The notes below the pieces were generated by a model that worked only from the letters and a program-made list of their open reading frames with translations, was not told the origin of the DNA and did not search any database. From NCBI RefSeq assembly GCF_013402815.2, contig NZ_CP058601.1, positions 2,790,001 through 2,854,000 on the forward strand: a DNA stretch of 64,000 nucleotides, given 5' to 3'. The DNA is from Natrinema halophilum (GTDB lineage: Archaea > Halobacteriota > Halobacteria > Halobacteriales > Natrialbaceae). Each line of letters begins with the position of its first letter. Position 1 is the stretch's first letter. Position numbers and translations under genes: made by a program. This document shows, one piece after another, positions 1-64,000 of the stretch.

Positions 1-17
1 AAATCGGTGTCGAGAGA

Positions 18-698
18 TCAGGGAACTACACCGACGGTGAGCAACGTTCCGAACTCACGGTATCGCTCGACCATCTCCTCGCGGGTGTCCCACTCCTCGA
101 GCGGGAAGTCAGCCTCGTCTGGTATCGTAACTTCGCGGTCAGGGATATTGTCCTGTTCTGCGACGTGAAAGCCTGCATCACGGAACGCATCCCGGTACTG
201 TCGACGACTCCAGCGAGTCATTTCTACCGAGATGAACTGATCCCATTCGTGAGAGTGGACGTTTTCCTCGTAGTAGTTAACGGCACAGTAGAACGTTCCA
301 CCGGGTCGGAGGACGCGGGTGAGTTCGCGGAGCGTTTCGACTGGATCGGTAGCGTAATAGAACGCTTCCATCGACCAACAGTGGTCGATTGAGTCGTCGG
401 CTATCGGCAGCGAGTCAAAATCACCGACGACGTAGCCCACGTTCTCGTCGTCCGTATAGCCTGTCGCGTTTCGAGCCATTTCAGTGGACCCGTCGAGGCC
501 GTACACTCGACCAGCCTCTCTGGTGGCACGGAGTGCTCGCCCTGCATAGCCGCTCCCGCAGCCGAGGTCGAGGATCGTATCGTCGGGCTCAACGGGCATC
601 CGCATCAATGCCTGTTTCGCGGTGTTCCAGTGGCGTTCCTCCATCCCTCGATCCCGACCACTCGTTGCCCAGTCGTCGAACTCTTCGCGAACGCTCAT
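18..698 (-). CDS. class I SAM-dependent methyltransferase
   Basis: Predicted 226-aa cytosolic methyltransferase; the substrate is not evident. The glycine-rich SAM-binding motif I (LDLGCGSG) lies near residues 44-51, an acidic motif II (VYGLDGS) follows, then a post-II block (DFDSLPIADDSID) and RVLRPGGTFY, the order expected in the Methyltransf_11 fold. The frame stays open upstream to 806, but the ATG at 698 (MSVREEFDDW) begins the conserved fold and the upstream part is low-quality sequence, so 698 is preferred. It stands alone with no operon partner inside the window; the gene before it lies outside. Confidence 0.85.
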   Translation of the reverse strand: MSVREEFDDWATSGRDRGMEERHWNTAKQALMRMPVEPDDTILDLGCGSGYAGRALRATREAGRVYGLDGSTEMARNATGYTDDENVGYVVGDFDSLPIADDSIDHCWSMEAFYYATDPVETLRELTRVLRPGGTFYCAVNYYEENVHSHEWDQFISVEMTRWSRRQYRDAFRDAGFHVAEQDNIPDREVTIPDEADFPLEEWDTREEMVERYREFGTLLTVGVVP

Positions 699-1152
699 GT
701 CCAGTCGATGGGTTGTCCAGAAATAAACCCGTTCGCATAGAACTCTCTGGTCGAACCCGTCCGCCGGTGTTCGGCCGCTTCTATTCGGGTGGTGATTCTG
801 TCGCATGCGGCTGATCGGCGACGGTCGCGTCTCAGATATCCGACGATAACGACACTGATCACGGCTATAGCGTCACCCTTGTCCATCGAAAGTGTCGCCA
901 ATGCGACTCTGTCACCCGTTTCCACTGTGCTGATAGTTAGCGGTAGTTTTTTAGGTTTGCCTAAAATAGTGATGGTGAAGGGTCGTCACCGAACGAAATC
1001 CGTGGGCATCTGGATTTCGTCTCGATACTCGGTGAGTCTCTCTGTCCCACCCTCGAACTATTTCAGACCCTTCCTCCGATTTCCGGAATCAGGTATACAG
1101 CGAGAACTACATCCGCACTCTTAAGGGAATGCCGAAAGTTGTTCACGCTACT
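699..1152. other. intergenic region without a convincing gene
   Basis: This 454-base stretch separates two divergent genes. It holds a perfect inverted repeat resembling a DtxR/IdeR-type metal-responsive operator (949-966) and a TATA-like TTAAGG near 1119-1124, well placed for leaderless transcription of the gene at 1153. Open frames in it have no recognisable domain, and one running rightward just after the operator may be a relic. Confidence 0.5.
949..966. promoter_or_regulatory. DtxR/SirR-like operator (iron/manganese box candidate)
   Basis: The sequence TTTTAGG-TTTG-CCTAAAA is a perfect 7-bp inverted repeat with a 4-base spacer. It resembles operators of the DtxR/IdeR/SirR metalloregulators (TTAGG...CCTAA cores), which in haloarchaea sit in front of iron-uptake genes. 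No iron-transport gene follows: the next good gene starts about 190 bp downstream. The assignment rests on the motif only. Confidence 0.45.
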
Positions 1153-1731
1153 ATGGATTATACGCTTGAAATTGACGGGACACCGGAAACGGTACCAGGT
1201 GGGACTGGTGTGTTGCTTCTTCATCCGAGCACCGGTGAAACGGATCGAATCGACACAGACTTCCTGAAAACCGACACTGACAACTTCCTCGTCGTTTCGA
1301 CACGAACCACCGCTCGAGAAGTCCGGCAGAAACTCGAGTACTACGACGTCGATGAAAAACGGGCCGAAATTCTTGACACGCTGAGCATCGAACGCGGCTA
1401 CTCGCGCCGGTCGAGCGACACCGTCCACTACGTTGCCGCACCTGATGACATCGATGGGATCGTCGCACACATCGACAGCTTCCTCGACGAGCACGATGGA
1501 AAACTCCGCATTAGTTTCGACTCCGTCACCGAACTCGCCTACTATGCCGGGGAGGAACGAGCCCTCGAAGCGGTCGAACGGATCCTCGAACGACTCGCCG
1601 AGCACGATGCGGTCGGCCTCTTTCACCTCTCAGAAGAACCGCATGATACGGCGACCGTCGATGAGTTTCGCGCACTGTTCGACGGCATAATCGATCTCGA
1701 CGAAGACGGCAGCGTCGACGCCGACTTTTAG
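1153..1731 (+). CDS. conserved haloarchaeal protein (DUF7090-like, RecA/KaiC-like fold suspected)
   Basis: A 192-aa acidic soluble protein. I recall this family as a haloarchaeal DUF (DUF7090) related to KaiC/RecA-fold proteins without an obvious Walker A motif; that link is from memory. Visible features are an N-terminal beta-rich segment (GVLLLHPST), a mid segment STRTTAREV, and a C-terminal helical part ending DEDGSVDADF. The frame extends to an ATG at 1129, but the TTAAGG box near 1120 lies about 30 nt before the ATG at 1153, fitting leaderless translation from 1153. It is convergent with the next gene. Function unknown. Confidence 0.7.
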   Translation: MDYTLEIDGTPETVPGGTGVLLLHPSTGETDRIDTDFLKTDTDNFLVVSTRTTAREVRQKLEYYDVDEKRAEILDTLSIERGYSRRSSDTVHYVAAPDDIDGIVAHIDSFLDEHDGKLRISFDSVTELAYYAGEERALEAVERILERLAEHDAVGLFHLSEEPHDTATVDEFRALFDGIIDLDEDGSVDADF

Positions 1732-1775
1732 CGCAAGTCAGTCAGCGAGCGGATCGATACCTGCTACCACGTCGA

Positions 1776-2564
1776 TTACGACTCATCAGCGAATACGTCG
1801 AACGTCTTCTCGGCCCAGCGAATCGCGTACTCGGGACCGTGGTCTCGATATGCATCCGTATCGAGGGCAGCAAAGGGGGGCGGTAGTTCGATTGCGTGCT
1901 TGATCGCGGCACATGCGAGTTCAGTCGCGTCAGCGAACGACGTATCACCGCGCGCGACGGCTCGAGGCAGCCCAGCTACCCGATCCTCGAGACGGTTCCC
2001 GGCGTCCTGCCAGGCGTCGGCGAGTTCGGGATGGTCGCCGGGCCAGGTTGCGAATTCGTCCCGTGTCTGGAGGCCGACCCAGCCATCGTACAGTGCCGCC
2101 GCGACCTGGTAGGTGGCGTTCGGATCGAGAGCAACTGCCGCGTCGAGGTCGCGGTAGGACTCCTCGAAGAAGCCGATGAACTGTTCGGATTCCTCGAGTC
2201 CTAACTGAACGAACGCTTCGGCGAGCAGGAAATCGACGAACGAATCGGGCGAGCCTTCGATTCGGGGTTTAACGATAACGATTGGTGGTTCGGTCTGACG
2301 CGTCCAGACGATACTGCCGTCGCCGGGCATCCCGATGGTGAAATCCGAACTCACGTAGTGCTCGAGCACGGTCGGTGCGTCGTCAGGAAGCCATGTTGCA
2401 GGATAGCTCGCGGGCTCGAGTGCGTCAACGAGTAGACCGAGATCTTCGGCCTGAGCCGGTGGTAGCGTTTCGAAGTCGCGTTTGCAGTCGAAGACGAGGG
2501 TATCGGGGGCGTGTGACTCCCGAACGGCCTCGACCCGGTCCGGGATCGGACGGGTCTCGAACAT
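1776..2564 (-). CDS. conserved haloarchaeal protein (DUF7089-like)
   Basis: A 262-aa acidic protein with no catalytic motif that I recognise. It looks like a soluble alpha-helical protein with several TPR-like helix pairs (about residues 115-230). I recall the family as DUF7089, encoded near DUF7090 in haloarchaea, consistent with the convergent neighbour. Its ATG overlaps the stop codon of the small membrane-peptide gene upstream (TGATG), which implies translational coupling. Function unknown. Confidence 0.7.
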   Translation of the reverse strand: MFETRPIPDRVEAVRESHAPDTLVFDCKRDFETLPPAQAEDLGLLVDALEPASYPATWLPDDAPTVLEHYVSSDFTIGMPGDGSIVWTRQTEPPIVIVKPRIEGSPDSFVDFLLAEAFVQLGLEESEQFIGFFEESYRDLDAAVALDPNATYQVAAALYDGWVGLQTRDEFATWPGDHPELADAWQDAGNRLEDRVAGLPRAVARGDTSFADATELACAAIKHAIELPPPFAALDTDAYRDHGPEYAIRWAEKTFDVFADES

Positions 2565-2653
2565 CAGGAGAGCGCGGTTTGGAAGACGAGCAGGATCGAC
2601 AGCAGCGCCGATACAGCGACCGTAGCGAGAACGACCTTGGTTGCAGTGCTCAT
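2564..2653 (-). CDS. single-helix membrane microprotein, coupled to the downstream gene
   Basis: A 29-residue ORF beginning MSTATKVVLATVAVSALLS and ending VFQTALS, with one hydrophobic segment covering most of its length. Its TGA overlaps the ATG of the 262-aa gene downstream. An in-frame ATG two codons earlier (2659) is preceded by a TTTAAG box around 2682-2688, the right distance for a leaderless transcript, so this microgene is probably the first cistron. The hydrophobic pattern and the stop-start overlap argue for a real gene. Confidence 0.6.
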   Translation of the reverse strand: MSTATKVVLATVAVSALLSILLVFQTALS

Positions 2654-2659
2654 GTGCAT

Positions 2660-2998
2660 GGCGTCGTCTCCGTATCGCTTAAATCCATCTGTCTGACCTC
2701 GGCCCGACGGTGATTCTCACTCTCGGCTTACCACGTTGTGTGAGCCTCGGCCGGTCACAGGCACTCGTATCAATGTCTCATTCGAGGCGAAAGCATCGAT
2801 TCCGCACCCGAAAGAGATTCGAACCCCATTATTTCGTGTGGAACGGATACGGATAACACAGCCTGCAAGCCGAAAGTCAGTAGAAAAGTTAGAGGAGAAA
2901 CGACCCGGTGGCGAAGGGGAACGGTGCAGTAGAAACGGTTCGGTGGCAATGAGGAATAGTAAAAACCCTCTTGGTTCGGTCAGTTGTGATCGTGACGA
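2660..2998. other. intergenic region between arvC and the microgene
   Basis: This 339-base stretch lies between two minus-strand units. It contains the promoter of the microgene (TTTAAG near 2685) and an ORB-like element (2819-2843). A small palindrome (TGATCGTGACGATCA) sits just downstream of arvC near 2988-3002. No credible ORF. Confidence 0.5.
2819..2843 (-). repeat. ORB-like element (short form)
   Basis: On the minus strand this reads TTCCACACGAAATAATGGGG followed by TTC, matching the pattern TTCCA-N-GAAAC-N-GGGG of haloarchaeal origin recognition boxes, with one difference in the GAAAC core. It closely resembles the short element in front of orc1 (6638-6661). It lies outside the arvABC operon, about 2.8 kb from the origin core. 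Confidence 0.5.
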
Positions 2999-4069
2999 TC
3001 ACACGTCTCCGTCGTCACCTTCACGCCACGAGTCCGGGACATCGATAACGTACCGACCGTCTTCCTGGAGGGAGATGATGTACTCGTCGCGGTTGTAGAG
3101 TTCCATAAGGTTGAGTTCGTACTGTCCTGGTCGAACGATTTTGATGCTCTCGAACTGTTCGTTGAGTTCCGCGCGAAGATCTTCGATCGAAGGGCGATCG
3201 CCGCTCGGTTCGCTCACGACCCGTCCGTGTTCGGGAGGCTGGCCGTCGTTACCACCCTCGGGAGGCAGATCGTTACCATCTACATCAGACGTTTCTGTGT
3301 CACCCGACATTTCGACTGAGCCTCTGGTATCGGTAGTACGCTCCAAGCGATTTCGATCGGTAGCCTCCGAGTTGGTTGGGATGTCGTCCGACGGGACCAC
3401 TTCGCTACGGGCGTTGGCCTGTGCCGAATTCTCGTCGTCTTCAAGAGAGGGGTTGGAGGCGTCCGGAGATGGGTTCGACTGATCGGCGACCGGATCGGCC
3501 TGTTCTTCATGATCGTCGTCCGAAATATCGATCGAAGATCCGGATCGGTCCTCAGGCCGCCGCGCCGTTTCGGGCCACTCCGGGAACTCCCCAGTTCTCG
3601 TTGATTTCTCTTCGCTGTCCTCTGCTTTTCCGCGAGTCGGCCAGGAGCCATTCGGCTGAGAGGATGCCGTTGTTGGCCCGGAATAGTGTTGTTCGTCAGA
3701 GTCCGCTCCATTCCGAGAAGAATTCTCAGCGGGTGCCACCGGATCTTCAGCCGGGCTTTCAGACGAGTCCGCTGATACCCACTCCCGAACTGTCTCCGCG
3801 GCTCGCGCAGTGACGCTGTTCGACGCAGACGACGCGGATCGCTCTGGAGAACCGGCAGCATCGGTCGATCCCGCCGAGTCGACGGCGGTGTCCCCCTTCC
3901 CAGAAGTCGTGACCGAACCCGAATCACCACCCTCGTCGAACGATTCAGTTGCGGCCGCGGCAGTCGGCGCAAACTGGAATTTGTTGCCGCCGCAGTCAGG
4001 ACAGCCCGACAGCATCTCCTTGGAGCCGTCGGCGAACGTCCGGCCGCAGTTCGTACACTGATGTGGCAT
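2999..4069 (-). CDS. arvC: ArvC/OapC zinc-ribbon protein
   Basis: A 356-aa protein with an N-terminal zinc ribbon (CTNCGRTF...CPDCGGNKF, residues 5-30), about 230 residues of acidic Ser/Asp/Glu-rich low-complexity linker, and a conserved C-terminal segment (IEDLRAELNEQFESIKIV...YELNLMELYNRDEYIISL, about 290-345). This is the layout of OapC (origin-associated protein), also called ArvC. The gene is last in the arvA-arvB-arvC operon; its ATG overlaps the arvB stop by one base (TAATG). From memory, ArvABC was linked to extracellular vesicle production in Haloferax. The role of ArvC is unclear. Confidence 0.85.
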   Translation of the reverse strand: MPHQCTNCGRTFADGSKEMLSGCPDCGGNKFQFAPTAAAATESFDEGGDSGSVTTSGKGDTAVDSAGSTDAAGSPERSASSASNSVTARAAETVREWVSADSSESPAEDPVAPAENSSRNGADSDEQHYSGPTTASSQPNGSWPTRGKAEDSEEKSTRTGEFPEWPETARRPEDRSGSSIDISDDDHEEQADPVADQSNPSPDASNPSLEDDENSAQANARSEVVPSDDIPTNSEATDRNRLERTTDTRGSVEMSGDTETSDVDGNDLPPEGGNDGQPPEHGRVVSEPSGDRPSIEDLRAELNEQFESIKIVRPGQYELNLMELYNRDEYIISLQEDGRYVIDVPDSWREGDDGDV

Positions 4070-4479
4070 TAGTTACGGGAAACGAGCGCGCTGATGAGCG
4101 TTTCGTCCTTGTGAAGCGTCTCGATCTGATTGGCTGGGCCGATCACTGTCAGTTTCGTTTCCGTCTGATCGTTGCCCATGATGCGACCGAGCAACGACGA
4201 ATCACGGGTTTCGGATTTCGGATACGTCTCTATCTCAATCCCGTTGAACTCGTCGGGACTTATCTCGGCCATCGTCACCTCGATGAGCCGGCTCTCTTCG
4301 TCGGGAGTCAGTCCCTCCTCGAGAATGACGATGTTACCGTCGTGAACGCCGTCCAAGATCATCCTGATCTTCTCCATCGTCGCCATCCCGTCCATTCGCT
4401 CGCCGCTGATCAGGTCGATCTGTACGCCGTCGGATGGCTCCGAATCGTCCGCGTTTGTAGCTTTCGGCATCGTAATCAC
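4069..4479 (-). CDS. arvB: ArvB/OapB, DUF2073 family protein
   Basis: A 136-aa protein of the DUF2073 family (OapB/ArvB), with conserved blocks DGVQIDLISGERMD, KIRMILDGVHDGNIVILEEG and ISPDEFNGIEIE. It is found next to the Era-like GTPase in many Euryarchaeota. Its ATG overlaps the arvA stop by four bases (ATGA) and its stop overlaps the arvC start, so the three genes are almost certainly one translationally coupled operon. It may be the GTPase partner or regulator; the exact activity is not established here. Confidence 0.9.
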   Translation of the reverse strand: MITMPKATNADDSEPSDGVQIDLISGERMDGMATMEKIRMILDGVHDGNIVILEEGLTPDEESRLIEVTMAEISPDEFNGIEIETYPKSETRDSSLLGRIMGNDQTETKLTVIGPANQIETLHKDETLISALVSRN

Positions 4480-5114
4480 CCGAAGTACTCCGCGATCTTG
4501 CCGTACACTTCGTCCATGTTGTTGCCTTCCTTTGCGGAAAGGGGAACGGTAGTATGTTGGGGAAACGCGTCTTCGATACGCTTGACACTCGATTCCTCGA
4601 GATCGGTTTTGTTCGCGAAGATTAGAACCGGGAGATCGCGGGATTCGATGATGCCGATCAGCATCGTATTGACTTGCGTGATCGGATCTTCCGCACTATC
4701 CAAGACATAGATAACGCCGTCTACATCTTCTCGAAGCCAGTGCATCGCCTCGGCAACGCCTTCCGTCGCTTCACGCGAGCGCCGTATGGCGTCTTCTTCG
4801 TCCATCTCGTCGGTGAATTCCTCGTAATCGACTTTCGTCGTCACGCCGGGCGTGTCGACGATATCGATGGTCACCGTCTTGCCATTTCGTTCAATCTCGA
4901 CGTTTTCTTTCCGCCGCGCGCGTCGCGTTTCGTGAGGGACGTGACTCTCAGTACCGATCGCATCGCCGGTCCAGTCGCGTGCGATACGGTTCGCGAGCGT
5001 CGTTTTCCCGGCGTTGGGTGGGCCGTAGATACCGATTCGTTTTGGCTCCTGTTCGGAAAACAGGCGATCCGTAACCCGAGAGATACTATCTTTGAGTTCT
5101 GTGAACAGTCCCAT
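4476..5114 (-). CDS. arvA: ArvA/OapA, Era-like small GTPase
   Basis: A 212-aa GTP-binding protein. Numbering from MGLFTELKD, the P-loop is GPPNAGKT (31-38), G3 is DTPG, G4 is NKTD and G5 is SAK, a complete G-domain set. The annotated frame runs up to 5171, but the ATG at 5114 begins the conserved sequence and the extra N-terminus looks untranslated. The family (OapA, ArvA) is adjacent to orc1/oriC1 in haloarchaea and was reported to drive vesicle formation in Haloferax (from memory). The gene leads the arvABC operon and is divergent from orc1 across the origin. Confidence 0.92.
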   Translation of the reverse strand: MGLFTELKDSISRVTDRLFSEQEPKRIGIYGPPNAGKTTLANRIARDWTGDAIGTESHVPHETRRARRKENVEIERNGKTVTIDIVDTPGVTTKVDYEEFTDEMDEEDAIRRSREATEGVAEAMHWLREDVDGVIYVLDSAEDPITQVNTMLIGIIESRDLPVLIFANKTDLEESSVKRIEDAFPQHTTVPLSAKEGNNMDEVYGKIAEYFG

Positions 5115-5478
5115 CTGTGGGGGCCTCCAGCACCGCGGGGTGCATCTGCGCTGACTACAGACTGGACTCACTTAAGCCTACGTCAGACGAGTTGATAGTC
5201 CGACATCGGAGAGTTATCGCTTGGCGTCGTTTTTCTTTTTTATTAGGACAAGTGGAGAGCTGCGAGTAATAGCTTAGATGACCGACGGATTGGTGCCGAA
5301 AATAGTTGCCGGGTCGACACTATCCGACTATCGAATGCAGTAGATACGAAGATCGATAGCAGCAGATCTCTAGTGCAAACAGTCTATCGAGCGATCAAAG
5401 ACAGAAAGACAGGTATTGGAATGAAAGGATCGTTGTGTGTCTGATGTCTTTCCGCCGATTTTGCTCACTCTACAGATT

Positions 5479-5538
5479 TTCTGTTGACAGTACGCTGGCC
5501 ATGCAGCGCGCTGAACATGTGATATCTTCTGTTGACAG
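5479..5538 (+). repeat. 12-bp direct repeat pair in the origin
   Basis: TTCTGTTGACAG occurs at 5479-5490 and again at 5527-5538, 48 bp apart, each followed by a similar TAC/CAC tail. The pair lies on the arvA side of the left long ORB. It could bind an additional initiator or the arvA regulator; no family is recognised. Confidence 0.5.
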
Positions 5539-5591
5539 CACACTGATCACGTGAGGGAGAACGGACACGGTGGAAGAGGGAGAGCCGTATT

Positions 5592-5622
5592 GACCCCCCA
5601 CCCCTTCGTTTCAAGTGGAAAC
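5592..5622 (-). repeat. origin recognition box, long form (left)
   Basis: On the minus strand: TTTCCACTTGAAACGAAGGG, then GTGGGGGGTC. This matches the haloarchaeal ORB: a TTCCA-TTGAAACGA dyad half followed by a long G-string. It is almost identical to the right copy in inverted orientation, as expected for Orc1/Cdc6 dimers flanking an unwinding element. Confidence 0.88.
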
Positions 5623-5811
5623 TCTGCACCTGAGATAAGGGGCGAGCAATCGTCTCTGGTACGAGGGCAAGAACGAACTTCGACTCGGATTTGTATACGG
5701 ACGATATACGACCCATATTCGGTCGATTCAGCACGTATGAGTTATCGAACCCTTCAGCTATATAGAGGCGGAGGACTCTACAGAGCAAGGGAGAAGCAGT
5801 CAAGAAGTCGT

Positions 5812-5900
5812 TATGAATAAGAACAACCAGTCTAGTAAAAACTAGCTATTCCTAATACTACGGACCGAGTTTTCCCCCCAAATACATAAAACCCCACTGT
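5812..5900. other. AT-rich segment, candidate duplex unwinding element
   Basis: Between the two long ORBs, this stretch is rich in A/T (GTTATGAATAAGAAC, then AGTAAAAACTAGCTATTCC and AAATACATAAAA) with a small palindrome CTAGTAAAAACTAG near 5833-5846. Location between inverted ORBs is the usual site of the unwinding element. Boundaries are approximate. Confidence 0.55.
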
Positions 5901-5936
5901 TCAGAGGTTCGCGTTCCTTACCCCTCCTTCGGACTG

Positions 5937-5966
5937 TTCCAGTTGAAACGAAGGGGTGGGGGGGTC
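5937..5966 (+). repeat. origin recognition box, long form (right)
   Basis: Reads TTCCAGTTGAAACGAAGGGG followed by TGGGGGGGTC, in inverted orientation to the left ORB at 5592-5622. The seven-G run is longer than in the left copy. Confidence 0.9.
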
Positions 5967-6023
5967 GAGAAGGTGACCGACCCGAAATATATCGTCATCG
6001 GTCCACTTGCCAGTCGAGTTCGA

Positions 6024-6060
6024 TCGAGTTGGGTCAGTGAACGCGTTCGAGTTGGGTCAG
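6024..6060 (+). repeat. 14-bp direct repeat pair in the origin
   Basis: TCGAGTTGGGTCAG occurs at 6024-6037 and 6047-6060, 23 bp apart, just to the right of the long ORB. The 23-bp spacing is close to two helical turns, which would place bound proteins on one face. No known binding protein is assigned. Confidence 0.5.
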
Positions 6061-6637
6061 GGCACAGTCCGTAGTAGTGCGAGCAGAAATACTCAAGCAC
6101 GCGCTACCTCGTTGGGGGTCAAACAGATCTAACGCAGAAACGGACGAACGACGACCGAGTCTCACACGCTTTCGGTCTTCGAGGACACCTTCGTGTTGTC
6201 CCCCGGAGGAAGTCTCGAACTCCAATGTGGGGGGGCGAATTCCAACAGGCTGAGGATGTCAAATGCAGGGGAACTCACCCATCTTCGACATCACGTATCT
6301 TACGGTAATCACGTTCCTGAACGTGATACCAATTCCGAAATAGCACACATGCGATCTCAAGAATACAATACACGCAAATAATCATTTGCCAGGATCTGAC
6401 AAACTCCTCACACCATTCTATTCTTGATGTATCCCCTCATCTCACCCTGGCTAGTATAATTATACTGTTGGATAGACTCTGATGAAATAGCACCACGAGC
6501 AAAAAGGAAGGGAAGAATTTATTATCATGCTTTTCCTCTCTTTCGTTTGCATCAACTGGACCCGAATCGGATAACTGAAGCAGTGGATCCTCTGCAGGAG
6601 GCCATCACACTGTATAATACCTAACCGCTGGTTCGTG

Positions 6638-6661
6638 CTCCACTCGAAACAAAGGGGTTCG
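6638..6661 (+). promoter_or_regulatory. short ORB in the orc1 promoter
   Basis: CTCCACTCGAAACAAAGGGG then TTCG ends ten bases before the orc1 ATG, and overlaps the region just downstream of a TATA-like box (TGTATAATACC near 6611-6621). Orc1 binding here could repress its own transcription as well as contribute to the origin. Confidence 0.65.
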
Positions 6662-6671
6662 CATACGACGA

Positions 6672-8435
6672 ATGTCAGACGACGATTCAGAAATCGCGAG
6701 ATCAGACGAGGTCGAGATAGACGGAACGAACAGGTTTTCGTCGAATTTCGAGAACGCTGATATCGATGACGAGGGGGAGTCAAACCAAGGGTTGTTCGAC
6801 GACCTGCTCAGCGGGGAACCGATTTTCGAGAACAAGGAAGTTCTTCGCCCGTCTTATACGCCACACGAGCTTCCTCATCGAAGCGATCAAATCAATAAGA
6901 TGGCTACGATTCTCGTCGCTGCACTCCGTGGCGAAACCCCGTCAAATATTCTAATTTACGGGAAAACAGGCACTGGAAAGACTGCAAGTGCTAAATTCGT
7001 TAGTAAAGAACTCGAGAGTACCTCTCAAAAGTACAGCGTCCCCTGTGACGTCGAGTATATCAACTGCGAGGTTACCGATACGCAATATCGCGTTCTCGCA
7101 CAGCTGGCAAACAAATTTATCGAAAAGAACAAAAGGCGGATCGCCGATAGGGTCGACGAGCTCGAGTCTCTGCTCGAAGCCGTCGATGCCTACGAGTCTT
7201 CTGATAGTCAGAGTACTCAGAGTACTGATGCCGGTGGAGAAGCAGGCCTCCAGACGTCGTCGGATCCATTCGACGTCGACCCCGGCAGCGAGTCCGAACT
7301 GCATACTAGTAGTTCGACTGGAGACGGTATCAGTCCTGAGTCGGTCGATTCTCCACCTGAAACGGAGGGGTCGAATGAGGAATACGCATCGCCAGTACCC
7401 GGGGACGAAGTCGACCGAATCGACGGGGATGACAACCACCGTGGGTCCGAACGCCTTTCGGCGAATCATCCTCTCGAGTCGACACCGTTTGCCACGAGCG
7501 ACGAGGTAAAAGATCGAATCACGGAACTCGAAGACGACAGGGACTCGTTCGAAGACGTTCCCATGACCGGATGGCCGACGGACCGTGTTTACAGCGTCTT
7601 TTTCGATGCCGTCGATTACGACGAACGCGTCGTCGTCATCATGCTCGACGAGATCGATAAACTCGTCGAAAAAAGCGGCGACGACACGCTCTATAACCTC
7701 TCGCGGATGAATTCCGAACTCGAGAATTCGCGTGTATCGATCATAGGGATCAGCAACGATCTGAAGTTCACCGACTTTCTCGATCCACGGGTCAAATCCT
7801 CGCTGGGTGAGGAGGAAATCGTCTTCCCGCCGTACGACGCGAACCAGTTGCGCGACATTCTCGAGCAACGATCGGAGGTCGCGTTCAAGAAGGGTGCACT
7901 CTCCGAGGACGTCATCCCGCTGTGTGCTGCCTTCGCGGCGCAAGAACACGGTGATGCCCGGCGCGCGCTGGATCTGCTTCGGACAGCCGGTGAGTTGGCC
8001 GAACGATCCCAGGCCGAGACGATCGTCGAGGAACACGTCAGACAGGCCCAGGACAAGATCGAACTCGATCGCGTCGTCGAGGTCGTCCGCACGCTGCCGA
8101 CGCAAAGTAAACTCGTCCTCTTTGCGATTATCTCGCTCGAGAAAAACGGTGTCCACAGCATCAATACAGGCGAGGTGTTCAACATCTACAAGCGCCTCTG
8201 CGAGGAGATCGATGCGGACGTCCTCACGCAGCGGCGCGTCACCGACCTGATCAGCGAACTCGATATGCTCGGTATCGTCAACGCGATCGTCGTCTCGAAG
8301 GGACGCTACGGACGTACCAAGGAGATCAGCCTCTCCGTTCCACTCGAAGAAACGGAGGCCGTGCTGTTGAGCGACTCTCGCTTGAGCGATATCGACGACA
8401 TACAGCCGTTCGTCCAGGCACGGTTCGAAAACTGA
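6672..8435 (+). CDS. orc1: Orc1/Cdc6 replication initiator (oriC1-linked)
   Basis: A 587-aa AAA+ initiator that binds ORBs and recruits the helicase. Walker A is GKTGTGKT (97-104), Walker B is IMLDEID (about 323-329), a sensor-like SIIGISND follows, the arginine-rich sensor 2 is HGDARRALDLL, and a winged-helix DNA-binding domain ends the protein. It is longer than typical archaeal Orc1 because of an acidic Ser/Asp/Glu-rich insert at about residues 165-295 between Walker A and B; oriC1-linked haloarchaeal homologues are also long. An ORB-like sequence is encoded inside that insert (7350-7373). It starts ten bases after a short ORB, suggesting autoregulation. Confidence 0.95.
   Translation: MSDDDSEIARSDEVEIDGTNRFSSNFENADIDDEGESNQGLFDDLLSGEPIFENKEVLRPSYTPHELPHRSDQINKMATILVAALRGETPSNILIYGKTGTGKTASAKFVSKELESTSQKYSVPCDVEYINCEVTDTQYRVLAQLANKFIEKNKRRIADRVDELESLLEAVDAYESSDSQSTQSTDAGGEAGLQTSSDPFDVDPGSESELHTSSSTGDGISPESVDSPPETEGSNEEYASPVPGDEVDRIDGDDNHRGSERLSANHPLESTPFATSDEVKDRITELEDDRDSFEDVPMTGWPTDRVYSVFFDAVDYDERVVVIMLDEIDKLVEKSGDDTLYNLSRMNSELENSRVSIIGISNDLKFTDFLDPRVKSSLGEEEIVFPPYDANQLRDILEQRSEVAFKKGALSEDVIPLCAAFAAQEHGDARRALDLLRTAGELAERSQAETIVEEHVRQAQDKIELDRVVEVVRTLPTQSKLVLFAIISLEKNGVHSINTGEVFNIYKRLCEEIDADVLTQRRVTDLISELDMLGIVNAIVVSKGRYGRTKEISLSVPLEETEAVLLSDSRLSDIDDIQPFVQARFEN
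7350..7373 (+). repeat. ORB-like element inside the orc1 coding region
   Basis: TCTCCACCTGAAACGGAGGG followed by GTCG keeps the CCA-N-TGAAACG-AGGGG pattern of the short ORBs. It encodes residues of the low-complexity insert of Orc1 (about 227-234), a segment free to tolerate such a sequence. Confidence 0.55.
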
Positions 8436-8466
8436 GACGGTAACGCTGTTCCGGTTCCTGGCTGCT

Positions 8467-8550
8467 AGACAAACTATCCGTCCATAGACAGGCTATCCGC
8501 CCATAGACAGGCTATCCGCCCATAGACAGGCTATCCGCCCATAGACAGAC
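8467..8550 (+). repeat. 19-bp tandem repeat array downstream of orc1
   Basis: The unit CATAGACAGGCTATCCGCC occurs about three times head to tail, with degenerate half-units at both ends (AGACAAACTATCCGTC at the left, CATAGACAGACAATCCCGTC at the right). It starts about 30 bp after the orc1 stop. There are no spacers, so it is not CRISPR. It looks iteron-like, but its binding protein, if any, is unknown. Confidence 0.75.
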
Positions 8551-8660
8551 AATCCCGTCCATCTTATCTGCAGAGGCATCTCAGCAGAGCAATCGCGCCT
8601 CACGATTTCTCGACTGGCATCCTACCTTTCTTGCACCGCAAACGGTGTCCCACGACATTT

Positions 8661-8684
8661 CTCACCCCCTCCGTTTCAACTCCA
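8661..8684 (-). repeat. ORB-like element downstream of orc1
   Basis: On the minus strand: CTGGAGTTGAAACGGAGGGG followed by GTGAG. This keeps the GGAGTTGAAACG core and the G-string of the haloarchaeal ORB. Together with the elements in the origin it brackets orc1. Confidence 0.7.
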
Positions 8685-8771
8685 GATCGATCGACTTTCC
8701 GCTTTCCCAGGGATTCGCGACCGATCCCGATCGATGGTTGAGACACCGAACCGAAACAGCGACGGACGAAG

Positions 8772-8895
8772 TGAACTACCCCGCCCTACTCGTCGCCTTC
8801 GGTCGCTCCGTAAGGATCGCGCGGGACCGAAGGTCCCGCTGACCATGCGAACGGCGGAGCCGTGAGCAGACGGGGCATAGCACCCTCTCTTCCAG
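8772..8895 (-). mobile_element. relic of an IS1341/TnpB-type element 3' end
   Basis: On the minus strand the segment starts with GCTATGCCCCGTCTGCTC, contains a strong hairpin (GCGGGACC-TTC-GGTCCCGC at 8821-8839) and ends GAGTAGGGCGGGGTAGTTCAC. The CCCCGTC and GGGCGGGG parts can form an outer stem. The same terminal string occurs at 55356-55379. From memory this resembles right ends of haloarchaeal tnpB elements, the region that makes the guide-type RNA. No tnpB coding sequence remains here. Confidence 0.45.
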
Positions 8896-8951
8896 CTAAA
8901 GACCGGAGTCAAGCCGACGAAACGTGCGTCGAACCGCAGGCGATGAGACGA

Positions 8952-9911
8952 TTAGCGACTGTGTCGATCGATGGTCACCGCGGCACCGGCGATACCGGCG
9001 ACGCCGCCAACGGCGGCAAATCCGCCATTCCATCCGAACCCGGGAGCACCAGTCTCTGCGGGCGTCGGCGATGCCGTAGCCGTTGCAGGTGACGCTCCCT
9101 GTAGCGGTGGGCTCGACGGATATTCGGGAACGAGAATCCCGCCGAGAAGTCTATCGAAGGTCAATCGGATCTTGCCGAGCCACGGAATTCGGTACTTCGA
9201 TTTCCCTTTGATCCACTCGGTTTTGACGATCGAAGTATCGGCGCCACTGGTTCTCCCGATCTGGTCGTAACTGGGATTGTTGTCGCCCTTGGTAACGAAT
9301 CCGTCGTGAGGAGCAGGACAACTCGCGACTTCTGTACACGTCGCACCGTCGGTAAACTCAGGATTGGCCTTGGTATTGACCCACTTGTCTCCCTCCTCGA
9401 CCCAGAAATGGGCGCGATGGATCACCGGCGTATCAAATCCACTACCATCGGGCTTGAAGACGACAACGTCACCGGCTTTCCCGAACTTGGTATAGCCCGT
9501 CTCCTGCCCTTGCTCGAGGGTGACGACGCCGGTTCCTTCGACGGACCCGTCGCCGACGAATCTGCCTTCCTCGACGACGAATACCAGATCACCCCGTTCC
9601 ATGTGCGGTTGCATGCTTCCGCTCTCGACGGCGACGAGAGGGGGCCAGATGCCGCTTACTCCGAACAGAAGAAGGCCGACAACGGCGACGATGGCGACGC
9701 TGCTCAGTATATCGCGAATCATCACCACGTTCTCGTCGTTGGTACCGAGGAACCAGCGAACGAAGCCGTCGTCGGCGATCGTAACGGCGTCAGAATCAGA
9801 ATCAGATCGAGTTGTCTCCTCCGACCTGTGAGCGCGACCGCCGATTTGGTTCCGTCGGTCGGGTTCGTCGCCAGAATCGTCAGGGGGGTTGTCGGTGCTA
9901 GAACCGCTCAT
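8952..9911 (-). CDS. signal peptidase I, S26 family (paralogue 1)
   Basis: A 319-aa membrane-anchored type I signal peptidase of the archaeal/ER Sec11 kind, which cleaves Sec signal peptides outside the membrane. After an acidic cytosolic N-terminus (about 85 residues) there is one transmembrane helix, then VESGSMQPHMERGDLVFV with the nucleophile Ser, VIHRAHFWVEEG with the catalytic His, and FVTKGDNNPSYDQ, which holds the conserved Asp pair region. A second hydrophobic stretch and Ala/Pro/Gly-rich tail end the protein. The ATG at 9911 (MSGSSTDN) is preferred over the TTG-type upstream start at 9938. A paralogue lies immediately upstream. Confidence 0.88.
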   Translation of the reverse strand: MSGSSTDNPPDDSGDEPDRRNQIGGRAHRSEETTRSDSDSDAVTIADDGFVRWFLGTNDENVVMIRDILSSVAIVAVVGLLLFGVSGIWPPLVAVESGSMQPHMERGDLVFVVEEGRFVGDGSVEGTGVVTLEQGQETGYTKFGKAGDVVVFKPDGSGFDTPVIHRAHFWVEEGDKWVNTKANPEFTDGATCTEVASCPAPHDGFVTKGDNNPSYDQIGRTSGADTSIVKTEWIKGKSKYRIPWLGKIRLTFDRLLGGILVPEYPSSPPLQGASPATATASPTPAETGAPGFGWNGGFAAVGGVAGIAGAAVTIDRHSR

Positions 9912-9975
9912 CGTAACTCGCTTTGACCGGCCCAACAATCAACTTTCTGTTCAGAGGAATACTGAATGGGCCAAA

Positions 9976-10854
9976 CTATGAGCGGCCCGTATCAGTTCCG
10001 GCCGCTACCACGAATAGAACGAGTGCGAGTATACTCGATGCACCGACGATAGCGATCGATCCGAAACCGGTCGCCATCCGTATCGAGTCGATCGTCAGTC
10101 GAATCTGACCGATCCACGGAACTCGAGTCATCGCTTTGCCGGTCACCCAGTGGGGGCTGACGACGGTCGTCTCCGCACCCGAATGCGGGACCTGGTCGTA
10201 CGCCTCGTTCGCATCACCTTTCGTTACGAACCCGTCGTGGGATGCTGGACACGACGGGATATCCGTGCAGGTTGCTCCATTCATCAAACCCGGATCAGCC
10301 GCCGTTTGGACCCAGTTTTCGCCGTCTTCCACCCAGAAGTGGGCGCGGTGGATCACCGGCGTGGCCGTCGGATCGCCGTTGGGCCGAAAGATGATAACGT
10401 CTCCCGGGTTGTTGAATTTCTGATACTCACTTTCCTGGCCACGATCGAGGGTGACGACACCGGTTCCGTCGATGGCGGCGCCGTCGGCGAATCGGTCTTC
10501 TTCGACGATGAAGACGAGGTCGCCTGTCTGCATGTTCGGCGACATACTGCCGCTTTCGACGGCGACCAGTACCGGAAACTGGCCGCTGATCGCGAAGAGA
10601 AGCAGGCTGGCGACGGCGACACCGACGAAGGCCATCGCAATGTTCCGACTCACGGCAACCATGCGGTCGTCGGTCTCGAGAAGCCAGCGACCGATCCCAT
10701 CCTCGATTCTGACCGCGTCGGATCTACCGTATCGAGACGTGGTGTCGGATCTCGTCTCGTTCTCGTCGTCCGCTATCGTCACGCCGGGTCTCGGGTCCTC
10801 ATTCCGAGAGTCGGGCTGATCGAAATTCCGTTTCCCGGCGTCGGGACCGTCCAT
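9976..10854 (-). CDS. signal peptidase I, S26 family (paralogue 2)
   Basis: A 292-aa second type I signal peptidase with the same plan: acidic N-terminus, transmembrane helix, VESGSMSPNMQTGDLVFIV with the catalytic Ser, VIHRAHFWVEDGENW with the His, FVTKGDANEAYDQV, then a C-terminal membrane helix. It is clearly homologous to the gene 65 bp downstream, so the pair arose by tandem duplication. The most divergent parts are the N-terminal tails and the C-terminal segments, which may give different substrate ranges or membrane topology. Confidence 0.88.
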   Translation of the reverse strand: MDGPDAGKRNFDQPDSRNEDPRPGVTIADDENETRSDTTSRYGRSDAVRIEDGIGRWLLETDDRMVAVSRNIAMAFVGVAVASLLLFAISGQFPVLVAVESGSMSPNMQTGDLVFIVEEDRFADGAAIDGTGVVTLDRGQESEYQKFNNPGDVIIFRPNGDPTATPVIHRAHFWVEDGENWVQTAADPGLMNGATCTDIPSCPASHDGFVTKGDANEAYDQVPHSGAETTVVSPHWVTGKAMTRVPWIGQIRLTIDSIRMATGFGSIAIVGASSILALVLFVVAAGTDTGRS

Positions 10855-11034
10855 CGAGACCCCGTTTCTCGGAACGAAGCATCAACTTTCCGGCGAAGGT
10901 CGGGTTCTGGAAATCCGGCCGTCGTGTAGCCTTCCGTACAACTCTCCGATTCGGTACACGTCTCGCGGCGGGTAGCTGCGATTCACGGACCGGGATTCGC
11001 TATCCTTTTGCCGTCGCTCGAGAATGCGTGGCGT

Positions 11035-12609
11035 GTGCCACTCGAGGCTCCCGCTCGGATCGTCAGCGAACTCACGACCCGCGGGTACAATGCAGAACGC
11101 GAGGCGGTGACGCAACTCGCCGCGGCCCCGAACCCAACTGCAGCCCTCGAGCGCGTTCTCGAGGAAGTGCCGGACGATGCACTGGTCGTTCGGACTGATC
11201 ACGTCCAGGCAGTCCTCTCGACGAACGAATCCGCAGATTCAACTCGAGGGGACGCTGTCGGCGCGAGTAGCGCGTCCGAATCCGCGGACCCAACCCCCTC
11301 CGTTTCGACTGGAGCCGACTCGGCACGGACGTCCAAATCGATCGACCCATCTCCAGTTGAAACGGGGGGGTCGACCGCCGCAGCTCGCTCCGTCGACCCG
11401 TCGAAACGTTCGCTCGAGATCGTCGGGGATATGACCGGCCAGAGCACTGGAACGGGGGAGTACGGTGACTTCGTCTCGGTCTTCCGGGACAGACTCGACC
11501 GACTGGGCGCGAAGCTTCGCGCCCGGATCAACCATCGGCCCGCGTCGGCGATTCAATCCATGCCCGGCGGGAGCGAGGCTGGGATGGTCGGCCTGGTCAA
11601 CGACATCCGATCGACCGCGAGCGGTCACTGGCTGATCGAACTCGAAGACGCGACCGGAACCTTCCCCTGGCTCGTGATGAAGGATCGGGAGTACGTCGAC
11701 CTCGTCGACGAGTTGCTCTGCGACGAGGTCCTCGCGATGGAAGGGACGCTTGCCGACGATTCAGGGATCGCGTTCGTCGATTCGATGTACTTCCCGGACG
11801 TACCGCGGACTCACGAACCGTCGACGGCGGACCGACACGTCCAGGCGGCGTTGATCAGCGACGTTCACGTCGGTAGTGAGGAATTCATGGTCGACGCGTG
11901 GAACGCGTTCGCTGAGTGGCTCCATACCGAGCAGGCACAGCACGTAGAATACATGCTGCTCGCGGGAGACATGGTCGAAGGCGTCGGCGTCTATCCGAAT
12001 CAGGACGACGAACTCGACATCGTCGACATCTACGAGCAGTACGAGGCGTTCAGCGAGCATCTGAAGAAGGTACCCGGCGATATCGAGATCGTCATGATTC
12101 CGGGGAATCACGACGCGGTTCGCCTCGCCGAACCCCAACCCGGATTCGACGAGGAGTTGCGGGAGATCATGTCTGCCCACGATCCCCGTATCGTGAGTAA
12201 CCCGTCGATGGTCACTCTCGAGGGGGTTTCCGTCCTGATGTACCACGGCGTGTCGCTGGACGAGGTGATCGCGGAACTCCCCGAAGAAAAAGCCAGCTAC
12301 GACGAGCCGCACAAAGCGATGTATCACCTCCTCAAGAAACGCCACGTCGCCCCGCAGTTCGGTGGTCACACGCGACTCGCGCCGGAAGAGAAGGATTACC
12401 TCATCATCGACGAGGTTCCAGACATCTTCCATACGGGCCACGTCCACAAACTCGGGTTCGGGAAGTACCACAACGTCCTCGCGATCAACTCCGGCTGCTG
12501 GCAAGCCCAGACCGACTTCCAGAAGAGCGTAAACATCGATCCCGACGCCGGGTTCGCTCCGATCGTCGACCTCAACACGCTGGATGTGACCGTACAGAAA
12601 TTCTCCTAA
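11035..12609 (+). CDS. polD1: DNA polymerase D small subunit (DP1)
   Basis: A 524-aa replicative PolD exonuclease/processivity subunit. A low-complexity linker (about 75-145) leads to an OB-fold (about 175-260), then a calcineurin-like phosphoesterase with all metal motifs: ISDVHVGS, LAGDMVEG, IPGNHDAV, MYHGVSLD and HTGHVHKLG. This gives the Mre11-type 3'-5' exonuclease centre. The GTG at 11035 (VPLEAPARIVSELT) matches the family N-terminus; the TTG at 11008 is in frame but unlikely. Two ORB-like elements in inverted orientation lie in the linker-encoding region. It lies close to oriC1, as in other haloarchaea. Confidence 0.93.
   Translation: MPLEAPARIVSELTTRGYNAEREAVTQLAAAPNPTAALERVLEEVPDDALVVRTDHVQAVLSTNESADSTRGDAVGASSASESADPTPSVSTGADSARTSKSIDPSPVETGGSTAAARSVDPSKRSLEIVGDMTGQSTGTGEYGDFVSVFRDRLDRLGAKLRARINHRPASAIQSMPGGSEAGMVGLVNDIRSTASGHWLIELEDATGTFPWLVMKDREYVDLVDELLCDEVLAMEGTLADDSGIAFVDSMYFPDVPRTHEPSTADRHVQAALISDVHVGSEEFMVDAWNAFAEWLHTEQAQHVEYMLLAGDMVEGVGVYPNQDDELDIVDIYEQYEAFSEHLKKVPGDIEIVMIPGNHDAVRLAEPQPGFDEELREIMSAHDPRIVSNPSMVTLEGVSVLMYHGVSLDEVIAELPEEKASYDEPHKAMYHLLKKRHVAPQFGGHTRLAPEEKDYLIIDEVPDIFHTGHVHKLGFGKYHNVLAINSGCWQAQTDFQKSVNIDPDAGFAPIVDLNTLDVTVQKFS
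11290..11315 (-). repeat. ORB-like element in polD1 (minus orientation)
   Basis: The minus strand reads GCTCCAGTCGAAACGGAGGG followed by GGTTG, matching the short ORB consensus closely. It faces the second element at 11350-11374 and lies within the codons of the DP1 disordered linker. Confidence 0.65.
11350..11374 (+). repeat. ORB-like element in polD1 (plus orientation)
   Basis: TCTCCAGTTGAAACGGGGGG followed by GTCGA has the full CCAGTTGAAACG core of the oriC1 ORBs and a G-string. With 11290-11315 it forms an inverted pair about 35 bp apart, inside the coding region of the DP1 linker. Confidence 0.7.
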
Positions 12610-12820
12610 TAGAATTCGAGGCCGACCTTCCGCGTACGGCGCCGCCACCAGTGGCAAATCCCGTCTCGATGTCCGTTTCGTTCGGTTGTTGCACTCTTTT
12701 CGGCGGCGGTCGGCCCGCTCGAGAATCCGATACTCGCGGAAATTGTCCGCTCACACCCCCGCATGACTGGTTCACTTTTGCCCTTCGTCGACGACTCGGT
12801 CTCTCACGCCGGAACTCGTC

Positions 12821-13258
12821 CTACGGTTCGAGTCGAAACCGAACCGTCGGTGATCCGTCGAATCGGGGACCTCGGCCGTGACGTTGGAAGCCAAGTTCTT
12901 CGGCTGCGGTCTCGACGGAGTCGGCGTCCTGTGACGCGAGTAGTTCGACGGCCATCGACTCCCGTTCGGCGAATCGAACCGGTTCGGCAAGCAGTCGCTT
13001 ACAGGCCTCGCCCGTCCCGTCGAGCTGGGTGACGTGAACGGTGTCTTCGCGCGCATCGAAGCTGATGAAACCCAGCAAATCCTCCGGATCGGAGCCGTCA
13101 TACTGCGAGTCCGACACGTCGGCGTTCGGATCGTGGCTTCCGTCCTCGGCGACGCGCACCGTCCGATCGTGGACGAGATTTCGCATCACGTCTGTCGGGG
13201 AGTCCGCGATCGACGCGAGCGCGTCGGCGTCGGCCTCGAGTGCATCCCGTACGTTCAT
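12821..13258 (-). CDS. conserved haloarchaeal protein, GNAT-like
   Basis: A 145-aa acidic protein starting MNVRDALEADADALASIADS, the typical first strand and helix of an N-acetyltransferase fold. The central part (LLGFISFDAREDTVHVTQLDG) and the ending (AAEELGFQRHGRGPRF) also fit GNAT topology, but the acetyl-CoA-binding RxxGxG/A motif is not clear. A catalytic role is therefore uncertain. In Haloferax a homologue lies in the same place between polD1 and lysC (from memory). Confidence 0.6.
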   Translation of the reverse strand: MNVRDALEADADALASIADSPTDVMRNLVHDRTVRVAEDGSHDPNADVSDSQYDGSDPEDLLGFISFDAREDTVHVTQLDGTGEACKRLLAEPVRFAERESMAVELLASQDADSVETAAEELGFQRHGRGPRFDGSPTVRFRLEP

Positions 13259-13400
13259 CGACGTATGGTAATGCTGCGCACAACAATAAATCCCGGTCGC
13301 AAATGCGGTGCGTGAGTGGTTTTGTGATTGTCAAATTTTGGGACGACCGAAGGTCGACTCCCGTTCGATTGCAGACCGGTAACGACGCAGTCGATGGGAC

Positions 13401-13411
13401 ACAGTTATTTG
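13401..13411 (+). promoter_or_regulatory. TATA-like box for the lysC transcript
   Basis: ACAGTTATTTG lies about 24-34 bases before the ATG at 13435. In haloarchaea that distance places transcription start at or just before this ATG, so the transcript would be leaderless with respect to the 18-codon ORF rather than to lysC (13479). Confidence 0.5.
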
Positions 13412-13434
13412 CTCGCTCTGGTAACGGACCGAGT

Positions 13435-13491
13435 ATGAGTCACAGCATCGCAATGCAGGTCCGCTGCGAGGTGGCAGTATGCGCGTCGTAG
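13435..13491 (+). CDS. 18-codon upstream ORF overlapping lysC
   Basis: ATG at 13435 opens the peptide MSHSIAMQVRCEVAVCAS, ending with TAG at 13489-13491. The end overlaps the first 13 bases of lysC in another frame. The TATA-like box is placed so that this ATG would be the first codon of the mRNA. It may act as a leader that controls or couples lysC translation. No run of Lys, Thr or Met codons is present, so classical attenuation by charged tRNA is not supported. Existence as a translated peptide is an inference. Confidence 0.4.
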   Translation: MSHSIAMQVRCEVAVCAS

Positions 13492-14657
13492 CGAAGTTCG
13501 GCGGAACGAGTCTTGGCAGTGGCGATCGGATCAACCGCGCCGCGGATTCTATCGCGGCCGCGGTCAAGGACGGCCACGAAATCGCGGTCGTCGCCAGTGC
13601 GATGGGGTCGACCACTGACGAACTACTCGACGAAATTACGTTCGAAACCGACGAAGCCGACCGGGCCCAGATCGTCAGCATGGGTGAGCGGACGTCGGTT
13701 CGAATGCTCAAGGCCGCGCTGTCGGCCCGCGGAATCGACGCGATGTTCCTCGAGCCGGGTAGTGACGACTGGCCCGTCGTGACCGACGAGTACGGCGAGG
13801 TCAACGTCGAAGAGACCCAGAAACGCGCCACGAACGTCGCCGCTGAACTCGATGAGACGGTCCCCGTTATCACCGGCTTCCTGGCGGAAGGACCCGACGG
13901 CTCGATTACGACGCTCGGTCGCGGCGGCAGCGACACCACGGCGGTTATGATGGGCAAGTACATGGACGCCGACGAAGTCGTTATCGTGACGGACGTCGAG
14001 GGCGTCATGACCGGCGATCCCCACGTCGTCGAAGGGGCTCGTAACGTCGGCGAAATCTCCGTCGACGAGCTTCGAAACCTCTCGTTCCGCGGGGCCGAAG
14101 TCGTCGCACCGTCCGCGTTGTCGTACAAAGGCGGAAAGCTCGACGTTCGCGTCGTTCATTACCAGCACGGTGATCTCCTCTCGGGCGGGACCAGCATCGA
14201 AGGCGAGTTCAGCAACCTCGTCGACCTGCGCGAGCGTCCCCTCGCCTGCCTGACCATCGCCGGCCGCGCGATCCGAAACCAACCGGGCATCTTCAATCAC
14301 CTCTCGGAGGCACTCGCGGAGAGCGACGTCAATATCGACGCCGTCGCCAGCGGAATGGACACAGTCACGTTCTACATCGACGAATCAGAGGCCGAACGCG
14401 CCGAAAACATCCTCCACCGCGAGGTCATCGCTCGCGACGAACTCTCGAGCGTCACCGTCGACTCCCCGATCGCCGTCGTTCGGGTGACCGGCGGCGAACT
14501 CCCGAACCAGCCGGGAATCATAAGCGAGATCGTCAACCCGCTCGCCGAGGCCCGCATTCACCTGCAGGACATCATCACGAGCGCGACGAGCGTCGCCCTC
14601 TTCGTCAACTGGGACGACCGGGAGGAAACGCTCGAGTTGACCCAGGACCTGTTCTAG
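13479..14657 (+). CDS. lysC: aspartate kinase
   Basis: A 392-aa enzyme phosphorylating L-aspartate, the first step of the Lys/Thr/Met/Ile pathway. The N-terminal kinase domain shows KFGGTSLGS (6-14) and the substrate region GRGGSDTTA. The C-terminal part has two ACT domains (about 255-320 and 325-390), where LPNQPGIISEIVNPLAEA is characteristic; these bind the feedback-inhibiting amino acid. The start MRVVAKFGGTSLGSGD fits the family exactly. An 18-codon ORF overlaps the start. Confidence 0.95.
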   Translation: MRVVAKFGGTSLGSGDRINRAADSIAAAVKDGHEIAVVASAMGSTTDELLDEITFETDEADRAQIVSMGERTSVRMLKAALSARGIDAMFLEPGSDDWPVVTDEYGEVNVEETQKRATNVAAELDETVPVITGFLAEGPDGSITTLGRGGSDTTAVMMGKYMDADEVVIVTDVEGVMTGDPHVVEGARNVGEISVDELRNLSFRGAEVVAPSALSYKGGKLDVRVVHYQHGDLLSGGTSIEGEFSNLVDLRERPLACLTIAGRAIRNQPGIFNHLSEALAESDVNIDAVASGMDTVTFYIDESEAERAENILHREVIARDELSSVTVDSPIAVVRVTGGELPNQPGIISEIVNPLAEARIHLQDIITSATSVALFVNWDDREETLELTQDLF

Positions 14658-14776
14658 GTTCGACCGGGGCTTGGCTCGACAAAGCAGGTTTCGAACGGCC
14701 GTCGGGACGCTGGTCCGTCGACACTCTTTGGAGCCGTTACACGGCCATTGTACGTGCTCGAAGCCTATCCACAGAA

Positions 14777-14881
14777 ATGGCGGCGCTCCTCGACCGAACG
14801 ATCGAGAGCGACATACCAGCCGAAGACCTCCTCGAGGTGATTCGACGACCACTACCAACGAGGAGGTACCAGATCGAGTAA
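14777..14881 (+). pseudogene. small ORF, possible remnant
   Basis: 34 codons starting MAALLDRTIESDIPAEDLLE, with amphipathic character and acidic residues, so it reads better than random. No start signal or known family. It may be a fragment of a larger decayed gene. Confidence 0.25.
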
Positions 14882-14997
14882 TCCAGAGAGCCCGTTCGCG
14901 TGTCTAGTCTGTCGCAGCGACAACGGCCACCACTGTACCGAACAACTGGCGCTCCATAAGCAGTTGACCGCTGTATCAAGTCTGTGGGGGCGCGAGG

Positions 14998-15039
14998 AAT
15001 ATGTGTGGGAGTGCCTATCTAAAATCACGCACACATATT
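14998..15039. promoter_or_regulatory. inverted repeat, candidate operator
   Basis: AATATGTGTG (14998-15007) and CACACATATT (15030-15039) form a perfect 10-bp inverted repeat with a 22-base gap, upstream of the Tat-exported gene. A dimeric regulator could bind both halves. No regulator gene is adjacent. Confidence 0.4.
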
Positions 15040-15105
15040 TAGCTGTCACTGTAGATAATTTCCAATAACGTAACATTTACAATAAAACAGTATTAATTCT
15101 AATAT

Positions 15106-16116
15106 ATGAGTAATAAAATAAACCGCAGACGATTCGTACAGACAAGTGGTGCTGTTACCGGTCTGGCTGGATTTAGTGGACTTGCATCCGCTCACGATCG
15201 CGAACACGGTATCGAGAGCAATATCGACGTCAACGTCGAGACTGTCACTTCCAACGGAACGCAATATACCGCGTCGATCGCTCACAACCTAGAGACGGGA
15301 GAGAAAAACGGAACCATCCTCTCGGTTGAGGATTCCTCCAATCAGTCTGCCGGAGAGTTCGAGCCACTGGCATCCGACAGTACACAGCCGTACGAGATTT
15401 CCAATGCTGTTCTCGAGCGTCTCGACGAGAGTGCGTTCGAGAATGCCACTTCGACCGGCAACACCAGTCGGGTCAGAACAGCCGATGCGAGCTCGAGTAG
15501 CAACGGCCTCTGGGGCCAACTCAGGGACGCGAGCAACGCCAGTGCTGGCTCGAATACGGTCAGGATTCAAAAAGAAGAAGAACTCCTCGTGCATGTCGCA
15601 AAGGAGATCAAAGCAGGAGTGAAAGATTCGATAGACCAACTCGGAGCATATTATCTAAAAAGTGCAGCAGATAGGGACTGTGACTATTTCAAAAACGATA
15701 CTCACCATCAATTAGGAGTGTGTATCGGCTACGAACAGGTACTGGCAGAATATACTGAAGCCGCTATTAGTGGTATTCTTGGTGCCCTGATTGGCTCTGT
15801 TGGTGGTATCAAGGGTGCTTTTGTCGGTGGTCTCGTCGGAGGAGTCGCTGGAAAGGCTGTCGGCGACCTCAAGGATTCGACCGATTTAACCCTCATTCTC
15901 TGTGACAAAGATAACTGCTCCTTCTTTGGATACGGACCCTGTAAACCAGAGATAGACGTCTTCGTAAGCGGATACTGGTTCGACGTAAATCGAGAACTCC
16001 TCCACGTTCCCACTCCAAATGTCAAGCCTCCACAGAACCATGTTCCCGGGTCACATCTCGATATGTTCCCGACTCCCGATGAAGGCTACTACGAGATATT
16101 CTATATTTCCGACTGA
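15106..16116 (+). CDS. Tat-exported glycine-zipper protein (halocin-like candidate)
   Basis: A 336-aa protein of no recognised family. It begins with a Tat signal (NRRRFVQTSGAVTGLAGFSG, residues 6-25) and a likely cleavage site after LASA (29). Residues 30-160 are hydrophilic. About 160-190 is an amphipathic region; 219-253 is a hydrophobic hairpin with a dense glycine zipper (GILGALIGSVGGIKGAF...GGLVGGVAGKAVG), as seen in membrane-inserting toxins and some bacteriocins. Five Cys occur in the last 150 residues (192, 206, 266, 271, 279) and none earlier. The next gene (85 bp downstream) encodes a tiny two-helix membrane protein. Toxin/immunity is an inference. Composition is AT-richer than its neighbours. 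Confidence 0.7.
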   Translation: MSNKINRRRFVQTSGAVTGLAGFSGLASAHDREHGIESNIDVNVETVTSNGTQYTASIAHNLETGEKNGTILSVEDSSNQSAGEFEPLASDSTQPYEISNAVLERLDESAFENATSTGNTSRVRTADASSSSNGLWGQLRDASNASAGSNTVRIQKEEELLVHVAKEIKAGVKDSIDQLGAYYLKSAADRDCDYFKNDTHHQLGVCIGYEQVLAEYTEAAISGILGALIGSVGGIKGAFVGGLVGGVAGKAVGDLKDSTDLTLILCDKDNCSFFGYGPCKPEIDVFVSGYWFDVNRELLHVPTPNVKPPQNHVPGSHLDMFPTPDEGYYEIFYISD

Positions 16117-16200
16117 TTCCCGATAAGCACCCAAGATTGATTTAATCCCACATCGAATGATTTCAGTAGATAACCAGGCCGAACTAAAGTGTGATCCCGA

Positions 16201-16431
16201 ATGAGTAACAAACTAACCCAAATCTGGGAGAAGGCCGACAGCGAGTGGCAACGTCCAAAAAGTGGGAAACTAATAACCGCTCTTTTGGTTGGAGTAGCTG
16301 TATACGAAGCATTGTATATAACCGACGGTCTCCTTGGAGCAGGATTCGTGACTCAGGTAGTGGTACTCACCATTTTTGTAGGTATAACGGTAGTAGGATC
16401 GAACTATATCCTGAAAAGTTTTGGATGGTAA
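16201..16431 (+). CDS. two-helix membrane peptide (immunity candidate)
   Basis: A 76-aa protein with a charged N-terminus (MSNKLTQIWEKADSEWQRPK), two predicted membrane helices (about 24-46 and 50-70) and a short tail. No family is recognised. It follows the glycine-zipper protein by 85 bp on the same strand, and both begin MSNK. Small two-helix membrane proteins next to pore-forming peptides are often immunity proteins, hence the suggestion. Alternatively it is unrelated. Confidence 0.6.
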   Translation: MSNKLTQIWEKADSEWQRPKSGKLITALLVGVAVYEALYITDGLLGAGFVTQVVVLTIFVGITVVGSNYILKSFGW

Positions 16432-16444
16432 TCAGGGGAAACCC

Positions 16445-16498
16445 CACCCCATCGCGTCCGTAACTCACGGTCGGAGGAACACCTGAAGCGATGGGGTG
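16445..16498. repeat. 11-bp inverted repeat with nested hairpin
   Basis: CACCCCATCGC (16445-16455) pairs perfectly with GCGATGGGGTG (16488-16498). Inside, CCG...CGG (CCGTAACTCACGG, 16458-16470) and AGGAACACCT can form smaller stems. Lying just after the 76-aa gene it may be a terminator, a small RNA, or an element end. An ORB-like motif begins 11 bases later. Confidence 0.5.
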
Positions 16499-16508
16499 TG
16501 TATAGAGA

Positions 16509-16532
16509 ACAGTTGAAACAGTGGGGGTGGGT
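16509..16532 (+). repeat. isolated ORB-like sequence
   Basis: ACAGTTGAAACAGTGGGGGT then GGGT keeps the CAGTTGAAAC core and G-string of the ORB but differs at one core position. It is about 10 kb from oriC1, in the accessory patch. Chance similarity cannot be excluded. Confidence 0.35.
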
Positions 16533-16705
16533 AGCGTCGAACCAGAGGTGAGACATGCTGAAAAGCGAAAAGCCTGGTTAGAGGGGCTAGAACGGTTTTT
16601 ACGGATTAGTTGCATTCAGCGAAACTCCCATTCTCGAGGGTATTCCGAGAGTAATGTAGCGGTAGTCCCAGCGTAACGAAGGGGGAAAGTGGTGGAGGCG
16701 GAGCT

Positions 16706-17230
16706 ATGAGCACCGATTCGAACGTGACGGAGGTATTCGAAACGGTCGAGGCCGATCCGGATGCGATACTCGAGGCCTACGACGTGGAATCACCGGCGGA
16801 ACTCGTCGAAAGCGGTGGCGACCACGAAGCGACGACCGATCCCGCGATCGATGCGGACGACGAGACTGCGGGGACGCTGTTCGCCTCCCTCCAGGCGATG
16901 GCGGTCGACGCGGCAGAAGCGAGTGCAGGATCGGACGGAAATGGTCGACCGGATTCGACACCGACGATTACGCAGTCGTCCGAGAGCGACAGCGGTTCGG
17001 CCGACGCAGCGCGCGTTGCGGAACAGGCGGTGTATACCGCGTCGGAAACCGACGATTCGCCCGCGAACGTGATGGCGAGTGCACCCGATTCGGATGGGAC
17101 ATTGACACTCCTCGGCCCCGAACCGACTACGACGCGAGTTTCAAACGACGCCTTCGGCCTCGCGGATTCGGCGGGCGATCCGTCGGAATTTCAGTGGTCG
17201 GATCCGGAACCGGCCGAGACCCGCCGCTGA
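16706..17230 (+). CDS. hypothetical acidic haloarchaeal protein
   Basis: A 174-aa highly acidic protein (MSTDSNVTEVFETVEADPDA...) with short conserved-looking helices at residues 5-35 and 50-75 (DDETAGTLFASLQAMAVDAAEA) and low-complexity Asp/Ser/Thr-rich stretches elsewhere. No signal peptide or membrane segment. Codon usage is typical of the chromosome, which supports a real gene. Function unknown. Confidence 0.6.
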   Translation: MSTDSNVTEVFETVEADPDAILEAYDVESPAELVESGGDHEATTDPAIDADDETAGTLFASLQAMAVDAAEASAGSDGNGRPDSTPTITQSSESDSGSADAARVAEQAVYTASETDDSPANVMASAPDSDGTLTLLGPEPTTTRVSNDAFGLADSAGDPSEFQWSDPEPAETRR

Positions 17231-17344
17231 GGGGACGGAGACACCGGCATCCGCGACGAACCCGCTGCAGTTGCAGTAGACGACCGATCGAATCTAGTCA
17301 CGTCGAACGATTTTGCGCCGGGCCGTCCGCTTCGGGCCCGTCGA

Positions 17345-17719
17345 TTACAGATCCGCGAGGATGGTGCGAGCTCGGTCTCGGAAGCTCCGTTCTGGTTCCG
17401 GTTCGGGTTCCGACCGGCTCCGCAGTCGTTGTTTCGCAATGGTCTGGACCCCTTTCGAGGCGGATTCGGAGGTTATCGCGTCGACCGCCCACTCCGGGAG
17501 CTGGGACTCGAGTTCTCGACGTTTTTCGGCTTTGAGCTGGCTAAACCGGCGCAGTACAAACCCGGCACCGAGGAACAGGCCGGCATCGAGCAGTTCCCGC
17601 CGGAACCGCTCTCGATCCTTTCGAACCGCGATCGCTTTCGCAAGCGAGAGTGCACCGATCGCGAGATAGACCTTCGAACTCTTCGACGGATCGCCGCTGA
17701 GCATCCGTTGGAGCGCCAT
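17345..17719 (-). CDS. hypothetical protein with amphipathic helices
   Basis: A 124-aa basic protein with a hydrophobic stretch (KVYLAIGALSLAKAIAV, about 16-32), a second one (ELLDAGLFLGAGFVLRRF, about 43-60) and a charged C-terminal half ending in an Arg/Glu-rich tail. It may be membrane associated. No family is recognised. It is transcribed toward the preceding acidic gene. Confidence 0.5.
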   Translation of the reverse strand: MALQRMLSGDPSKSSKVYLAIGALSLAKAIAVRKDRERFRRELLDAGLFLGAGFVLRRFSQLKAEKRRELESQLPEWAVDAITSESASKGVQTIAKQRLRSRSEPEPEPERSFRDRARTILADL

Positions 17720-17818
17720 GCGGAGGGTGCTACCACGTTCTGTCGGATAAAACTGCGCTGGCAGGAGACGGGTTCCCGTATCTTGCGGTCAGCGCTGCAA
17801 CCGCACTGACGACAGCTA

Positions 17819-18250
17819 TCAAGCGCGTTCCGTCGTCACTGCGATACCCCGGTTGCGTCGGTCGTCGATCGGCTCGATCGAAAACCCGAGGCGCTCGTAG
17901 AACGGGCGGACGTCGTCGTCGAATCTGGCCGTGAGTTGGCCTTCTCGCTCGAGCGCTCGTTCGATCAGTGCGCGGCCGAGCCCGCGACCCCGATGGCGGC
18001 GACGGACGCCGATAGCGCCGACGTGTGCGCCGGACCCGGTGTCGAGGGGTTCGAGAACGATAGTGCCGAGGATTCGTGCGCCGTCGTCGTGGCCGGCCCC
18101 GCTCGAGATCGCTCCGCCTCGGTGATCGCCCGCAACGAAGACGTTCTCGCCGTCGATACGATCCTCGACGTTGCCGGGCTCGAGCATGGCTGCGTCGAGA
18201 ATTCGCCGGACGTCGAGGGCGTCATCTGGGGTGGCAGTGCGGACGTACAT
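17819..18250 (-). CDS. GNAT-family N-acetyltransferase
   Basis: A 143-aa acyltransferase. The N-terminus MYVRTATPDDALDVRRILDAA is the standard GNAT beginning, the acetyl-CoA pyrophosphate-binding motif is RRRHRGRGLGRALIERAL (about 83-100), and the end PFYERLGFSIEP is the typical last helix-strand. The substrate is unknown; many haloarchaeal members act on proteins or small amines. Confidence 0.85.
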   Translation of the reverse strand: MYVRTATPDDALDVRRILDAAMLEPGNVEDRIDGENVFVAGDHRGGAISSGAGHDDGARILGTIVLEPLDTGSGAHVGAIGVRRRHRGRGLGRALIERALEREGQLTARFDDDVRPFYERLGFSIEPIDDRRNRGIAVTTERA

Positions 18251-18499
18251 TCGTCAGTCGCCTCGATTGACGGCGGGCAACGACGTGTCGGTTACGGGTC
18301 GATCGTGAAGTTGCTGCCGCCGGATCGTCGTGGAACCCGCGACGGTATCTCCGTTCATACGTTCTGTTCCGTGTGACCAGAAAAAACGATCGGGCTTTCG
18401 TTGCCCTGCCTGTTCCGCTCGATTGCGCTGCGCTTGTGACGCTGAGTTCTCGATGTTGCGGGTCCCGTAGCGGTGCCGTCCGCGATCATGGCGGTCGAG

Positions 18500-18763
18500 T
18501 CACCATTTGCTCCCGCCTTTGATGAGTCGCAACACCGTCACGTGATCGGTTTCGACCGGCTGATCCTCGGGCACCGGTCGCCCGTCGACGAGGACGCTAA
18601 CCTCGTGCGGGCTCAACTCGATCTCGCGGAGCAGGTCCGCGTACGTCGGCGGTGCGTCGGTCGTTTCGGATTCGCTTTCGCTCGTGCTGGCCGCCGTTTC
18701 TGCAACCGCCTCGAGATCGATTTCGTAGGTGGTCTCGCCCTTGACGTCGACGGTGACGTGCAT
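18500..18763 (-). CDS. SAMP2-like ubiquitin-like modifier with C-terminal extension
   Basis: An 87-aa beta-grasp protein. The C-terminal half (ELSPHEVSVLVDGRPVPEDQ...VTVLRLIKGG) closely matches Haloferax SAMP2, a small archaeal modifier that is conjugated to lysines and delivers sulphur for tRNA thiolation. Such proteins usually end in Gly-Gly. Here the reading frame continues with Ser-Lys-Trp before the stop. About 15 extra Ser/Glu/Thr-rich residues (28-40) interrupt the N-terminal half. The ATG at 18763 is chosen because the family begins M-x-VTV. The three residues would need removal before adenylation. Confidence 0.85.
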   Translation of the reverse strand: MHVTVDVKGETTYEIDLEAVAETAASTSESESETTDAPPTYADLLREIELSPHEVSVLVDGRPVPEDQPVETDHVTVLRLIKGGSKW

Positions 18764-18852
18764 ACGCGCAGTTACGGCGGAACGGCCTTGAGCGCGTCGC
18801 TCCGCTTCCGTAAAGTGCATCGAACCGCTGCGACTGAACGAGTCGCTTCCGT

Positions 18853-19947
18853 TCAATCCGTGGTCGGTTCGTCGGAGCCGGGACCGACTCGTTGACCTCG
18901 ATCTCGCTCTCGGATGTTTCGCCGATGGCCGTACAACCCGCGAGCGATGGCACCGAGTCCGAGGAGGAGAACGAGGAAGGTGAGCAGACCGCCAACGATG
19001 GGCACTCTGGAGACGGCCGCACCCACGACTAGTCCGACGACGAGTGCGAGCCAGCGGTTCCCGATCCCGACTGCCCGGAAGATGCCCGCTGCGACGGCGA
19101 ACCAGCCGTAAACGGTGGCGATCCAGAGCAAGAAGGCGAAGGCGATCGCGCCGACGATGGATAGTGGAATGCCGACGATGGTGATCGCGAGTGCAATCAG
19201 CAGGACGGGAATGCCAACGAAGACGCCCAGCCCGATCAGCCCGGACCGGAACGGACCCGTCGCGACGGTGCTGGCGACGCTGTCGGAGAATCGCGGGAAC
19301 AGCGCGAGCAACACGGCACCGAGGAGCAGGTTGACCACGAGGGTGTAGACTGCGGCGATCCACCACGCGAACGGTTGTACCGTCGGCGCGACGTCGACTC
19401 CCAGCGAGGAATCCTCCTCTATCGAACCCGCGACCGAGTCGGTGTTCCCCTCGAGGTCACCGTCGTAGCGCAGGTCGCCGGCGATGGAGGCCGTCTCGCC
19501 TAGCCGAATTGTCTCGGCGCCGATTTCCGCATTCCCCTCGAGGACGCCGTCGACGACTACGTTGCCGGCACCGGCAGTGAACGTACCGCCGACGGTGCCA
19601 TCCCGGGTAACCTCTACACTCCCGGCTCCGATTTCGACGTCGCCGTTAACGACCCCGGCGATCGTCACGCTTCCAGCTGCCGATTCTAGATCGCCCTCGA
19701 CCGTCCCGGTGCTCGCGATGGTCACGTCGCCTGCAACGGCGCTGACGTCGCCGGTGACGGTGCCACGGACGATTACGGTCCCTGCGAACGATTCGAGTTC
19801 GTCGACCGTTTCGCCTTCCTCGACGACGACCGTGCCGCCGGCTTGCGCGCCGGATTGGGCGGCGACAGGTATCGGGATGGTACTAATTATCACGAGAGCG
19901 ATGAGTATCACGACAGCAGGCCGAAAGCGGTGATTGTCCCCTTCCAT
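18853..19947 (-). CDS. bactofilin-like membrane protein (polymer-forming cytoskeletal family)
   Basis: A 364-aa membrane protein. An N-terminal signal or anchor ([20 protein letters not shown], 11-30) is followed by a right-handed beta-helix domain of short Gly/Val/Ala repeats (about 38-175; [20 protein letters not shown] is a typical part), matching the polymer-forming cytoskeletal (bactofilin) fold. Four to five transmembrane helices follow (about 190-345), then a basic tail. The beta-helix would lie outside the membrane, unlike cytosolic bactofilins. Haloarchaea have several such proteins; the role may be in surface organisation. Confidence 0.8.
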
Positions 19948-20205
19948 GGGGCATCCTCACACCGGCACGCAGATAAACCTGTAACGGAAATATCGGGATG
20001 TGTGTCGATTTCGGGTCGAACATGCCCGGCAGCGTCACGCCGTTTCCGGTCCCATCGGTCGTGTGCGCCGTCGATCGTCGATTCCATCAGATCGTCGGCG
20101 CAATCAAGTCGTCGGGGACGGGGTGCTGCCTTGCCCGGCGATTCGATGGCCCGAATCGAGACCGCCCTTCGGGCGATTTATCTTCCGTCCCGCACTTGGG
20201 CCAGT

Positions 20206-21198
20206 ATGAGCGAGGCCGACGCCGAGGCGGCGGAGCCGACCCCCGGCAGGACCGAAGTCTGGATCGAGAAGTACCGGCCGGAACGGCTCGACGAAATCAA
20301 GGGCCACGAGAACATCGTCCCGCGACTCAAGCGCTACGTCGAACAGGACGACCTACCCCACCTCATGTTCGCGGGGCCGGCCGGTACGGGCAAAACCACC
20401 GCAGCACAGGCCATCGCCCGCGAAGTATACGACGACGACTGGCGCGAGAACTTCCTCGAACTCAACGCCTCCGATCAGCGCGGGATCGACGTCGTCCGCG
20501 ATCGGATCAAGGACTTCGCACGCTCTTCCTTCGGCGGTTACGACCACCGCATCATCTTTCTCGACGAGGCGGACGCGCTGACGTCCGACGCCCAGTCCGC
20601 CCTGCGCCGGACGATGGAGCAGTTCTCGAACAACACCCGATTTATCCTCTCGTGTAACTACTCGAGCCAGATCATCGATCCGATCCAGTCACGGTGTGCG
20701 GTCTTCCGATTTACCGAACTCACCGAGGACGCCATCGAGTCGCAGGTCCGCGACATCGCCGCTATCGAGGGCATCGAGGTAACCGACGACGGCGTCGGCG
20801 CTCTGGTCTACGCGGCCGACGGCGACATGCGAAAGGCGATCAACGCCCTGCAGGCCGCCGCGGTGATGGGCGAGACCGTCGACGAGGAGACCGTCTTCGC
20901 GATCACCGCCACCGCCCGCCCCGAGGAGGTCGAGGCGATGGTCGACCACGCCATCGACGGCGACTTCACCGCCGCCCGCGCGGCCCTCGAGGACCTCCTG
21001 ACCGAGCGGGGGCTCGCCGGCGGCGACGTCATCGACCAGCTCCACCGCTCCGCCTGGGAGTTCGATATTCCGGAACAGGCGACGGTTCGGCTGCTCGAGC
21101 GCCTCGGCGAGGTCGACTACCGGATCACCGAAGGCGCGAACGAGCGCCTGCAACTCGAGGCGATGCTGGCGTCGCTGGCCCTCGAAGCAGATGCGTAA
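20206..21198 (+). CDS. rfcS: replication factor C small subunit
   Basis: A 330-aa AAA+ clamp-loader subunit that opens PCNA. Walker A is GPAGTGKTT, Walker B is [11 protein letters not shown], the SRC arginine-finger motif is QSRCAVFRF, and the C-terminal helical collar is complete. The ATG at 20206 ([10 protein letters not shown]) is chosen: the TATA-like ATTTATCT at about 20176-20184 lies 25-30 bases before it, and upstream frame has no conservation. The last 60 codons are duplicated in degraded form at 23107-23300. Confidence 0.95.
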
Positions 21199-21470
21199 CT
21201 ACCGGAGTCAGCTGCACTATTGACTCGCGGTTTTTATTCAGTTCTATCCGCGTTCTCGGAAACTATGGCTCACACAGAGACGAGATGCGAATCTATCGGG
21301 AGTGCTTCTATCAGCTACCGGTGATGATGGAAAAGTCGGACTGAACGCAGGGCGCGAATGCAACACGAAAACCGGCTCGATTTGCGAAAATAGCGACCGT
21401 TCAGTACAGAAATAGACTGGTCAATATAATTGACCTCAACCTTTTAAATGGCTACCTGAAACAGTTCGCA

Positions 21471-21929
21471 ATGGCTTCGAACGATGAGCAGGAGGATAAG
21501 CTAGTCAATATTTTACTGGTTGAACCAAATCCCGGAGACACACGTCTCTTCACAGAGTCATTCAAAGATGCGAAACTCAAGAATAGCCTCTACACTGTCT
21601 CTAATGCTGACGCCGCTCTCGATTTCGTTACTCAGCGCGGTGAGTATGTAGATACCCCGCGTCCTGATCTGATCTTGCTTGAGCCAAAGTTACCCGGAGA
21701 CAAAGGTATGGACGTGTTGTCTGCGCTGGATAATGAGCCAGCAATATGTGGGATCCCTGTTGTTGTCCTCACGAGTTCAGAAATTGGAGAGGACATTGTC
21801 AAAACGCATGGTCTGGATGCGGATCACTATGTTCAAAAGCCAGTTGAACCGGAAGATTTCATCACTTTCGTACAGGAAATTGAGGAGTTGTGGATCGGGC
21901 TTATCCAACAGAAATCAACAGAGAACTGA
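21471..21929 (+). CDS. receiver-domain protein lacking the phosphoacceptor Asp
   Basis: A 152-aa single receiver domain related to haloarchaeal response regulators (LVNILLVEPNPGDTRLFTES...DLILLEPKLPGDKGMDVL...GIPVVVLTSSE...HYVQKPVEPEDF). The conserved Thr/Ser and Lys (KP) are present, but the phosphoacceptor Asp (usually LILLDLNLPG) is Glu, and one acidic-pocket Asp is also Glu (VEPNPGD). It may be constitutively active or a phosphorylation-independent adaptor. It is AT-richer than nearby core genes and lies in the island between rfcS and the histidine kinase. Confidence 0.8.
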   Translation: MASNDEQEDKLVNILLVEPNPGDTRLFTESFKDAKLKNSLYTVSNADAALDFVTQRGEYVDTPRPDLILLEPKLPGDKGMDVLSALDNEPAICGIPVVVLTSSEIGEDIVKTHGLDADHYVQKPVEPEDFITFVQEIEELWIGLIQQKSTEN

Positions 21930-21935
21930 GTATCC

Positions 21936-22115
21936 TACTTTTTCTCTCTCGGAATCGCCGTCGTTGGCCTCTCGATGGCCTCGAGTGGCTATCCGCCGCC
22001 GGAATCCGAACTATCAGCACTGGTCGTCGTCGGGGGAGTTCTCACGATAATCGGGATCGCAGGAATCATCTGGCCCGAGAAACTGCACTCCGGGAGTTCT
22101 GTTGAGGGCGACTGA
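21936..22115 (+). pseudogene. C-terminal fragment of a small membrane protein
   Basis: An open stretch without a start codon, in the same frame as the preceding receiver gene just after its stop, reading YFFSLGIAVVGLSMASSGY ... VLTIIGIAGIIWPEKLHSGS to a TGA at 22113-22115. Two hydrophobic segments are visible. It looks like the remaining end of a gene whose 5' part was replaced by the receiver gene. An internal ATG (21975) could give a 47-aa one-helix protein. Confidence 0.45.
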
Positions 22116-22715
22116 CGTGCTTTCGGGTTCGTAGAAGGCGTCAGCCGTCGTCTACGGACCTCCGAAAACAGTACGGTAACGTGGGTTCCCCGTCCTCATT
22201 CGGTCGGTTCGGTCACGAGAATCACTAAACGGACACCAGTGATTTTCTCGGCTGATTGAACTGTCGAGGTAGGGGCCCCGCCCTGATACCAATCTTTCCT
22301 GAACCTATCGCCCAAACTGATGCCCGGATCTAGTGGGAGACAGTTTCACGACGACTCGATACTACACGACCAAGAATCCGTTAATTTCGCGTCATGGCAA
22401 GTTATAAGTGACTAAGTAGTGACTGGAAAATTAGGGCGCAGCATCGCCAATTTGCGTAAAATTGGCCGGGTGCTAGGAACACCCGACCTGCGTCCTCCGA
22501 TGCTGAAGGACAATGTATATTCAATCACGTAGCTACGAAATGGTTTCGGTAGTACCGACTAAACAAATGACCGCTGCTTTCCGGACCCCCGGTTCGGCCG
22601 CTGGGGCTGCTGGACGCGGTATCCGGCCGCTCGAGTCTCCGTTCCCGCCAGCACCTACAAACGCTTCTGGCGGTGTCGAGGCCGGCGGTGTGGAGGCCAG
22701 TGGTGTCGAGGTTGA
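22116..22715. other. gene-free part of the island
   Basis: This 600-base stretch has no credible coding sequence. It contains the compact structured element at 22431-22505 with its own TATA-like box. The rest shows only short open frames with poor composition. Confidence 0.5.
22402..22505 (+). ncRNA. candidate structured small RNA (three-way junction)
   Basis: A TATA-like TTATAA (22402-22407) is followed after about 25 bases by a compact fold: an outer stem CAGCATCG/CGATGCTG (22439-22446 with 22498-22505), a hairpin GCCAATTT-GCGTA-AAATTGGC (22446-22466) and a hairpin CGGGTG-CTAGGAA-CACCCG (22467-22485). All three stems are perfect. Alternatively GTCCT and AGGAC near 22492-22511 pair. No tRNA-like features exist. 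It could be a transcribed small RNA or the end of a mobile element; the family is unknown. Confidence 0.5.
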
Positions 22716-22925
22716 TTGCGCGTGACCACCCGTGACCGCGACGGCGACCGCGACCGCATGCGAGTTCGCCTCGAGGAGGTCCTCGCGGAGGTCGAAACGC
22801 TCGACGGTCACCTCCGCGGGCCGTTGACCCTCGAGCCGGCGATTTCGAATATCGAGATGATCATCGCGGCGTACGAAACCTTCGAGACCGATAGTGGCGA
22901 GCGCCCGGTGGTTGTCGACAACTGA
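22716..22925 (+). pseudogene. C-terminal remnant, possibly of a Gfo/Idh/MocA-type oxidoreductase
   Basis: The frame ends AISNIEMIIAAYETFETDSG then ERPVVVDN-stop, which is reminiscent of the NIE-x-I-x-AAYESAETG C-terminal part of NAD-dependent sugar oxidoreductases. The first 15 codons are a low-complexity Arg/Asp repeat. A shorter related fragment lies at 24498-24554. Both are followed by histidine-kinase 3' sequence, so they descend from the same ancestral junction. Confidence 0.35.
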
Positions 22926-22944
22926 TGCGAGCACGGACGCGCAG

Positions 22945-23106
22945 GAAGTCAGAGACCACCACCGAATTCGGTCGCTCACTCGTCGTCGCGAGCGTCGGCA
23001 GCCAAAACGCGAAGGTGGCACGACTACCGTCCTCCGTGACGCAGACGCTCCGGTCGTGTACAGTTGCAATTGCGCTCGACGGTGTTGGTCCCGGAGCTAG
23101 CGCCGT
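22945..23106 (-). pseudogene. degraded copy of the histidine-kinase 3' end
   Basis: This segment aligns by eye with the 3' end of the minus-strand kinase at about 24590-24737: CTCACTCGTCGTCGCGAG, then AAAACGCGAAGG and CCGTCCTCCGTGACGC correspond to the kinase sequences at 24602-24670, with substitutions and small indels. No open frame is kept. It is joined directly to a degraded rfcS 3' end. Confidence 0.55.
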
Positions 23107-23300
23107 CCGCCGCGGCCTCGTCGGCGGCGACGTAATCGACCGGTCACACCCTCGGCCTGTGTGTTTGACATCCCCGAGCAGGCGACGGTCCGCCTGCTCG
23201 AGCGCCTCTGCGTGGTCGACTACCGGATCACCGAGGGTGTAAAGGACGGCTGCACCTCGAGGCGATGCTGGCGTCGCTGGCGCTCGAGGGGGACGAATAA
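23107..23300 (+). pseudogene. degraded copy of the rfcS 3' end
   Basis: Pieces in three frames reproduce the C-terminus of RfcS at 20998-21198: [35 protein letters not shown] and [14 protein letters not shown]-stop, against [35 protein letters not shown] and [14 protein letters not shown] in the intact gene. At least two frameshifts separate them. It shows that this island was once bounded by, or recombined with, the rfcS end. Confidence 0.75.
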
Positions 23301-23678
23301 CTGGTCGAGGAGATGTATCTCAGACGGAATTGCTATGAACGATTGGAGTAGAGTATACGTCCCCGTAACTGTACTCTGCTCCTTCTCTCGGCTACGGCAC
23401 TTCTCGTCGAGTTTCGGAACCGCCACACGTGCGTATGAAGATATATCGTATGTATCGTTTAAACGGAACGCGAGTACCGTTTCCATCCGCTACACACGGT
23501 CTTCTCGGGCTCGCCCTGACACCTTCTCGGCAAGCCGTCACCAACCGTACGAGAGACAGGCGCCATAGTGGCACGTCCCCTTCTTCGCCTCGGCATAGAG
23601 GGTACTCGAATCGCGACGATATCTCATCAATAAAGAATTTCAGGAAAAAGTTATTACAATTCGATCAATCGTACTGAT
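23301..23678. other. gene-free stretch before the 214-aa membrane protein
   Basis: No credible ORF. It includes a short inverted repeat (AAACGG and CCGTTT around 23460-23481) and a TATA-like GTTATTAC near 23650-23657, positioned to give a leaderless mRNA for the ATG at 23679. Confidence 0.45.
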
Positions 23679-24323
23679 ATGACAAGTGAGAACGCACATC
23701 AAGGAGGAGCGATCGAAGCGTGGCGTGCAACAGCGTTTACAATTGCAGGCGTAATTTTCGCCGCCGACGCCGCAATTTTAGCGTTCAATCTCGCCGCAGG
23801 AACTCAGGAGCAGTACATGACCGTGGGGCAGGCATTCATCGGAGCGGCGTGGACTGCAAGTTTCATCGGGCTACTCGGATTCCACCGTGATCTCGCTGAC
23901 CGGAACCGATGGCTCGTACGCCTTGGTGGCATCTTCGCTGTGATCGGGCTGATCACCAATCTAATCATGGCTGTCGTCTCGATCAGTCTCTCTGCTGGTG
24001 TCATCGGCGGCACACTGGGTGATTACACCCCATATTTCCTCCCAGGCATGTTCCCTGGCATCGTGCTGGGGTGCGGACTGTATGGCATCGCCGCCCTCCG
24101 AACCTCTACTTATACACGGGACATGGGCCTCCTCTTCTTGCTTTTGGTGCTCACCTTCCTGTTCAACCTCGGGACCGGCATCGCCGGCTTCAATCCAGTG
24201 AGCAAAATCCTTGCCGTAGTCGCAGTTCTCACATTCACGAATCTGGTGCTCGGTTACAAGCTTCGAACAGGCAGCGCAGTAACCACGCAGGCCGAAATCG
24301 ACCCACGCGATTCAACTCCATAA
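23679..24323 (+). CDS. six-helix membrane protein (DUF998-like)
   Basis: A 214-aa polytopic membrane protein with six hydrophobic helices, about residues 18-40, 47-67, 78-102, 116-138, 148-168 and 173-193. The overall pattern resembles DUF998-type proteins but no diagnostic motif was recognised. A leaderless start at the ATG 23679 is supported by an upstream TATA-like box. It lies in the island between rfcS and the kinase. Function unknown. Confidence 0.6.
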   Translation: MTSENAHQGGAIEAWRATAFTIAGVIFAADAAILAFNLAAGTQEQYMTVGQAFIGAAWTASFIGLLGFHRDLADRNRWLVRLGGIFAVIGLITNLIMAVVSISLSAGVIGGTLGDYTPYFLPGMFPGIVLGCGLYGIAALRTSTYTRDMGLLFLLLVLTFLFNLGTGIAGFNPVSKILAVVAVLTFTNLVLGYKLRTGSAVTTQAEIDPRDSTP

Positions 24324-24497
24324 CAGGGTTGACGGCCGACGTATATTCGAATGCGTCGTTCAGACATGGGTTCGGTAGAACTGCCTGAAAGAACGCATCC
24401 CGTTTCGGTCATTACAAATCCAATTACTGTCAGGGATTTTCTGATGTCTGGCCACTTGAGATTCCCATACAAGCACCAAACTTGAGATGGTGGCCCC

Positions 24498-24554
24498 GTG
24501 TACGAAGCCCTCGAGACCGATATCGGTAACCTCTCCGTGGTGGCCGACGACTGA
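24498..24554 (+). pseudogene. 19-codon remnant related to 22716-22925
   Basis: VYEALETDIGNLSVVADD-stop matches the last residues of the fragment at 22716-22925 (AYETFETDSGERPVVVDN-stop). It directly precedes the 3' end of the intact histidine kinase (minus strand). It marks the original neighbour of that kinase. Confidence 0.4.
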
Positions 24555-24603
24555 CTCGAGCCCGAACACGAAAGAAGTCGACATCACCATCGAAATCGCT
24601 CAC

Positions 24604-26817
24604 TCACTCGTCGTCGCGAGAGTCGACCCCCCGAAACGCGAAGGCGACGCGGCTGTCGTCCTCCGCGACGCCGAGGTTCCAGCCGTGCGCGTCGGCGATG
24701 CGCTCGACGGTGCCGATCCCGAAGCCGGTGCCGTCGGCTGCTGCCAGTCGATCCGGGACGGGATTCGCCTCGAGGCCGCTGTCGACGGCTTCGGCGTCGG
24801 TTTCGGGTGCGTGCCGAGCGACGTAGAAGCCGTCGTCGGTCGAGCCCACGGAGACGACTGTCGTCTCCTCGCGCCCGGCGGAGTTTCCGACTTCGATTTC
24901 GTCGTCTCCATCCGCGGTATGGTCGTCGTTACTCTCGACCGCGTCGTCGAGAACCGCCTGAAACAGGTGTTCGAACAGTTCTCGCAGCCGCGTCTTGTCC
25001 GCCTCGAGGACGCGATCCTCCGGTTTCCGAGTGACGAGTCGCGCGTCGCCGGTTTCGACGGCGATCCATGCTCGCCGCGCAACGTCGTGGATTGCAACGG
25101 GTTCGGTCTCGACGACCACCGCGTCCCGCCGGGCGATCGAGACGATCTGATCGATCAGTTCCCGCAGTCGTTCCTGAGCGTCGTCGACCTCCGCGAAGTG
25201 TTCTCTGTCACCGGTCTCGGCGGCGAGCTCGAGGTACCCCCGGGCGACGTTCAGGGGGCTTCGCACGTCGTCGTCGACGAGATCAGCGATCGTCTCGAGG
25301 CGCGACTCGGCGGCTGCTAACCGTCGCTCGCGTCGATTGGCCTCGGTCACGTCGCTGTAGACGATCATCCCCTCCGAGTTGCGGGCGTCGGGCTTTCCGT
25401 CGCCAGTGCTGGTTTCGGGGTCGCCGTCTGAACCGCTATCGACTGCAGTGCTCCCCCTGTTCCCATCGACGTTCGCTTCGAGCGGTACGAGCGTGAGCAG
25501 GAACTCGCGGACGCCGTCGACGGTTTCCCGACGACAGACGAGCTGGCGACGCTCGCCCGAGCGAAGCGATTCGAGCAGCGTCGCCCGTCGGTGCTCGAGT
25601 CCCGGCGGAACGGTGTCCTCGTCGACGACGCCGTCGACGACCGACTCGGGGTCGGTGCCGAACACCTCCGTGAAGGTGTCGTTGATCGTCCGGACGATCG
25701 GCTGGCCGTCATCGATCTCGTACCTGATCGCCGGCTCTGGTACGTTTTCGAAGAGCGTGCGGTAGCGGTCGCGCTCGGTCGCAATTCGATCGCGGTCGGC
25801 CGCGACGGCGTCGCGTTCTTCCGCCAACCGGTCTCGCGTCTCGAGCAACCGGTCTCGCGCCGCCCGCAGTCGATCGCGTTCCGACTCGTTGGCCGCTTCG
25901 GCGTCGGCTCGCTCGAGGAATCGGGCGGCGATCGCCCCCCACGATTCGAGCAGGTCGCAGTCTCGTTCGTCGAACGCCGCCGGTTCGTCGGCGGCGACCT
26001 GCAATACTCCGACGGTGCCGACGGGGACGCAGCACAGGGATTCGACTCCCTCGAGCGGGGGCTCCGGACCATCGTCGTCGCCGATTTCGTCGAACCGAAT
26101 CGCCTCGTTCGTACCGAGGGCGTCGCCGAGTTGGCCGGACCGAGCCATCGTCCCGAGGTCGTCGTCTGGGACTGCCGACGCGGTCGCTTGCGGGGTGAAA
26201 TCGCCGAAGTGGACCGTCGATAGCCAGCAATACTCGCGTTCCAGGCTGTCGGCTACGGCCTCGACGAGCAATTCGAAGAACCGGTCGCGGTCGCGACAGG
26301 CGATCAGCTCGGAGAACGACTCGAGCAGCGGGGCCGTCGACCCGCTGGTCGCTGCCGACGTTTCCCCTGCGGCGATGATCGGTTCGTCCTCGCGAGTATC
26401 GCCGAGCCCCGAGTCGGTCGCGTCTCGATCGTTGCAGACCCACTCGATCTCGTCTGCGAGATGCGCGACGGCGTCGTCGGTGTCGCGGCGAACGTAGCCG
26501 TCGATGCCGTCGGTCGACCGGGCAGCCGGTGGCGCGTACGTCGATTCGGAAAAGAGAACGAGCGGTGTCGAACCGCAGGCATCGGCTATCTCGAGCAGGT
26601 TCGACCCCGCCGCCGTCGTGGGCGTTTCACCGAAGACGACGCAGTCGACCGCGGGGGCCCAGTTGCGGACGCGCTCGACGGTCGTCGCCGGCCGGACCGA
26701 GCGCTCGGGTCCGGAATCGACGTTCTCGAGCGTGGCGGCGCCGTCGCTGGCCGCAGCATCGGTTGCGGCGACGTAGAGAATCGTACGCGGTCGCGTGGTC
26801 GCTGGCGGCTGGGTCAT
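24604..26817 (-). CDS. histidine-kinase-like sensor with degenerate catalytic core
   Basis: A 737-aa soluble sensor. Residues 10-125 resemble a degenerate receiver, about 165-305 is a GAF domain (FFELLVEAVADSLEREYCWL), 310-358 a coiled coil, and about 358-490 a PAS domain (YRTLFENVPEPAIRYEIDDG). The HisKA region near 520 reads LVDDDVRSPLNVARGYLELA, where related kinases have HD(L)RNPLN: the phosphoacceptor His is Asp. The N-box (FEHLFQAVLDDAVE) lacks its Asn and the G1 DxG is not seen, though GTGFGIGTVERIADAHGWNL (G2-like) remains. It is probably not an active kinase. Confidence 0.8.
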   Translation of the reverse strand: MTQPPATTRPRTILYVAATDAAASDGAATLENVDSGPERSVRPATTVERVRNWAPAVDCVVFGETPTTAAGSNLLEIADACGSTPLVLFSESTYAPPAARSTDGIDGYVRRDTDDAVAHLADEIEWVCNDRDATDSGLGDTREDEPIIAAGETSAATSGSTAPLLESFSELIACRDRDRFFELLVEAVADSLEREYCWLSTVHFGDFTPQATASAVPDDDLGTMARSGQLGDALGTNEAIRFDEIGDDDGPEPPLEGVESLCCVPVGTVGVLQVAADEPAAFDERDCDLLESWGAIAARFLERADAEAANESERDRLRAARDRLLETRDRLAEERDAVAADRDRIATERDRYRTLFENVPEPAIRYEIDDGQPIVRTINDTFTEVFGTDPESVVDGVVDEDTVPPGLEHRRATLLESLRSGERRQLVCRRETVDGVREFLLTLVPLEANVDGNRGSTAVDSGSDGDPETSTGDGKPDARNSEGMIVYSDVTEANRRERRLAAAESRLETIADLVDDDVRSPLNVARGYLELAAETGDREHFAEVDDAQERLRELIDQIVSIARRDAVVVETEPVAIHDVARRAWIAVETGDARLVTRKPEDRVLEADKTRLRELFEHLFQAVLDDAVESNDDHTADGDDEIEVGNSAGREETTVVSVGSTDDGFYVARHAPETDAEAVDSGLEANPVPDRLAAADGTGFGIGTVERIADAHGWNLGVAEDDSRVAFAFRGVDSRDDE

Positions 26818-27095
26818 TGCGTCGAGAGTGGCGACAGTCTATACGTGGAGACAGAGAGCCATCCTAAAGGTTTTATTGGATGTATCGATCGGTGAGTCGT
26901 CCATGCCAATGCCCGTCGCGAATTCGTTTCGCTGCCGGTCGATCGGTCCGTCTCCGGCGGATCGAATCGATGAGATCGCCCCCGTTTCGGGTCGAGAATC
27001 TGCCGACTCAGGCGCTATCGCGGCCGCGTCTGACGATGGTTTCGCGGGGCGATTTGCGGAACTGTTTTACACGTTGCAGGGTGACTAGACGCGTA

Positions 27096-29870
27096 ATGAG
27101 CGAATTGGCGGAGGAATACCGCCTCGAGTACTTCGAGGAGGAAGGATTCGAGCGCAAGGAATGTATTGAATGCGGCGCTCACTTCTGGACGCGAGATCAG
27201 CGCAGAGAAACCTGCGGTGAGCCGCCGTGCGAAGAGTACGGCTTCATCGACAACGCGGGGTTCGAGGGGTCGTACAGTCTCGAGGAGATGCGCGAGGCCT
27301 TTCTCTCTTACTTCGAGGCCAACGACCACGAGCGAATCGAGCCGTATCCGGTCGCGGCGAACCGATGGCGCGACGACGTCCTGCTGACCCAGGCGTCTAT
27401 CTACGACTTCCAGCCGCTGGTGACGAGCGGCGAGACGCCGCCGCCGGCGAACCCGCTGTGCGTCTCACAACCCTGTATCCGAATGCAGGACATCGACAAC
27501 GTCGGCAAGACCGGCCGGCACACGATGGCCTTCGAAATGATGGCCCACCACGCGTTCAACGCCCGCGAAGACGCGGGCGGCGACTACGCGTACGAGGGCG
27601 AAGTCTACTGGAAAGATCGCACCGTCGAACTCTGTGACGGCTTCTTCGACTCGCTGGGCGTCGATCTCGAGGAGGTCATCTACATCGAGGACCCGTGGGT
27701 CGGCGGCGGGAACGCCGGTCCCGCGATAGAGGTCATCTACCGCGGCGTCGAACTCGCGACGCTCGTTTTCATGTCCCTCGAACAGGACTCCGACGGCGAG
27801 TACGAGATGAAAGACGGGAACCGCTACAGCCCGATGGACACGTACATCGTCGATACCGGCTACGGACTCGAGCGATGGACCTGGGTCTCGCAGGGAACAC
27901 CGACCGTCTACGAGGCGGTATATCCGGACATGATTGCCTTTTTGAAGGATAACGCGGGGCTCGAGCATACCGACGAGCAGGAGGAACTCATCCATCGGGC
28001 CGCGAAACTCGCGGGCCACATGGACATCGACGAGGCCGAGGATATGGAGACCGCACGCGGCGAGATAGCCGCCGAACTCGGCGTCGACGCTGGCGATCTC
28101 GAGGATCTGATGGAGCCGCTCGAGGACATCTACGCGATCGCAGACCACTGCCGGACGCTCGCGTACATGCTCGGAGACGGCATCGTCCCCTCGAACGTCG
28201 GGACGGGCTACCTCGCGCGGATGGTTCTCCGGCGGACCAAACGCCTCTGTGACACCGCCGGCGTCGACGCGCCGCTCGACGAACTCGTCGATATGCAGGC
28301 CGAACGCCTGGGATACGAAAACCGCGATACGATCCGCGACATCGTCCGCACCGAGGTCGAAAAGTACCGCGAAACGCTCGAACGCGGCGGTCGCCGGGTC
28401 GAAACCCTGGCCGAGGAGTACGCGAAGAAAGGCGAGCCGGTTCCGACCGACGAACTGATCGAACTCTACGATTCTCACGGCATTCAGCCGGATATGGTTG
28501 CGGAGATAGCCGAGGAAACCGGCGCAGACGTCGACGTGCCGGACGACTTCTACAGCCTCGTCGCGAAACGTCACGAGACGCCGGAGGCGGTCACGGGCAC
28601 CGAAGAAGGCGACGCCGAGCGATTCGACGACCTCCCGGAGACGGAGAAACTCTACTACGACGATCAGGACCGAACCCAGTTCGAGGCAGTCGTCCTCGAC
28701 GTTTTCGAACGCGAGGACGGCTACGACGTCGTTCTCGATCAGACGATGTTCTACCCCGAAGGCGGTGGCCAGCCGTCTGACAGGGGAACGCTTTCGACCG
28801 ACGACACGACGGTCGAAGTCGAAGACGTCCAGATCGTCGACGGCGTCATCCTCCATCGGACCGACGAGAAACCGGGGAAGGGTGACCTGGTCAACGGACA
28901 GATCGACGGGGAGCGAAGACGCCAGCTCATGCGCCACCACACGGCGACCCACATCGTTATTCACTCAGCGCGCCAGGTACTCGGCGAACACATCAGGCAG
29001 GCCGGTGCCCAGAAGGGCGTCGAGAGTTCCAGAATCGATCTCCGCCACTACGACCGAATCTCCCGCGAGGATGTCAAAACCATCGAGGATCGGGCCAACG
29101 CGATCGTCATGAACAACACCGCGGTTAGTCAGGAATGGCCCGACAGACACGATGCGGAAGCCGACCACGGCTTCGACCTCTATCAGGGCGGCATTCCGCC
29201 GGGCGAGCAGATCCGGCTGATCCACGTCGACGAAGACGTACAGGCCTGCGGTGGGACCCACGTCGCTCGAACCGGCGATATCGGTTCGATCAAGGTACTC
29301 AACACGGAGCGCGTTCAGGACGGCGTCGAGCGCATCACGTTCGCCGCCGGCGAGGCGGCGATCGACGCGACCCAGGAGACGGAGGACGCGCTCTACGAAG
29401 CGGCCGAGATCCTCGACGTCTCGCCCGAAGCGGTTCCCGAGACCGCCGAACGGTTCTTCGAAGAGTGGAAAGCGCGAGGCAAGGAGATCGAGGACCTGAC
29501 GGAACAGCTCGCAGAGGCCCGCGCCGGCGGCGGTGGCGGCGGCGAGGAAGTCGAGGTCGGCGACACGACCGCCGTCGTCGACCGGATCGACGCCGACATG
29601 GACGAACTGCGCGCGACCGCCAACGCCCTCGTCAGGGAGGACACGATTGCGGTGCTTGGCAGCGGTGAGAACGGGGCACAGTTCGTCGTCGCCGTTCCGG
29701 ATGGCGTCGGCGTCAACGCGGGCGAGGTCGTCGGCGAACTCGCCGACCGGGTCGGCGGCGGTGGCGGCGGCCCACCGGACTTCGCACAGGGCGGCGGCCC
29801 AAACGTTGAAGATCTCGATGACGCACTCGAGGACGCCCCTGATGTCTTGCGACAGATCCTGAATGCCTGA
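27096..29870 (+). CDS. alaS: alanyl-tRNA synthetase
   Basis: A 924-aa archaeal-type AlaRS charging tRNA-Ala. It has the class II catalytic domain, the tRNA-recognition part, the editing domain with MRHHTATH (about 612-619) and [11 protein letters not shown] (about 717), and a C-Ala domain with two glycine-rich runs (about 810 and 885). The start at 27096 ([13 protein letters not shown]) matches the family; the frame is open up to 26880 but that part has no conservation. A long antisense frame inside the gene is a GC-codon shadow. Confidence 0.96.
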
Positions 29871-30080
29871 GTCCGATTTTGAACGCCTGAACGCCTGAAC
29901 GGCTGACTCGTTCGGCTCGAGCGGATCGTCGTTCCGGCGTCCGTCGACGTACCGTCACCCCTCCGTCGGGCGACGGTAGACTCGACTCTACTCCTCTGTC
30001 GACTCCACGCTTCCGTCCAGTGATCGTCGACTCGATCGAAATCCCTCGCTTCTTTCGGCGTTCGTCCCCTCGAGTCACCC

Positions 30081-30875
30081 ATGCCAACCGCATCGAACGG
30101 GACCGTCTCGCTGTACTACGATCGCGACGGCGAGGGAGCACCCGTCGTGTTCGTCTCCGAAGCAGGCCTCGGTGGCTGGCTCTGGGGCTGGCAACACGCC
30201 GCACTCGCCGGACCCTACGACGTCGTCGTCTGGGATCTCCGGGGGACGGGACGCTCGGACGCCCCCGTCGGCCCCTACGACCTCGAGACGCTCGTCGCCG
30301 ACCTCGAGGCGGTGCTTGGAGACTGCGATATCCGCAACGCCCACCTCGTCGGGTGCGGTCTCGGCGGGGCGATTGCGCTCGCGGCGGCCCGGACCTCGAG
30401 ACGCGTCGAGACGTTGACACTGTTCGGAACTGCACCTCGGGGAAGCGCGTTCGACCTCGAGGCGCTTTTCGCGCCGCCGGACGATCGAGCGGCGCTTCGG
30501 TCGTCGCTCGAGGCAGGACTCTCCGAAGACTTTCTCGAGGCCCAGCCCGACGTTTGCGACGGCATCGCGGATTGGCGGGCCGACGGAGATGCCGATCGAG
30601 CGGGCTGGACGGCACAGGTCGAAGCGCTCGAGGGATTCGACGCGACCGACTGGCTGGTCGAGGTGACCCAGCCGACACGGGTGATCCACGGCGGCGGGGA
30701 CGAACTGGTCTCGCCTGCGACAGGAGAAGCGCTGGCGCAAGGGCTGCCGCGTGGCGAGTTCGTCGAACTCGAGGGGGCGGGACACCTCTGTTTCGTCGAG
30801 CGCTCGCGGACGGTCAACGACCTGTTGCTGGGCTTTCTCGAGGAGCGGACGGACGGCCCGCGGGATTCGTCGTAG
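30081..30875 (+). CDS. alpha/beta-hydrolase-fold protein with altered nucleophile elbow
   Basis: A 264-aa alpha/beta hydrolase (VVFVSEAGLGGWLWGW oxyanion region, VVWDLRGTGRSDAP, HLVGCGLGGAIALAAA, VIHGGGDELVSPATGEAL, GAGHLCFVERS). The acid and His positions of the triad are present, but the elbow that is normally G-x-S-x-G reads G-C-G-L-G, so the nucleophile Ser is absent. Such proteins may be non-hydrolytic or use another residue. It follows alaS by 210 bp and precedes an AMP-binding-like gene. Confidence 0.75.
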   Translation: MPTASNGTVSLYYDRDGEGAPVVFVSEAGLGGWLWGWQHAALAGPYDVVVWDLRGTGRSDAPVGPYDLETLVADLEAVLGDCDIRNAHLVGCGLGGAIALAAARTSRRVETLTLFGTAPRGSAFDLEALFAPPDDRAALRSSLEAGLSEDFLEAQPDVCDGIADWRADGDADRAGWTAQVEALEGFDATDWLVEVTQPTRVIHGGGDELVSPATGEALAQGLPRGEFVELEGAGHLCFVERSRTVNDLLLGFLEERTDGPRDSS

Positions 30876-30912
30876 TCGACGAACGGCCCGCGGGATTCGT
30901 CGTAGTCGACGG
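30853..30912 (+). repeat. 30-bp tandem duplication across a stop codon
   Basis: ACGGCCCGCGGGATTCGTCG then TAGTCGACGA is present twice in a row (30853 and 30883), the first copy covering the last codons and stop of the hydrolase gene. It is a recent slippage or unequal crossover event. The downstream copy is non-coding. Confidence 0.8.
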
Positions 30913-31098
30913 ACGGCCGGTGCTCGAACTCGGGAGTCGCAGTTACGCTCGGTATCGCCTGGCTCAGTCGCAGCCGTTCCCGACGGATCGAGTCAACTAG
31001 CGGTCGCGACGCACTATCCCGCCAAGTCGTTCGGCGAAAGGTCCGTGCTTGCGACTGACCCCCGGTCTACTACGTACTCGAGCGTGGGAGGGTTCACC

Positions 31099-32340
31099 GT
31101 GACTCTCTCGCTGGCGCGTCGAGCGGAGCACTTCCCGGACCGAACGGCGGTCGTCGACATCTCCGAGGATCGGCTGTACGCCCCTGCAGAAACGATCGAC
31201 GAAGATCGGATTACCTACGACGGGCTGTCGACGGTTGCGACGCGGACGGCTGCCCGTCTCTCGTCGAGGGGGATCGGCCCCGGCGATACGGTCTGTCTCG
31301 TCACGCGAAACCGGGTCGCTTCGCTCGCCCTCTTTTTCGCGTGTCGGCGGCTGGGTGCGACCCTCGCGCCGATCTCGCACCTCCTGACACCGGCTTCGGT
31401 CGACCGACCGTTCGACGTCCTCGAGCCCGAACTGGTCGTCGCCGAGGCTGCCCAGCGCGATCTGGTGCGCTCGATCCCGTTCGATCGAGCGGTGACGATC
31501 GAGGAACTGACCGAAACCGAACGCGCTCCGGTGGCGTTCGATGACGACCGCGCGAGAACACACTCGCCGCTGGCGCTCCACGGCGTATCGGGGCGTCCGG
31601 TCGCCCGCTACTCCGCGGACACCCTCGAGCGAAACTGCGTCACAGGCATCGTCGCGTGGGGGCTCGCCGCGAACGACGTCGTCCCGCTGACGCTACCGCT
31701 TGCAACGGCAGACGGGTTCGTTCGCGTGGCGCTGTCGGTGCTCTTTGTCGGCGGGACGCTCCTGCTCGACCGTGCGTTCGACCCCGGCGACGCGGCGACG
31801 GCGATGGCCGAAGCGGACGCGACGTTTCTCCCTGGACGCGAACCGGCGATTCGCGATATTGCGAACGCATCCGGCTTCGAGAACGCAGTCGATTCGCTCG
31901 AGCGCGTCGTCTGCGAGGGACCGGTCGCCGACGACGTAGTCGCGGCCTATCACGACTGCGGCGTTACAGTTGCTCGAGCCTACGGCCGTCTAGAGTGTCC
32001 GACCGCTCTCAGCCAGCGATTTGGCGCAGATCGAGGTGAGTCCGACAGCACCGCCTCCGTCGTCGGCCGTCCGGTTCCTGACTGCCGGGCTCGACTGATC
32101 GACGGCGAGGACTCGGTCCTCGAGGATGCGGCGACCGGTCGTCTCCAGCTTGCGGGACCGATGGTCGCCGACGGCTACGTAACTCCGTCCAGCACCGGTG
32201 ACGAGCAAGGTGGCGAACCCGCTGATCTCGAGGGCAGCGAGCGCGAGGCGGCCGAGGACCGCGGCCGGTTTACCGACGGCTGGTTCGACACGGGCCAGCG
32301 CTTCCGCCGGGACGAAGGCGGTAACTATCACCTCCGATGA
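31099..32340 (+). CDS. AMP-binding (ANL superfamily) protein lacking the P-loop and C-terminal domain
   Basis: A 413-aa protein related to acyl-CoA synthetases and O-succinylbenzoate-CoA ligases: ITYDGLSTVATRTAARLSSR and GDTVCLVTRNRVASLALFFA at the N-terminus, ATGRLQLAGPMVADGY and FTDGWFDTGQRFRRDEGG near the end. The P-loop that should read about YTSGTTGxPK is replaced by LHGVSGRPVARYS, and the mobile C-terminal domain with the catalytic Lys is missing because the frame stops at GNYHLR. It is probably not a functional ligase, or it needs a partner. The GTG start at 31099 is preferred; the frame is open further upstream. Confidence 0.7.
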   Translation: MTLSLARRAEHFPDRTAVVDISEDRLYAPAETIDEDRITYDGLSTVATRTAARLSSRGIGPGDTVCLVTRNRVASLALFFACRRLGATLAPISHLLTPASVDRPFDVLEPELVVAEAAQRDLVRSIPFDRAVTIEELTETERAPVAFDDDRARTHSPLALHGVSGRPVARYSADTLERNCVTGIVAWGLAANDVVPLTLPLATADGFVRVALSVLFVGGTLLLDRAFDPGDAATAMAEADATFLPGREPAIRDIANASGFENAVDSLERVVCEGPVADDVVAAYHDCGVTVARAYGRLECPTALSQRFGADRGESDSTASVVGRPVPDCRARLIDGEDSVLEDAATGRLQLAGPMVADGYVTPSSTGDEQGGEPADLEGSEREAAEDRGRFTDGWFDTGQRFRRDEGGNYHLR

Positions 32341-32537
32341 TCGTACCGTCGTGTCTTCGAGAGCGGATTTTCCGTCGGCCCAATTTACGCTGTGACTGAT
32401 ATCCGCCCCGAAGCGAGTGTCTCCCGTCGGTCCCACACCACCCTCTGGCTCGCCCGCCCTTCCACGGGTGTCCCGAATATCGGCAACGTTGCAACCGTGC
32501 GCAAGGCCTATTTTTATCGAGTTGCCAGTAGCGTGCA

Positions 32538-33278
32538 ATGAGTCAGCTACGTATCGCCGTCCTGAACGCCGCTCATCGGGACGAAAACACGACGCGGAAC
32601 TTCCGGCGCGAACTCGACGCGTCGCTGGCAGAGTTCGATGTTACCGACGGTACGGTTCCCGACACTTTCGAGTACGATGGGGTCGTCGTTACCGGCTCGC
32701 GGGCGTCGGTCTACTGGGACGACGACTGGATATCGCCGGTCGCGGAGTGGGTCGGCGAAGCGATCGATCGGGGTGTTCCCTTCCTCGGTATCTGCTGGGG
32801 CCACCAGCTACTTGCCGACGTTCTCGGCGGCACCGTCGCGGATATGGGCGTCTACGAGGTCGGGTACAGCGAGATCGAACACACCGGCGACTCCCGGCTG
32901 TTCGATGGAATCGACGAGACGTTCACCGCCTTCACCAGCCACTCCGACGAGGTCGTCGAACTCCCGCCGGGCGCCACCCCCCTCGCGAGTAACGAGTATT
33001 CGAACCACGGGTTCCGAATGGATCGCGTCTTCGGCGTTCAGTTCCATCCCGAGTACGATAGCAAGACCGCTCGCGAACTCGTCCACCGGAAAGAACTCTC
33101 CGACGAACGCCTCGAGTCGGTCCTCGGCGAGATTACCGAGGAGAACTATCGGCTGGCCAGCGAGGCGAAACTGGTCTTCGACAATTTTCTCGCGTTCGTC
33201 GAGGAGACAAACGAGACCAGCATCGTTGCCGATGGAGCAACCCGAGAGGCGCCGACTCGAGCCGGTTCCACGGACTGA
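32538..33278 (+). CDS. class I glutamine amidotransferase-like protein
   Basis: A 246-aa protein with a GMP-synthase-type GATase1 domain. The nucleophile elbow is GICWGHQLLADV, the His/Glu pair is FGVQFHPEYDS, and VVTGSRASVYW forms the oxyanion strand. It would release ammonia from glutamine for an unknown acceptor. Length and sequence match the haloarchaeal type 1 amidotransferases. A TATA-like TATTTTTATC (32510-32519) supports a leaderless start at 32538. Confidence 0.85.
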   Translation: MSQLRIAVLNAAHRDENTTRNFRRELDASLAEFDVTDGTVPDTFEYDGVVVTGSRASVYWDDDWISPVAEWVGEAIDRGVPFLGICWGHQLLADVLGGTVADMGVYEVGYSEIEHTGDSRLFDGIDETFTAFTSHSDEVVELPPGATPLASNEYSNHGFRMDRVFGVQFHPEYDSKTARELVHRKELSDERLESVLGEITEENYRLASEAKLVFDNFLAFVEETNETSIVADGATREAPTRAGSTD

Positions 33279-33404
33279 AAGGCGGTATCAGACACCCAGA
33301 GCCGTACTGTACTGCCGGCACCGCCGAGGCCATCGTCCACTACGTCTATCGTGTCGGCTGCATACCAGGAAAAGTTTTAGGTCATCAAAACACTTACACC
33401 GAGT

Positions 33405-33692
33405 ATGATAACTTCGGTAAAAATAGACGATCGAACGAAGGGGCGACTGCAGGATTTACAGACCGAGATCGAGTCACAGACCGGTCACACGGTAACCCAG
33501 CAGGAACTACTCGAGCGATTGGTCGATTCCGTCTACGAGTCCCGCTCTGAGTTTATCGAGTCGCTTCGCGACGAGTGGGACGAACTTTCCGACGAGGATA
33601 TCGATGGCCTGCTCTCGAGGACGGCAGAGTCGGGAGATGCCATCGACGATGACGACATCGACGACATGATCTACGATAGCGAAACGGAATGA
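33405..33692 (+). CDS. small acidic DUF7557-like protein (RHH-type N-terminus)
   Basis: A 95-aa protein. The N-terminus (MITSVKIDDRTKGRLQDLQT) resembles ribbon-helix-helix regulators, followed by VTQQELLERLVDSVYESRSE and an Asp-rich tail. I recall the family as DUF7557 in haloarchaea. It may be a DNA-binding antitoxin-like protein, but no toxin gene is next to it. The TTTTAGG region near 33373 gives a plausible leaderless promoter. Confidence 0.6.
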   Translation: MITSVKIDDRTKGRLQDLQTEIESQTGHTVTQQELLERLVDSVYESRSEFIESLRDEWDELSDEDIDGLLSRTAESGDAIDDDDIDDMIYDSETE

Positions 33693-33788
33693 ATTCCGTT
33701 CCGGTCTCGACACTCCTCGTCGAACGGATATGTGGCGTCGAAGATCGACGTCCAAAACGGCGAAAAAACTACCGAGACCGGTTCTCCG

Positions 33789-35971
33789 TTAGTCCGCAGC
33801 GACTTCGATCTTCGCCTCGTCTTCCTTCTCGATCGCTTCGACGATGAGTTCGGCGACGTCGACGATTTCGATTTCGTCTTCGTAGCCGCCGGTTTTGCGG
33901 CCGTCTTCGTACATCGTCATGCACATCGGACAGGCGACGACGAATTTTTCGACGCCACTGCCGGCGTCGGTGTCCTCTAAGGCCTCGCGAATGCGTTCTT
34001 CGCTGGGTTTGGGTTCTTCTTCGAAGTCCATCCAGAGGCCGCCGCCGCCGCCACCACAGCAGAACGAATTGCTGCGGTTGCGCGGCATTTCGTCGAGCGT
34101 ACAGCCCGTCGCCGTGATGAGTTCGCGTGGGGCCTCGTACTCGTCGTTGTAGCGGCCGAGGTGACACGGGTCGTGGTAGGTGACCGTATAATCGAGTTCG
34201 GTGCCGGTAAGGTCGAGTCTGCCCTCGGTGACGAGTTCTTCGACGGCCTGGGTCCAGTGGAGGACGTCGATGTCGCCGTCGTCGTTCCACTGGTCGTCGT
34301 AGTCGAACGGCATCATCGGGTCGTCCGAGAACTCGTCGAAGTTGAGTTCGGGGTATTCGTTTTTGAAGGTGTTGTACGAGTGCGGGTCGGTACAGACGAT
34401 CGTGTCGAACTCGCAGTCCTCCCAGGTTTCGACGTGGTGGCCGGCCAGTTCGACGTAGAGCAGTTCCTCGCCGACGCGGCGGATGTCGTTGCCGTCGAAC
34501 TTCTCGTCGTCGAAGAGGATGCCGAAGCTGACGTCGGCTTCCTTCAGGATGGTCGCCAGCGAGCGGGCGACCTGCTTGTTTCGCGCGTCGTAGCTCGGGA
34601 AGTCGCCGACGTACCAGAGGTAGTCGACTTCCTCCTCGCGGGCGTCGGTGACGTCGAACTCGAGTTCGTCGGTCCAGTCGCCGCGGTTTCGGGGTGATTC
34701 GCCGAAGGTGTTGCCGTTTTGCATGACGTTCTGGAAGACGTCCTGCATGCTGGGGGGGACGTCGCCCTGGTCGGTCATCTGGCGGTTGAGCCGCGTGAAG
34801 CTCTTGAGGTGCTCGATTTCGACGGGGCAGGCGTCCATGCAGGCCATGCAGGCCATGCAGGACTCCATCGTCTCCGTGTTGATGACGGACGTTCCGCCGT
34901 CGGCGATGATGGGTTGGTCATCGCCGCCGGCCTCGAGGTCTTCGCGGTAGGATTTCAGGTCGAGGATGACGTTGCGGGTCAGTGGGCGGTCTGAGGCCTT
35001 GGCGGGACAGACCGAGAACACCGACCGCACTTGGTACAGGCGTCCTGGTCGAGGATTTCCTTCCAGGTGAAGTCGTCGATGGATTCGGCGTTGGTCGCGT
35101 CGAGATCCGAGGGGACGTTCGGCAGGCGCCGGCCGGCTTTCTCGTCACGCGTGACGACGTTCGCGAATGAGGAGATCATGTGGAACGGCTTGGCGTACGG
35201 AATCCAGGCGATGAAGAAAAAGGCGATCAGCGAGTGGGTCCACCAGGCGAGCCAGTGGAGGTTCTCGACGTTGAATCCGGCGCCGTTGAGCCCGGCCTGT
35301 TGTGCGCCGAGCGTCGAGAGTCCGATCGCATCGAAGCCGAGCGCCATCCCGTAGGCGACGAAGCTGACGACTTCGTGGTCGGGGATGCCGGCGCTGTAGA
35401 CGCGCAGTCCCTCGAGCAGGAAGCCGCCGGCGCCCAGCGCGAACAGCGTCCAGATGAAGAGGTCGTCCTCGACGGAGGTGTGTCGATCCCAGAGGCGGTG
35501 ATTGCGCACCCAGTAGCGCCGGTACATCGCCATTCCGATGCCGACGACGAACAGCAGTCCCATCGCGTCGACGACGAACGAGTAGGCGAGATAGAAGTCC
35601 CCTTCCCAGAACGTCCTGTGGAGGATCTTCTGGAAGGCGTACTGATCGAACCCGATAATTATGGTCGCGATCAACAGCGTCAAGAATCCCCACATAATAA
35701 ACGAGTGCATCAGGCCGCCGTAGAGATCCCTATTGAACTGTTTCTCGTTCGAGAGAACGATTTTTGCGCTGCGTACGATTCGGTCAGGAAGATCGTCGAG
35801 TCGAGCGAACGAGTCGTCGTCGCCGTCGGCGTAGCGTGCGAACCGCTGGTAGACGCCGTAAACGAAAACGGCGATGGCGGTAAACGCAAGGAGGTAGAAC
35901 ACCGCGTACTCGACGCTGGTGATCCCCCAGTACGTCTCCCTCGCCACGTCCGACTGTGCTAAGGCGCTCAT
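33789..35971 (-). pseudogene. HdrD-like membrane iron-sulfur oxidoreductase, frameshifted
   Basis: Two frames together make one 727-residue protein. The first (35971 down to about 35015) has five membrane helices and an Fe-S region ILDQDACTKCGRC; the second (about 35015 to 33789) continues with SVCPAKASD, a second ferredoxin motif (CMACMACMDACPVEIEH), and two CCG domains (CHLGRYNDEYEAPREL...CCGGGGGGLW). At the join, TGTTCTCGGTCTGTC lacks one base relative to the expected C-S-S-V-C reading, so a single-base deletion disrupts the first 4Fe-4S motif. It would normally be a heterodisulfide-reductase-related electron-transfer protein. A sequencing error is equally possible. Confidence 0.8.
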
Positions 35972-36539
35972 GTCCAATGAGGGGCAGGGCTGTAACTTAA
36001 TTCTTATCACACCGTCCGTCAGGCTTCCCCAACGCTGTCTTGCGAAAATTTTCCTCAAATTTCGAGTTTATAATAGTTGACCATGTTCGATTTGATTCTC
36101 GACTTGGTCGATGGTATTCAGAGTGGCGATTGCCGGAGCGAGGCGATGGACCTCGAGGCGGATGCGCCTGTCTGTCTTCGCCTCGGTGGAGCAAGAATCG
36201 AGCCCCGATAGCAGTCAGTGCCGGGGATGGAGCTGTCTCACGCGACTACGACACGCAGAATCACGCTCCCCGACCCGGCGCTACCGGCTGTACGTCACTA
36301 TCGATCCTGTTTCGAACGAATTTCCCCACAACTGACACCTGTTCGAGAAATAAACGGTTCACCTGTCAGTTGGGAACTCGTTTGAAATGGTGAACCTGGT
36401 ATCCGAAAGACCCCTTCAGAGCGACGTCTACCGCTCGAACTACCCCTTCTGAGAAACGTCTATCCAACAGCGGCAACGACGCCGGGTCGTGGTGTCGAGC
36501 TCCGTGATTTGTCCCATCCCGATCGGGTCGAACAAGCGA
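35972..36539. other. gene-free region with repeat A
   Basis: No credible gene in 568 bases. It carries repeat copy A (36151-36294) and a 9-bp inverted repeat (CAACTGACA at 36329-36337, TGTCAGTTG at 36364-36372). The minus strand near 35980-36000 may hold the promoter of the oxidoreductase. Confidence 0.5.
36151..36294 (+). repeat. 144-bp direct repeat, copy A
   Basis: This copy is about 92% identical by eye to 38731-38874, starting CCTCGAGGCGGATGCGCC and ending CTACCGGCTGTACG. The two copies lie in the same orientation about 2.58 kb apart and flank the flippase gene. The shared sequence is GC-rich and looks like part of a former gene or element end; no family is recognised. Confidence 0.85.
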
Positions 36540-38117
36540 TCACGGACGAAAAAACTCGCCAACCCCAGTCTCGACCTTGAGCCGGCGGAGATGCTTGCAG
36601 AGCGTATTCGCCAGTGCGCCGATTGGATCCGGGAACTCCGTAAGAATCTCGAGTATCTCAAGGGCCCCAATCGCGCGGACACTAATCGCAACGAGGAGAA
36701 AGATTCCGAGTCCGAGTGGCGGGACAACAAGGATCGAAACCGGAAGCGTGCCAACGTACGGAACCGTGATTACGGAAGTAATAGCCGATGCGAGTCCGAA
36801 TATCGGTACGGCTGTGATGAGTGATGCGAGTGTAATACGGCCGACGCGCGCATCGGCGAGCGGATCGAAGCCAATTTTCCGTGCACTCCAGACGTGGAGG
36901 ACGACCATCGATGTGTATCCTATGCTCGTCGCAACGGCAGCCCCTTGCATCCCGTACCGAGGGATCAATATCAGGTTGAGCAAGAGGTTGACAACCGCAG
37001 CAACACCAGTTGCCGCGATTGGGTACCGCAACTCGCCGTTGCCCTGACTGATTGCAAGTATCGGACGAGCGAGTGCAAAACCAAGCGACCCGGGAAGCAA
37101 CAGGAGCAACGGACCAACAGGTTCCATTCCGTATCTCCAGTAAGCAGGGATGACCTCTGATGCGAGGGAGGCTATCCCGATACTCATCACTGCAGTGAGC
37201 AAGAACGTGTATCTCGTCGTCTTTGCGGCCAGCAGCGATATTTGTTCTGTTTTTCCGTTCGACCACAGCTCGGCCGTCGAATGAACAAAGACCGTCTGGA
37301 ATACGATAGGGACGAACCAGAGGAACTCTGCGAATTCTAGTGCGGCTTTGTAATATCCAACCTCATCACCTCCGACCCATGCCTGTAACATGAGAATGTC
37401 GACGTGATACAGCGACATAAGGAGGAAAATAAGGGCGATCGACAGCGAGTTGAAGGTCAGCATCTCCCTCCGAGGGAACCCCTCTGGGGGTCGACGAAAG
37501 ACGTTCTTGAGGGATTTGCGGTTGTGAAGTACAGTTAGCCCACCGATCGCAGCTAGCCCCGTTGCGACAATCTGGCCGATGATCGCACCGATAACACCGT
37601 ATCCAGCAGCAATTAGGGGCAATGCGACGAGCGGAAAGGAAACCGAATAGAGAATTTTCAGCGGTTCGGAATACCGCTCGAGACCGAACCCCATGAGCGA
37701 TTTCCGCGCGAACTCCCAATACTGTGCCGTGATCACGAGCGCGATGAGGACGTAAAAATACCGTGAGAACCGAGAGCTAAACACGGTAGCGAAAAAATCA
37801 CTATATGTCGCACACGCGAGGACGATTGTCCCGCCGATAGCGAGACCAGTCGCGGTCCGAAGATAGAACCCGATGACTGACGCTTTCCACCTGTCTCCAT
37901 CGCGATCTTCGGCGAGGTACTTTCGAACGCCGTCGGAGATCCCAGCGCTCACGAAGATCATGAATATCGCCTGAACGGCCATTACCGTCGCGTACTCGCC
38001 AAACTGCTCCGGACCGAGCAATCGAGCGAGAACGGGTTTCGAGAGGAGCCCAACGATGAGCGCAACGAACTTGCTCGCCGAGACGGAAAGGATACCGCTT
38101 AAGATACTACGATCCAT
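36540..38117 (-). CDS. polysaccharide/oligosaccharide flippase (MOP superfamily, Wzx-like)
   Basis: A 525-aa membrane protein with about 12-14 helices, beginning MDRSILSGILSVSASKFVAL and PVLARLLGPEQFGEYATVMA, the standard opening of Wzx/RfbX-type exporters. It likely moves lipid-linked glycans (dolichol or similar) across the membrane for S-layer or surface glycosylation, as AglR-type proteins do. No glycosyltransferase gene is in the window, so it is a lone gene between 144-bp direct repeats. The AT-rich upstream region suggests transfer. Confidence 0.88.
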   Translation of the reverse strand: MDRSILSGILSVSASKFVALIVGLLSKPVLARLLGPEQFGEYATVMAVQAIFMIFVSAGISDGVRKYLAEDRDGDRWKASVIGFYLRTATGLAIGGTIVLACATYSDFFATVFSSRFSRYFYVLIALVITAQYWEFARKSLMGFGLERYSEPLKILYSVSFPLVALPLIAAGYGVIGAIIGQIVATGLAAIGGLTVLHNRKSLKNVFRRPPEGFPRREMLTFNSLSIALIFLLMSLYHVDILMLQAWVGGDEVGYYKAALEFAEFLWFVPIVFQTVFVHSTAELWSNGKTEQISLLAAKTTRYTFLLTAVMSIGIASLASEVIPAYWRYGMEPVGPLLLLLPGSLGFALARPILAISQGNGELRYPIAATGVAAVVNLLLNLILIPRYGMQGAAVATSIGYTSMVVLHVWSARKIGFDPLADARVGRITLASLITAVPIFGLASAITSVITVPYVGTLPVSILVVPPLGLGIFLLVAISVRAIGALEILEILTEFPDPIGALANTLCKHLRRLKVETGVGEFFRP

Positions 38118-39023
38118 GATGTCGTTGCTGGAAATTCAAAACAGGTGGAATGACTTACTGTCACTTGTTGAAAATCGGGCAGATTGAGCACGATATGACT
38201 CCATCTACCATTCACCGCCCATGTCAGATGTTCGCTTTTTATTGTTTTATCGACAACGGTTAATATACTCAGCAACATGGTATTTCGGGGGAAATATAGT
38301 AAAATCTTATAGATTTGGAGGGGATTGTCGATATCTTAGCAGCCGCATGTACAATCGGCGGTAGTATAGTATCCGATGATTGGATGACACCATTTTATTT
38401 CTCTGATGGTATTTTTTATCACCATATAGAATTATAAATAAGTTAAGGTTATCAATTCAAATCATTACGAGTAATACGTACGATGACGCTGGTAAGGATG
38501 CGTCTACTACGCGAGCGTGCCCCAACCCTCCCCCCGTCGCATCGAACAGGCAATCGAAATGGGGGCGGCCGAGTTGCTCGGCAAGGCAACGTCCGGATTC
38601 GGGGCTGGACGTATCGATGCACCGGCCACGATCAAACGAATTTCGGACCGGTTATAGTGATGATCCGCACACGCTTTCAGCGAGATCAGTACGTCACTGG
38701 TCGGAGTCGGATGTGAAGGAATGTGGTGGTCCTCGAGGCGGATGCGCCCGTCTGTCTTCGCCTCGGTGGAGCAAGAATCGAGCCCCAGAAGCAGCCGGTG
38801 CCGGCGATGAAGCTGTCTCACGCGGCTATGACACGCAGAATCACGCTCCCCGACCCGGCGCTACCGGCTGTACGAAACCAGCCGACTCGATAGCTTAGAA
38901 ACCGGTTAAAATGCCACATGGACGCCCCGAAAGACTGCTCGAACGTGACGCATCTTCAAACAGCGAGGGAATCCCGGCCTTCAGGCCGGGCGGGAATCGC
39001 GTCACTCTTAGACGCATCTGCTG
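38118..39023. other. AT-rich upstream region, repeat B and element left part
   Basis: From 38118 to about 38480 the DNA is unusually AT-rich, with the likely flippase promoter and no ORF. From 38480 on it is GC-rich with only short, poor frames, then repeat copy B (38731-38874) and a hairpin belonging to the TnpB element (38973-38990). Confidence 0.5.
38731..38874 (+). repeat. 144-bp direct repeat, copy B
   Basis: Second copy of the sequence at 36151-36294, in the same orientation. Differences include GCGCCCGTC for GCGCCTGTC and several substitutions around 38786-38826. It is 150 bp from the TnpB-linked gene at 39024. Confidence 0.85.
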
Positions 39024-39161
39024 TCAGTCGGCATTGCCGGATTCCTCTCGTTTGTTGTCGATACACTCTCTGACGAGACTCGACAGGTTGATGTGATTCT
39101 CGTCTATCCACTCGGCCTGTTCCTCTGTGATGGTGATATTCTTCCGTATCATCACCTGCAT
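39024..39161 (-). CDS. small RHH/antitoxin-like protein divergent from tnpB
   Basis: A 45-aa ORF: MQVMIRKNITITEEQAEWID then ENHINLSSLVRECIDNKREE to TGA at 39024-39026. The RKNITI strand and the following two helices match a ribbon-helix-helix DNA-binding fold. I recall very similar small proteins beside haloarchaeal tnpB genes. An alternative start at 39152 gives MIRKN. It shares the intergenic region with tnpB, so it may regulate both. Confidence 0.7.
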   Translation of the reverse strand: MQVMIRKNITITEEQAEWIDENHINLSSLVRECIDNKREESGNAD

Positions 39162-39207
39162 CTGTGTGTTCGATGCGCATAAGTGTGTTTAGTGTGTACT
39201 CCGTCGT

Positions 39208-40440
39208 GTGTCCGATCCGGTGACGAAGACGCTTCAGGCTACGCTCGCTCTACCCACGGCGGGCAAAGAGCAACGTCTGTCGCGTCTGCTGGACACATAT
39301 CGTGAGGCACTGCACGACGCCTTCGACGCCGGGGCCGATACAATGTCTGCGGTCAACGACCTTGTGACGCCCTACGACCTGCCGTATCAGGCCAAAGACG
39401 CGCTCAAATCCTACGTCCCAAAACTTCGGGATACCTACGACGCCTCGGAGTTGGACGACGAGCATCCGCTTCGGCTCGTCAACCGTGCCGCGACGTTCGA
39501 CTACTCCGACGAGCGCGAGTATGGCTACGTCTGGCAGGTTCCCCAACCCGGTCGCGGGACGAATTTCTGGATACCACTTCAGATCAATCCCGAACAGGAA
39601 TCGCTGTGGGCCGACCTGTTGAGCGATGACGGAGCAGAACCCGGCGAAATCCGACTCCAACGACACCGAACGTCGTGGGAGTTGCACGTCACCGTCAAGC
39701 ACGAGATCGAACAGGCAGAGCCGAACGACCCGACGTACATCGGCTTCGACGTTGGTGAGAGCGCGTTGATTACGGGCTGTGCCCTGAAACGCGACGTGCC
39801 ACGGGAGCCGATCATCGTCAGTGGCAATCGAGCGCGGCATCTGCGGAAAGAGATGCACACCACCCTGAAACGACTCCAAGAGCGAGACGCCGCCGAGTGG
39901 CGGATTGACGAGCGGTTCGGCCACTACCAGAACGCGCTCACTGATATTGTCGAGAAGGTGTCTCGGCAGGCCGTCGAGTACGCCCGACAATTCGAGAAGC
40001 CGGTAATCGTGATGGAGAATCTGACGTACATCCGCGAGTCGCTGGACTACGGTTCGTACATGAACCGACGACTCCACGCATGGGCGTTCGCCCGATTGCA
40101 GGGCCGTATCGAGGACAAAGCGCGGGAGGCTGGAATCTCGGTCGAATACATCCGACCGGAGTACACCAGCCAGACGTGCCACGCCTGTGGCCACATCGGG
40201 AGTCGTAACGGCGACGACTTTCGGTGTACGAACGATGATTGCCACATAACAGTGTTCCACGCCGATCTGAACGCGGCGGCGAATATCGCTGGCCGTGTTG
40301 ACCCGTGGGGAGAGAGCCTGTCTTGGGAACCGACAGGCAATGACTCGCCTCGGGATGGGAGCGCGCGTGACAGCGCCACAGTCCACCGTGAGACGAGCGA
40401 GAAACACTCGCAGATGAGACTCACGGCGTACACGGACTGA
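39208..40440 (+). CDS. tnpB: TnpB, RNA-guided nuclease of IS1341-type element
   Basis: A 410-aa TnpB of the IS200/IS605 OrfB family, the ancestor type of Cas12. The RuvC-like residues are all in place: Asp in YIGFDVGES (about 181), Glu in VMENLTYI (about 270), Asp in HADLNAAAN (about 353). The zinc finger is CHACGHIGS...CTNDDCH. GTG at 39208 is the start (MSDPVTKTLQATLAL). The protein looks intact and potentially active. The downstream segment (40441-40527) would form the guide-RNA scaffold. Confidence 0.93.
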   Translation: MSDPVTKTLQATLALPTAGKEQRLSRLLDTYREALHDAFDAGADTMSAVNDLVTPYDLPYQAKDALKSYVPKLRDTYDASELDDEHPLRLVNRAATFDYSDEREYGYVWQVPQPGRGTNFWIPLQINPEQESLWADLLSDDGAEPGEIRLQRHRTSWELHVTVKHEIEQAEPNDPTYIGFDVGESALITGCALKRDVPREPIIVSGNRARHLRKEMHTTLKRLQERDAAEWRIDERFGHYQNALTDIVEKVSRQAVEYARQFEKPVIVMENLTYIRESLDYGSYMNRRLHAWAFARLQGRIEDKAREAGISVEYIRPEYTSQTCHACGHIGSRNGDDFRCTNDDCHITVFHADLNAAANIAGRVDPWGESLSWEPTGNDSPRDGSARDSATVHRETSEKHSQMRLTAYTD

Positions 40441-40527
40441 AACCTCACCGGGCTTGCTACATCGGTGGCAGGACCGGAATCCAACCGTGTTGGAAGTCTC
40501 GCCGTTTACGGCGGGCGAGGATGTCAC
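40441..40527 (+). ncRNA. candidate omega RNA / right end of the tnpB element
   Basis: TnpB guide RNAs come from the 3' end of tnpB and the right-end sequence. Here the end has the hairpin CGCCG-TTTA-CGGCG (40500-40513) and terminal GGATGTCAC (40519-40527). The guide would be the host sequence just after 40527 (ACCGATCTAAGC...). The real 5' limit probably lies inside tnpB. This is inferred from the family. Confidence 0.5.
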
Positions 40528-40581
40528 ACCGATCTAAGCTGGCAACAGGCTTAAATAGCCACCCATCGGGAGTGTCCACCC

Positions 40582-41172
40582 ATGAAAGACAAAACCGAAG
40601 AACTCAGGGATATCTTCACTAGCGTTACCGACGGCGAAGACACGATCACCGAATCGCAAGAGGACACCCGCGGCTCCCTCGAGCGCGACGAGCGAACCGA
40701 CGAGGAACGCCTCGAGAGCGTCGTCACGCAGATGCGCGAGCGCTACGCGTTCGACACGGACCTCTCCGATGACGAACTGATAACGGTCGCCAGGGAGTTC
40801 TACGACGACCGGGACGACGCGGCGATCGCCGGGGGGTTGGGGGTCGAACCGGACGAGGTCTTCGTGGCTCGACTGTCGCTGCACCTCGTCGGCGAGGAGG
40901 ATGCAGACGAGGTCGACCTCGCGGCGATTCGCGACCGCGAGGAGGACGATGCGACGTTGGCCGACGAGTACGACGTCAGCGAAGCCCAGATCCGCCGGTA
41001 CCGCCGCGTCGCACAGGCGGAAGACCAGTCCCGAGCCGCGAACGACCGCTACCGCGATGAATTCGACAGCATCCTCGCGGACGCCGAACTCTCCGAGCGC
41101 ATGACGACCGACGTCCGTGAAGACGGACTCGAGGACGCGACCGAGGGGATGGAAACCGAGGTGGATTTCTAA
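40582..41172 (+). CDS. conserved haloarchaeal protein (conditioned medium-induced protein 4-like)
   Basis: A 196-aa acidic soluble protein (KDKTEELRDIFTSVTDGEDT, then RYAFDTDLSDDELITVAREF...YDVSEAQIRRYRRVAQAEDQ). From memory it matches Cmi4, a haloarchaeal protein induced in conditioned medium. The middle contains a helix-turn-helix-like segment (ATLADEYDVSEAQIRRYRRV, about 129-148), so a regulatory role is possible. Start at 40582 follows a TTAAATAG TATA-like box (40552-40559). Confidence 0.65.
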   Translation: MKDKTEELRDIFTSVTDGEDTITESQEDTRGSLERDERTDEERLESVVTQMRERYAFDTDLSDDELITVAREFYDDRDDAAIAGGLGVEPDEVFVARLSLHLVGEEDADEVDLAAIRDREEDDATLADEYDVSEAQIRRYRRVAQAEDQSRAANDRYRDEFDSILADAELSERMTTDVREDGLEDATEGMETEVDF

Positions 41173-41411
41173 CGACCTTTTCAGCGGGTCCTCGCTCACT
41201 GTGTTCGCTCGAATCCGGTCAAAAACATCGATGGAAAAGGCCGAGGGCGAGCGAGGCGAGCGCTCGGGACAAGTACGCTCGTACTGCAGAGGCTTTGATC
41301 GCGAATACCTTCCTCGAACTGAAGCCGCAGCGCGTCCACCTGGCCTCCCGGTGACGCGTTGCTTCGATGGCTGAGCGAGACTTCTTATATCGGGGCGCGG
41401 CCAGACGGCCC

Positions 41412-42095
41412 GTGACCCGAACGCAGGTTTCGTTTAGCGATCTCCGGACCGCCGCGTACTGCCCGCGGAAGTGTTACTATCAGCGGACGCTGCCGGACGA
41501 GGACCGCGAGCCACCATCCGAAGTCGACGCCATCCGCGTGCTCGCAACCCGGTACGAGGAGTTACTCGAGGCACCGCCGGCCGCCCTCGAGCGCGAGCCG
41601 ATCGCCATCCCTCCGACCCGGTACCGCGATCGGTTGACGTCGACCCGACGGCGACTCGAAGCTGCGGGCCACTGGGACCGTCTCTGCAATCCGAGCGACC
41701 GGGGGGTGTTCGCGGCCGGCAAACACTGCCGGGGTATCGTCCACAAGGTCCTCGGAAACCCGCTCGAGCCGGTATTAATTTCGTCCGGCGAACCACCGGA
41801 TACCGGGGTCTGGGAGCCGCAGTCGGTTCACGCGGTCGCGGCCGCAAAGGCGCTGGCCTGGCAACGCGGCGAGCGAGTCGAGCGAGCCTGGCTCGAGTAT
41901 CCGGCCTATGGCGTGATTCGATCGCTCGAGCTTACGACCCGGCGGAAAGCGCAGTTTCGCAACGCACTTCGGACGGTCCGAGAACTGGACGGGCCGCCGG
42001 CCCGGACGACCAACCGCTCGAAGTGCGACGCGTGCGAGTTCGTGGCCGACTGCGGGGTGAAAACGAGAACCTTGCGATCGCTACTGGGGCTCTAG
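41412..42095 (+). CDS. stand-alone Cas4-like protein with degenerate nuclease core
   Basis: A 227-aa protein resembling the Cas4/DUF83 family. The Fe-S cysteines are present: one N-terminal (AAYCPRKCYY) and the C-terminal group CDACEFVADCG. The usual RecB motifs (GxxD and ExK) are not seen; the places read GIVHKVLG and VLISSGEPPD, so nuclease activity is doubtful. GTG at 41412 (VTRTQVSFSDLRTAAYC) is preferred; the frame opens at an ATG at 41367. There is no CRISPR array or other cas gene in the window. Confidence 0.65.
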   Translation: MTRTQVSFSDLRTAAYCPRKCYYQRTLPDEDREPPSEVDAIRVLATRYEELLEAPPAALEREPIAIPPTRYRDRLTSTRRRLEAAGHWDRLCNPSDRGVFAAGKHCRGIVHKVLGNPLEPVLISSGEPPDTGVWEPQSVHAVAAAKALAWQRGERVERAWLEYPAYGVIRSLELTTRRKAQFRNALRTVRELDGPPARTTNRSKCDACEFVADCGVKTRTLRSLLGL

Positions 42096-42140
42096 TGGCG
42101 TCTCAGCTCGGAGTTTTGATTCCGTCCACGATCCAAAGCG

Positions 42141-42737
42141 CTAGTGGCGCTCGAGCCACCTCTCTATCTCGTCGGCCAGCGCGCCGCGTCTGTGGATCGT
42201 CCCCGCCGAGACGTCGACGACGGTGCTTTCGCTGCCGGGGGTTTCGCCTCCGTCGAGGACGACTTCGGTGGCTTCTCTGATTTCGGGATCGACGGCTGCG
42301 AGGGTACGGGCGCTCTCTCGGCCGCTTACGTTCGCGCTCGTCGCGGTGACCGGCGTGCCGGCGCGCTCACAGAGCGCGAGCGCGAGGTCGTGATCGGGCA
42401 CGCGGACACCGACGCGGCCGCGGCCCGCCGTGAGCTCGTCCGGGACGGCTTCACGACGACGACAGAGGACAGTCACGGGCCCCGGAAGGAACGAGGCCAT
42501 AAACCGCCGCTCACGGTCGGTCGCGCGAACGTACTGCAGTGCCGACGGGACCGACGGAACGGCAAACGAGATGGGTTTCGATCGGTCACGCTCTTTCACC
42601 TCGTAGACGCGACCGACTGCGTCGGAGTCGAGTGCCGCCGCGCCGAGACCGTAGACCGTCTCTGTCGGGTAAACGACGAGAGACCCCGTATCTATCGCGT
42701 CCGCCGCGCGGTCTAGTTCGCTCATTTGGTTCGACAT
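42141..42737 (-). CDS. tsaC: L-threonylcarbamoyladenylate synthase (Sua5/YrdC/TsaC)
   Basis: A 198-aa enzyme making threonylcarbamoyl-AMP for t6A37 in ANN-decoding tRNAs. YPTETVYGLGAAALD (22-36), KERDRSKPISFAV, FLPGPVTVLC and TATSANVSGRE are the diagnostic YrdC motifs. It is short (no Sua5 C-terminal domain), so the YrdC type. ATG at 42737 or 42725 is likely; the frame is open to 42911. It is the third gene of a minus-strand cluster with a redoxin and a glutaredoxin. Confidence 0.93.
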   Translation of the reverse strand: MSNQMSELDRAADAIDTGSLVVYPTETVYGLGAAALDSDAVGRVYEVKERDRSKPISFAVPSVPSALQYVRATDRERRFMASFLPGPVTVLCRRREAVPDELTAGRGRVGVRVPDHDLALALCERAGTPVTATSANVSGRESARTLAAVDPEIREATEVVLDGGETPGSESTVVDVSAGTIHRRGALADEIERWLERH

Positions 42738-42786
42738 CGTCTGATACGGAGCAAAAAGCTGTCGGGTGTTCCGACCGAGTCGCCCG

Positions 42787-43302
42787 TTACGCGAGTCCGA
42801 GTTCCGACTCGAGATCGTCGTAGTCAGGGAACTCGGGCCAGTCGGTGGCGACCCATGCGCCCTCGACGGTGCGATCGTCACCGAGCGCGAAGAAGGCGAC
42901 GCGCGGTTCACTGAGTCCGGTCATACCGTCGAGCGCGTGATCGATGCCGTACGACGCTGCGACCTCGTTGCTCGGATCGGTGAAAAACTGGAAGGGGAGG
43001 TCGTTGTCCGCGAGGAATCGCTTGACGCCGTACGGTGTCGAGGCCGTGACGCCGACGACACGAGCCGCACGTTCGTCCCAGTTCCTCTCTGCGAGTTCGT
43101 CCCAGACGTATTTCGCGACGAACGAGCCGGTCATCGGCGTGAAGACGAGGATCGTCCGCCCATCCGCCTCGTCGACGAGATCCGAGAGCGTTCGGTCCTC
43201 CCAGAACTCGGCAGTGACGAGCGGGCGGGTGAATTCGGGAGCTTCTTCGCCGGGTTCGGGATGGTCGGTCGGGCCGAGATCGACGACCTCGAAGTCGGGC
43301 AT
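42787..43302 (-). CDS. redoxin-domain protein (peroxiredoxin-like, no peroxidatic Cys)
   Basis: A 171-aa thioredoxin-fold protein of the AhpC/TSA type (EPGEEAPEFTRPLVTAEFWE, ILVFTPMTGSFVAKYVWDEL, VVGVTASTPYGVKRFLADND, PFQFFTDPSNEVAASYGI). The position of the peroxidatic Cys is occupied by residues of TPMTGSF, with no Cys in the whole protein, so it is unlikely to be a working peroxidase. Its ATG overlaps the stop of the glutaredoxin gene upstream. Confidence 0.8.
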   Translation of the reverse strand: MPDFEVVDLGPTDHPEPGEEAPEFTRPLVTAEFWEDRTLSDLVDEADGRTILVFTPMTGSFVAKYVWDELAERNWDERAARVVGVTASTPYGVKRFLADNDLPFQFFTDPSNEVAASYGIDHALDGMTGLSEPRVAFFALGDDRTVEGAWVATDWPEFPDYDDLESELGLA

Positions 43303-43607
43303 CAGTCGTCACCCCCTGCATTCGCCGTGGCCCCGTCGGGCCGGTCTCCTTCACCGTACGTCGACTCGAGGTAGCTCACGATGTTGGCGCTTTCCGCCAT
43401 CGTGACGCCGGTGTTCCCGTCGACGATGACGGGGACGGTACGGACGCCAGCAGTGCGTTTGACGACGTTTCGCTTCGAGTGCATCGGTTCGACGAACCGG
43501 GATCGATAGCCGAGGTCGTACTCGTCGAGCAATCGGGTAACGCGCTCGCAAAACGGACACCCCTGCAGCCGGTAGAACGTGATCGGTGGGTCGGCAGTCT
43601 CGCTCAT
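43302..43607 (-). CDS. glutaredoxin-like protein (GST N-terminal fold)
   Basis: A 101-aa thioredoxin-fold protein with the redox motif CPFC (LQGCPFCERVTRLLDEYD), the cis-proline region RTVPVIVDG, and the GST-N ending AESANIVSYLESTYG. It probably reduces disulfides or mixed thiols. The ATG at 43607 (MSETADPPITFYRL) is preferred to upstream frame. Overlap of its stop with the redoxin start points to coupled expression. Confidence 0.85.
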   Translation of the reverse strand: MSETADPPITFYRLQGCPFCERVTRLLDEYDLGYRSRFVEPMHSKRNVVKRTAGVRTVPVIVDGNTGVTMAESANIVSYLESTYGEGDRPDGATANAGGDD

Positions 43608-43806
43608 GCTCACGCGTACGGGAAACGAGCGGAAAACCGTGTCGTCGCCGGCGGGGATGGCCGTAATAGGTCGGCGTCGGCAGTGAAAGCTGTGAACGGC
43701 CGTGACCGGCAGTGTTGACCGTAGTAAGTCTGGACCGGCGGTGATCGCCGTTTCCAATCCACAAATGGGAAACTGTTAACCGATTCAGCTATAACCCAGT
43801 ATATCA

Positions 43807-45213
43807 ATGGCGCCGTCTCCATCCCCCGAGGTTATGTTGGTCCTGTACGAGATCCCGGTGGTGGGCCTCGAGATCGATCAGTCGGTGGTGACGATCCTCG
43901 GTGCATTCGCCCTTGTCGTTCTCGTCGCTCTCTCCGGGTTCTTCTCGTCGTCCGAGATAGCGCTGTTTTCCATCCCCAAACATCGCGTCGACGGAATGGT
44001 CGAGGACGGCATCCCGGGTGCACAGCGAGTGAAGTCGCTGAAGGCGGACCCGCATCGGTTGCTCGTGACGATCCTCGTCGGAAACAACATCGTCAACATC
44101 GCGATGTCGTCTATCGCGACGGCCTTGCTCGCGCTCTACTTCGGCGGCCTGACGGCCGTGTTGTTCGCGACGTTTGGGATTACCGCGATCGTCCTCCTGT
44201 TCGGCGAGAGCGCGCCCAAGTCCTACGCCGTCGAAAACGCCGAGTCGTGGTCCATCCGCGTCGCAGGACCGTTGAAAGCCGCGGAGCGACTGATGTACCC
44301 CCTGGTCATCCTCTTCGATTATCTCACGCGCCAGATCAACCGGCTCACCGGATCGACGGGGGCGATCGAGACGCCGTACGTCACTCGCGACGAAATCCAG
44401 GAGATGATCGAATCCGGCGAGCGCGAGGGCGTCTTAGAGGAAGATGAACACGAGATGCTGCAGCGTATTTTCCGGTTCAACAACACGATCGTCAAGGAAG
44501 TCATGACGCCACGACTTGACATGACGGCGGTGCCGAAAGACGCCGGCATCGATGAAGCGATCGAAACCTGCATTCAGAGCGGCCACGCTCGCGTCCCGGT
44601 TTACGAGGGGAGCCTCGACAACGTCCAGGGCGTCGTTCACATCCGTGATCTCGTTCGCGATCTCAACTACGGCGAGACCGGGGGGAACGAACTCGAACTC
44701 GGTGACCTCATCCAGCCCACGCTACACGTGCCGGAGTCGAAGAACGTCGACGAACTGCTCTCCGAAATGCGGGAAAACCGGATGCACATGGCGATCGTCA
44801 TCGACGAGTTCGGCACCACGGAGGGGCTGGTGACGATGGAGGACATGATCGAGGAGATTGTCGGTGAGATCCTGGAAGGCGGCGAGGAACAACCGATCGA
44901 GGAAATCGACGCAGACACCGTCCTCGTCCGGGGCGAGGTCAACATCGAGGACGTCAACGAGGCGCTCGAGATCGACCTCCCGGAAGGACAGGAGTTCGAA
45001 ACCATCGCTGGCTTCATCTTCAACCGCGCGGGACGCCTCGTCGAGGAAGGAGAGGAAATCACCTACGACGGCGTCCGCATCACCGTCGAAACCGTCGAAA
45101 ACACCAGGATCATGAAGGCCCGCCTTCGGAAACTCGAAATCGTTGACGAAGAACCCGATACGGACGAGGAAGGCGGCGCACCCGCCCTCGAGATCGACGA
45201 AAACGATACGTAA
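43807..45213 (+). CDS. CNNM/CorC-type membrane protein (hemolysin C family)
   Basis: A 468-aa protein with an N-terminal DUF21 domain of four membrane helices (about 25-180; GFFSSSEIALFSIPKHRVD and LLFGESAPKSYAVENA are typical), a pair of CBS domains (about 230-345; MTPRLDMTAVP and RMHMAIVIDEFGTTEGLVTM), and a CorC/HlyC transporter-associated domain (about 365-445). It likely acts in Mg2+ or Na+ efflux. TATATC at 43799-43804 fits better a start at ATG 43834 (MLVLYEIPVV) than at 43807; both are in frame. Confidence 0.9.
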   Translation: MAPSPSPEVMLVLYEIPVVGLEIDQSVVTILGAFALVVLVALSGFFSSSEIALFSIPKHRVDGMVEDGIPGAQRVKSLKADPHRLLVTILVGNNIVNIAMSSIATALLALYFGGLTAVLFATFGITAIVLLFGESAPKSYAVENAESWSIRVAGPLKAAERLMYPLVILFDYLTRQINRLTGSTGAIETPYVTRDEIQEMIESGEREGVLEEDEHEMLQRIFRFNNTIVKEVMTPRLDMTAVPKDAGIDEAIETCIQSGHARVPVYEGSLDNVQGVVHIRDLVRDLNYGETGGNELELGDLIQPTLHVPESKNVDELLSEMRENRMHMAIVIDEFGTTEGLVTMEDMIEEIVGEILEGGEEQPIEEIDADTVLVRGEVNIEDVNEALEIDLPEGQEFETIAGFIFNRAGRLVEEGEEITYDGVRITVETVENTRIMKARLRKLEIVDEEPDTDEEGGAPALEIDENDT

Positions 45214-45223
45214 GTCGAGGAAC

Positions 45224-45970
45224 TCAGCTGTCCGCGTCGACCAGTGCGGCGACGTCGCGTGCGACCGCGGGCGGGACGACGATTCTCCGCGGTCCCTGAA
45301 CGTACTGGCCGTCCGGTTGCGCGTACCTGAGATTTAGGATGGCGGCGTCGCCGAGCCGTCGGATCGAAACGTCGGTAATCACCGCAAGGTCGACCCGCTG
45401 CTTCGGCTCGTAGAGGTATATCGTCCCCTCTGACCGGTCGAGCATCCCGACCGACTGCAAGAACGATGCCAGGACGAGCGCGACCAGCGCAAAGGGGAGA
45501 AACAGTGCCGCCAGTCCCGTGAAGGGACCCGCGCCGACGGCCAGCAGTTCGTTCTGGGAGACGTATCGCCCGACTCCCATCAGCACGCCAATGATCGCGG
45601 CCATCGCGACGGTGCCGACTGCGGCGTCCATCGCTCGATCCAGGCGCACTCCCGACGGAACGTCGATGGAGATCGACCCAGTGAGTCGCGTGAGGTGGCG
45701 CTCGGTGTCGTCGGCGATGGCGAGCGCGAGGACAGTCGCTGCGAGGGCTGCAATGAGAGCGAGGACGGCGCTCCGACCGACCTCACCGGCGGCCTCGCCG
45801 GCCAGCCGGTAGAGACGCCAGCAGATGACGATGCCGATCGCGGCGAAGAAGGTGCCGACGCCGAACGACCACAGGAGCCGGACGGTTCGGGACGTACTGG
45901 CGTCCCGTCGCCACTGGATCGTCTCGTCGCTCTCTCCGTCTCCAGTGCGGTCGACGGTGTCCTCGTCCAT
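45224..45970 (-). CDS. membrane protein with PH-like C-terminal domain
   Basis: A 248-aa protein with four hydrophobic helices (about 30-50, 62-84, 110-132, 140-165) and a soluble C-terminal part (about 175-248, EGTIYLYEPKQRVDLAVITD...RRIVVPPAVA) with the strand pattern of a PH-like domain. No enzyme motif. CTTTACAC near 45996-46003 gives a leaderless start at ATG 45970. It ends ten bases after the CNNM gene on the opposite strand. Function unknown. Confidence 0.65.
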   Translation of the reverse strand: MDEDTVDRTGDGESDETIQWRRDASTSRTVRLLWSFGVGTFFAAIGIVICWRLYRLAGEAAGEVGRSAVLALIAALAATVLALAIADDTERHLTRLTGSISIDVPSGVRLDRAMDAAVGTVAMAAIIGVLMGVGRYVSQNELLAVGAGPFTGLAALFLPFALVALVLASFLQSVGMLDRSEGTIYLYEPKQRVDLAVITDVSIRRLGDAAILNLRYAQPDGQYVQGPRRIVVPPAVARDVAALVDADS

Positions 45971-46018
45971 AGTCGAATTCACGACCCACCGTGTAAAGAC
46001 CGTTCGATGTCAGCCGGC

Positions 46019-47206
46019 TCAGAGCGCGATCGCGTCGATGGCAGTGTAGCCGACGTAGGCGACGAGGACCGAACCGGTGAGCGAGCCGATCCACGCGAGG
46101 ACGGTAAAGCCCATTTTTCGAGCGCTGACCCCGCCACCGGCTGCAGCGTAGCCGCTGCCGATGATCGCGCTGACGATGATCTCGTTGAACGAAACGGGAA
46201 TCCCGTAGAAGACCGCCGCCTGTGCGATGATGAACGAGGGGATGAGCGCAGCGATCGACCGCCGTGGACCAAGCGAGGAGTAGTCCTGGGAAATCGCCTT
46301 GATCATTCGCGGTGCGCCGGTCCACGATCCGAGAAGGAGGCCGAAGCCCCCTCCGACGAGCATCGCGAGCAGCGGCAATTCGAGTTCGCCCGAGAGGGGG
46401 ATCAGTGGGCCAATCGCCAGTCCGACCTGACTGCCGCCGGCGGAGAAGGCGACGAGGCTACCGAGCACGAGCAGGAAATGTCGCTCGCCGCGCTCGAGGC
46501 CGTTGCTGAGGTCGAACCCGATCAGGATCGACCAGACGGCCGCGATCGCAAGCGTCGCGGCGACGATGCCGACGGTTTCCGAACCGGGGAGCAATCCGCT
46601 CGAGACCTGGGCGACCGAGGCGCCTCCGGCCTCCGGCGGTCCGAGGATCGCGAATTTGATGTTGGCAATGATCCCGCCGACGAGTCCGGCCAGGACAACG
46701 ATAAAGTACGCCTCAGAGATCCAGTCGGCTCGCAGTAACCGGGCGACGGCGTAGGCGATCCCGCCACCGACGAACGGTGTGAGGATCCACAGCGAAGCTA
46801 TCTCGGTGTACTTGGCCCACGCCGGGGTGCCACCCATGGCGAGGCCGACACCGATGACTGCCCCGGTTACGGTAAATGCGGTCGCGATCGGATAACCAGT
46901 GAAGATACCGATTGCGACGAGGGCGGCCGCGATCAGGAGGGCCATGGTAGCTGCAATCGACGACAGCGTCACCCCGCCGATCAGCTCGGTGCCGACTGCT
47001 TCGGAAACGTTTGCTCCCTGAAGGACTGCGCCGCTGAAACCGAGCAAGCCGACGAGAAATCCGGCTCGCATTACCGAAATCGCATTCGCTCCGACGGCGG
47101 GTGCGAACGGAGTGGAGCCACTCGAGCCGGCACCGATTGCCCAGGCCATGAAGAGGCTTGCGAGTCCGGCCACGGCAACGGTTCCGAGCGTGGCGATATC
47201 GACCAT
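46019..47206 (-). CDS. PiT-family inorganic phosphate transporter (locus 1)
   Basis: A 395-aa membrane protein of the PiT family (PF01384) with about ten helices. The family signature parts GVGLAMGGTPAWAKY, GAGSSGSTPFAPAVGANAIS (residues 25-44) and SLVAFSAGGSQVGLAIGPLI are visible. It imports phosphate with a proton or sodium. It differs considerably from the three PiT loci at the right end, so it is an older paralogue. Confidence 0.88.
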   Translation of the reverse strand: MVDIATLGTVAVAGLASLFMAWAIGAGSSGSTPFAPAVGANAISVMRAGFLVGLLGFSGAVLQGANVSEAVGTELIGGVTLSSIAATMALLIAAALVAIGIFTGYPIATAFTVTGAVIGVGLAMGGTPAWAKYTEIASLWILTPFVGGGIAYAVARLLRADWISEAYFIVVLAGLVGGIIANIKFAILGPPEAGGASVAQVSSGLLPGSETVGIVAATLAIAAVWSILIGFDLSNGLERGERHFLLVLGSLVAFSAGGSQVGLAIGPLIPLSGELELPLLAMLVGGGFGLLLGSWTGAPRMIKAISQDYSSLGPRRSIAALIPSFIIAQAAVFYGIPVSFNEIIVSAIIGSGYAAAGGGVSARKMGFTVLAWIGSLTGSVLVAYVGYTAIDAIAL

Positions 47207-47321
47207 CTACTCGCTTCCAATTGGCTGATCCTACAAGTGTGTGCCGACCTCCGATTGTCGATAGCGGCTGCTCGCTCGCGAACGACGGGATTCGTCGCCG
47301 TTTCGTTGGTTCCGTTTCCCG

Positions 47322-48044
47322 TCAGTTCGTCGTCGACCTGGAGTTGTCGTCGGGTTTGGGTGGTGGCTCTGCGCCTTCGATGGCTTCGGCGGCGTCGGTG
47401 TCTTTTTCGACCTCGACGTGCCAGCGGTCGATCTCGTCTTCGAACTCCGCGAGCCGATCGGAGACGTCCTCTTTGAGGTCGTCATCGTTGACGTTGACCT
47501 CGAAGACGAACTGCTCACCGTTCCCGCCGTTGCGCGTCGACTGCTGAACGTTTGCGCTGACGAGTTCGTTATCGAAGTAGTAGGGCGCGAGCTGGGTCAT
47601 CACGTTCTGATAGACCGTGTCTTCGACTCGGCGCAGGGCTTTGCGCCCCGCGGAGTCGGCTGCTCGCGCAACGTAATCGATCGACTCCTTCCAATTGCCG
47701 ACGGCGGCCTCGGCGTCGTCATCCTCGAGTTTTTCGTAGGATTCGGACAATTTTTCGCCGGCAGTCTTGATGTCTTCGTCGGGCTTTTTGCCCGCCTTTT
47801 CACCCTTGCCTTCCTCAACGCTGGCCTGGTCTGCGGTTTTTTCACTGACATCGGAATCGAGGGTCTCGTGGGCCTTGGGACGCCACTCGTCCCACTCCTC
47901 GAACGCGCGGGCATATTGCGCACCGTCGGATCGATCGGGATCGTGAGCCCCGGCATCTTGAAGCGCGCGTGTGATGCGTTCCCCGTGTTCGACGATGTCG
48001 CCCCAGTCACCGCGAACCTTGAACCCCGAAATGCTCTCTTCCAT
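47322..48044 (-). CDS. conserved haloarchaeal protein (DUF5828-like)
   Basis: A 240-aa very acidic soluble protein (MEESISGFKVRGDWGDIVEH...). The middle part is a charged Lys/Glu-rich segment (about 85-140) and the C-terminal part (VYQNVMTQLAPYYFDNELVS...FVFEVNVNDDDLKEDVSDRL) looks folded. I recall the family as DUF5828. Function unknown. Confidence 0.75.
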   Translation of the reverse strand: MEESISGFKVRGDWGDIVEHGERITRALQDAGAHDPDRSDGAQYARAFEEWDEWRPKAHETLDSDVSEKTADQASVEEGKGEKAGKKPDEDIKTAGEKLSESYEKLEDDDAEAAVGNWKESIDYVARAADSAGRKALRRVEDTVYQNVMTQLAPYYFDNELVSANVQQSTRNGGNGEQFVFEVNVNDDDLKEDVSDRLAEFEDEIDRWHVEVEKDTDAAEAIEGAEPPPKPDDNSRSTTN

Positions 48045-48164
48045 TCGGCTGGCCGATTGTTAGCGTGCGGATCAGTATAAACTTCTCTGCCGTCGCCAGC
48101 AGGGAGGGGAGTGGATCACGGTCGAACGTCGGTGGTCACGATGGGTGAGGCGAGTCGGTATACG

Positions 48165-48902
48165 CTAGTACTGCTGCCTTTGCTCCTGGCTCCGGGCCGT
48201 TCCCTGGCCGCTCATTCCGCGACTCTGGCCTGTTTCGTGCGTTGGAAGCTGTTGGCCGCCGGCCATCGGTTGTTGACCGCCCATCTGTTGGCCGCCGGCC
48301 ATCGGTTGTTGACCGCCCATCTGTTGGCCGCCGCCAACCATCTCGAGGACCGTCGAACAGGAATCGATCGTTCGGTCGATCGCCGAAATCGTCTCGGAGA
48401 TATGCGGGTGTTGCTGGTACTGCTGGAGTTCGGGCAGGCTCTCGGTCGCGACCCTGATGAACGTATCCGCGACTTCGGGCCCGAACATCGAGTCGCGCGC
48501 GATCAGCTTTTTGTTGAGTTCGGCCAACTCCGAGATGTCGTGACAGATCTGTGCGGATGTCGCGAGTTGCGGGCCTTCCAATGCACACTCCTTCGCACAC
48601 CAATCGGCGATGTTCGTCAGTTCGGTGAAATCCTCGAGAGCGATTCGGAGTTCGTTAGTGAGGTGGTCCTCGAACGACTGCTGGCCCTGTATTCTCTGCC
48701 CGCCCATCGATTGGCCGCCCGTCTGTTGCCCGCCCATCGATTGGCCGCCCGTTCGTTGCCCGCTCATCGACTGCCCACCTGTCTGTTGGCCGCCCCTCGA
48801 TTGGCCACGCATCTGTTGGCCGCCCATCGACTGAGTTGGCTGCGATCCGTACTGTTCCGTCGGCTGTCCGTGCTGTGGCTGTTGGTTGAACTGGTGGCTC
48901 AT
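48165..48902 (-). CDS. Gly/Gln-rich low-complexity protein with helical core
   Basis: A 245-aa protein. Residues 1-75 are repeats of GGQ, QSMGGQQTGGQ type; about 76-185 is a helical, Cys-containing core (DFTELTNIADWCAKECALEG...LAELNKKLIARDSMFGPEVA), reminiscent of four-helix DUF326-like proteins; 190-245 is again GGQQMGGQQPMAGGQ-type repeat. The tails are unusual in a proteome this acidic: few charges, many Gln, Gly and Met. The encoding DNA contains 42-bp tandem repeats. The ATG at 48902 is chosen over a start at 48929. Function unknown. Confidence 0.7.
   Translation of the reverse strand: MSHQFNQQPQHGQPTEQYGSQPTQSMGGQQMRGQSRGGQQTGGQSMSGQRTGGQSMGGQQTGGQSMGGQRIQGQQSFEDHLTNELRIALEDFTELTNIADWCAKECALEGPQLATSAQICHDISELAELNKKLIARDSMFGPEVADTFIRVATESLPELQQYQQHPHISETISAIDRTIDSCSTVLEMVGGGQQMGGQQPMAGGQQMGGQQPMAGGQQLPTHETGQSRGMSGQGTARSQEQRQQY
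48258..48341 (-). repeat. 42-bp tandem repeat coding for GGQ-type peptides
   Basis: GGCCGCCGGCCATCGGTTGT then TGACCGCCCATCTGTTGGCC is present twice in tandem (from 48257 and 48299). On the minus strand it encodes the MGGQQPMAGGQQ repeats of the low-complexity protein. A similar but less regular set lies at 48700-48830. Confidence 0.7.
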
Positions 48903-49179
48903 CGGTAGTAGCTGCCCGTGATAGGGCACCGGAGGCTACACCGATCGATCGATTAAACCGGGTCCACTGTTACGACCGTTTCTGATGGCCGCCGTCGAGA
49001 CCGCGGCACAACAGCGGACGGTCGAAATCGTCCCCAGGCAGGACACAGGAGCCAGTAATATTGTACTAGCGATCGCAATACCGGATTTCGATACCTGCCG
49101 GATCGCACAAAATTACGATGCAGGGTTCCACTTTCGGCCGACCGACACTGTGAACTACCCGGCGCGTGGCCATACGAAT

Positions 49180-49857
49180 ATGCCGATCGAAGACCGGGAA
49201 AATGCCTATCTCGTTACCCACGCACTGGCGAAGGACACGCTCTCGCGACTGCGCGACGTTGAGACCGAGCAGGTCAGCTTCCGAAAAGGCCTGGTCAAAC
49301 TCGGCCGAATCTGCGGGTACGAAATCATCGACGGTCGAATGGAAACGGAGTACGTCGAAATCGAAACCCCCCTCGAGATGACGATGGGCGAGCGCGTACG
49401 TGGACTCGACAACGTCGTGATTGTCAACGTCCTGCGCGCCGCAACGCCGTTCGTCGAGGGACTGCTGAAAGCGTTCCCGCGAGCGCGTCAGGGAGTCATC
49501 AGCGCGAGCCGCGACGAAGAGGCGGGTCGCGACGAAGACGGGTCCTTCCCGATCACCGTCGACTACGTGAAACTGCCCGAGATACACGAGGAGGATACGG
49601 TCATCATCGCCGATCCCATGCTCGCGACGGGGAGTACGATGTGTACAGTCCTCGAGCACGTCGTCGAGAACGCGACGCAACCGGAGAACCTGATCGTCCT
49701 CTCGGCGTTGTCAGCACCGGAGGGATTGCTCCGGGTCGGCGAGGCGTGTCCCGACGCGGACCTGTTGACGGTGTCGATCGACGACCGACTCGACGACGAC
49801 GGCTTCATCGTTCCCGGCCTCGGCGACGCCGGCGACCGCGCGTTCCGCACGACCTAA
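49180..49857 (+). CDS. upp: uracil phosphoribosyltransferase
   Basis: A 225-aa salvage enzyme joining uracil and PRPP to UMP. The PRPP loop is [13 protein letters not shown], and [11 protein letters not shown] plus [14 protein letters not shown] (uracil-binding C-terminus) are typical. ATG at 49180 ([16 protein letters not shown]) matches the family; the frame is open to 48985 but without conservation. Confidence 0.95.
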
Positions 49858-49971
49858 GACCACGTCGGTCGAATCGTCGGCCGCCTGAACCCGCTTGTGA
49901 CCGTCGACGATGACCCCGACTCGCGTCGCAGCCGTCGACGGATTTTTGCAGATACCCTTGGATCGACCCCT

Positions 49972-50349
49972 ATGGACTATTCAGTCGTCGATCCGGACGA
50001 CCTCGAGTACGTCGCCGATCGTCCGTGCGATCTCCGTCGGTTGAGCGAGGCGGCCGGAATGGATCGCGTTGCGATCAATCGCTTCGACGCGGACCCGGGC
50101 GAACAGCGACCGCTGGCGTACCACTACCACGAGACTCAGGAGGAAGCGTTCGTCGTCTGCTCGGGAACGTTGCACGTCGAGACGCCGGATGGCGAGTTCG
50201 GGGTCGCGGCGGGATCGATGTTCACAGCCCCGCCCGAGGCGCCTCACCGAGCGTACAATCCCGCCGATGCCGACGAACCGGCTTCCGTCGTCGCGATCGG
50301 TGCCCCGCCTGTCGACGGCGATGCGGTTCCCGACGAGACCGACGAATGA
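49972..50349 (+). CDS. cupin-domain protein
   Basis: A 125-aa single-domain cupin (metal-binding beta-barrel). The two conserved motifs are visible: YHYHETQEEAFVVCSGTLHV with the His/Glu ligands, and FTAPPEAPHRAYNPADADEP with the last His. Substrate and metal are unknown. ATG at 49972 is chosen; the frame is open to 49897. Confidence 0.85.
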   Translation: MDYSVVDPDDLEYVADRPCDLRRLSEAAGMDRVAINRFDADPGEQRPLAYHYHETQEEAFVVCSGTLHVETPDGEFGVAAGSMFTAPPEAPHRAYNPADADEPASVVAIGAPPVDGDAVPDETDE

Positions 50350-50435
50350 CCGGCCCACGCGCCGGCCCGGTATCCTCGGCCCTGATACTCTTGATCTCGC
50401 TATCCTGGATCTCGATCGCATCGCCCGCAGCGGTA

Positions 50436-50672
50436 TTATCGATTAGTTCCGCACGTATCGACCCTCAGCAGTGCGTTTATCGGGCATCGCTGAACGACCG
50501 CGGTCGCGAGGAGGTCGCTTCCAGCGACGAACGCAAGGGTACCGACCGTCCGATTTCGGTTTCGATACCCGACCAGTAGTAGCATCGCTGCGAGGATGGT
50601 GCGGCCGAGGCGGTCGAATCCGCAGACGTTTCGCTTCACAGGCGGCTGTACGTGTGTCCCGCGTATATTCAT
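50436..50672 (-). CDS. DUF2892 (YgaP-like) small membrane protein
   Basis: A 78-aa membrane protein of the DUF2892 family: KRNVCGFDRLGRTILAAMLL and FVAGSDLLATAVVQRCPINA, with two helices and the CPINALL signature. These often sit with rhodanese or sulphur-handling genes, but none is here. The start is at ATG 50672, though a later start closer to KRNVCG is possible. Confidence 0.75.
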   Translation of the reverse strand: MNIRGTHVQPPVKRNVCGFDRLGRTILAAMLLLVGYRNRNRTVGTLAFVAGSDLLATAVVQRCPINALLRVDTCGTNR

Positions 50673-50710
50673 GGCCCCTGCATCCGTCCTATACTGACGT
50701 TCCTTGCTGT

Positions 50711-50731
50711 ACCCCTCCGTTTCCAGTCGAA
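50711..50731 (-). repeat. isolated ORB-like sequence
   Basis: On the minus strand: CGACTGGAAACGGAGGGGTA. It keeps GGAAACGGAGGGG of short ORBs but lacks part of the left half. A second partial match (CTCCAGTCGAACCG) is found about 40 bp to the right at 50766-50779. It lies in a promoter region 44 kb from oriC1; chance match is possible. Confidence 0.35.
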
Positions 50732-50885
50732 CCCGCCCCCCGTCTGCTGAATTTGTCGCGAAGTGCTCCAGTCGAACCGATCACCCGGTCGGACTACCCC
50801 TCGGGGTATAGTTGTTGCATCTATCGGTCGCTCTCGTTTCCTTCCGATCGTAATACAAATTGCAACAGCGAACGATAGCAACGGA

Positions 50886-51776
50886 ATGAATGGTGGTGGT
50901 TCGATCGATAGTCCCCTAACCGCCGATCGACCGTCCGAAACACGCGATTCGGCGTTTCGACTCGCGTTCGGTGGATACATCGGCGCGCTCGTAGGCGGGT
51001 TCGTACTGGTTTGGACGGCTTTTATGGACGCGTCGGTTGTCGCCGTCGCTGGAGTAGCCGTCAGTGGATTTCTGGGTGGCTTTTTTGTCGGAATCGGGAT
51101 CGGACGACTCGACGGCAGACTCGCAGATCGCCTCGGCAGCCGTTGGCACCAACGGGTGACGGTTCTGTTTTCGGTCGTTCCGTTCAGTATCGCCGCCGGC
51201 GCTGCAGCACTCGGCGGAGTCGAGCCTCGAGTCGGTGTCGCCGCGCTCGCTTCCACGGTCGCCGTCACAGTCGCGGGCTGGGTCGCCGTGCGGCTGGCGG
51301 AGACCTGCTACGTCGATTCGATCACCGACGATGATCCGGTCGCGACGTGGCAATGGGAGCCTCCGGGCAACACGTGGCTGTACGGGATCTTCGTCGTCGT
51401 ATGGTTGTTGGACGGGGTGAAATACGCCGTGTCCGGACGGTGGATGGCGTCGATTGCAGTGGCGGGATTCGCCATCAGCTGGCTCTGTATCGCTGTCGAC
51501 GAAGGGGTATGGCAGTTCGAACGGATGGGGGCGACGCCAGCGATCCGAGTCCACGAGGCTGGGCTCGTCATACAACGGCCGTTCAGGCGATCCATCGTGC
51601 TGTGGGAGGACGTCTCGCACGTTCGGTTGCGTGATGACGAACTCGTCTTCGACCGCGGCTTCTTCGACGTGCGCTTCGACCGCGACGAGGTCGCGGACCT
51701 CGAGGCCGTACAGACGGATATCGAACGGATTCTCGAGCGCGTTCAAATCGACGGATTCCGTCTGCTCCCGCGGTAG
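50886..51776 (+). CDS. membrane protein with PH-like domain
   Basis: A 296-aa protein with about six hydrophobic helices in the first 200 residues (GGYIGALVGGFVLVWTAF begins the first) and a C-terminal soluble PH-like domain (about 225-296; AIRVHEAGLVIQRPFRRSIV and WEDVSHVRLRDDEL). A similar membrane plus PH layout is seen in the gene at 45224. ATG at 50886 is chosen because upstream codons are poor. Function unknown. Confidence 0.65.
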   Translation: MNGGGSIDSPLTADRPSETRDSAFRLAFGGYIGALVGGFVLVWTAFMDASVVAVAGVAVSGFLGGFFVGIGIGRLDGRLADRLGSRWHQRVTVLFSVVPFSIAAGAAALGGVEPRVGVAALASTVAVTVAGWVAVRLAETCYVDSITDDDPVATWQWEPPGNTWLYGIFVVVWLLDGVKYAVSGRWMASIAVAGFAISWLCIAVDEGVWQFERMGATPAIRVHEAGLVIQRPFRRSIVLWEDVSHVRLRDDELVFDRGFFDVRFDRDEVADLEAVQTDIERILERVQIDGFRLLPR

Positions 51777-51825
51777 GCGCTCGTCCCCGAACCGGTCACT
51801 ACCGGTGAACCGGGTCCCGCTTCGA

Positions 51826-52434
51826 TCACTCGAGTTCGGCCCGGTCGCTCGTTGCGCTTCGAAGCCGATCACGGAACGCGTCGCCCTCCGTGGTCGGAAC
51901 GCGGACGTCGAAGGTGACTCTCGCCTCGTAGTCGGCGTCGAACTCGTACCCAACGCTTTCCAGAATAGAGCGGACGGTTCCCGAATCGTCGTAGTCGACG
52001 GTAATCGCGACGCGCTCGTGGGGTCGTTCTTTCACAACCCCCGCGTTCTCGGTGGCCTCTTTGACGGCCCGGGAGTAGGCCCGGACGAGACCGCCGACGC
52101 CGAGATTCGTTCCCCCGTAGTAGCGGGTCACTACGACCGCGCAGTTCTCGAGTTCTTGCTGGGTGAGGACGTTCAACGCCGGCTTGCCAGCCGAACCGGA
52201 GGGCTCGCCCTCGTCGCTCGAGTACTCGCGCAGGAAGTCGCCGTCGCCATCGGCCCGCACTCGATAGGCGGGGACGTTGTGAGTTGCATCGTCGTACTCG
52301 GTCTGTACCGTGTCTACGAACGCTTCAGCTGCCGGGACGGAATCGACGGGTCGGACGTGGCCGATAAACTCTGAGCCCTGAACGACGAACGCGGCAGTTG
52401 CGGGCTCCGCGACGGTTCGATACGCGCGGCTCAC
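51826..52434 (-). CDS. YigZ/IMPACT family protein
   Basis: A 202-aa protein of the UPF0029/IMPACT family. FVVQGSEFIGHVRPVDSVPA, EGEPSGSAGKPALNVL and VVVTRYYGGTNLGVGGLVRA are the family hallmarks. IMPACT proteins are linked to translation control in eukaryotes, but the archaeal role is unknown. The C-terminal part has a ferredoxin-like second domain. Confidence 0.92.
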   Translation of the reverse strand: MSRAYRTVAEPATAAFVVQGSEFIGHVRPVDSVPAAEAFVDTVQTEYDDATHNVPAYRVRADGDGDFLREYSSDEGEPSGSAGKPALNVLTQQELENCAVVVTRYYGGTNLGVGGLVRAYSRAVKEATENAGVVKERPHERVAITVDYDDSGTVRSILESVGYEFDADYEARVTFDVRVPTTEGDAFRDRLRSATSDRAELE

Positions 52435-52653
52435 GGCGGTCCACCTCGCATGTCCCGCGAGGCTCGCCGTCCGGGCCGCGGTTCGAAGCCCACCATGGCG
52501 AATCGATACGACGGCCCGCGAAATGAGAGCGTCGGTCCCCGACTGTCGAGTGCGGTCGGTTCTCCTTTCGCGTTTGCAACTGCAACCGATGGTTTCGGAG
52601 ACAGTTTTGGGTGGACCCGTACGCTATTATTTTTCCACGTGGTGTATTCACCT

Positions 52654-53097
52654 ATGGACGGTGAGACTATCGATTCTGAACTTGCGGACGAACTTTACAG
52701 CGTCTGCCGAACGACGGTCGGTGACGAACTGCGTAGTATCACCTACTTCACCGAGGACGACGTCGAACAGCTGTACCTCCGCTCGGACCTCGAGCAGACC
52801 GCGGACCTCGTCGGCTTCGCCGACCACGAGCGGCTAGGATTTCACTCGCAGTCGGCCTACCGAAACACGCAACTCGGCGAGTATCAGGCGACGATCCGAA
52901 TGTTCGAGAACGGCTTCCTCTCGCGGGTGATCCGCGGGCCTCACGGCGCCTGGGTGACGACCGACGATATGTCGATCGAGCGGTTCGAGGAGCTGACGAG
53001 CGCACTCGCGTCGGTTCTCGACGACTTTGCGGATGCCGTCGATCCCGATGGCGACGGTGATACCGACGATAGCGGCGAACCGGTCGGCGACGAGTGA
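52654..53097 (+). CDS. conserved haloarchaeal protein (DUF7522-like)
   Basis: A 147-aa acidic protein (MDGETIDSELADELYSVCRT...YQATIRMFENGFLSRVIRGP...). I recall it as DUF7522. A TATA-like CTATTATTTTT at 52623-52633 supports a leaderless start at ATG 52654, rather than the upstream open frame. It appears to be a small alpha/beta sensor-like fold, but no motif assigns function. Confidence 0.7.
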   Translation: MDGETIDSELADELYSVCRTTVGDELRSITYFTEDDVEQLYLRSDLEQTADLVGFADHERLGFHSQSAYRNTQLGEYQATIRMFENGFLSRVIRGPHGAWVTTDDMSIERFEELTSALASVLDDFADAVDPDGDGDTDDSGEPVGDE

Positions 53098-53118
53098 CCC
53101 CTGCGTCTACCGACGCCC

Positions 53119-53622
53119 TCACTGGAGTTCGATCTTCCGGACGAATCCGAGATCGCGAATCGCGGTGATCACGTCGCCCGGCAGGTTCTCGTCGGTGATC
53201 AGATACAGTCGTGGCTCGTCGGTGAACTCCGGGTCTTCGCTTATCGTCTGCCGGATCGAGATCCCGTGGTCGGCCAGCGTTCCCGTAATCTCGGCGACGA
53301 TCCCCTCCCGTTCGGCATCGTCGACGGCGATCGCCAGCACCGTCAGGTCGAGTACGGGAGCCAGATCCATCAGGCTCGGCACCTGCGAAATGTTCTGAAA
53401 AATTCGGCGCAGCTCGGGATCCTCGAGGATGACGTCGGTCGTCGAGTCGACGACGCGTCGGTCGACGCCGATTTCGCGGGCGATTCCGGTGTTTGGAATC
53501 TCGATCCCGCCCGAGACGACCCGGCCGTCGTCGTTGACCGAAAAGCCCCGCTCGAGCAGCAGACGGATGACGGCCTGCTGGCTCGGTGACCCTTCGAACT
53601 TCTCCATGATCTCGTCGAACAT
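53119..53622 (-). CDS. ACT-domain regulator of amino-acid metabolism
   Basis: A 167-aa protein. The N-terminal half (MFDEIMEKFEGSPSQQAVIR...NTGIAREIGVDRRVVDSTTD) is a winged-helix-like DNA-binding region; the C-terminal half (LAPVLDLTVLAIAVDDAERE...GISIRQTISEDPEF) is an ACT domain. The archaeal family is annotated as an amino-acid metabolism regulator. It is convergent with the DUF7522-like gene. Confidence 0.88.
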   Translation of the reverse strand: MFDEIMEKFEGSPSQQAVIRLLLERGFSVNDDGRVVSGGIEIPNTGIAREIGVDRRVVDSTTDVILEDPELRRIFQNISQVPSLMDLAPVLDLTVLAIAVDDAEREGIVAEITGTLADHGISIRQTISEDPEFTDEPRLYLITDENLPGDVITAIRDLGFVRKIELQ

Positions 53623-53775
53623 TCGATGTTGGCTCTACGGGCGCCGCAGTATAATGGTCGGTGATTCTCCCGATCGAATCGCTCAATCGGCGCCGCTTGC
53701 AGGGCAGTGTCGTTTCGTCTTCTCGCGGAGTGAATTGGCAGATGCTTTTTTATTCTCCATCGGAGAGACGAGACT

Positions 53776-54720
53776 ATGCGCGAACTCCGGAGCTGTGATT
53801 TCTGTGGTGCCACCGCTGCCGGCGCGTTCGAGATCGTTCCGCCTGAACTCGAACCGACCGAGACCGAACAGCGCCGCGTCGTGCTTTGTTCCGACTGCAA
53901 AGACCGACTCGAAGCGCTGATCGAACCGCTGCTCGCTCGTGCCGGCGCCGAGACCGAGTCCCACACTGAAACGAGAGAGTCGAAGGTGTCCGGAGCCGGA
54001 CGGACCGATAAGACGGAATCCGCCGTCGCGACGGCGGACGAATCGACGGAAAAACGACGTCGAACCTCACGCTCGAATTCGACTACTACCGAGCCAAACG
54101 CCAGCGACGGATTCGACGCTGAAACGGATTCCGATCCCAACACGGAAGCTGCCGCCGAGTCGGTACTCGAGGACGGGATCACGTTCGAGCGCACCGATCC
54201 CACGGCCGGAACCGACGTGGAAACGGTCGGTGATGAACCCGAGATGGTTGACCGTGGTGACGCGAGAGCTGCGGGTGACGCGAGAACCGGGGATGACGCG
54301 AGAGCTGCGGGTGACGCGAGAACCGGGGATGACGCGAGAGCTGCGGGTGACGCGAGAACCGGGAATGACGCGAGAGCTGCGGGTGACGCGAGAACCGGGA
54401 ATGACGCGAGAGCTGAAGGTGACGCGAGAACCGATGCAGAGGAAGACCATGGGTCAGCGTCGGCCACCGAGTCGCCGACCGATGACGGGATTGCTGAGGT
54501 CGGATCGACGGGAACTGAGTCGACGAACCGAAAACCGGCTGCCTACAGCAAGGTCATTCGGCTCCTTCGAAACCGTCATTTCCCCATGCAACGCAGCGCC
54601 GTCGAGGAATTGGCGGCGGGGGCGTACGACCTCGAGGAACACGAAGTCGAGACGATAGTCGACTACGCCGTCGAGAACGGGGAGTTCGACGAGGAACGGG
54701 AACTGCTCGTTCGGCCGTAG
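53776..54720 (+). CDS. zinc-finger protein with 12-residue repeat and C-terminal helical domain
   Basis: A 314-aa protein. The N-terminus has a treble-clef-like zinc finger (CDFCGATAAG...VVLCSDCKDRL, residues 7-42). A long acidic linker includes five near-identical RAAGDARTGDDA repeats (about 160-220). The conserved C-terminal domain (YSKVIRLLRNRHFPMQRSAV...VETIVDYAVENGEFDEEREL, about 256-310) looks like a winged helix. It may be a DNA or RNA-binding regulator. Function unknown. Confidence 0.7.
   Translation: MRELRSCDFCGATAAGAFEIVPPELEPTETEQRRVVLCSDCKDRLEALIEPLLARAGAETESHTETRESKVSGAGRTDKTESAVATADESTEKRRRTSRSNSTTTEPNASDGFDAETDSDPNTEAAAESVLEDGITFERTDPTAGTDVETVGDEPEMVDRGDARAAGDARTGDDARAAGDARTGDDARAAGDARTGNDARAAGDARTGNDARAEGDARTDAEEDHGSASATESPTDDGIAEVGSTGTESTNRKPAAYSKVIRLLRNRHFPMQRSAVEELAAGAYDLEEHEVETIVDYAVENGEFDEERELLVRP
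54256..54433 (+). repeat. 36-bp tandem repeat inside the zinc-finger gene
   Basis: The unit GATGACGCGAGAGCTGCGGG then TGACGCGAGAACCGGG occurs about five times in tandem with one or two substitutions. As a multiple of three it keeps the frame and gives the RAAGDARTGDDA peptide. The near identity indicates recent expansion. Confidence 0.85.
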
Positions 54721-54892
54721 TCGAGGCGAGCATACACCGTTCGTTCCGCACACGAGTCGCGGACGAGGACGAAGTCAGAGACGGGTACGAGGACGTGGTA
54801 GAGACGGGTACGAGGACGTGGTAGAGACGGGAATTTGCGACCTGTCGTGTCGTATCGTGTGGCCGGGTACGGGCCGTTCGAAGCTCCCGTCT
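54721..54892. other. spacer with 24-bp duplication
   Basis: GGGTACGAGGACGTGGTAGA then GACG occurs twice in tandem (about 54783-54831). No gene. Confidence 0.55.
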
Positions 54893-55379
54893 CATCTGTT
54901 CGGGCGGCGAGGATTCAGCAAGTGGTAGGGTGGAGCCTCCTTCCGCAACGAACGAAGTGAGTAGGGAGGAGGGGAAACCCGTTCGAGAACGTTTAATACG
55001 CCCGAAACCACATCAATATTTACTGCCGTCCTCGCACACGTCGGGGTCGGTAGGAGCCACCAGTAGACTGGCTCCCGTGGTGCGATACACACGCACCCAA
55101 TACTCGGGAACGACGACCGCGAACGGGTGGAAGTCCCGTTCCCCGCTTGGGGAGAGAGCGTGAGAACACCGGGAAGTAAATCGGCGGGACGATCCCAGCC
55201 TCGGTTGGAGTGGGAGGCGTATAAAATCGCGCCCACGCCGAGGCAAGGACGGTAAGAGGAAGCCGGGCCACGTCCATGCATGGGGTCACGGGGCACAATG
55301 TCGGCGCGGTAAAGCCCCGTCCTCGAGGAGTGACCGACCGCCGCAAGGTGGAAGGGAGCGAGTAGGGCGGGGTAGTTTA
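54893..55379 (+). mobile_element. structured element with a TnpB-type end, abutting hisB
   Basis: A GC-rich segment without a credible ORF but full of stems: CCTCCTTCC...GGGAGGAGG (54929-54969), GGAGCCA...TGGCTCC (55055-55077), and an outer stem CCCCGTCCT...AGGGCGGGG (55315-55373). Its end GAGTAGGGCGGGGTAGTTTAC matches the relic end at 8772-8792 (there GAGTAGGGCGGGGTAGTTCAC). I read it as a decayed or non-autonomous IS1341/TnpB-type element whose right end supplies the bases after the hisB stop. An independent non-coding RNA is the alternative. Confidence 0.45.
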
Positions 55380-55964
55380 CAGGGTGCCTTTGGTACTCGG
55401 CGTTCCGTCCCGACGGTCGTCGATTCGCGTGGCGTCGTCGAGACACCTGGTTACCGCTTTGAACAGGGCCTCGACCTCGTGGTGTGCGTTCTCGCCGGTA
55501 ACGTCGAGGTGAAGCGTCAGACCAGCGTTCATCGCCAGCGACTCCCCGAAGTGACGCGCCATGTCGCTCGTGAACCCCCCGACCGAGTCCTGGGAGAAGT
55601 TCCCGTCGAAGTAAAAGCGCGGCCGCCCGCTTACGTCGACTACCGCGCTGGCGACGGCCTCGTCGAGCGGAACCCGACGGTCGGCGTATCTGACAATTCC
55701 CGAGCGATCGCCGAGCGCGTCGTCGAACGCCTCGCCGAGGACGATGGCCACGTCTTCGACCGTGTGGTGGTCGTCGATCTCGAGGTCGCCGTCGCACTCG
55801 ATCTCGAGATCGAACAGTCCGTGTTTGGCGAACGACGTCAACATGTGATCGAAGAAGCCGATTCCGGTGTCGATCGTCGCAGCTCCGTTCCCGTCGATCT
55901 CGAGCGTACACTCGATCGACGTCTCGGCCGTCTCTCGCGTGACGGTTGCCGTTCGCTCGCTCAT
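55377..55964 (-). CDS. hisB: imidazoleglycerol-phosphate dehydratase
   Basis: A 195-aa enzyme of histidine biosynthesis (step 6). [57 protein letters not shown] and [17 protein letters not shown] contain the metal-binding His repeats. The start ATG at 55964 ([16 protein letters not shown]) fits the family. The stop codon overlaps the end of the structured element at 54893-55379. hisA is 750 bp away on the same strand. Confidence 0.96.
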
Positions 55965-56269
55965 GACGGATCAATGCTGCCCCCGGTACAAGGGGATTCC
56001 GCTCGTCGCCGTCCGTCTGCTGCGGGTAGCGTCAGTCGCGACGAGACCGCTCGGTTCGCGACAGTCGCGGCGGGTTCGCCCTCGATTGGAGACGAATCGA
56101 GATACCCGACGAGAGGAGGTATTAAAAGGTTTGAACGGTTTTAAACGAGTATAAAAATCGCTATTTCTCGGACTAGTCGGGGTAAAACGGGCCGAAACGG
56201 CGCCAATATTCAGCCCATTATATGATCTGTGGATTGAATGTTGATATCGAGAAGAGGTGTCCCGACCTG
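55965..56269. other. AT-rich promoter region
   Basis: The 305-base gap between hisB and the small membrane-protein gene contains an AT-rich block (about 56117-56165, TTAAAAGGTTTGAACGG then TATAAAAATCG) that could serve as promoter in either direction, and CATTATATG at 56214-56222. No ORF. Confidence 0.45.
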
Positions 56270-56539
56270 ATGTCCAATCCCTCCCCCCTTTCGAACGAAT
56301 CGATCGCTTCGTCCTCCCCTGAGGCGGAGTCACGACCCGGACGCCGCCGCCGTTTAGTCCACTCACTCAAAGGCCCGACGCAGTTTTTGTCGTTCTGGGT
56401 CGCCATCATGCTGCCGTTCGTGCACCTCCCCCTCCTCGCACAGGGCCTCGGCGATCCGTCAGTGACGCTGACGTTTTCCATTTTGCTGGTGGCTAACGTC
56501 TTCGCGCTCTATCTGGGTCACGGATACAACCGAAGTTAA
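56270..56539 (+). CDS. small two-helix membrane protein
   Basis: An 89-aa protein with an Arg-rich region then two helices (FLSFWVAIMLPFVHLPLLAQ and LTFSILLVANVFALYLGHGY). The sequence LKGPTQFLSFWVAI...GHGYNRS looks conserved among haloarchaea (memory). ATG at 56270 is preferred; an in-frame ATG at 56222 gives 105 aa. It lies between hisB and hisA on the opposite strand. Function unknown. Confidence 0.6.
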   Translation: MSNPSPLSNESIASSSPEAESRPGRRRRLVHSLKGPTQFLSFWVAIMLPFVHLPLLAQGLGDPSVTLTFSILLVANVFALYLGHGYNRS

Positions 56540-56710
56540 CGCCCTTCTCGAGTTCATTGGCTAGACCTCGATCCGGCCAGTTTCGTCAGCATCGTCGCTT
56601 TCGAACCCGGGCCCGTCTACCGATCCAGCGGCCGACACCAGCGGCAGACGGGTCGCGGTTACAGATTCCATCGTCTCGTGCTTGCGGGCGGGTCGCCAGT
56701 CGAGGATGAA

Positions 56711-57472
56711 CTACTCGTGGTCGTCGACTGCGGCCTGTGCCTCCTCGAGCGTGAATTTTCCTTCGTACAGTGCACTGCCGACGACCGCCGCGGACGCGCC
56801 GACTGCCTCGAGCGCTTCGACGTCCTCAATCGTCGCTACACCCCCGCTTGCGATTATGGGGACGTCGGTCGCCGCGACGAGTTTCCGAACCGGGTCGGTC
56901 GCGATGCCCTCGAGTTGTCCCTCGACGTCCACGTTCGTGAACAGAATCGCGGCAGCGCCAAGGTCCTCGTACCGCGTGGCAGCCTCGACGGGCGAAATAC
57001 CCGCACTCTCGGTCCATCCTTCGACGACGACCTCGCCGTTTTTCGCGTCGAGGCTGACGACCACGCTATCCGGGAACTCCTCGCTAATCTCGCCGACGAT
57101 GTCCGGGTTCTCGACCGCTGCGGTGCCGAGGATGACGCGGTCGACGCCGCGCTCGAGCAGGTCGACGGCCTCGTCCGCCGTGCGAATCCCGCCGCCGAGT
57201 TGCGTGGGAACGTCGACGGCATCGATCACCGCGTCGATGGCCTCGGCGTTCGCTCGTTGCCCCTCGAACGCGCCGTCGAGGTCGACGAGGTGAAGCGTGG
57301 TTGCACCGGCATCGACCCACCGCTTTGCAGCCTGGACGGGGTCGCCGTAGGCCGTTTCCGTTCCGCGTTCGCCCTGAACTAACTGAACGACTTCGCCCCC
57401 CTGAATGTCCACCGCCGGAATTACCTCGAACGACTCGGGCCGGTCCGAGCCCTCGTCTGTCTCGCTCGTCAT
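56711..57472 (-). CDS. hisA: ProFAR isomerase (HisA)
   Basis: A 253-aa TIM-barrel enzyme for the fourth step of histidine biosynthesis. It has the first-strand Asp in VIPAVDIQGGEVVQLVQGER, GGGIRTADEAVDLLERGVDR for phosphate binding, and IIASGGVATIEDVEALE for the second phosphate site. Start ATG at 57472 (MTSETDEGSDRPESFEVI). Same strand as hisB, one small opposite-strand gene between. Confidence 0.95.
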   Translation of the reverse strand: MTSETDEGSDRPESFEVIPAVDIQGGEVVQLVQGERGTETAYGDPVQAAKRWVDAGATTLHLVDLDGAFEGQRANAEAIDAVIDAVDVPTQLGGGIRTADEAVDLLERGVDRVILGTAAVENPDIVGEISEEFPDSVVVSLDAKNGEVVVEGWTESAGISPVEAATRYEDLGAAAILFTNVDVEGQLEGIATDPVRKLVAATDVPIIASGGVATIEDVEALEAVGASAAVVGSALYEGKFTLEEAQAAVDDHE

Positions 57473-57590
57473 ATCCCTGTGACCGTGGCCGTCGCGAGTA
57501 AAGGCGACGGTTTCGTCGGACGACCATCGTCTCTACACTGTGTTCGTTCCCAACAGAAATATTACATGTATGGTCGGTGTGGAACTCGCT

Positions 57591-59453
57591 ATGTTCCTGC
57601 CGGTGTGCGTGTTACTCGCACAGACGACCGCAACCCGGCCCGAACTGACGACCGACGCGCTCGTCGTCTTCGGCGTCGTCGCCCTCGCGGTCGTCCTGTT
57701 CCTCACCGAGCGCCTGCCGATCGACGTGACTGCGATCCTGCTTATCGTGGTGCTCGTCGTCCTCGAGCCCTGGACGGGAATCGATCCCGTAACCGGCATC
57801 TCGGGCTTTGCGAACGAAGCGACGATCACGGTGTTGGCGATGTTGATTCTAAGCGGTGGAATCAGCCGCACGGGACTCGTTCAGGAAGTCGGCCGGCGGA
57901 TGGCCACATTTGCGGGCGACAGCCTGCGTAAGCAACTGTTCGCGACCGTCGCTGCGTCCAGTCCGGTCTCCGGGTTTCTGAACAACACGCCGGTCGTCGC
58001 GCTCATGGTTCCGGTCGTTACCGACGTCGCAAATCGAGGGGGAACGTCACCGTCGAAGCTCCTCATTCCGCTTTCGTACGCCTCGCAGATGGGGGGCATG
58101 CTCACGCTCATCGGGACGTCCACGAACATCCTCGCGAGTGACGTCAGCGCCCGTCTCGGCACGCAATACCCCGAACTGCATCGGTTCTCGATGTTCGAGT
58201 TCACGCGCCTCGGTCTCCTCGTCGTCGTCGTCGGGAGCCTCTACCTGATCTTCGCCGGCCACTACCTCCTGCCGGAACGCGTCCCGCCGCGTGCCGACTA
58301 TCTCGAGGCGTACGACCTGGGCGATTACATCGCCGACGTCGCCGTCGTTCCGGGCTCGCCACTCGTCGGCGGGACGGTCCGCGATGCGACCGCGGCGCTC
58401 GGCTCGGAGGTCGACGTCGTTCAGGTGATCCACGACGGGACGCGGTCGATCGCCCCTCGCCAGGCGACCGCTCTCGGGGAGGGCGACGTCTTGGTCGTCA
58501 GGACGAACCGCGACGCGATCGCGACGCTCGAGGGCGCCACGGGTCTGGAACTCGTCGGCAGTCCGAAGCCGACGGCGACACTTTCGACGGACGACGAGAT
58601 GGGTATCCTCACGGAACTTGTCGTCTCATTGGATTCCAGGCTGGTCGGTGAACGCCTCGACCCCGAGCAGTTCCGCGAGGAGTTCAACGCCGCAGTTCTC
58701 GGACTGCGGAGCCACGGCGAACTCGTCGCCGAGCGCATCGTCGGCAAACGCCTCGATGTCGGCGATACGCTGCTCGTTCAGGCACCGCCGGACACGCTCG
58801 ATCGACTCGCCCGTCGGGACGACGTGATCGTCGCCCGCGAACCGCCCCGGCCGGACTACCGCGCGGATAAGGCACCGGCTGCCGTCGCTATCATGATCGC
58901 CGTCGTGGCCGTCGCCGCCCTCGAACTCTACCCGATCCTGATCTCCGCGCTCGCGGGCGTCGTCGCGATGGTCGTCACCGGCGTGTTAGAGCCAAACGAA
59001 CTGTACGACGCCGTCGAGTGGGACATCATCTTTCTGCTGGCAGGCGTGATTCCGCTCGGGATCGCACTCGAGGAGACCGGCGGGGCCGCGTATCTCGCCT
59101 GGATGGTCGTCCAGTCGGCGGGATTTCTGCCGACGATCGTCGTGCTGTGGCTGTTTTACATCCTGACCGGCCTCCTCACGGAGGTCATCAGTAACAACGC
59201 CAGCGTCGTGCTTCTGATTCCGGTCGCAGCGGCAGCGGCGGCGGGTATCGGTTCGAATCCGTTCGCGTTCGTGCTGGCGGTGACTTTCGCCGCGAGCACC
59301 GCTTTCCTGGGGCCGATCGGGTACCAGACGAACCTGTTCGTTTACGGCCCGGGCGGCTACCGGTTCGGCGATTACTTTCGAATCGGTGCGCCGCTGCAAC
59401 TGCTGTTGTCGATCGTGACCGTACTCGGTATCGTGTTCTTCTGGGGCGTCTGA
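57591..59453 (+). CDS. SLC13/DASS-type anion permease with two RCK-C domains
   Basis: A 620-aa transporter with about 12 helices and two soluble TrkA-C (RCK_C) domains in the middle (about 245-320 and 340-420; RVPPRADYLEAYDLGDYIAD begins the first). GFLNNTPVVALMVPVV and TEVISNNASVVLLIPVA are the repeated SNT signatures that bind Na+ and substrate. Sulphate, phosphate or dicarboxylates are likely substrates. ATATTAC at 57560 fits a leaderless start at ATG 57591 (MFLPVCVLLAQTT). Its position next to PiT genes suggests an oxyanion. Confidence 0.88.
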   Translation: MFLPVCVLLAQTTATRPELTTDALVVFGVVALAVVLFLTERLPIDVTAILLIVVLVVLEPWTGIDPVTGISGFANEATITVLAMLILSGGISRTGLVQEVGRRMATFAGDSLRKQLFATVAASSPVSGFLNNTPVVALMVPVVTDVANRGGTSPSKLLIPLSYASQMGGMLTLIGTSTNILASDVSARLGTQYPELHRFSMFEFTRLGLLVVVVGSLYLIFAGHYLLPERVPPRADYLEAYDLGDYIADVAVVPGSPLVGGTVRDATAALGSEVDVVQVIHDGTRSIAPRQATALGEGDVLVVRTNRDAIATLEGATGLELVGSPKPTATLSTDDEMGILTELVVSLDSRLVGERLDPEQFREEFNAAVLGLRSHGELVAERIVGKRLDVGDTLLVQAPPDTLDRLARRDDVIVAREPPRPDYRADKAPAAVAIMIAVVAVAALELYPILISALAGVVAMVVTGVLEPNELYDAVEWDIIFLLAGVIPLGIALEETGGAAYLAWMVVQSAGFLPTIVVLWLFYILTGLLTEVISNNASVVLLIPVAAAAAAGIGSNPFAFVLAVTFAASTAFLGPIGYQTNLFVYGPGGYRFGDYFRIGAPLQLLLSIVTVLGIVFFWGV

Positions 59454-59768
59454 GGGGTGGATGAACGATAGATCACCGGTTGAACACTTTCCGACGCGAT
59501 AGTCGATCCTTCAGTGGAGACGGTCCGGCCGACTCGAGCCCGAACGCCGTCCCGCCGTCGGCTGGCTGCGGAATCAGGGCCGCCGGAATCGGCTATACCT
59601 TCGCGATACAGCCGACCGTCTGACCGACACGTGACAGCTATCGAATCTGTTCTCGGTTGCTACCGTACGGACAATCAGCGATCGAGACCGCGAGATATCG
59701 GTATCAACCGGACAACGTATCACGCAATTCCCCCACTTATTTGGCCGACAGCAGTGTACCGTGGATCG
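59454..59768. other. promoter region of the second PiT gene
   Basis: No credible gene in 315 bases. ACTTATTTGG at 59734-59743 is a TATA-like box well placed for leaderless translation from ATG 59769. Confidence 0.5.
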
Positions 59769-60947
59769 ATGGTCGAAACCGTGCTGTTGGTCGGTGTCGT
59801 CGCGTCGGTTTTCGTCGGCTTCAACATCGGCGGTTCGTCGACGGGGATCACGTGGGGTCCGTCCGTCGGCGCTGGGATCGTGACGAAGACTATGGCGGCG
59901 GCAGTCATGACCTTCTTCGTCTTCTTCGGGGGCTGGACCGTCGGTCGGAACGTGATGGACACGCTCAGCGAGGGAATCATCACGACTGACCTCACGCTGA
60001 CTGCTGGAGTCGCCGTCCTCTTTTTCATCGGCCTGGGGATGCTCGTCGCCAACATCTTCGGCGTCCCGGTCCCGACGTCGATGACGACCGTCGGTGCGAT
60101 CGCTGGCCTCGGACTGGCAACCGGGACGCTCAACTACGTGACGATCGCGGGGATCATCTCCTGGTGGATCGTCACGCCGATCATCGGCCTCTGGGTCGGT
60201 GTGCTGATCGGTCGCTACATCTATTCATGGATCAATCGGCGAGTGAAGATCGAGAAGTCCGAGGGACCGTTGCTGCGGCTGGATCGGCAAGGCGCGGTTC
60301 CGACGCCGGCGCTCGGTCCGAACACGACCTGGCAGGAACTCGTCACGACGGTCGCCGTCCTCGTCATCGGTTGTTACATGGCGTTTAGCGCCGGCGCGAG
60401 CAACGTTCCGAACGCCGCCGCACCGCTGGTCGGGACCGCCAGCGGACTGGAACCCGACACCGCGATCGTCGTCGCCACGCTCGCGATCGGCCTCGGCGGC
60501 TTCACGATCGCTCGGCGAACGATGGACTCCGTCGGCGGCGAACTGAGCGACATCCCGCTGCTCGCGGCGCTGTTCGTCATGGTAACTGCGTCCACGATCA
60601 CGACGGTGCTCTCATGGGCCGGCATCCCGATCAGCCTCGTGATGGCGACGGTGATGACGATCGTCGGCATCGGCTGGGGCCGGGCAACCCGTCCGATCAC
60701 GGTCCGCGAGGCTGTCACCCGCGACGTGGAGAACCCCGAGATCGAACTGGGCGCCATCGTCGCCGAGGAGAAAGCCGGCGAGACGGCCCCCAGAATCGGC
60801 GACCCGGAGCCCGAAGAGGTGCTTCGCGGTGAGGACCTCTTCAACCCCCGCGCGATCATCAAGTACGTCTCCATGTGGATCATCGGCCCGTCGATGTCGA
60901 CGATCCTCGCGTACGCCTTCTTCTCGATCCTCCCCGGAGTCGTCTAA
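59769..60947 (+). CDS. PiT-family inorganic phosphate transporter (locus 2)
   Basis: A 392-aa PiT permease with about ten helices. The paired signatures are FNIGGSSTGITWGPSVGAGI (near 18-37) and FSAGASNVPNAAAPLVGTAS, plus GGFTIARRTMDSVGGELSDI in the second repeat. The middle loop has RVKIEKSEGPLLRLDRQG. ATG at 59769 (MVETVLLVGVVASVFVG) fits the family and promoter. A UspA gene follows 36 bp downstream, likely as one transcript. Confidence 0.92.
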   Translation: MVETVLLVGVVASVFVGFNIGGSSTGITWGPSVGAGIVTKTMAAAVMTFFVFFGGWTVGRNVMDTLSEGIITTDLTLTAGVAVLFFIGLGMLVANIFGVPVPTSMTTVGAIAGLGLATGTLNYVTIAGIISWWIVTPIIGLWVGVLIGRYIYSWINRRVKIEKSEGPLLRLDRQGAVPTPALGPNTTWQELVTTVAVLVIGCYMAFSAGASNVPNAAAPLVGTASGLEPDTAIVVATLAIGLGGFTIARRTMDSVGGELSDIPLLAALFVMVTASTITTVLSWAGIPISLVMATVMTIVGIGWGRATRPITVREAVTRDVENPEIELGAIVAEEKAGETAPRIGDPEPEEVLRGEDLFNPRAIIKYVSMWIIGPSMSTILAYAFFSILPGVV

Positions 60948-60983
60948 CGGGCACTTACATCACTGGCCGCCCTAGGCCGGCGT

Positions 60984-61412
60984 ATGCTCTCGGACATTCT
61001 GGTTCCGATGGACGACTCCGAACACGCCGGCCACGCCCTTGAGTACGCGCTCGAGAACAATCCCGATGCCGAGATCACCGTCCTCAACGTCGTCGGCGTC
61101 CCGTCGATGTTGATGGGGGACGCGGTGGGTCTCTCGCTCGAGGGCGACCTCGACGCCGCTGCCGAGGAGCGCGCCGCGGGGGTCTTCGAGCGCGCTCGCA
61201 TGATCGCCGACGAACGCGACCGCGAAATCGAAACGATCGTCGGCATCGGGCATCCGGCTCGAAACATCATCGACCGTGCCGAAGCGTACGATGCGGTCAT
61301 CCTCGGCAGTCACGGCGAGGATTGGGGCCGTGCGACACGCCGATTCCTGGTCGGAAACGTAGCCGAGACGGTGTCGAAACGGGCACCGGTTCCGGTGACC
61401 ATCGTCCGCTGA
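60984..61412 (+). CDS. universal stress protein (UspA family)
   Basis: A 142-aa Usp-domain protein. LSDILVPMDDSEHAGHALEY opens the fold, and ILGSHGEDWGRATRRFLVGN is the nucleotide-binding loop, three residues longer than the usual G-x2-G-x9-G spacing. It follows the PiT gene closely; such Usp proteins often associate with transporters in haloarchaea and may regulate them through ATP binding. Confidence 0.9.
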   Translation: MLSDILVPMDDSEHAGHALEYALENNPDAEITVLNVVGVPSMLMGDAVGLSLEGDLDAAAEERAAGVFERARMIADERDREIETIVGIGHPARNIIDRAEAYDAVILGSHGEDWGRATRRFLVGNVAETVSKRAPVPVTIVR

Positions 61413-61423
61413 CGTCCCAGTCC

Positions 61424-61849
61424 CTAGGTCTTCGATTCGTCCTCGACCGACTCCTCGATGATCTCCTCGACTTCGTCCTCTCGAGGGCGGCGGTCGACGC
61501 GGTCGTCGACGGATTCGACCTTCGCCTGTACCTCTTCCAGTTGCTCGCCAACCGTCTCCTCGACGGTTTCACCGACCGTCTGATCGACCGTCTCTTCGAC
61601 GGTGTCGCTTACGGTTTGCTCGACGGTCTCCTCGACCGACCGCTCGACGGTTTCCTGTACGGTCGACGTCATCCAGTCGGGATCGAACCGCGCCATCTTC
61701 CAGACGACGTGGAGGATATACGACGCGAAGACGCCAAGCCCGAACGTCAGGCCGACCCGAATATCGAGCGTCGCGATCAGCGCGATCGAGATGAGGATCA
61801 ATCCGCCGTACGCGAGGTCGATGAGCGCGTCGACGCGCGCCGGTCTCAT
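61424..61849 (-). CDS. membrane-anchored coiled-coil protein
   Basis: A 141-aa protein. Two hydrophobic helices (LIDLAYGGLILISIALIATL and TFGLGVFASYILHVVWKMA) are followed by a repeat region ETVERSVEETVEQTVSDTVE and so on, an 8-residue-like coiled coil with Val/Thr heptad positions, then an acidic tail. ATG at 61849 (MRPARVDALIDLAYGG) is preferred. It ends near the usp gene from the opposite strand. Function unknown; it may form oligomers at the membrane. Confidence 0.65.
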   Translation of the reverse strand: MRPARVDALIDLAYGGLILISIALIATLDIRVGLTFGLGVFASYILHVVWKMARFDPDWMTSTVQETVERSVEETVEQTVSDTVEETVDQTVGETVEETVGEQLEEVQAKVESVDDRVDRRPREDEVEEIIEESVEDESKT

Positions 61850-62208
61850 CGCCGAATAACGTCCGAGTCCGCAGCGATCAGCGCGTGCTTCGATCCCGAG
61901 TGAATGCATCCGGGTCTCGGACTGTCGTCCGACCGAACCGTGGGTACGCGTAGCAACATACTGTCCTAACACACGGTCCGACTCGATGAAATCCTTTGGG
62001 ATCGCGGGGACGGCGGCGAGTGCCTCCAGCTCCGCTCGTCTCGAGGTGCTCGAATCCAGTCCGCGCGGGGAGCGCACACGTCGGCCGTCGGGCGGGCCTC
62101 GAGCGGGTCGCAGCCGACGAGTGGCGATCGGTTCACGACTGGCTGACGGCCCACTGGTACGGCCGCGGATAGTCGTTTTTTTACGGTCGGATCGCGTGAT
62201 TTCTGGAC

Positions 62209-63390
62209 GTGCCGGAAGTACTGCTTATCGTAGGAATCATCACGGCGATCTTCGTCGGGTACAATATCGGTGGCTCGACGACCGGCCCCGCATTCGGACC
62301 GGCCGTCGGGGCGAACGTGATCACGAAGGTACTGGCTGCCGGACTGATGTCGATCTTCTTCTTTCTCGGTGCCTACACGATCGGCCCGCAGGTCGTCGAC
62401 ACGCTGGGAAATGAACTCGTCGCGGACACCTCGGTTTTTACGTTGCGGGCGAACGTAGCCGTGTTGTTCTTCATCGGCGGCGCGTTGTTCGTCGGTAACT
62501 ACGCCGGCGTCCCCGCTTCGACGTCGATGACCGCCGTCGGTGCGATCGCCGCGCTCGGGTTTGCGACTGGTGAACTCAACTGGGACATCCTCGGCGAGAT
62601 CGTTGTCTGGTGGGTCGTCGCACCGATCGTTGGCTTCTGGGTTGCCGGCGTCGTCGGGAGGTACTTCTATCCGCGGATCAACGCCTGGGTTGCCATCGAA
62701 GGGAACCGGGAGGGGCGACCGATGGTCACCCTCGATCGCTCGGGTATCGCGCCGCGACTTCAATTCGGCGCTGGCGCCAACCGACGCGAGATCACGGGTG
62801 CGTTGGTCGTCGTCGGTATCGGCTGCCTAATGGGCTTTGCCTCGGGAACGAGCAACATCGCGAACGCGATCGCACCGATCTACGGCACCGGCGACGTCGA
62901 TATGACGACGCTGATTGTGATCGGTTCGGTGGCGGTTGCGGTCGGTTGCTTTACGATCGCCCGCCGAACCCTCGATACGCTCGGGAGCGACATCACGAAT
63001 TTGCCGTTGACCGCGGCGATCGTCGTCGCAGTCATCAGTTCGGGAATCGTCGTCACGCTTTCGTGGATCGGCATCCCCGCGAGTTTCGTCGTCATCGCGA
63101 CGATGAGCATCGTCGGACTGGGCTGGGGACGAGCAACCCGTACGACGACACTTTCCGACGTTCGGGCTGGCGAGAGAACCCCCGTCTCGGTCGGAGCGCT
63201 GACCGCCGAAGAGGAGGGCGAACGGTCGCCCAAGATCGGCGAGGAGGAACCCGAGGACATCCCTCGGGCTGCTGACCTGTTTGACCCGTCGACGACGGCT
63301 CGAGTCATTCTCATGCAAAACGTGGTCCCAGCCCTTTCGACCGTCGGCGCGTACCTCACCTTCCGATTCGTGCCCATCTTCGGGTTCTGA
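62209..63390 (+). CDS. PiT-family inorganic phosphate transporter (locus 3)
   Basis: A 393-aa PiT permease with the signatures YNIGGSTTGPAFGPAVGANV and FASGTSNIANAIAPIYGTGD. It begins with GTG at 62209 (MPEVLLIVGIITAIFVG). The TATA-like TTTTTTTAC (62176-62184) suggests leaderless expression. It differs from locus 2 mostly in the loop, so the pair is an older duplication. The next locus downstream is a broken copy. Confidence 0.92.
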   Translation: MPEVLLIVGIITAIFVGYNIGGSTTGPAFGPAVGANVITKVLAAGLMSIFFFLGAYTIGPQVVDTLGNELVADTSVFTLRANVAVLFFIGGALFVGNYAGVPASTSMTAVGAIAALGFATGELNWDILGEIVVWWVVAPIVGFWVAGVVGRYFYPRINAWVAIEGNREGRPMVTLDRSGIAPRLQFGAGANRREITGALVVVGIGCLMGFASGTSNIANAIAPIYGTGDVDMTTLIVIGSVAVAVGCFTIARRTLDTLGSDITNLPLTAAIVVAVISSGIVVTLSWIGIPASFVVIATMSIVGLGWGRATRTTTLSDVRAGERTPVSVGALTAEEEGERSPKIGEEEPEDIPRAADLFDPSTTARVILMQNVVPALSTVGAYLTFRFVPIFGF

Positions 63391-63518
63391 CCAGCCGCGA
63401 CAGTAGTCCCGGATCGAGCCACGGACTGCCCGACTCCCGTCGCAACACCTGTCACACCCGATGATATTCCTCTCATCGCTCCGAAACGTCTTTTCTGGAA
63501 GACGGAATGGTGTTCGGT

Positions 63519-64000
63519 ATGGTTTCCGCGATTCTCGTTCTCGGGCTCGTCGTGGCTGTTTTCGTGGGCTTCAACATCGGTGGGTCGTCCACGGGAATTG
63601 CCAGGGAGCCGGCCGTCGGTGCGGGTGCCATCGGCAAGACCGCGGCCGCGGCGCTCATGTCGATTTACGTCTTCGTAGGGGGCTGGAGCGTCGGGCGCAA
63701 CGTCATCGAGACGATGGGTGGCGACATCGTCCACCCGAAATCTTTCCGCTTCAGGCGAGTGCGGGCTACGACGGCACCGATCTCGGCATCGGGATCAGCC
63801 ACTCGCGATCAGCCTCGGCGGGTTTACGATCGCTCGCCGGACGATGAAAGCGGTCGGCAACGATCTCACTGAACTCCCGCTGCTGGCAGCGCTTATCGTC
63901 GCCGTCACCGCCGCGTCGATCACCACCTTCCTCTCTTCGATGGGGTTTCCGATCATCCCGTGATGGCGACGGTGATGGCCATCGTCGGCCTGGGCTGGAG
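63519..64000 (+). pseudogene. PiT-family phosphate transporter (locus 4), internally deleted, cut by window end
   Basis: The start MVSAILVLGLVVAVFVGFNI and GGSSTGIAREPAVGAGAIGK...GGWSVGRNVIETMGGDIV resembles locus 2 closely. After about residue 70 the frame is lost, and about 150 residues are missing: the sequence resumes in another frame with LAISLGGFTIARRTMKAVGN, then TELPLLAALIVAVTAASITT, and a third frame with MATVMAIVGLGW at the end. Internal deletion and frameshifts make it a pseudogene. The upstream ATG at 63507 is also in frame. Confidence 0.85.

What the first reader, a model, noticed from the sequence alone, without database searches (positions are those of the whole stretch)
15106..16431. 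Possible new Tat-exported glycine-zipper toxin with a two-helix immunity peptide
A 336-aa protein with a clear Tat signal, a hydrophobic glycine-zipper hairpin near residues 219-253 and five Cys confined to the C-terminal half is followed by a 76-aa membrane protein. Known halocins (such as HalC8) are Tat-exported and Cys-rich, but this sequence has no similarity that I recognise. The patch is AT-rich relative to the chromosome, as expected for transferred defence or competition genes.
Basis: partly seen in the sequence, partly recalled or inferred. Interest (0 to 1): 0.7.

Follow-up and report, generated by a model that had tools for sequence, protein, structure and literature searches.

The report
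Haloarchaeal secreted toxin and immunity pair
A salt-loving archaeon carries a two-gene cassette that most likely makes an exported, membrane-attacking protein toxin and a tiny membrane protein that protects its maker; related cassettes, and lone copies of the protective gene, are scattered through haloarchaea, which makes an almost untested kind of archaeal warfare testable.

Summary
Window 15106-16116 encodes a 336-aa Tat-signal protein (RRRF) with a glycine-zipper hairpin at residues 217-254 and five Cys, all after residue 190. A 76-aa, two-helix membrane protein follows at 16201-16431. The pair sits on about 1.9 kb of AT-rich DNA that most congeners lack at this site. It is no isolated orphan. 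Full-length relatives occur in scattered haloarchaeal genomes and plasmids. A wider superfamily shares the C-terminal domain: Cys, His, hydrophobic hairpin, Thr, Asp. In 13 of 13 readable loci a small membrane gene lies 7-108 nt downstream; among other genes this was seen in 3 of 239. Those partners fall into at least five unrelated families and diverge in step with the exported protein. Tandem partner copies, a truncated toxin beside an intact partner, an IS-broken toxin and lone partner genes all occur. That asymmetry is what a toxin-immunity system predicts. The C-terminal domain matches no Pfam, NCBIfam or PDB family and is not halocin C8. My reading: a halocin-like, Tat-exported, membrane-active toxin with a dedicated membrane immunity protein. 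Toxicity, protection and the pore mechanism are inferred, not shown.

The parts
14658..16600 (.). Extra DNA (about 1.9 kb) present here and absent between the same two flanking genes in congeners; carries the pair
   Evidence: blastn: flanks match G399, G400 and G353 up to 14656-14658 and from 16601-16604, with only about 86-112 nt between them there; aspartate kinase gene and 174-aa gene close together in other congeners
15106..16116 (+). Predicted Tat-exported halocin-like toxin precursor, 336 aa
   Evidence: ORF; homologues E 1e-33 to 1e-73 in scattered genomes and plasmids
15106..15192 (+). Tat signal peptide, residues 1-29, RRRF motif
   Evidence: sequence; RR invariant in alignment A3; TIGR01409 15.6 bits against cut-off 16.7
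15211..15330 (+). Small N-terminal beta-rich domain (about residues 36-75), three predicted strands; possible pro- or receptor-binding part
   Evidence: conserved in alignments A1/A3; strands in a low-confidence model
15568..16113 (+). C-terminal domain (residues 155-336), predicted beta-beta / helical hairpin / beta-beta, no PDB match
   Evidence: model pLDDT 77, pTM 0.78; Foldseek and VIA-align without a significant match
15754..15867 (+). Glycine-zipper hydrophobic hairpin, residues 217-254; G241 and G245 invariant among the closer relatives
16201..16431 (+). Predicted membrane immunity protein, 76 aa, two transmembrane helices
   Evidence: ORF; TM segments 24-42, 47-65; homologues beside the toxin and as lone genes
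16445..16498 (+). Strong hairpin 14 nt after the partner stop codon, possible end of the transcript
   Evidence: inverted repeat 14 nt, 93%; 89-nt stretch folds at -32 kcal/mol; function not tested

Best explanation
The 336-aa protein is a secreted antagonistic toxin of the halocin kind and the 76-aa protein is its dedicated immunity protein. Proposed working: the precursor folds in the cytoplasm with its Gly-zipper hairpin packed against a four-stranded sheet, held by disulfides in this member; it is exported folded through Tat; outside the producer the hairpin is released and inserts into the membrane of related haloarchaea, where GxxxG contacts let copies assemble and permeabilise it; the two-helix partner sits in the producer's membrane and blocks that insertion or assembly. 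Shown here: Tat motif, domain architecture, conserved pairing, coupled divergence, decayed toxins beside intact partners, lone partner genes, patchy gain. Inferred: toxicity, membrane target, pore formation and the protective role.
For: Pairing: a small membrane ORF with 2-4 hydrophobic segments (one partner passes the threshold for only one) lies 7-108 nt downstream in 13 of 13 readable loci, against 3 of 239 other ORFs in the same DNA (7 of the 8 focal ORFs that pass the same filter are positive). Partner divergence tracks toxin divergence (Mantel r 0.74, p 0.0002). Partners form at least five families without detectable similarity to each other, as for polymorphic immunity genes. G341 has a frameshifted toxin followed by two related partner copies; G302 keeps only the toxin C-terminus beside an intact 85-aa partner; on pR1SE2 the toxin is cut by an ISH3-like element. 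Partner homologues stand alone in G004, G242, G064, G349, G192 and G113, with no toxin trace within several kb; some of these copies are themselves truncated or frameshifted. No intact toxin without a small membrane gene nearby was seen. Patchy gain with a nearly empty site in congeners. Tat export and a helical hairpin at the C-terminal end parallel halocin C8, whose precursor is Tat-exported (PMC11509114).
Against: No activity data. The hairpin is at or below the usual hydropathy threshold in this member, so membrane insertion is not certain. The C-terminal model is only moderately confident and from 14 sequences. Coupled divergence and adjacency would also arise for any two-gene unit whose products work together. 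For halocin C8, immunity is reported to lie in the precursor itself (HalI), so a separate immunity gene is not required in every halocin system (PMC11509114). In G172 the small membrane gene is convergent, not co-directional, and in G251 only an upstream four-helix ORF is seen.
Confidence: 0.78

Rival explanations
1. The pair is a secreted or cell-surface protein and its small membrane anchor, chaperone or export helper, with no role in killing.
For: Adjacency and coupled divergence fit any obligate two-gene unit.
Against: An export or anchoring helper should be conserved in sequence, not fall into at least five unrelated families. Lone partner genes and partner genes beside broken toxins make no sense for a helper of a lost client.
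Confidence: 0.12
2. Toxin, but self-protection resides in the N-terminal part of the same precursor, as reported for HalI of halocin C8; the small membrane protein has another role.
For: Precursor has a conserved small N-terminal domain of unknown role; HalC8 precedent (PMC11509114).
Against: N-terminal region is unrelated to Hac8_like_N (PF22862 hits the control P0010 but not this protein). Lone partner genes persist without the precursor. HalC8-like genes themselves have a 68-aa two-helix gene 19-24 nt downstream on two plasmids, so a membrane partner may be general.
Confidence: 0.1
3. Toxin with a non-pore mode of action: the conserved Cys/His/Asp residues and the sheet form an enzymatic or receptor-blocking domain, and the hairpin is only an anchor.
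For: Invariant C192, H200, T262, D267 and H312 in the closer alignment; the sheet surrounds the hairpin in the model.
Against: No match to any enzyme fold; across the superfamily only C192 and T262 remain invariant and the rest vary; the partner is a membrane protein, which fits a membrane-acting toxin better.
Confidence: 0.2
4. Chance neighbours: a degenerate Tat protein and an unrelated small ORF.
For: The region is AT-rich and patchily distributed.
Against: Independent searches with each protein return the same adjacent loci; background frequency of this arrangement is about 1%.
Confidence: 0.01

Closest known systems
Halocin C8 family (TIGR04449, N-terminal domain PF22862)
   Same: About 300-aa Tat-signal precursor, N-terminal part plus a C-terminal part with a hydrophobic hairpin, plasmid and chromosomal, haloarchaeal; two plasmid copies also have a 68-aa two-helix gene directly downstream.
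   Different: No sequence relation: profile comparison aligns only the signal peptide; neither curated model hits this family; one invariant Cys instead of a Cys-rich core; immunity of HalC8 is reported to be in the precursor itself (PMC11509114).
Halocin H4 of Haloferax mediterranei
   Same: Halocin in the larger size class, 30-35 kDa (PMC11509114), thought to perforate the cell surface (PMC6759562).
   Different: Sequence relation not tested: a remembered HalH4 sequence found no record in the plasmid collection, so no comparison could be made.
HmHapP (HFX_0892), protease-activated precursor
   Same: Secreted haloarchaeal antagonistic precursor that needs proteolysis (PMC12893001).
   Different: Active part is a short N-terminal helical peptide of a roughly 235-aa mature protein; no partner gene described in the parts read; no sequence was available to compare.
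Predicted archaeal conflict systems (Makarova et al. 2019, mBio 10:e00715-19)
   Same: From memory: that survey used locus organisation to nominate uncharacterised archaeal families as archaeocins or toxins.
   Different: The paper is not held here, so whether this family is on its list could not be checked; the family has no Pfam or NCBIfam model.

Membership tests
Halocin C8 family | C-terminal Cys-rich halocin C8 domain (TIGR04449) | tested here: not met
   No hit at E up to 5; positive control P0010 hits at 9.5e-12
Halocin C8 family | N-terminal Hac8_like_N domain (PF22862) | tested here: not met
   No hit at E up to 5; control P0010 hits at 1.6e-45; profile comparison aligns the signal peptide only
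Halocin (functional class) | Carries an export signal (Tat or Sec) | tested here: met
   RR motif and hydrophobic stretch; RR invariant in alignment A3; export itself not measured
Halocin (functional class) | Inhibits other haloarchaea | not testable with these tools
   needs culture assay
Toxin-immunity pair | Immunity gene adjacent to the toxin gene | tested here: met
   13 of 13 readable loci against 3 of 239 background ORFs
Toxin-immunity pair | Immunity gene may occur alone, intact toxin alone does not | tested here: met
   Lone partners in six or more genomes, truncated toxin beside intact partner; the two less clear toxin loci, G172 and G251, still have small membrane ORFs nearby
Toxin-immunity pair | Partner protects against the toxin | not testable with these tools
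   needs expression in a sensitive strain
Gly-zipper domain families (PF13441, PF13488) | Score above the curated cut-off | tested here: not met
   19.7 against 28.9 bits and 17.3 against 25 bits

The most novel reading that the evidence does not exclude
A previously unnamed superfamily of haloarchaeal Tat-exported toxins with a new fold, in which a glycine-zipper hairpin is hidden between two pairs of strands so that the folded protein can pass through Tat harmlessly. It is paired with polymorphic membrane immunity proteins that spread on their own as resistance genes.
Probability: 0.4. Interest if true: 0.75.

Novelty: new variant of a known kind. Interest (0 to 1): 0.62.

Why it matters
Few halocins have been linked to genes and fewer have a known mode of action or immunity. 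A family with a conserved, separable partner, lone partner genes in non-producers, and members in named strains (Haloferax alexandrinus BNX82, halophilic archaeon DL31) makes toxin, immunity and resistance in archaea directly testable. It would also ask how a hydrophobic hairpin is carried by Tat, which exports folded proteins.

Tried and rejected
The search for related loci with the single sequence found no relatives in genome contigs: the family is too diverged for exact peptide patterns. Many hits at E 1e-3 to 1e-2 match only the Tat signal or Gly-rich stretch and were not counted. No phage record matches. The full-length fold was too weak, pLDDT 55; the C-terminal model was better but gave no significant match in PDB or viral libraries (best VIA Z 3.8), so no fold family is claimed or excluded. 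PDB sequence search: nothing. Halocin H4 could not be located from a remembered sequence. Mobile-element ends (direct or inverted repeats) at the borders of the extra DNA were not found.

Full report
What is there. The window holds two adjacent plus-strand genes, 15106-16116 (336 aa) and 16201-16431 (76 aa), 84 nt apart. The first begins MSNKINRRRFVQTSGAVTGLAGFSGLASA, a Tat-type signal that scores just below the curated cut-off of TIGR01409 but whose RR pair is invariant among relatives. It has Cys at 192, 206, 266, 271 and 279, and a Gly-rich hydrophobic stretch at 217-254. The second has two hydrophobic helices at 24-42 and 47-65. GC is 50.5% and 43.7%, against 60.6% for the window.

Recent gain. 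In all 29 genomes of the genus searched the flanking aspartate kinase gene is present. In many of them a homologue of the next gene (16706-17230) lies close behind it. Nucleotide alignment shows flank matches ending at window 14656-14658 and resuming at 16601-16604, with about 86-112 nt between them in the three closest congeners aligned. About 1.9 kb, carrying the pair, is therefore extra DNA here. No repeats mark its ends.

Relatives of the exported protein. A search of 392 genomes of the order gave strong full-length matches only in G211, G066, G320, G350 and G163 (E 1e-33 to 1e-73). Plasmid records add H. alexandrinus pBNX82-3, DL31 phalar01 and H. lacusprofundi pR1SE2, the last cut by an ISH3-like element. 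Profile searches added a second, diverged copy in G211 and further members in G341, G172, G295, G344, G267, G047, G198 and G251. Within the closer family C192, H200, G204, G241, G245, T262, D267, G289 and H312 are invariant. In the wider set the shared core is C192, a His-x-x-x-Gly, the hydrophobic hairpin and T262. Profile-profile comparison supports the link of two outlying pairs to the main family over the C-terminal region (probability 96% and 99%).

The partner. In all 13 loci where the reading frames are clear, a co-directional ORF of 73-132 aa lies 7-108 nt downstream. Twelve of these partners have two to four hydrophobic segments; the G211 partner passes the threshold for one. The same arrangement was found for 3 of 239 other long ORFs in the same DNA, against 7 of 8 focal ORFs under the same filter. 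Toxin and partner similarities correlate across loci (Mantel r 0.74, p 0.0002), which linked inheritance alone would also produce. The partners fall into groups with no detectable similarity between them: the window type; G211b/G341; G267/G047; G344/G295; G198; possibly G350. G341 carries two related partner copies behind a frameshifted toxin. G172 has a convergent small two-helix ORF instead, and G251 has only an upstream four-helix ORF.

Asymmetry. A search with the partner alone recovered the window, G211 and G066 at the toxin loci. A profile of seven partners recovered these plus G163, G320 and G302, and also genes in G004, G242, G064, G349, G192, G113 and G368. Around the lone genes in the first six of these, no toxin-family trace is found in about 8 kb of sequence, while G302 keeps only the last part of a toxin beside an intact partner. 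The G192 gene and a second G349 copy are truncated or frameshifted. Toxin remnants without a clear partner also occur (G406, G103). Partner without toxin is thus common, and intact toxin without a small membrane gene nearby was not seen. This is what is expected if the partner is immunity, and hard to explain if it is an export helper or anchor.

Structure. The C-terminal domain was modelled with 14 sequences at mean pLDDT 77 and pTM 0.78: two strands, a helical hairpin, two strands. Neither Foldseek nor VIA-align gave a convincing match. A weak or missing match does not prove a new fold. No Pfam, NCBIfam or PDB family is met.

Mechanism. The best reading is an exported, membrane-active toxin whose zipper hairpin is folded away during Tat export and inserts into target membranes, with the small membrane protein blocking it in the producer. 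The architecture, pairing and asymmetry are shown; the toxicity, target and pore are inferred. Pore formation specifically I put near one half.

Comparison with known systems. Halocin C8 shares the plan (Tat precursor, C-terminal hairpin), and on two plasmids even a 68-aa two-helix gene directly downstream. But the sequences are unrelated, so this is not a member of that family. The window's own genome also holds two halocin C8-like genes elsewhere. HmHapP (PMC12893001) is a different kind of protease-activated precursor. Makarova et al. 2019, which from memory predicted many archaeal toxins by locus organisation, is not held, and may already list some of these proteins as candidates.

Noticed in passing
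G000:C1:2906366-2906578 and 2732424-2732621 (L111, L112), outside the window: The window's own genome carries two halocin C8-like genes above the TIGR04449 cut-off, so it may be armed with several halocins.
   Followed up: no
L088:2804-3010, L089:2799-3005: Halocin C8-like genes on Halobacterium and Haloferax plasmids are followed by a 68-aa two-helix membrane gene, a possible overlooked partner although HalC8 immunity is attributed to the precursor.
   Followed up: partly
L086:3907-4752 (-) and 3644-3820 (-): A 281-aa Tat protein with a Cys-rich C-terminus and a 58-aa membrane gene behind it in G412; no family model hits, possibly another halocin type.
   Followed up: partly
L032:5466-6446: The closest homologue (G211) appears to have a small deletion near its start codon; the twin-arginine motif then lies upstream of the first in-frame ATG, so it may be inactivated or mis-sequenced.
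   Followed up: partly
8952-9938 and 9976-10854, minus strand: Two adjacent genes that look like signal peptidase I-type proteins, upstream of the pair on the other strand; no family search was run.
   Followed up: no
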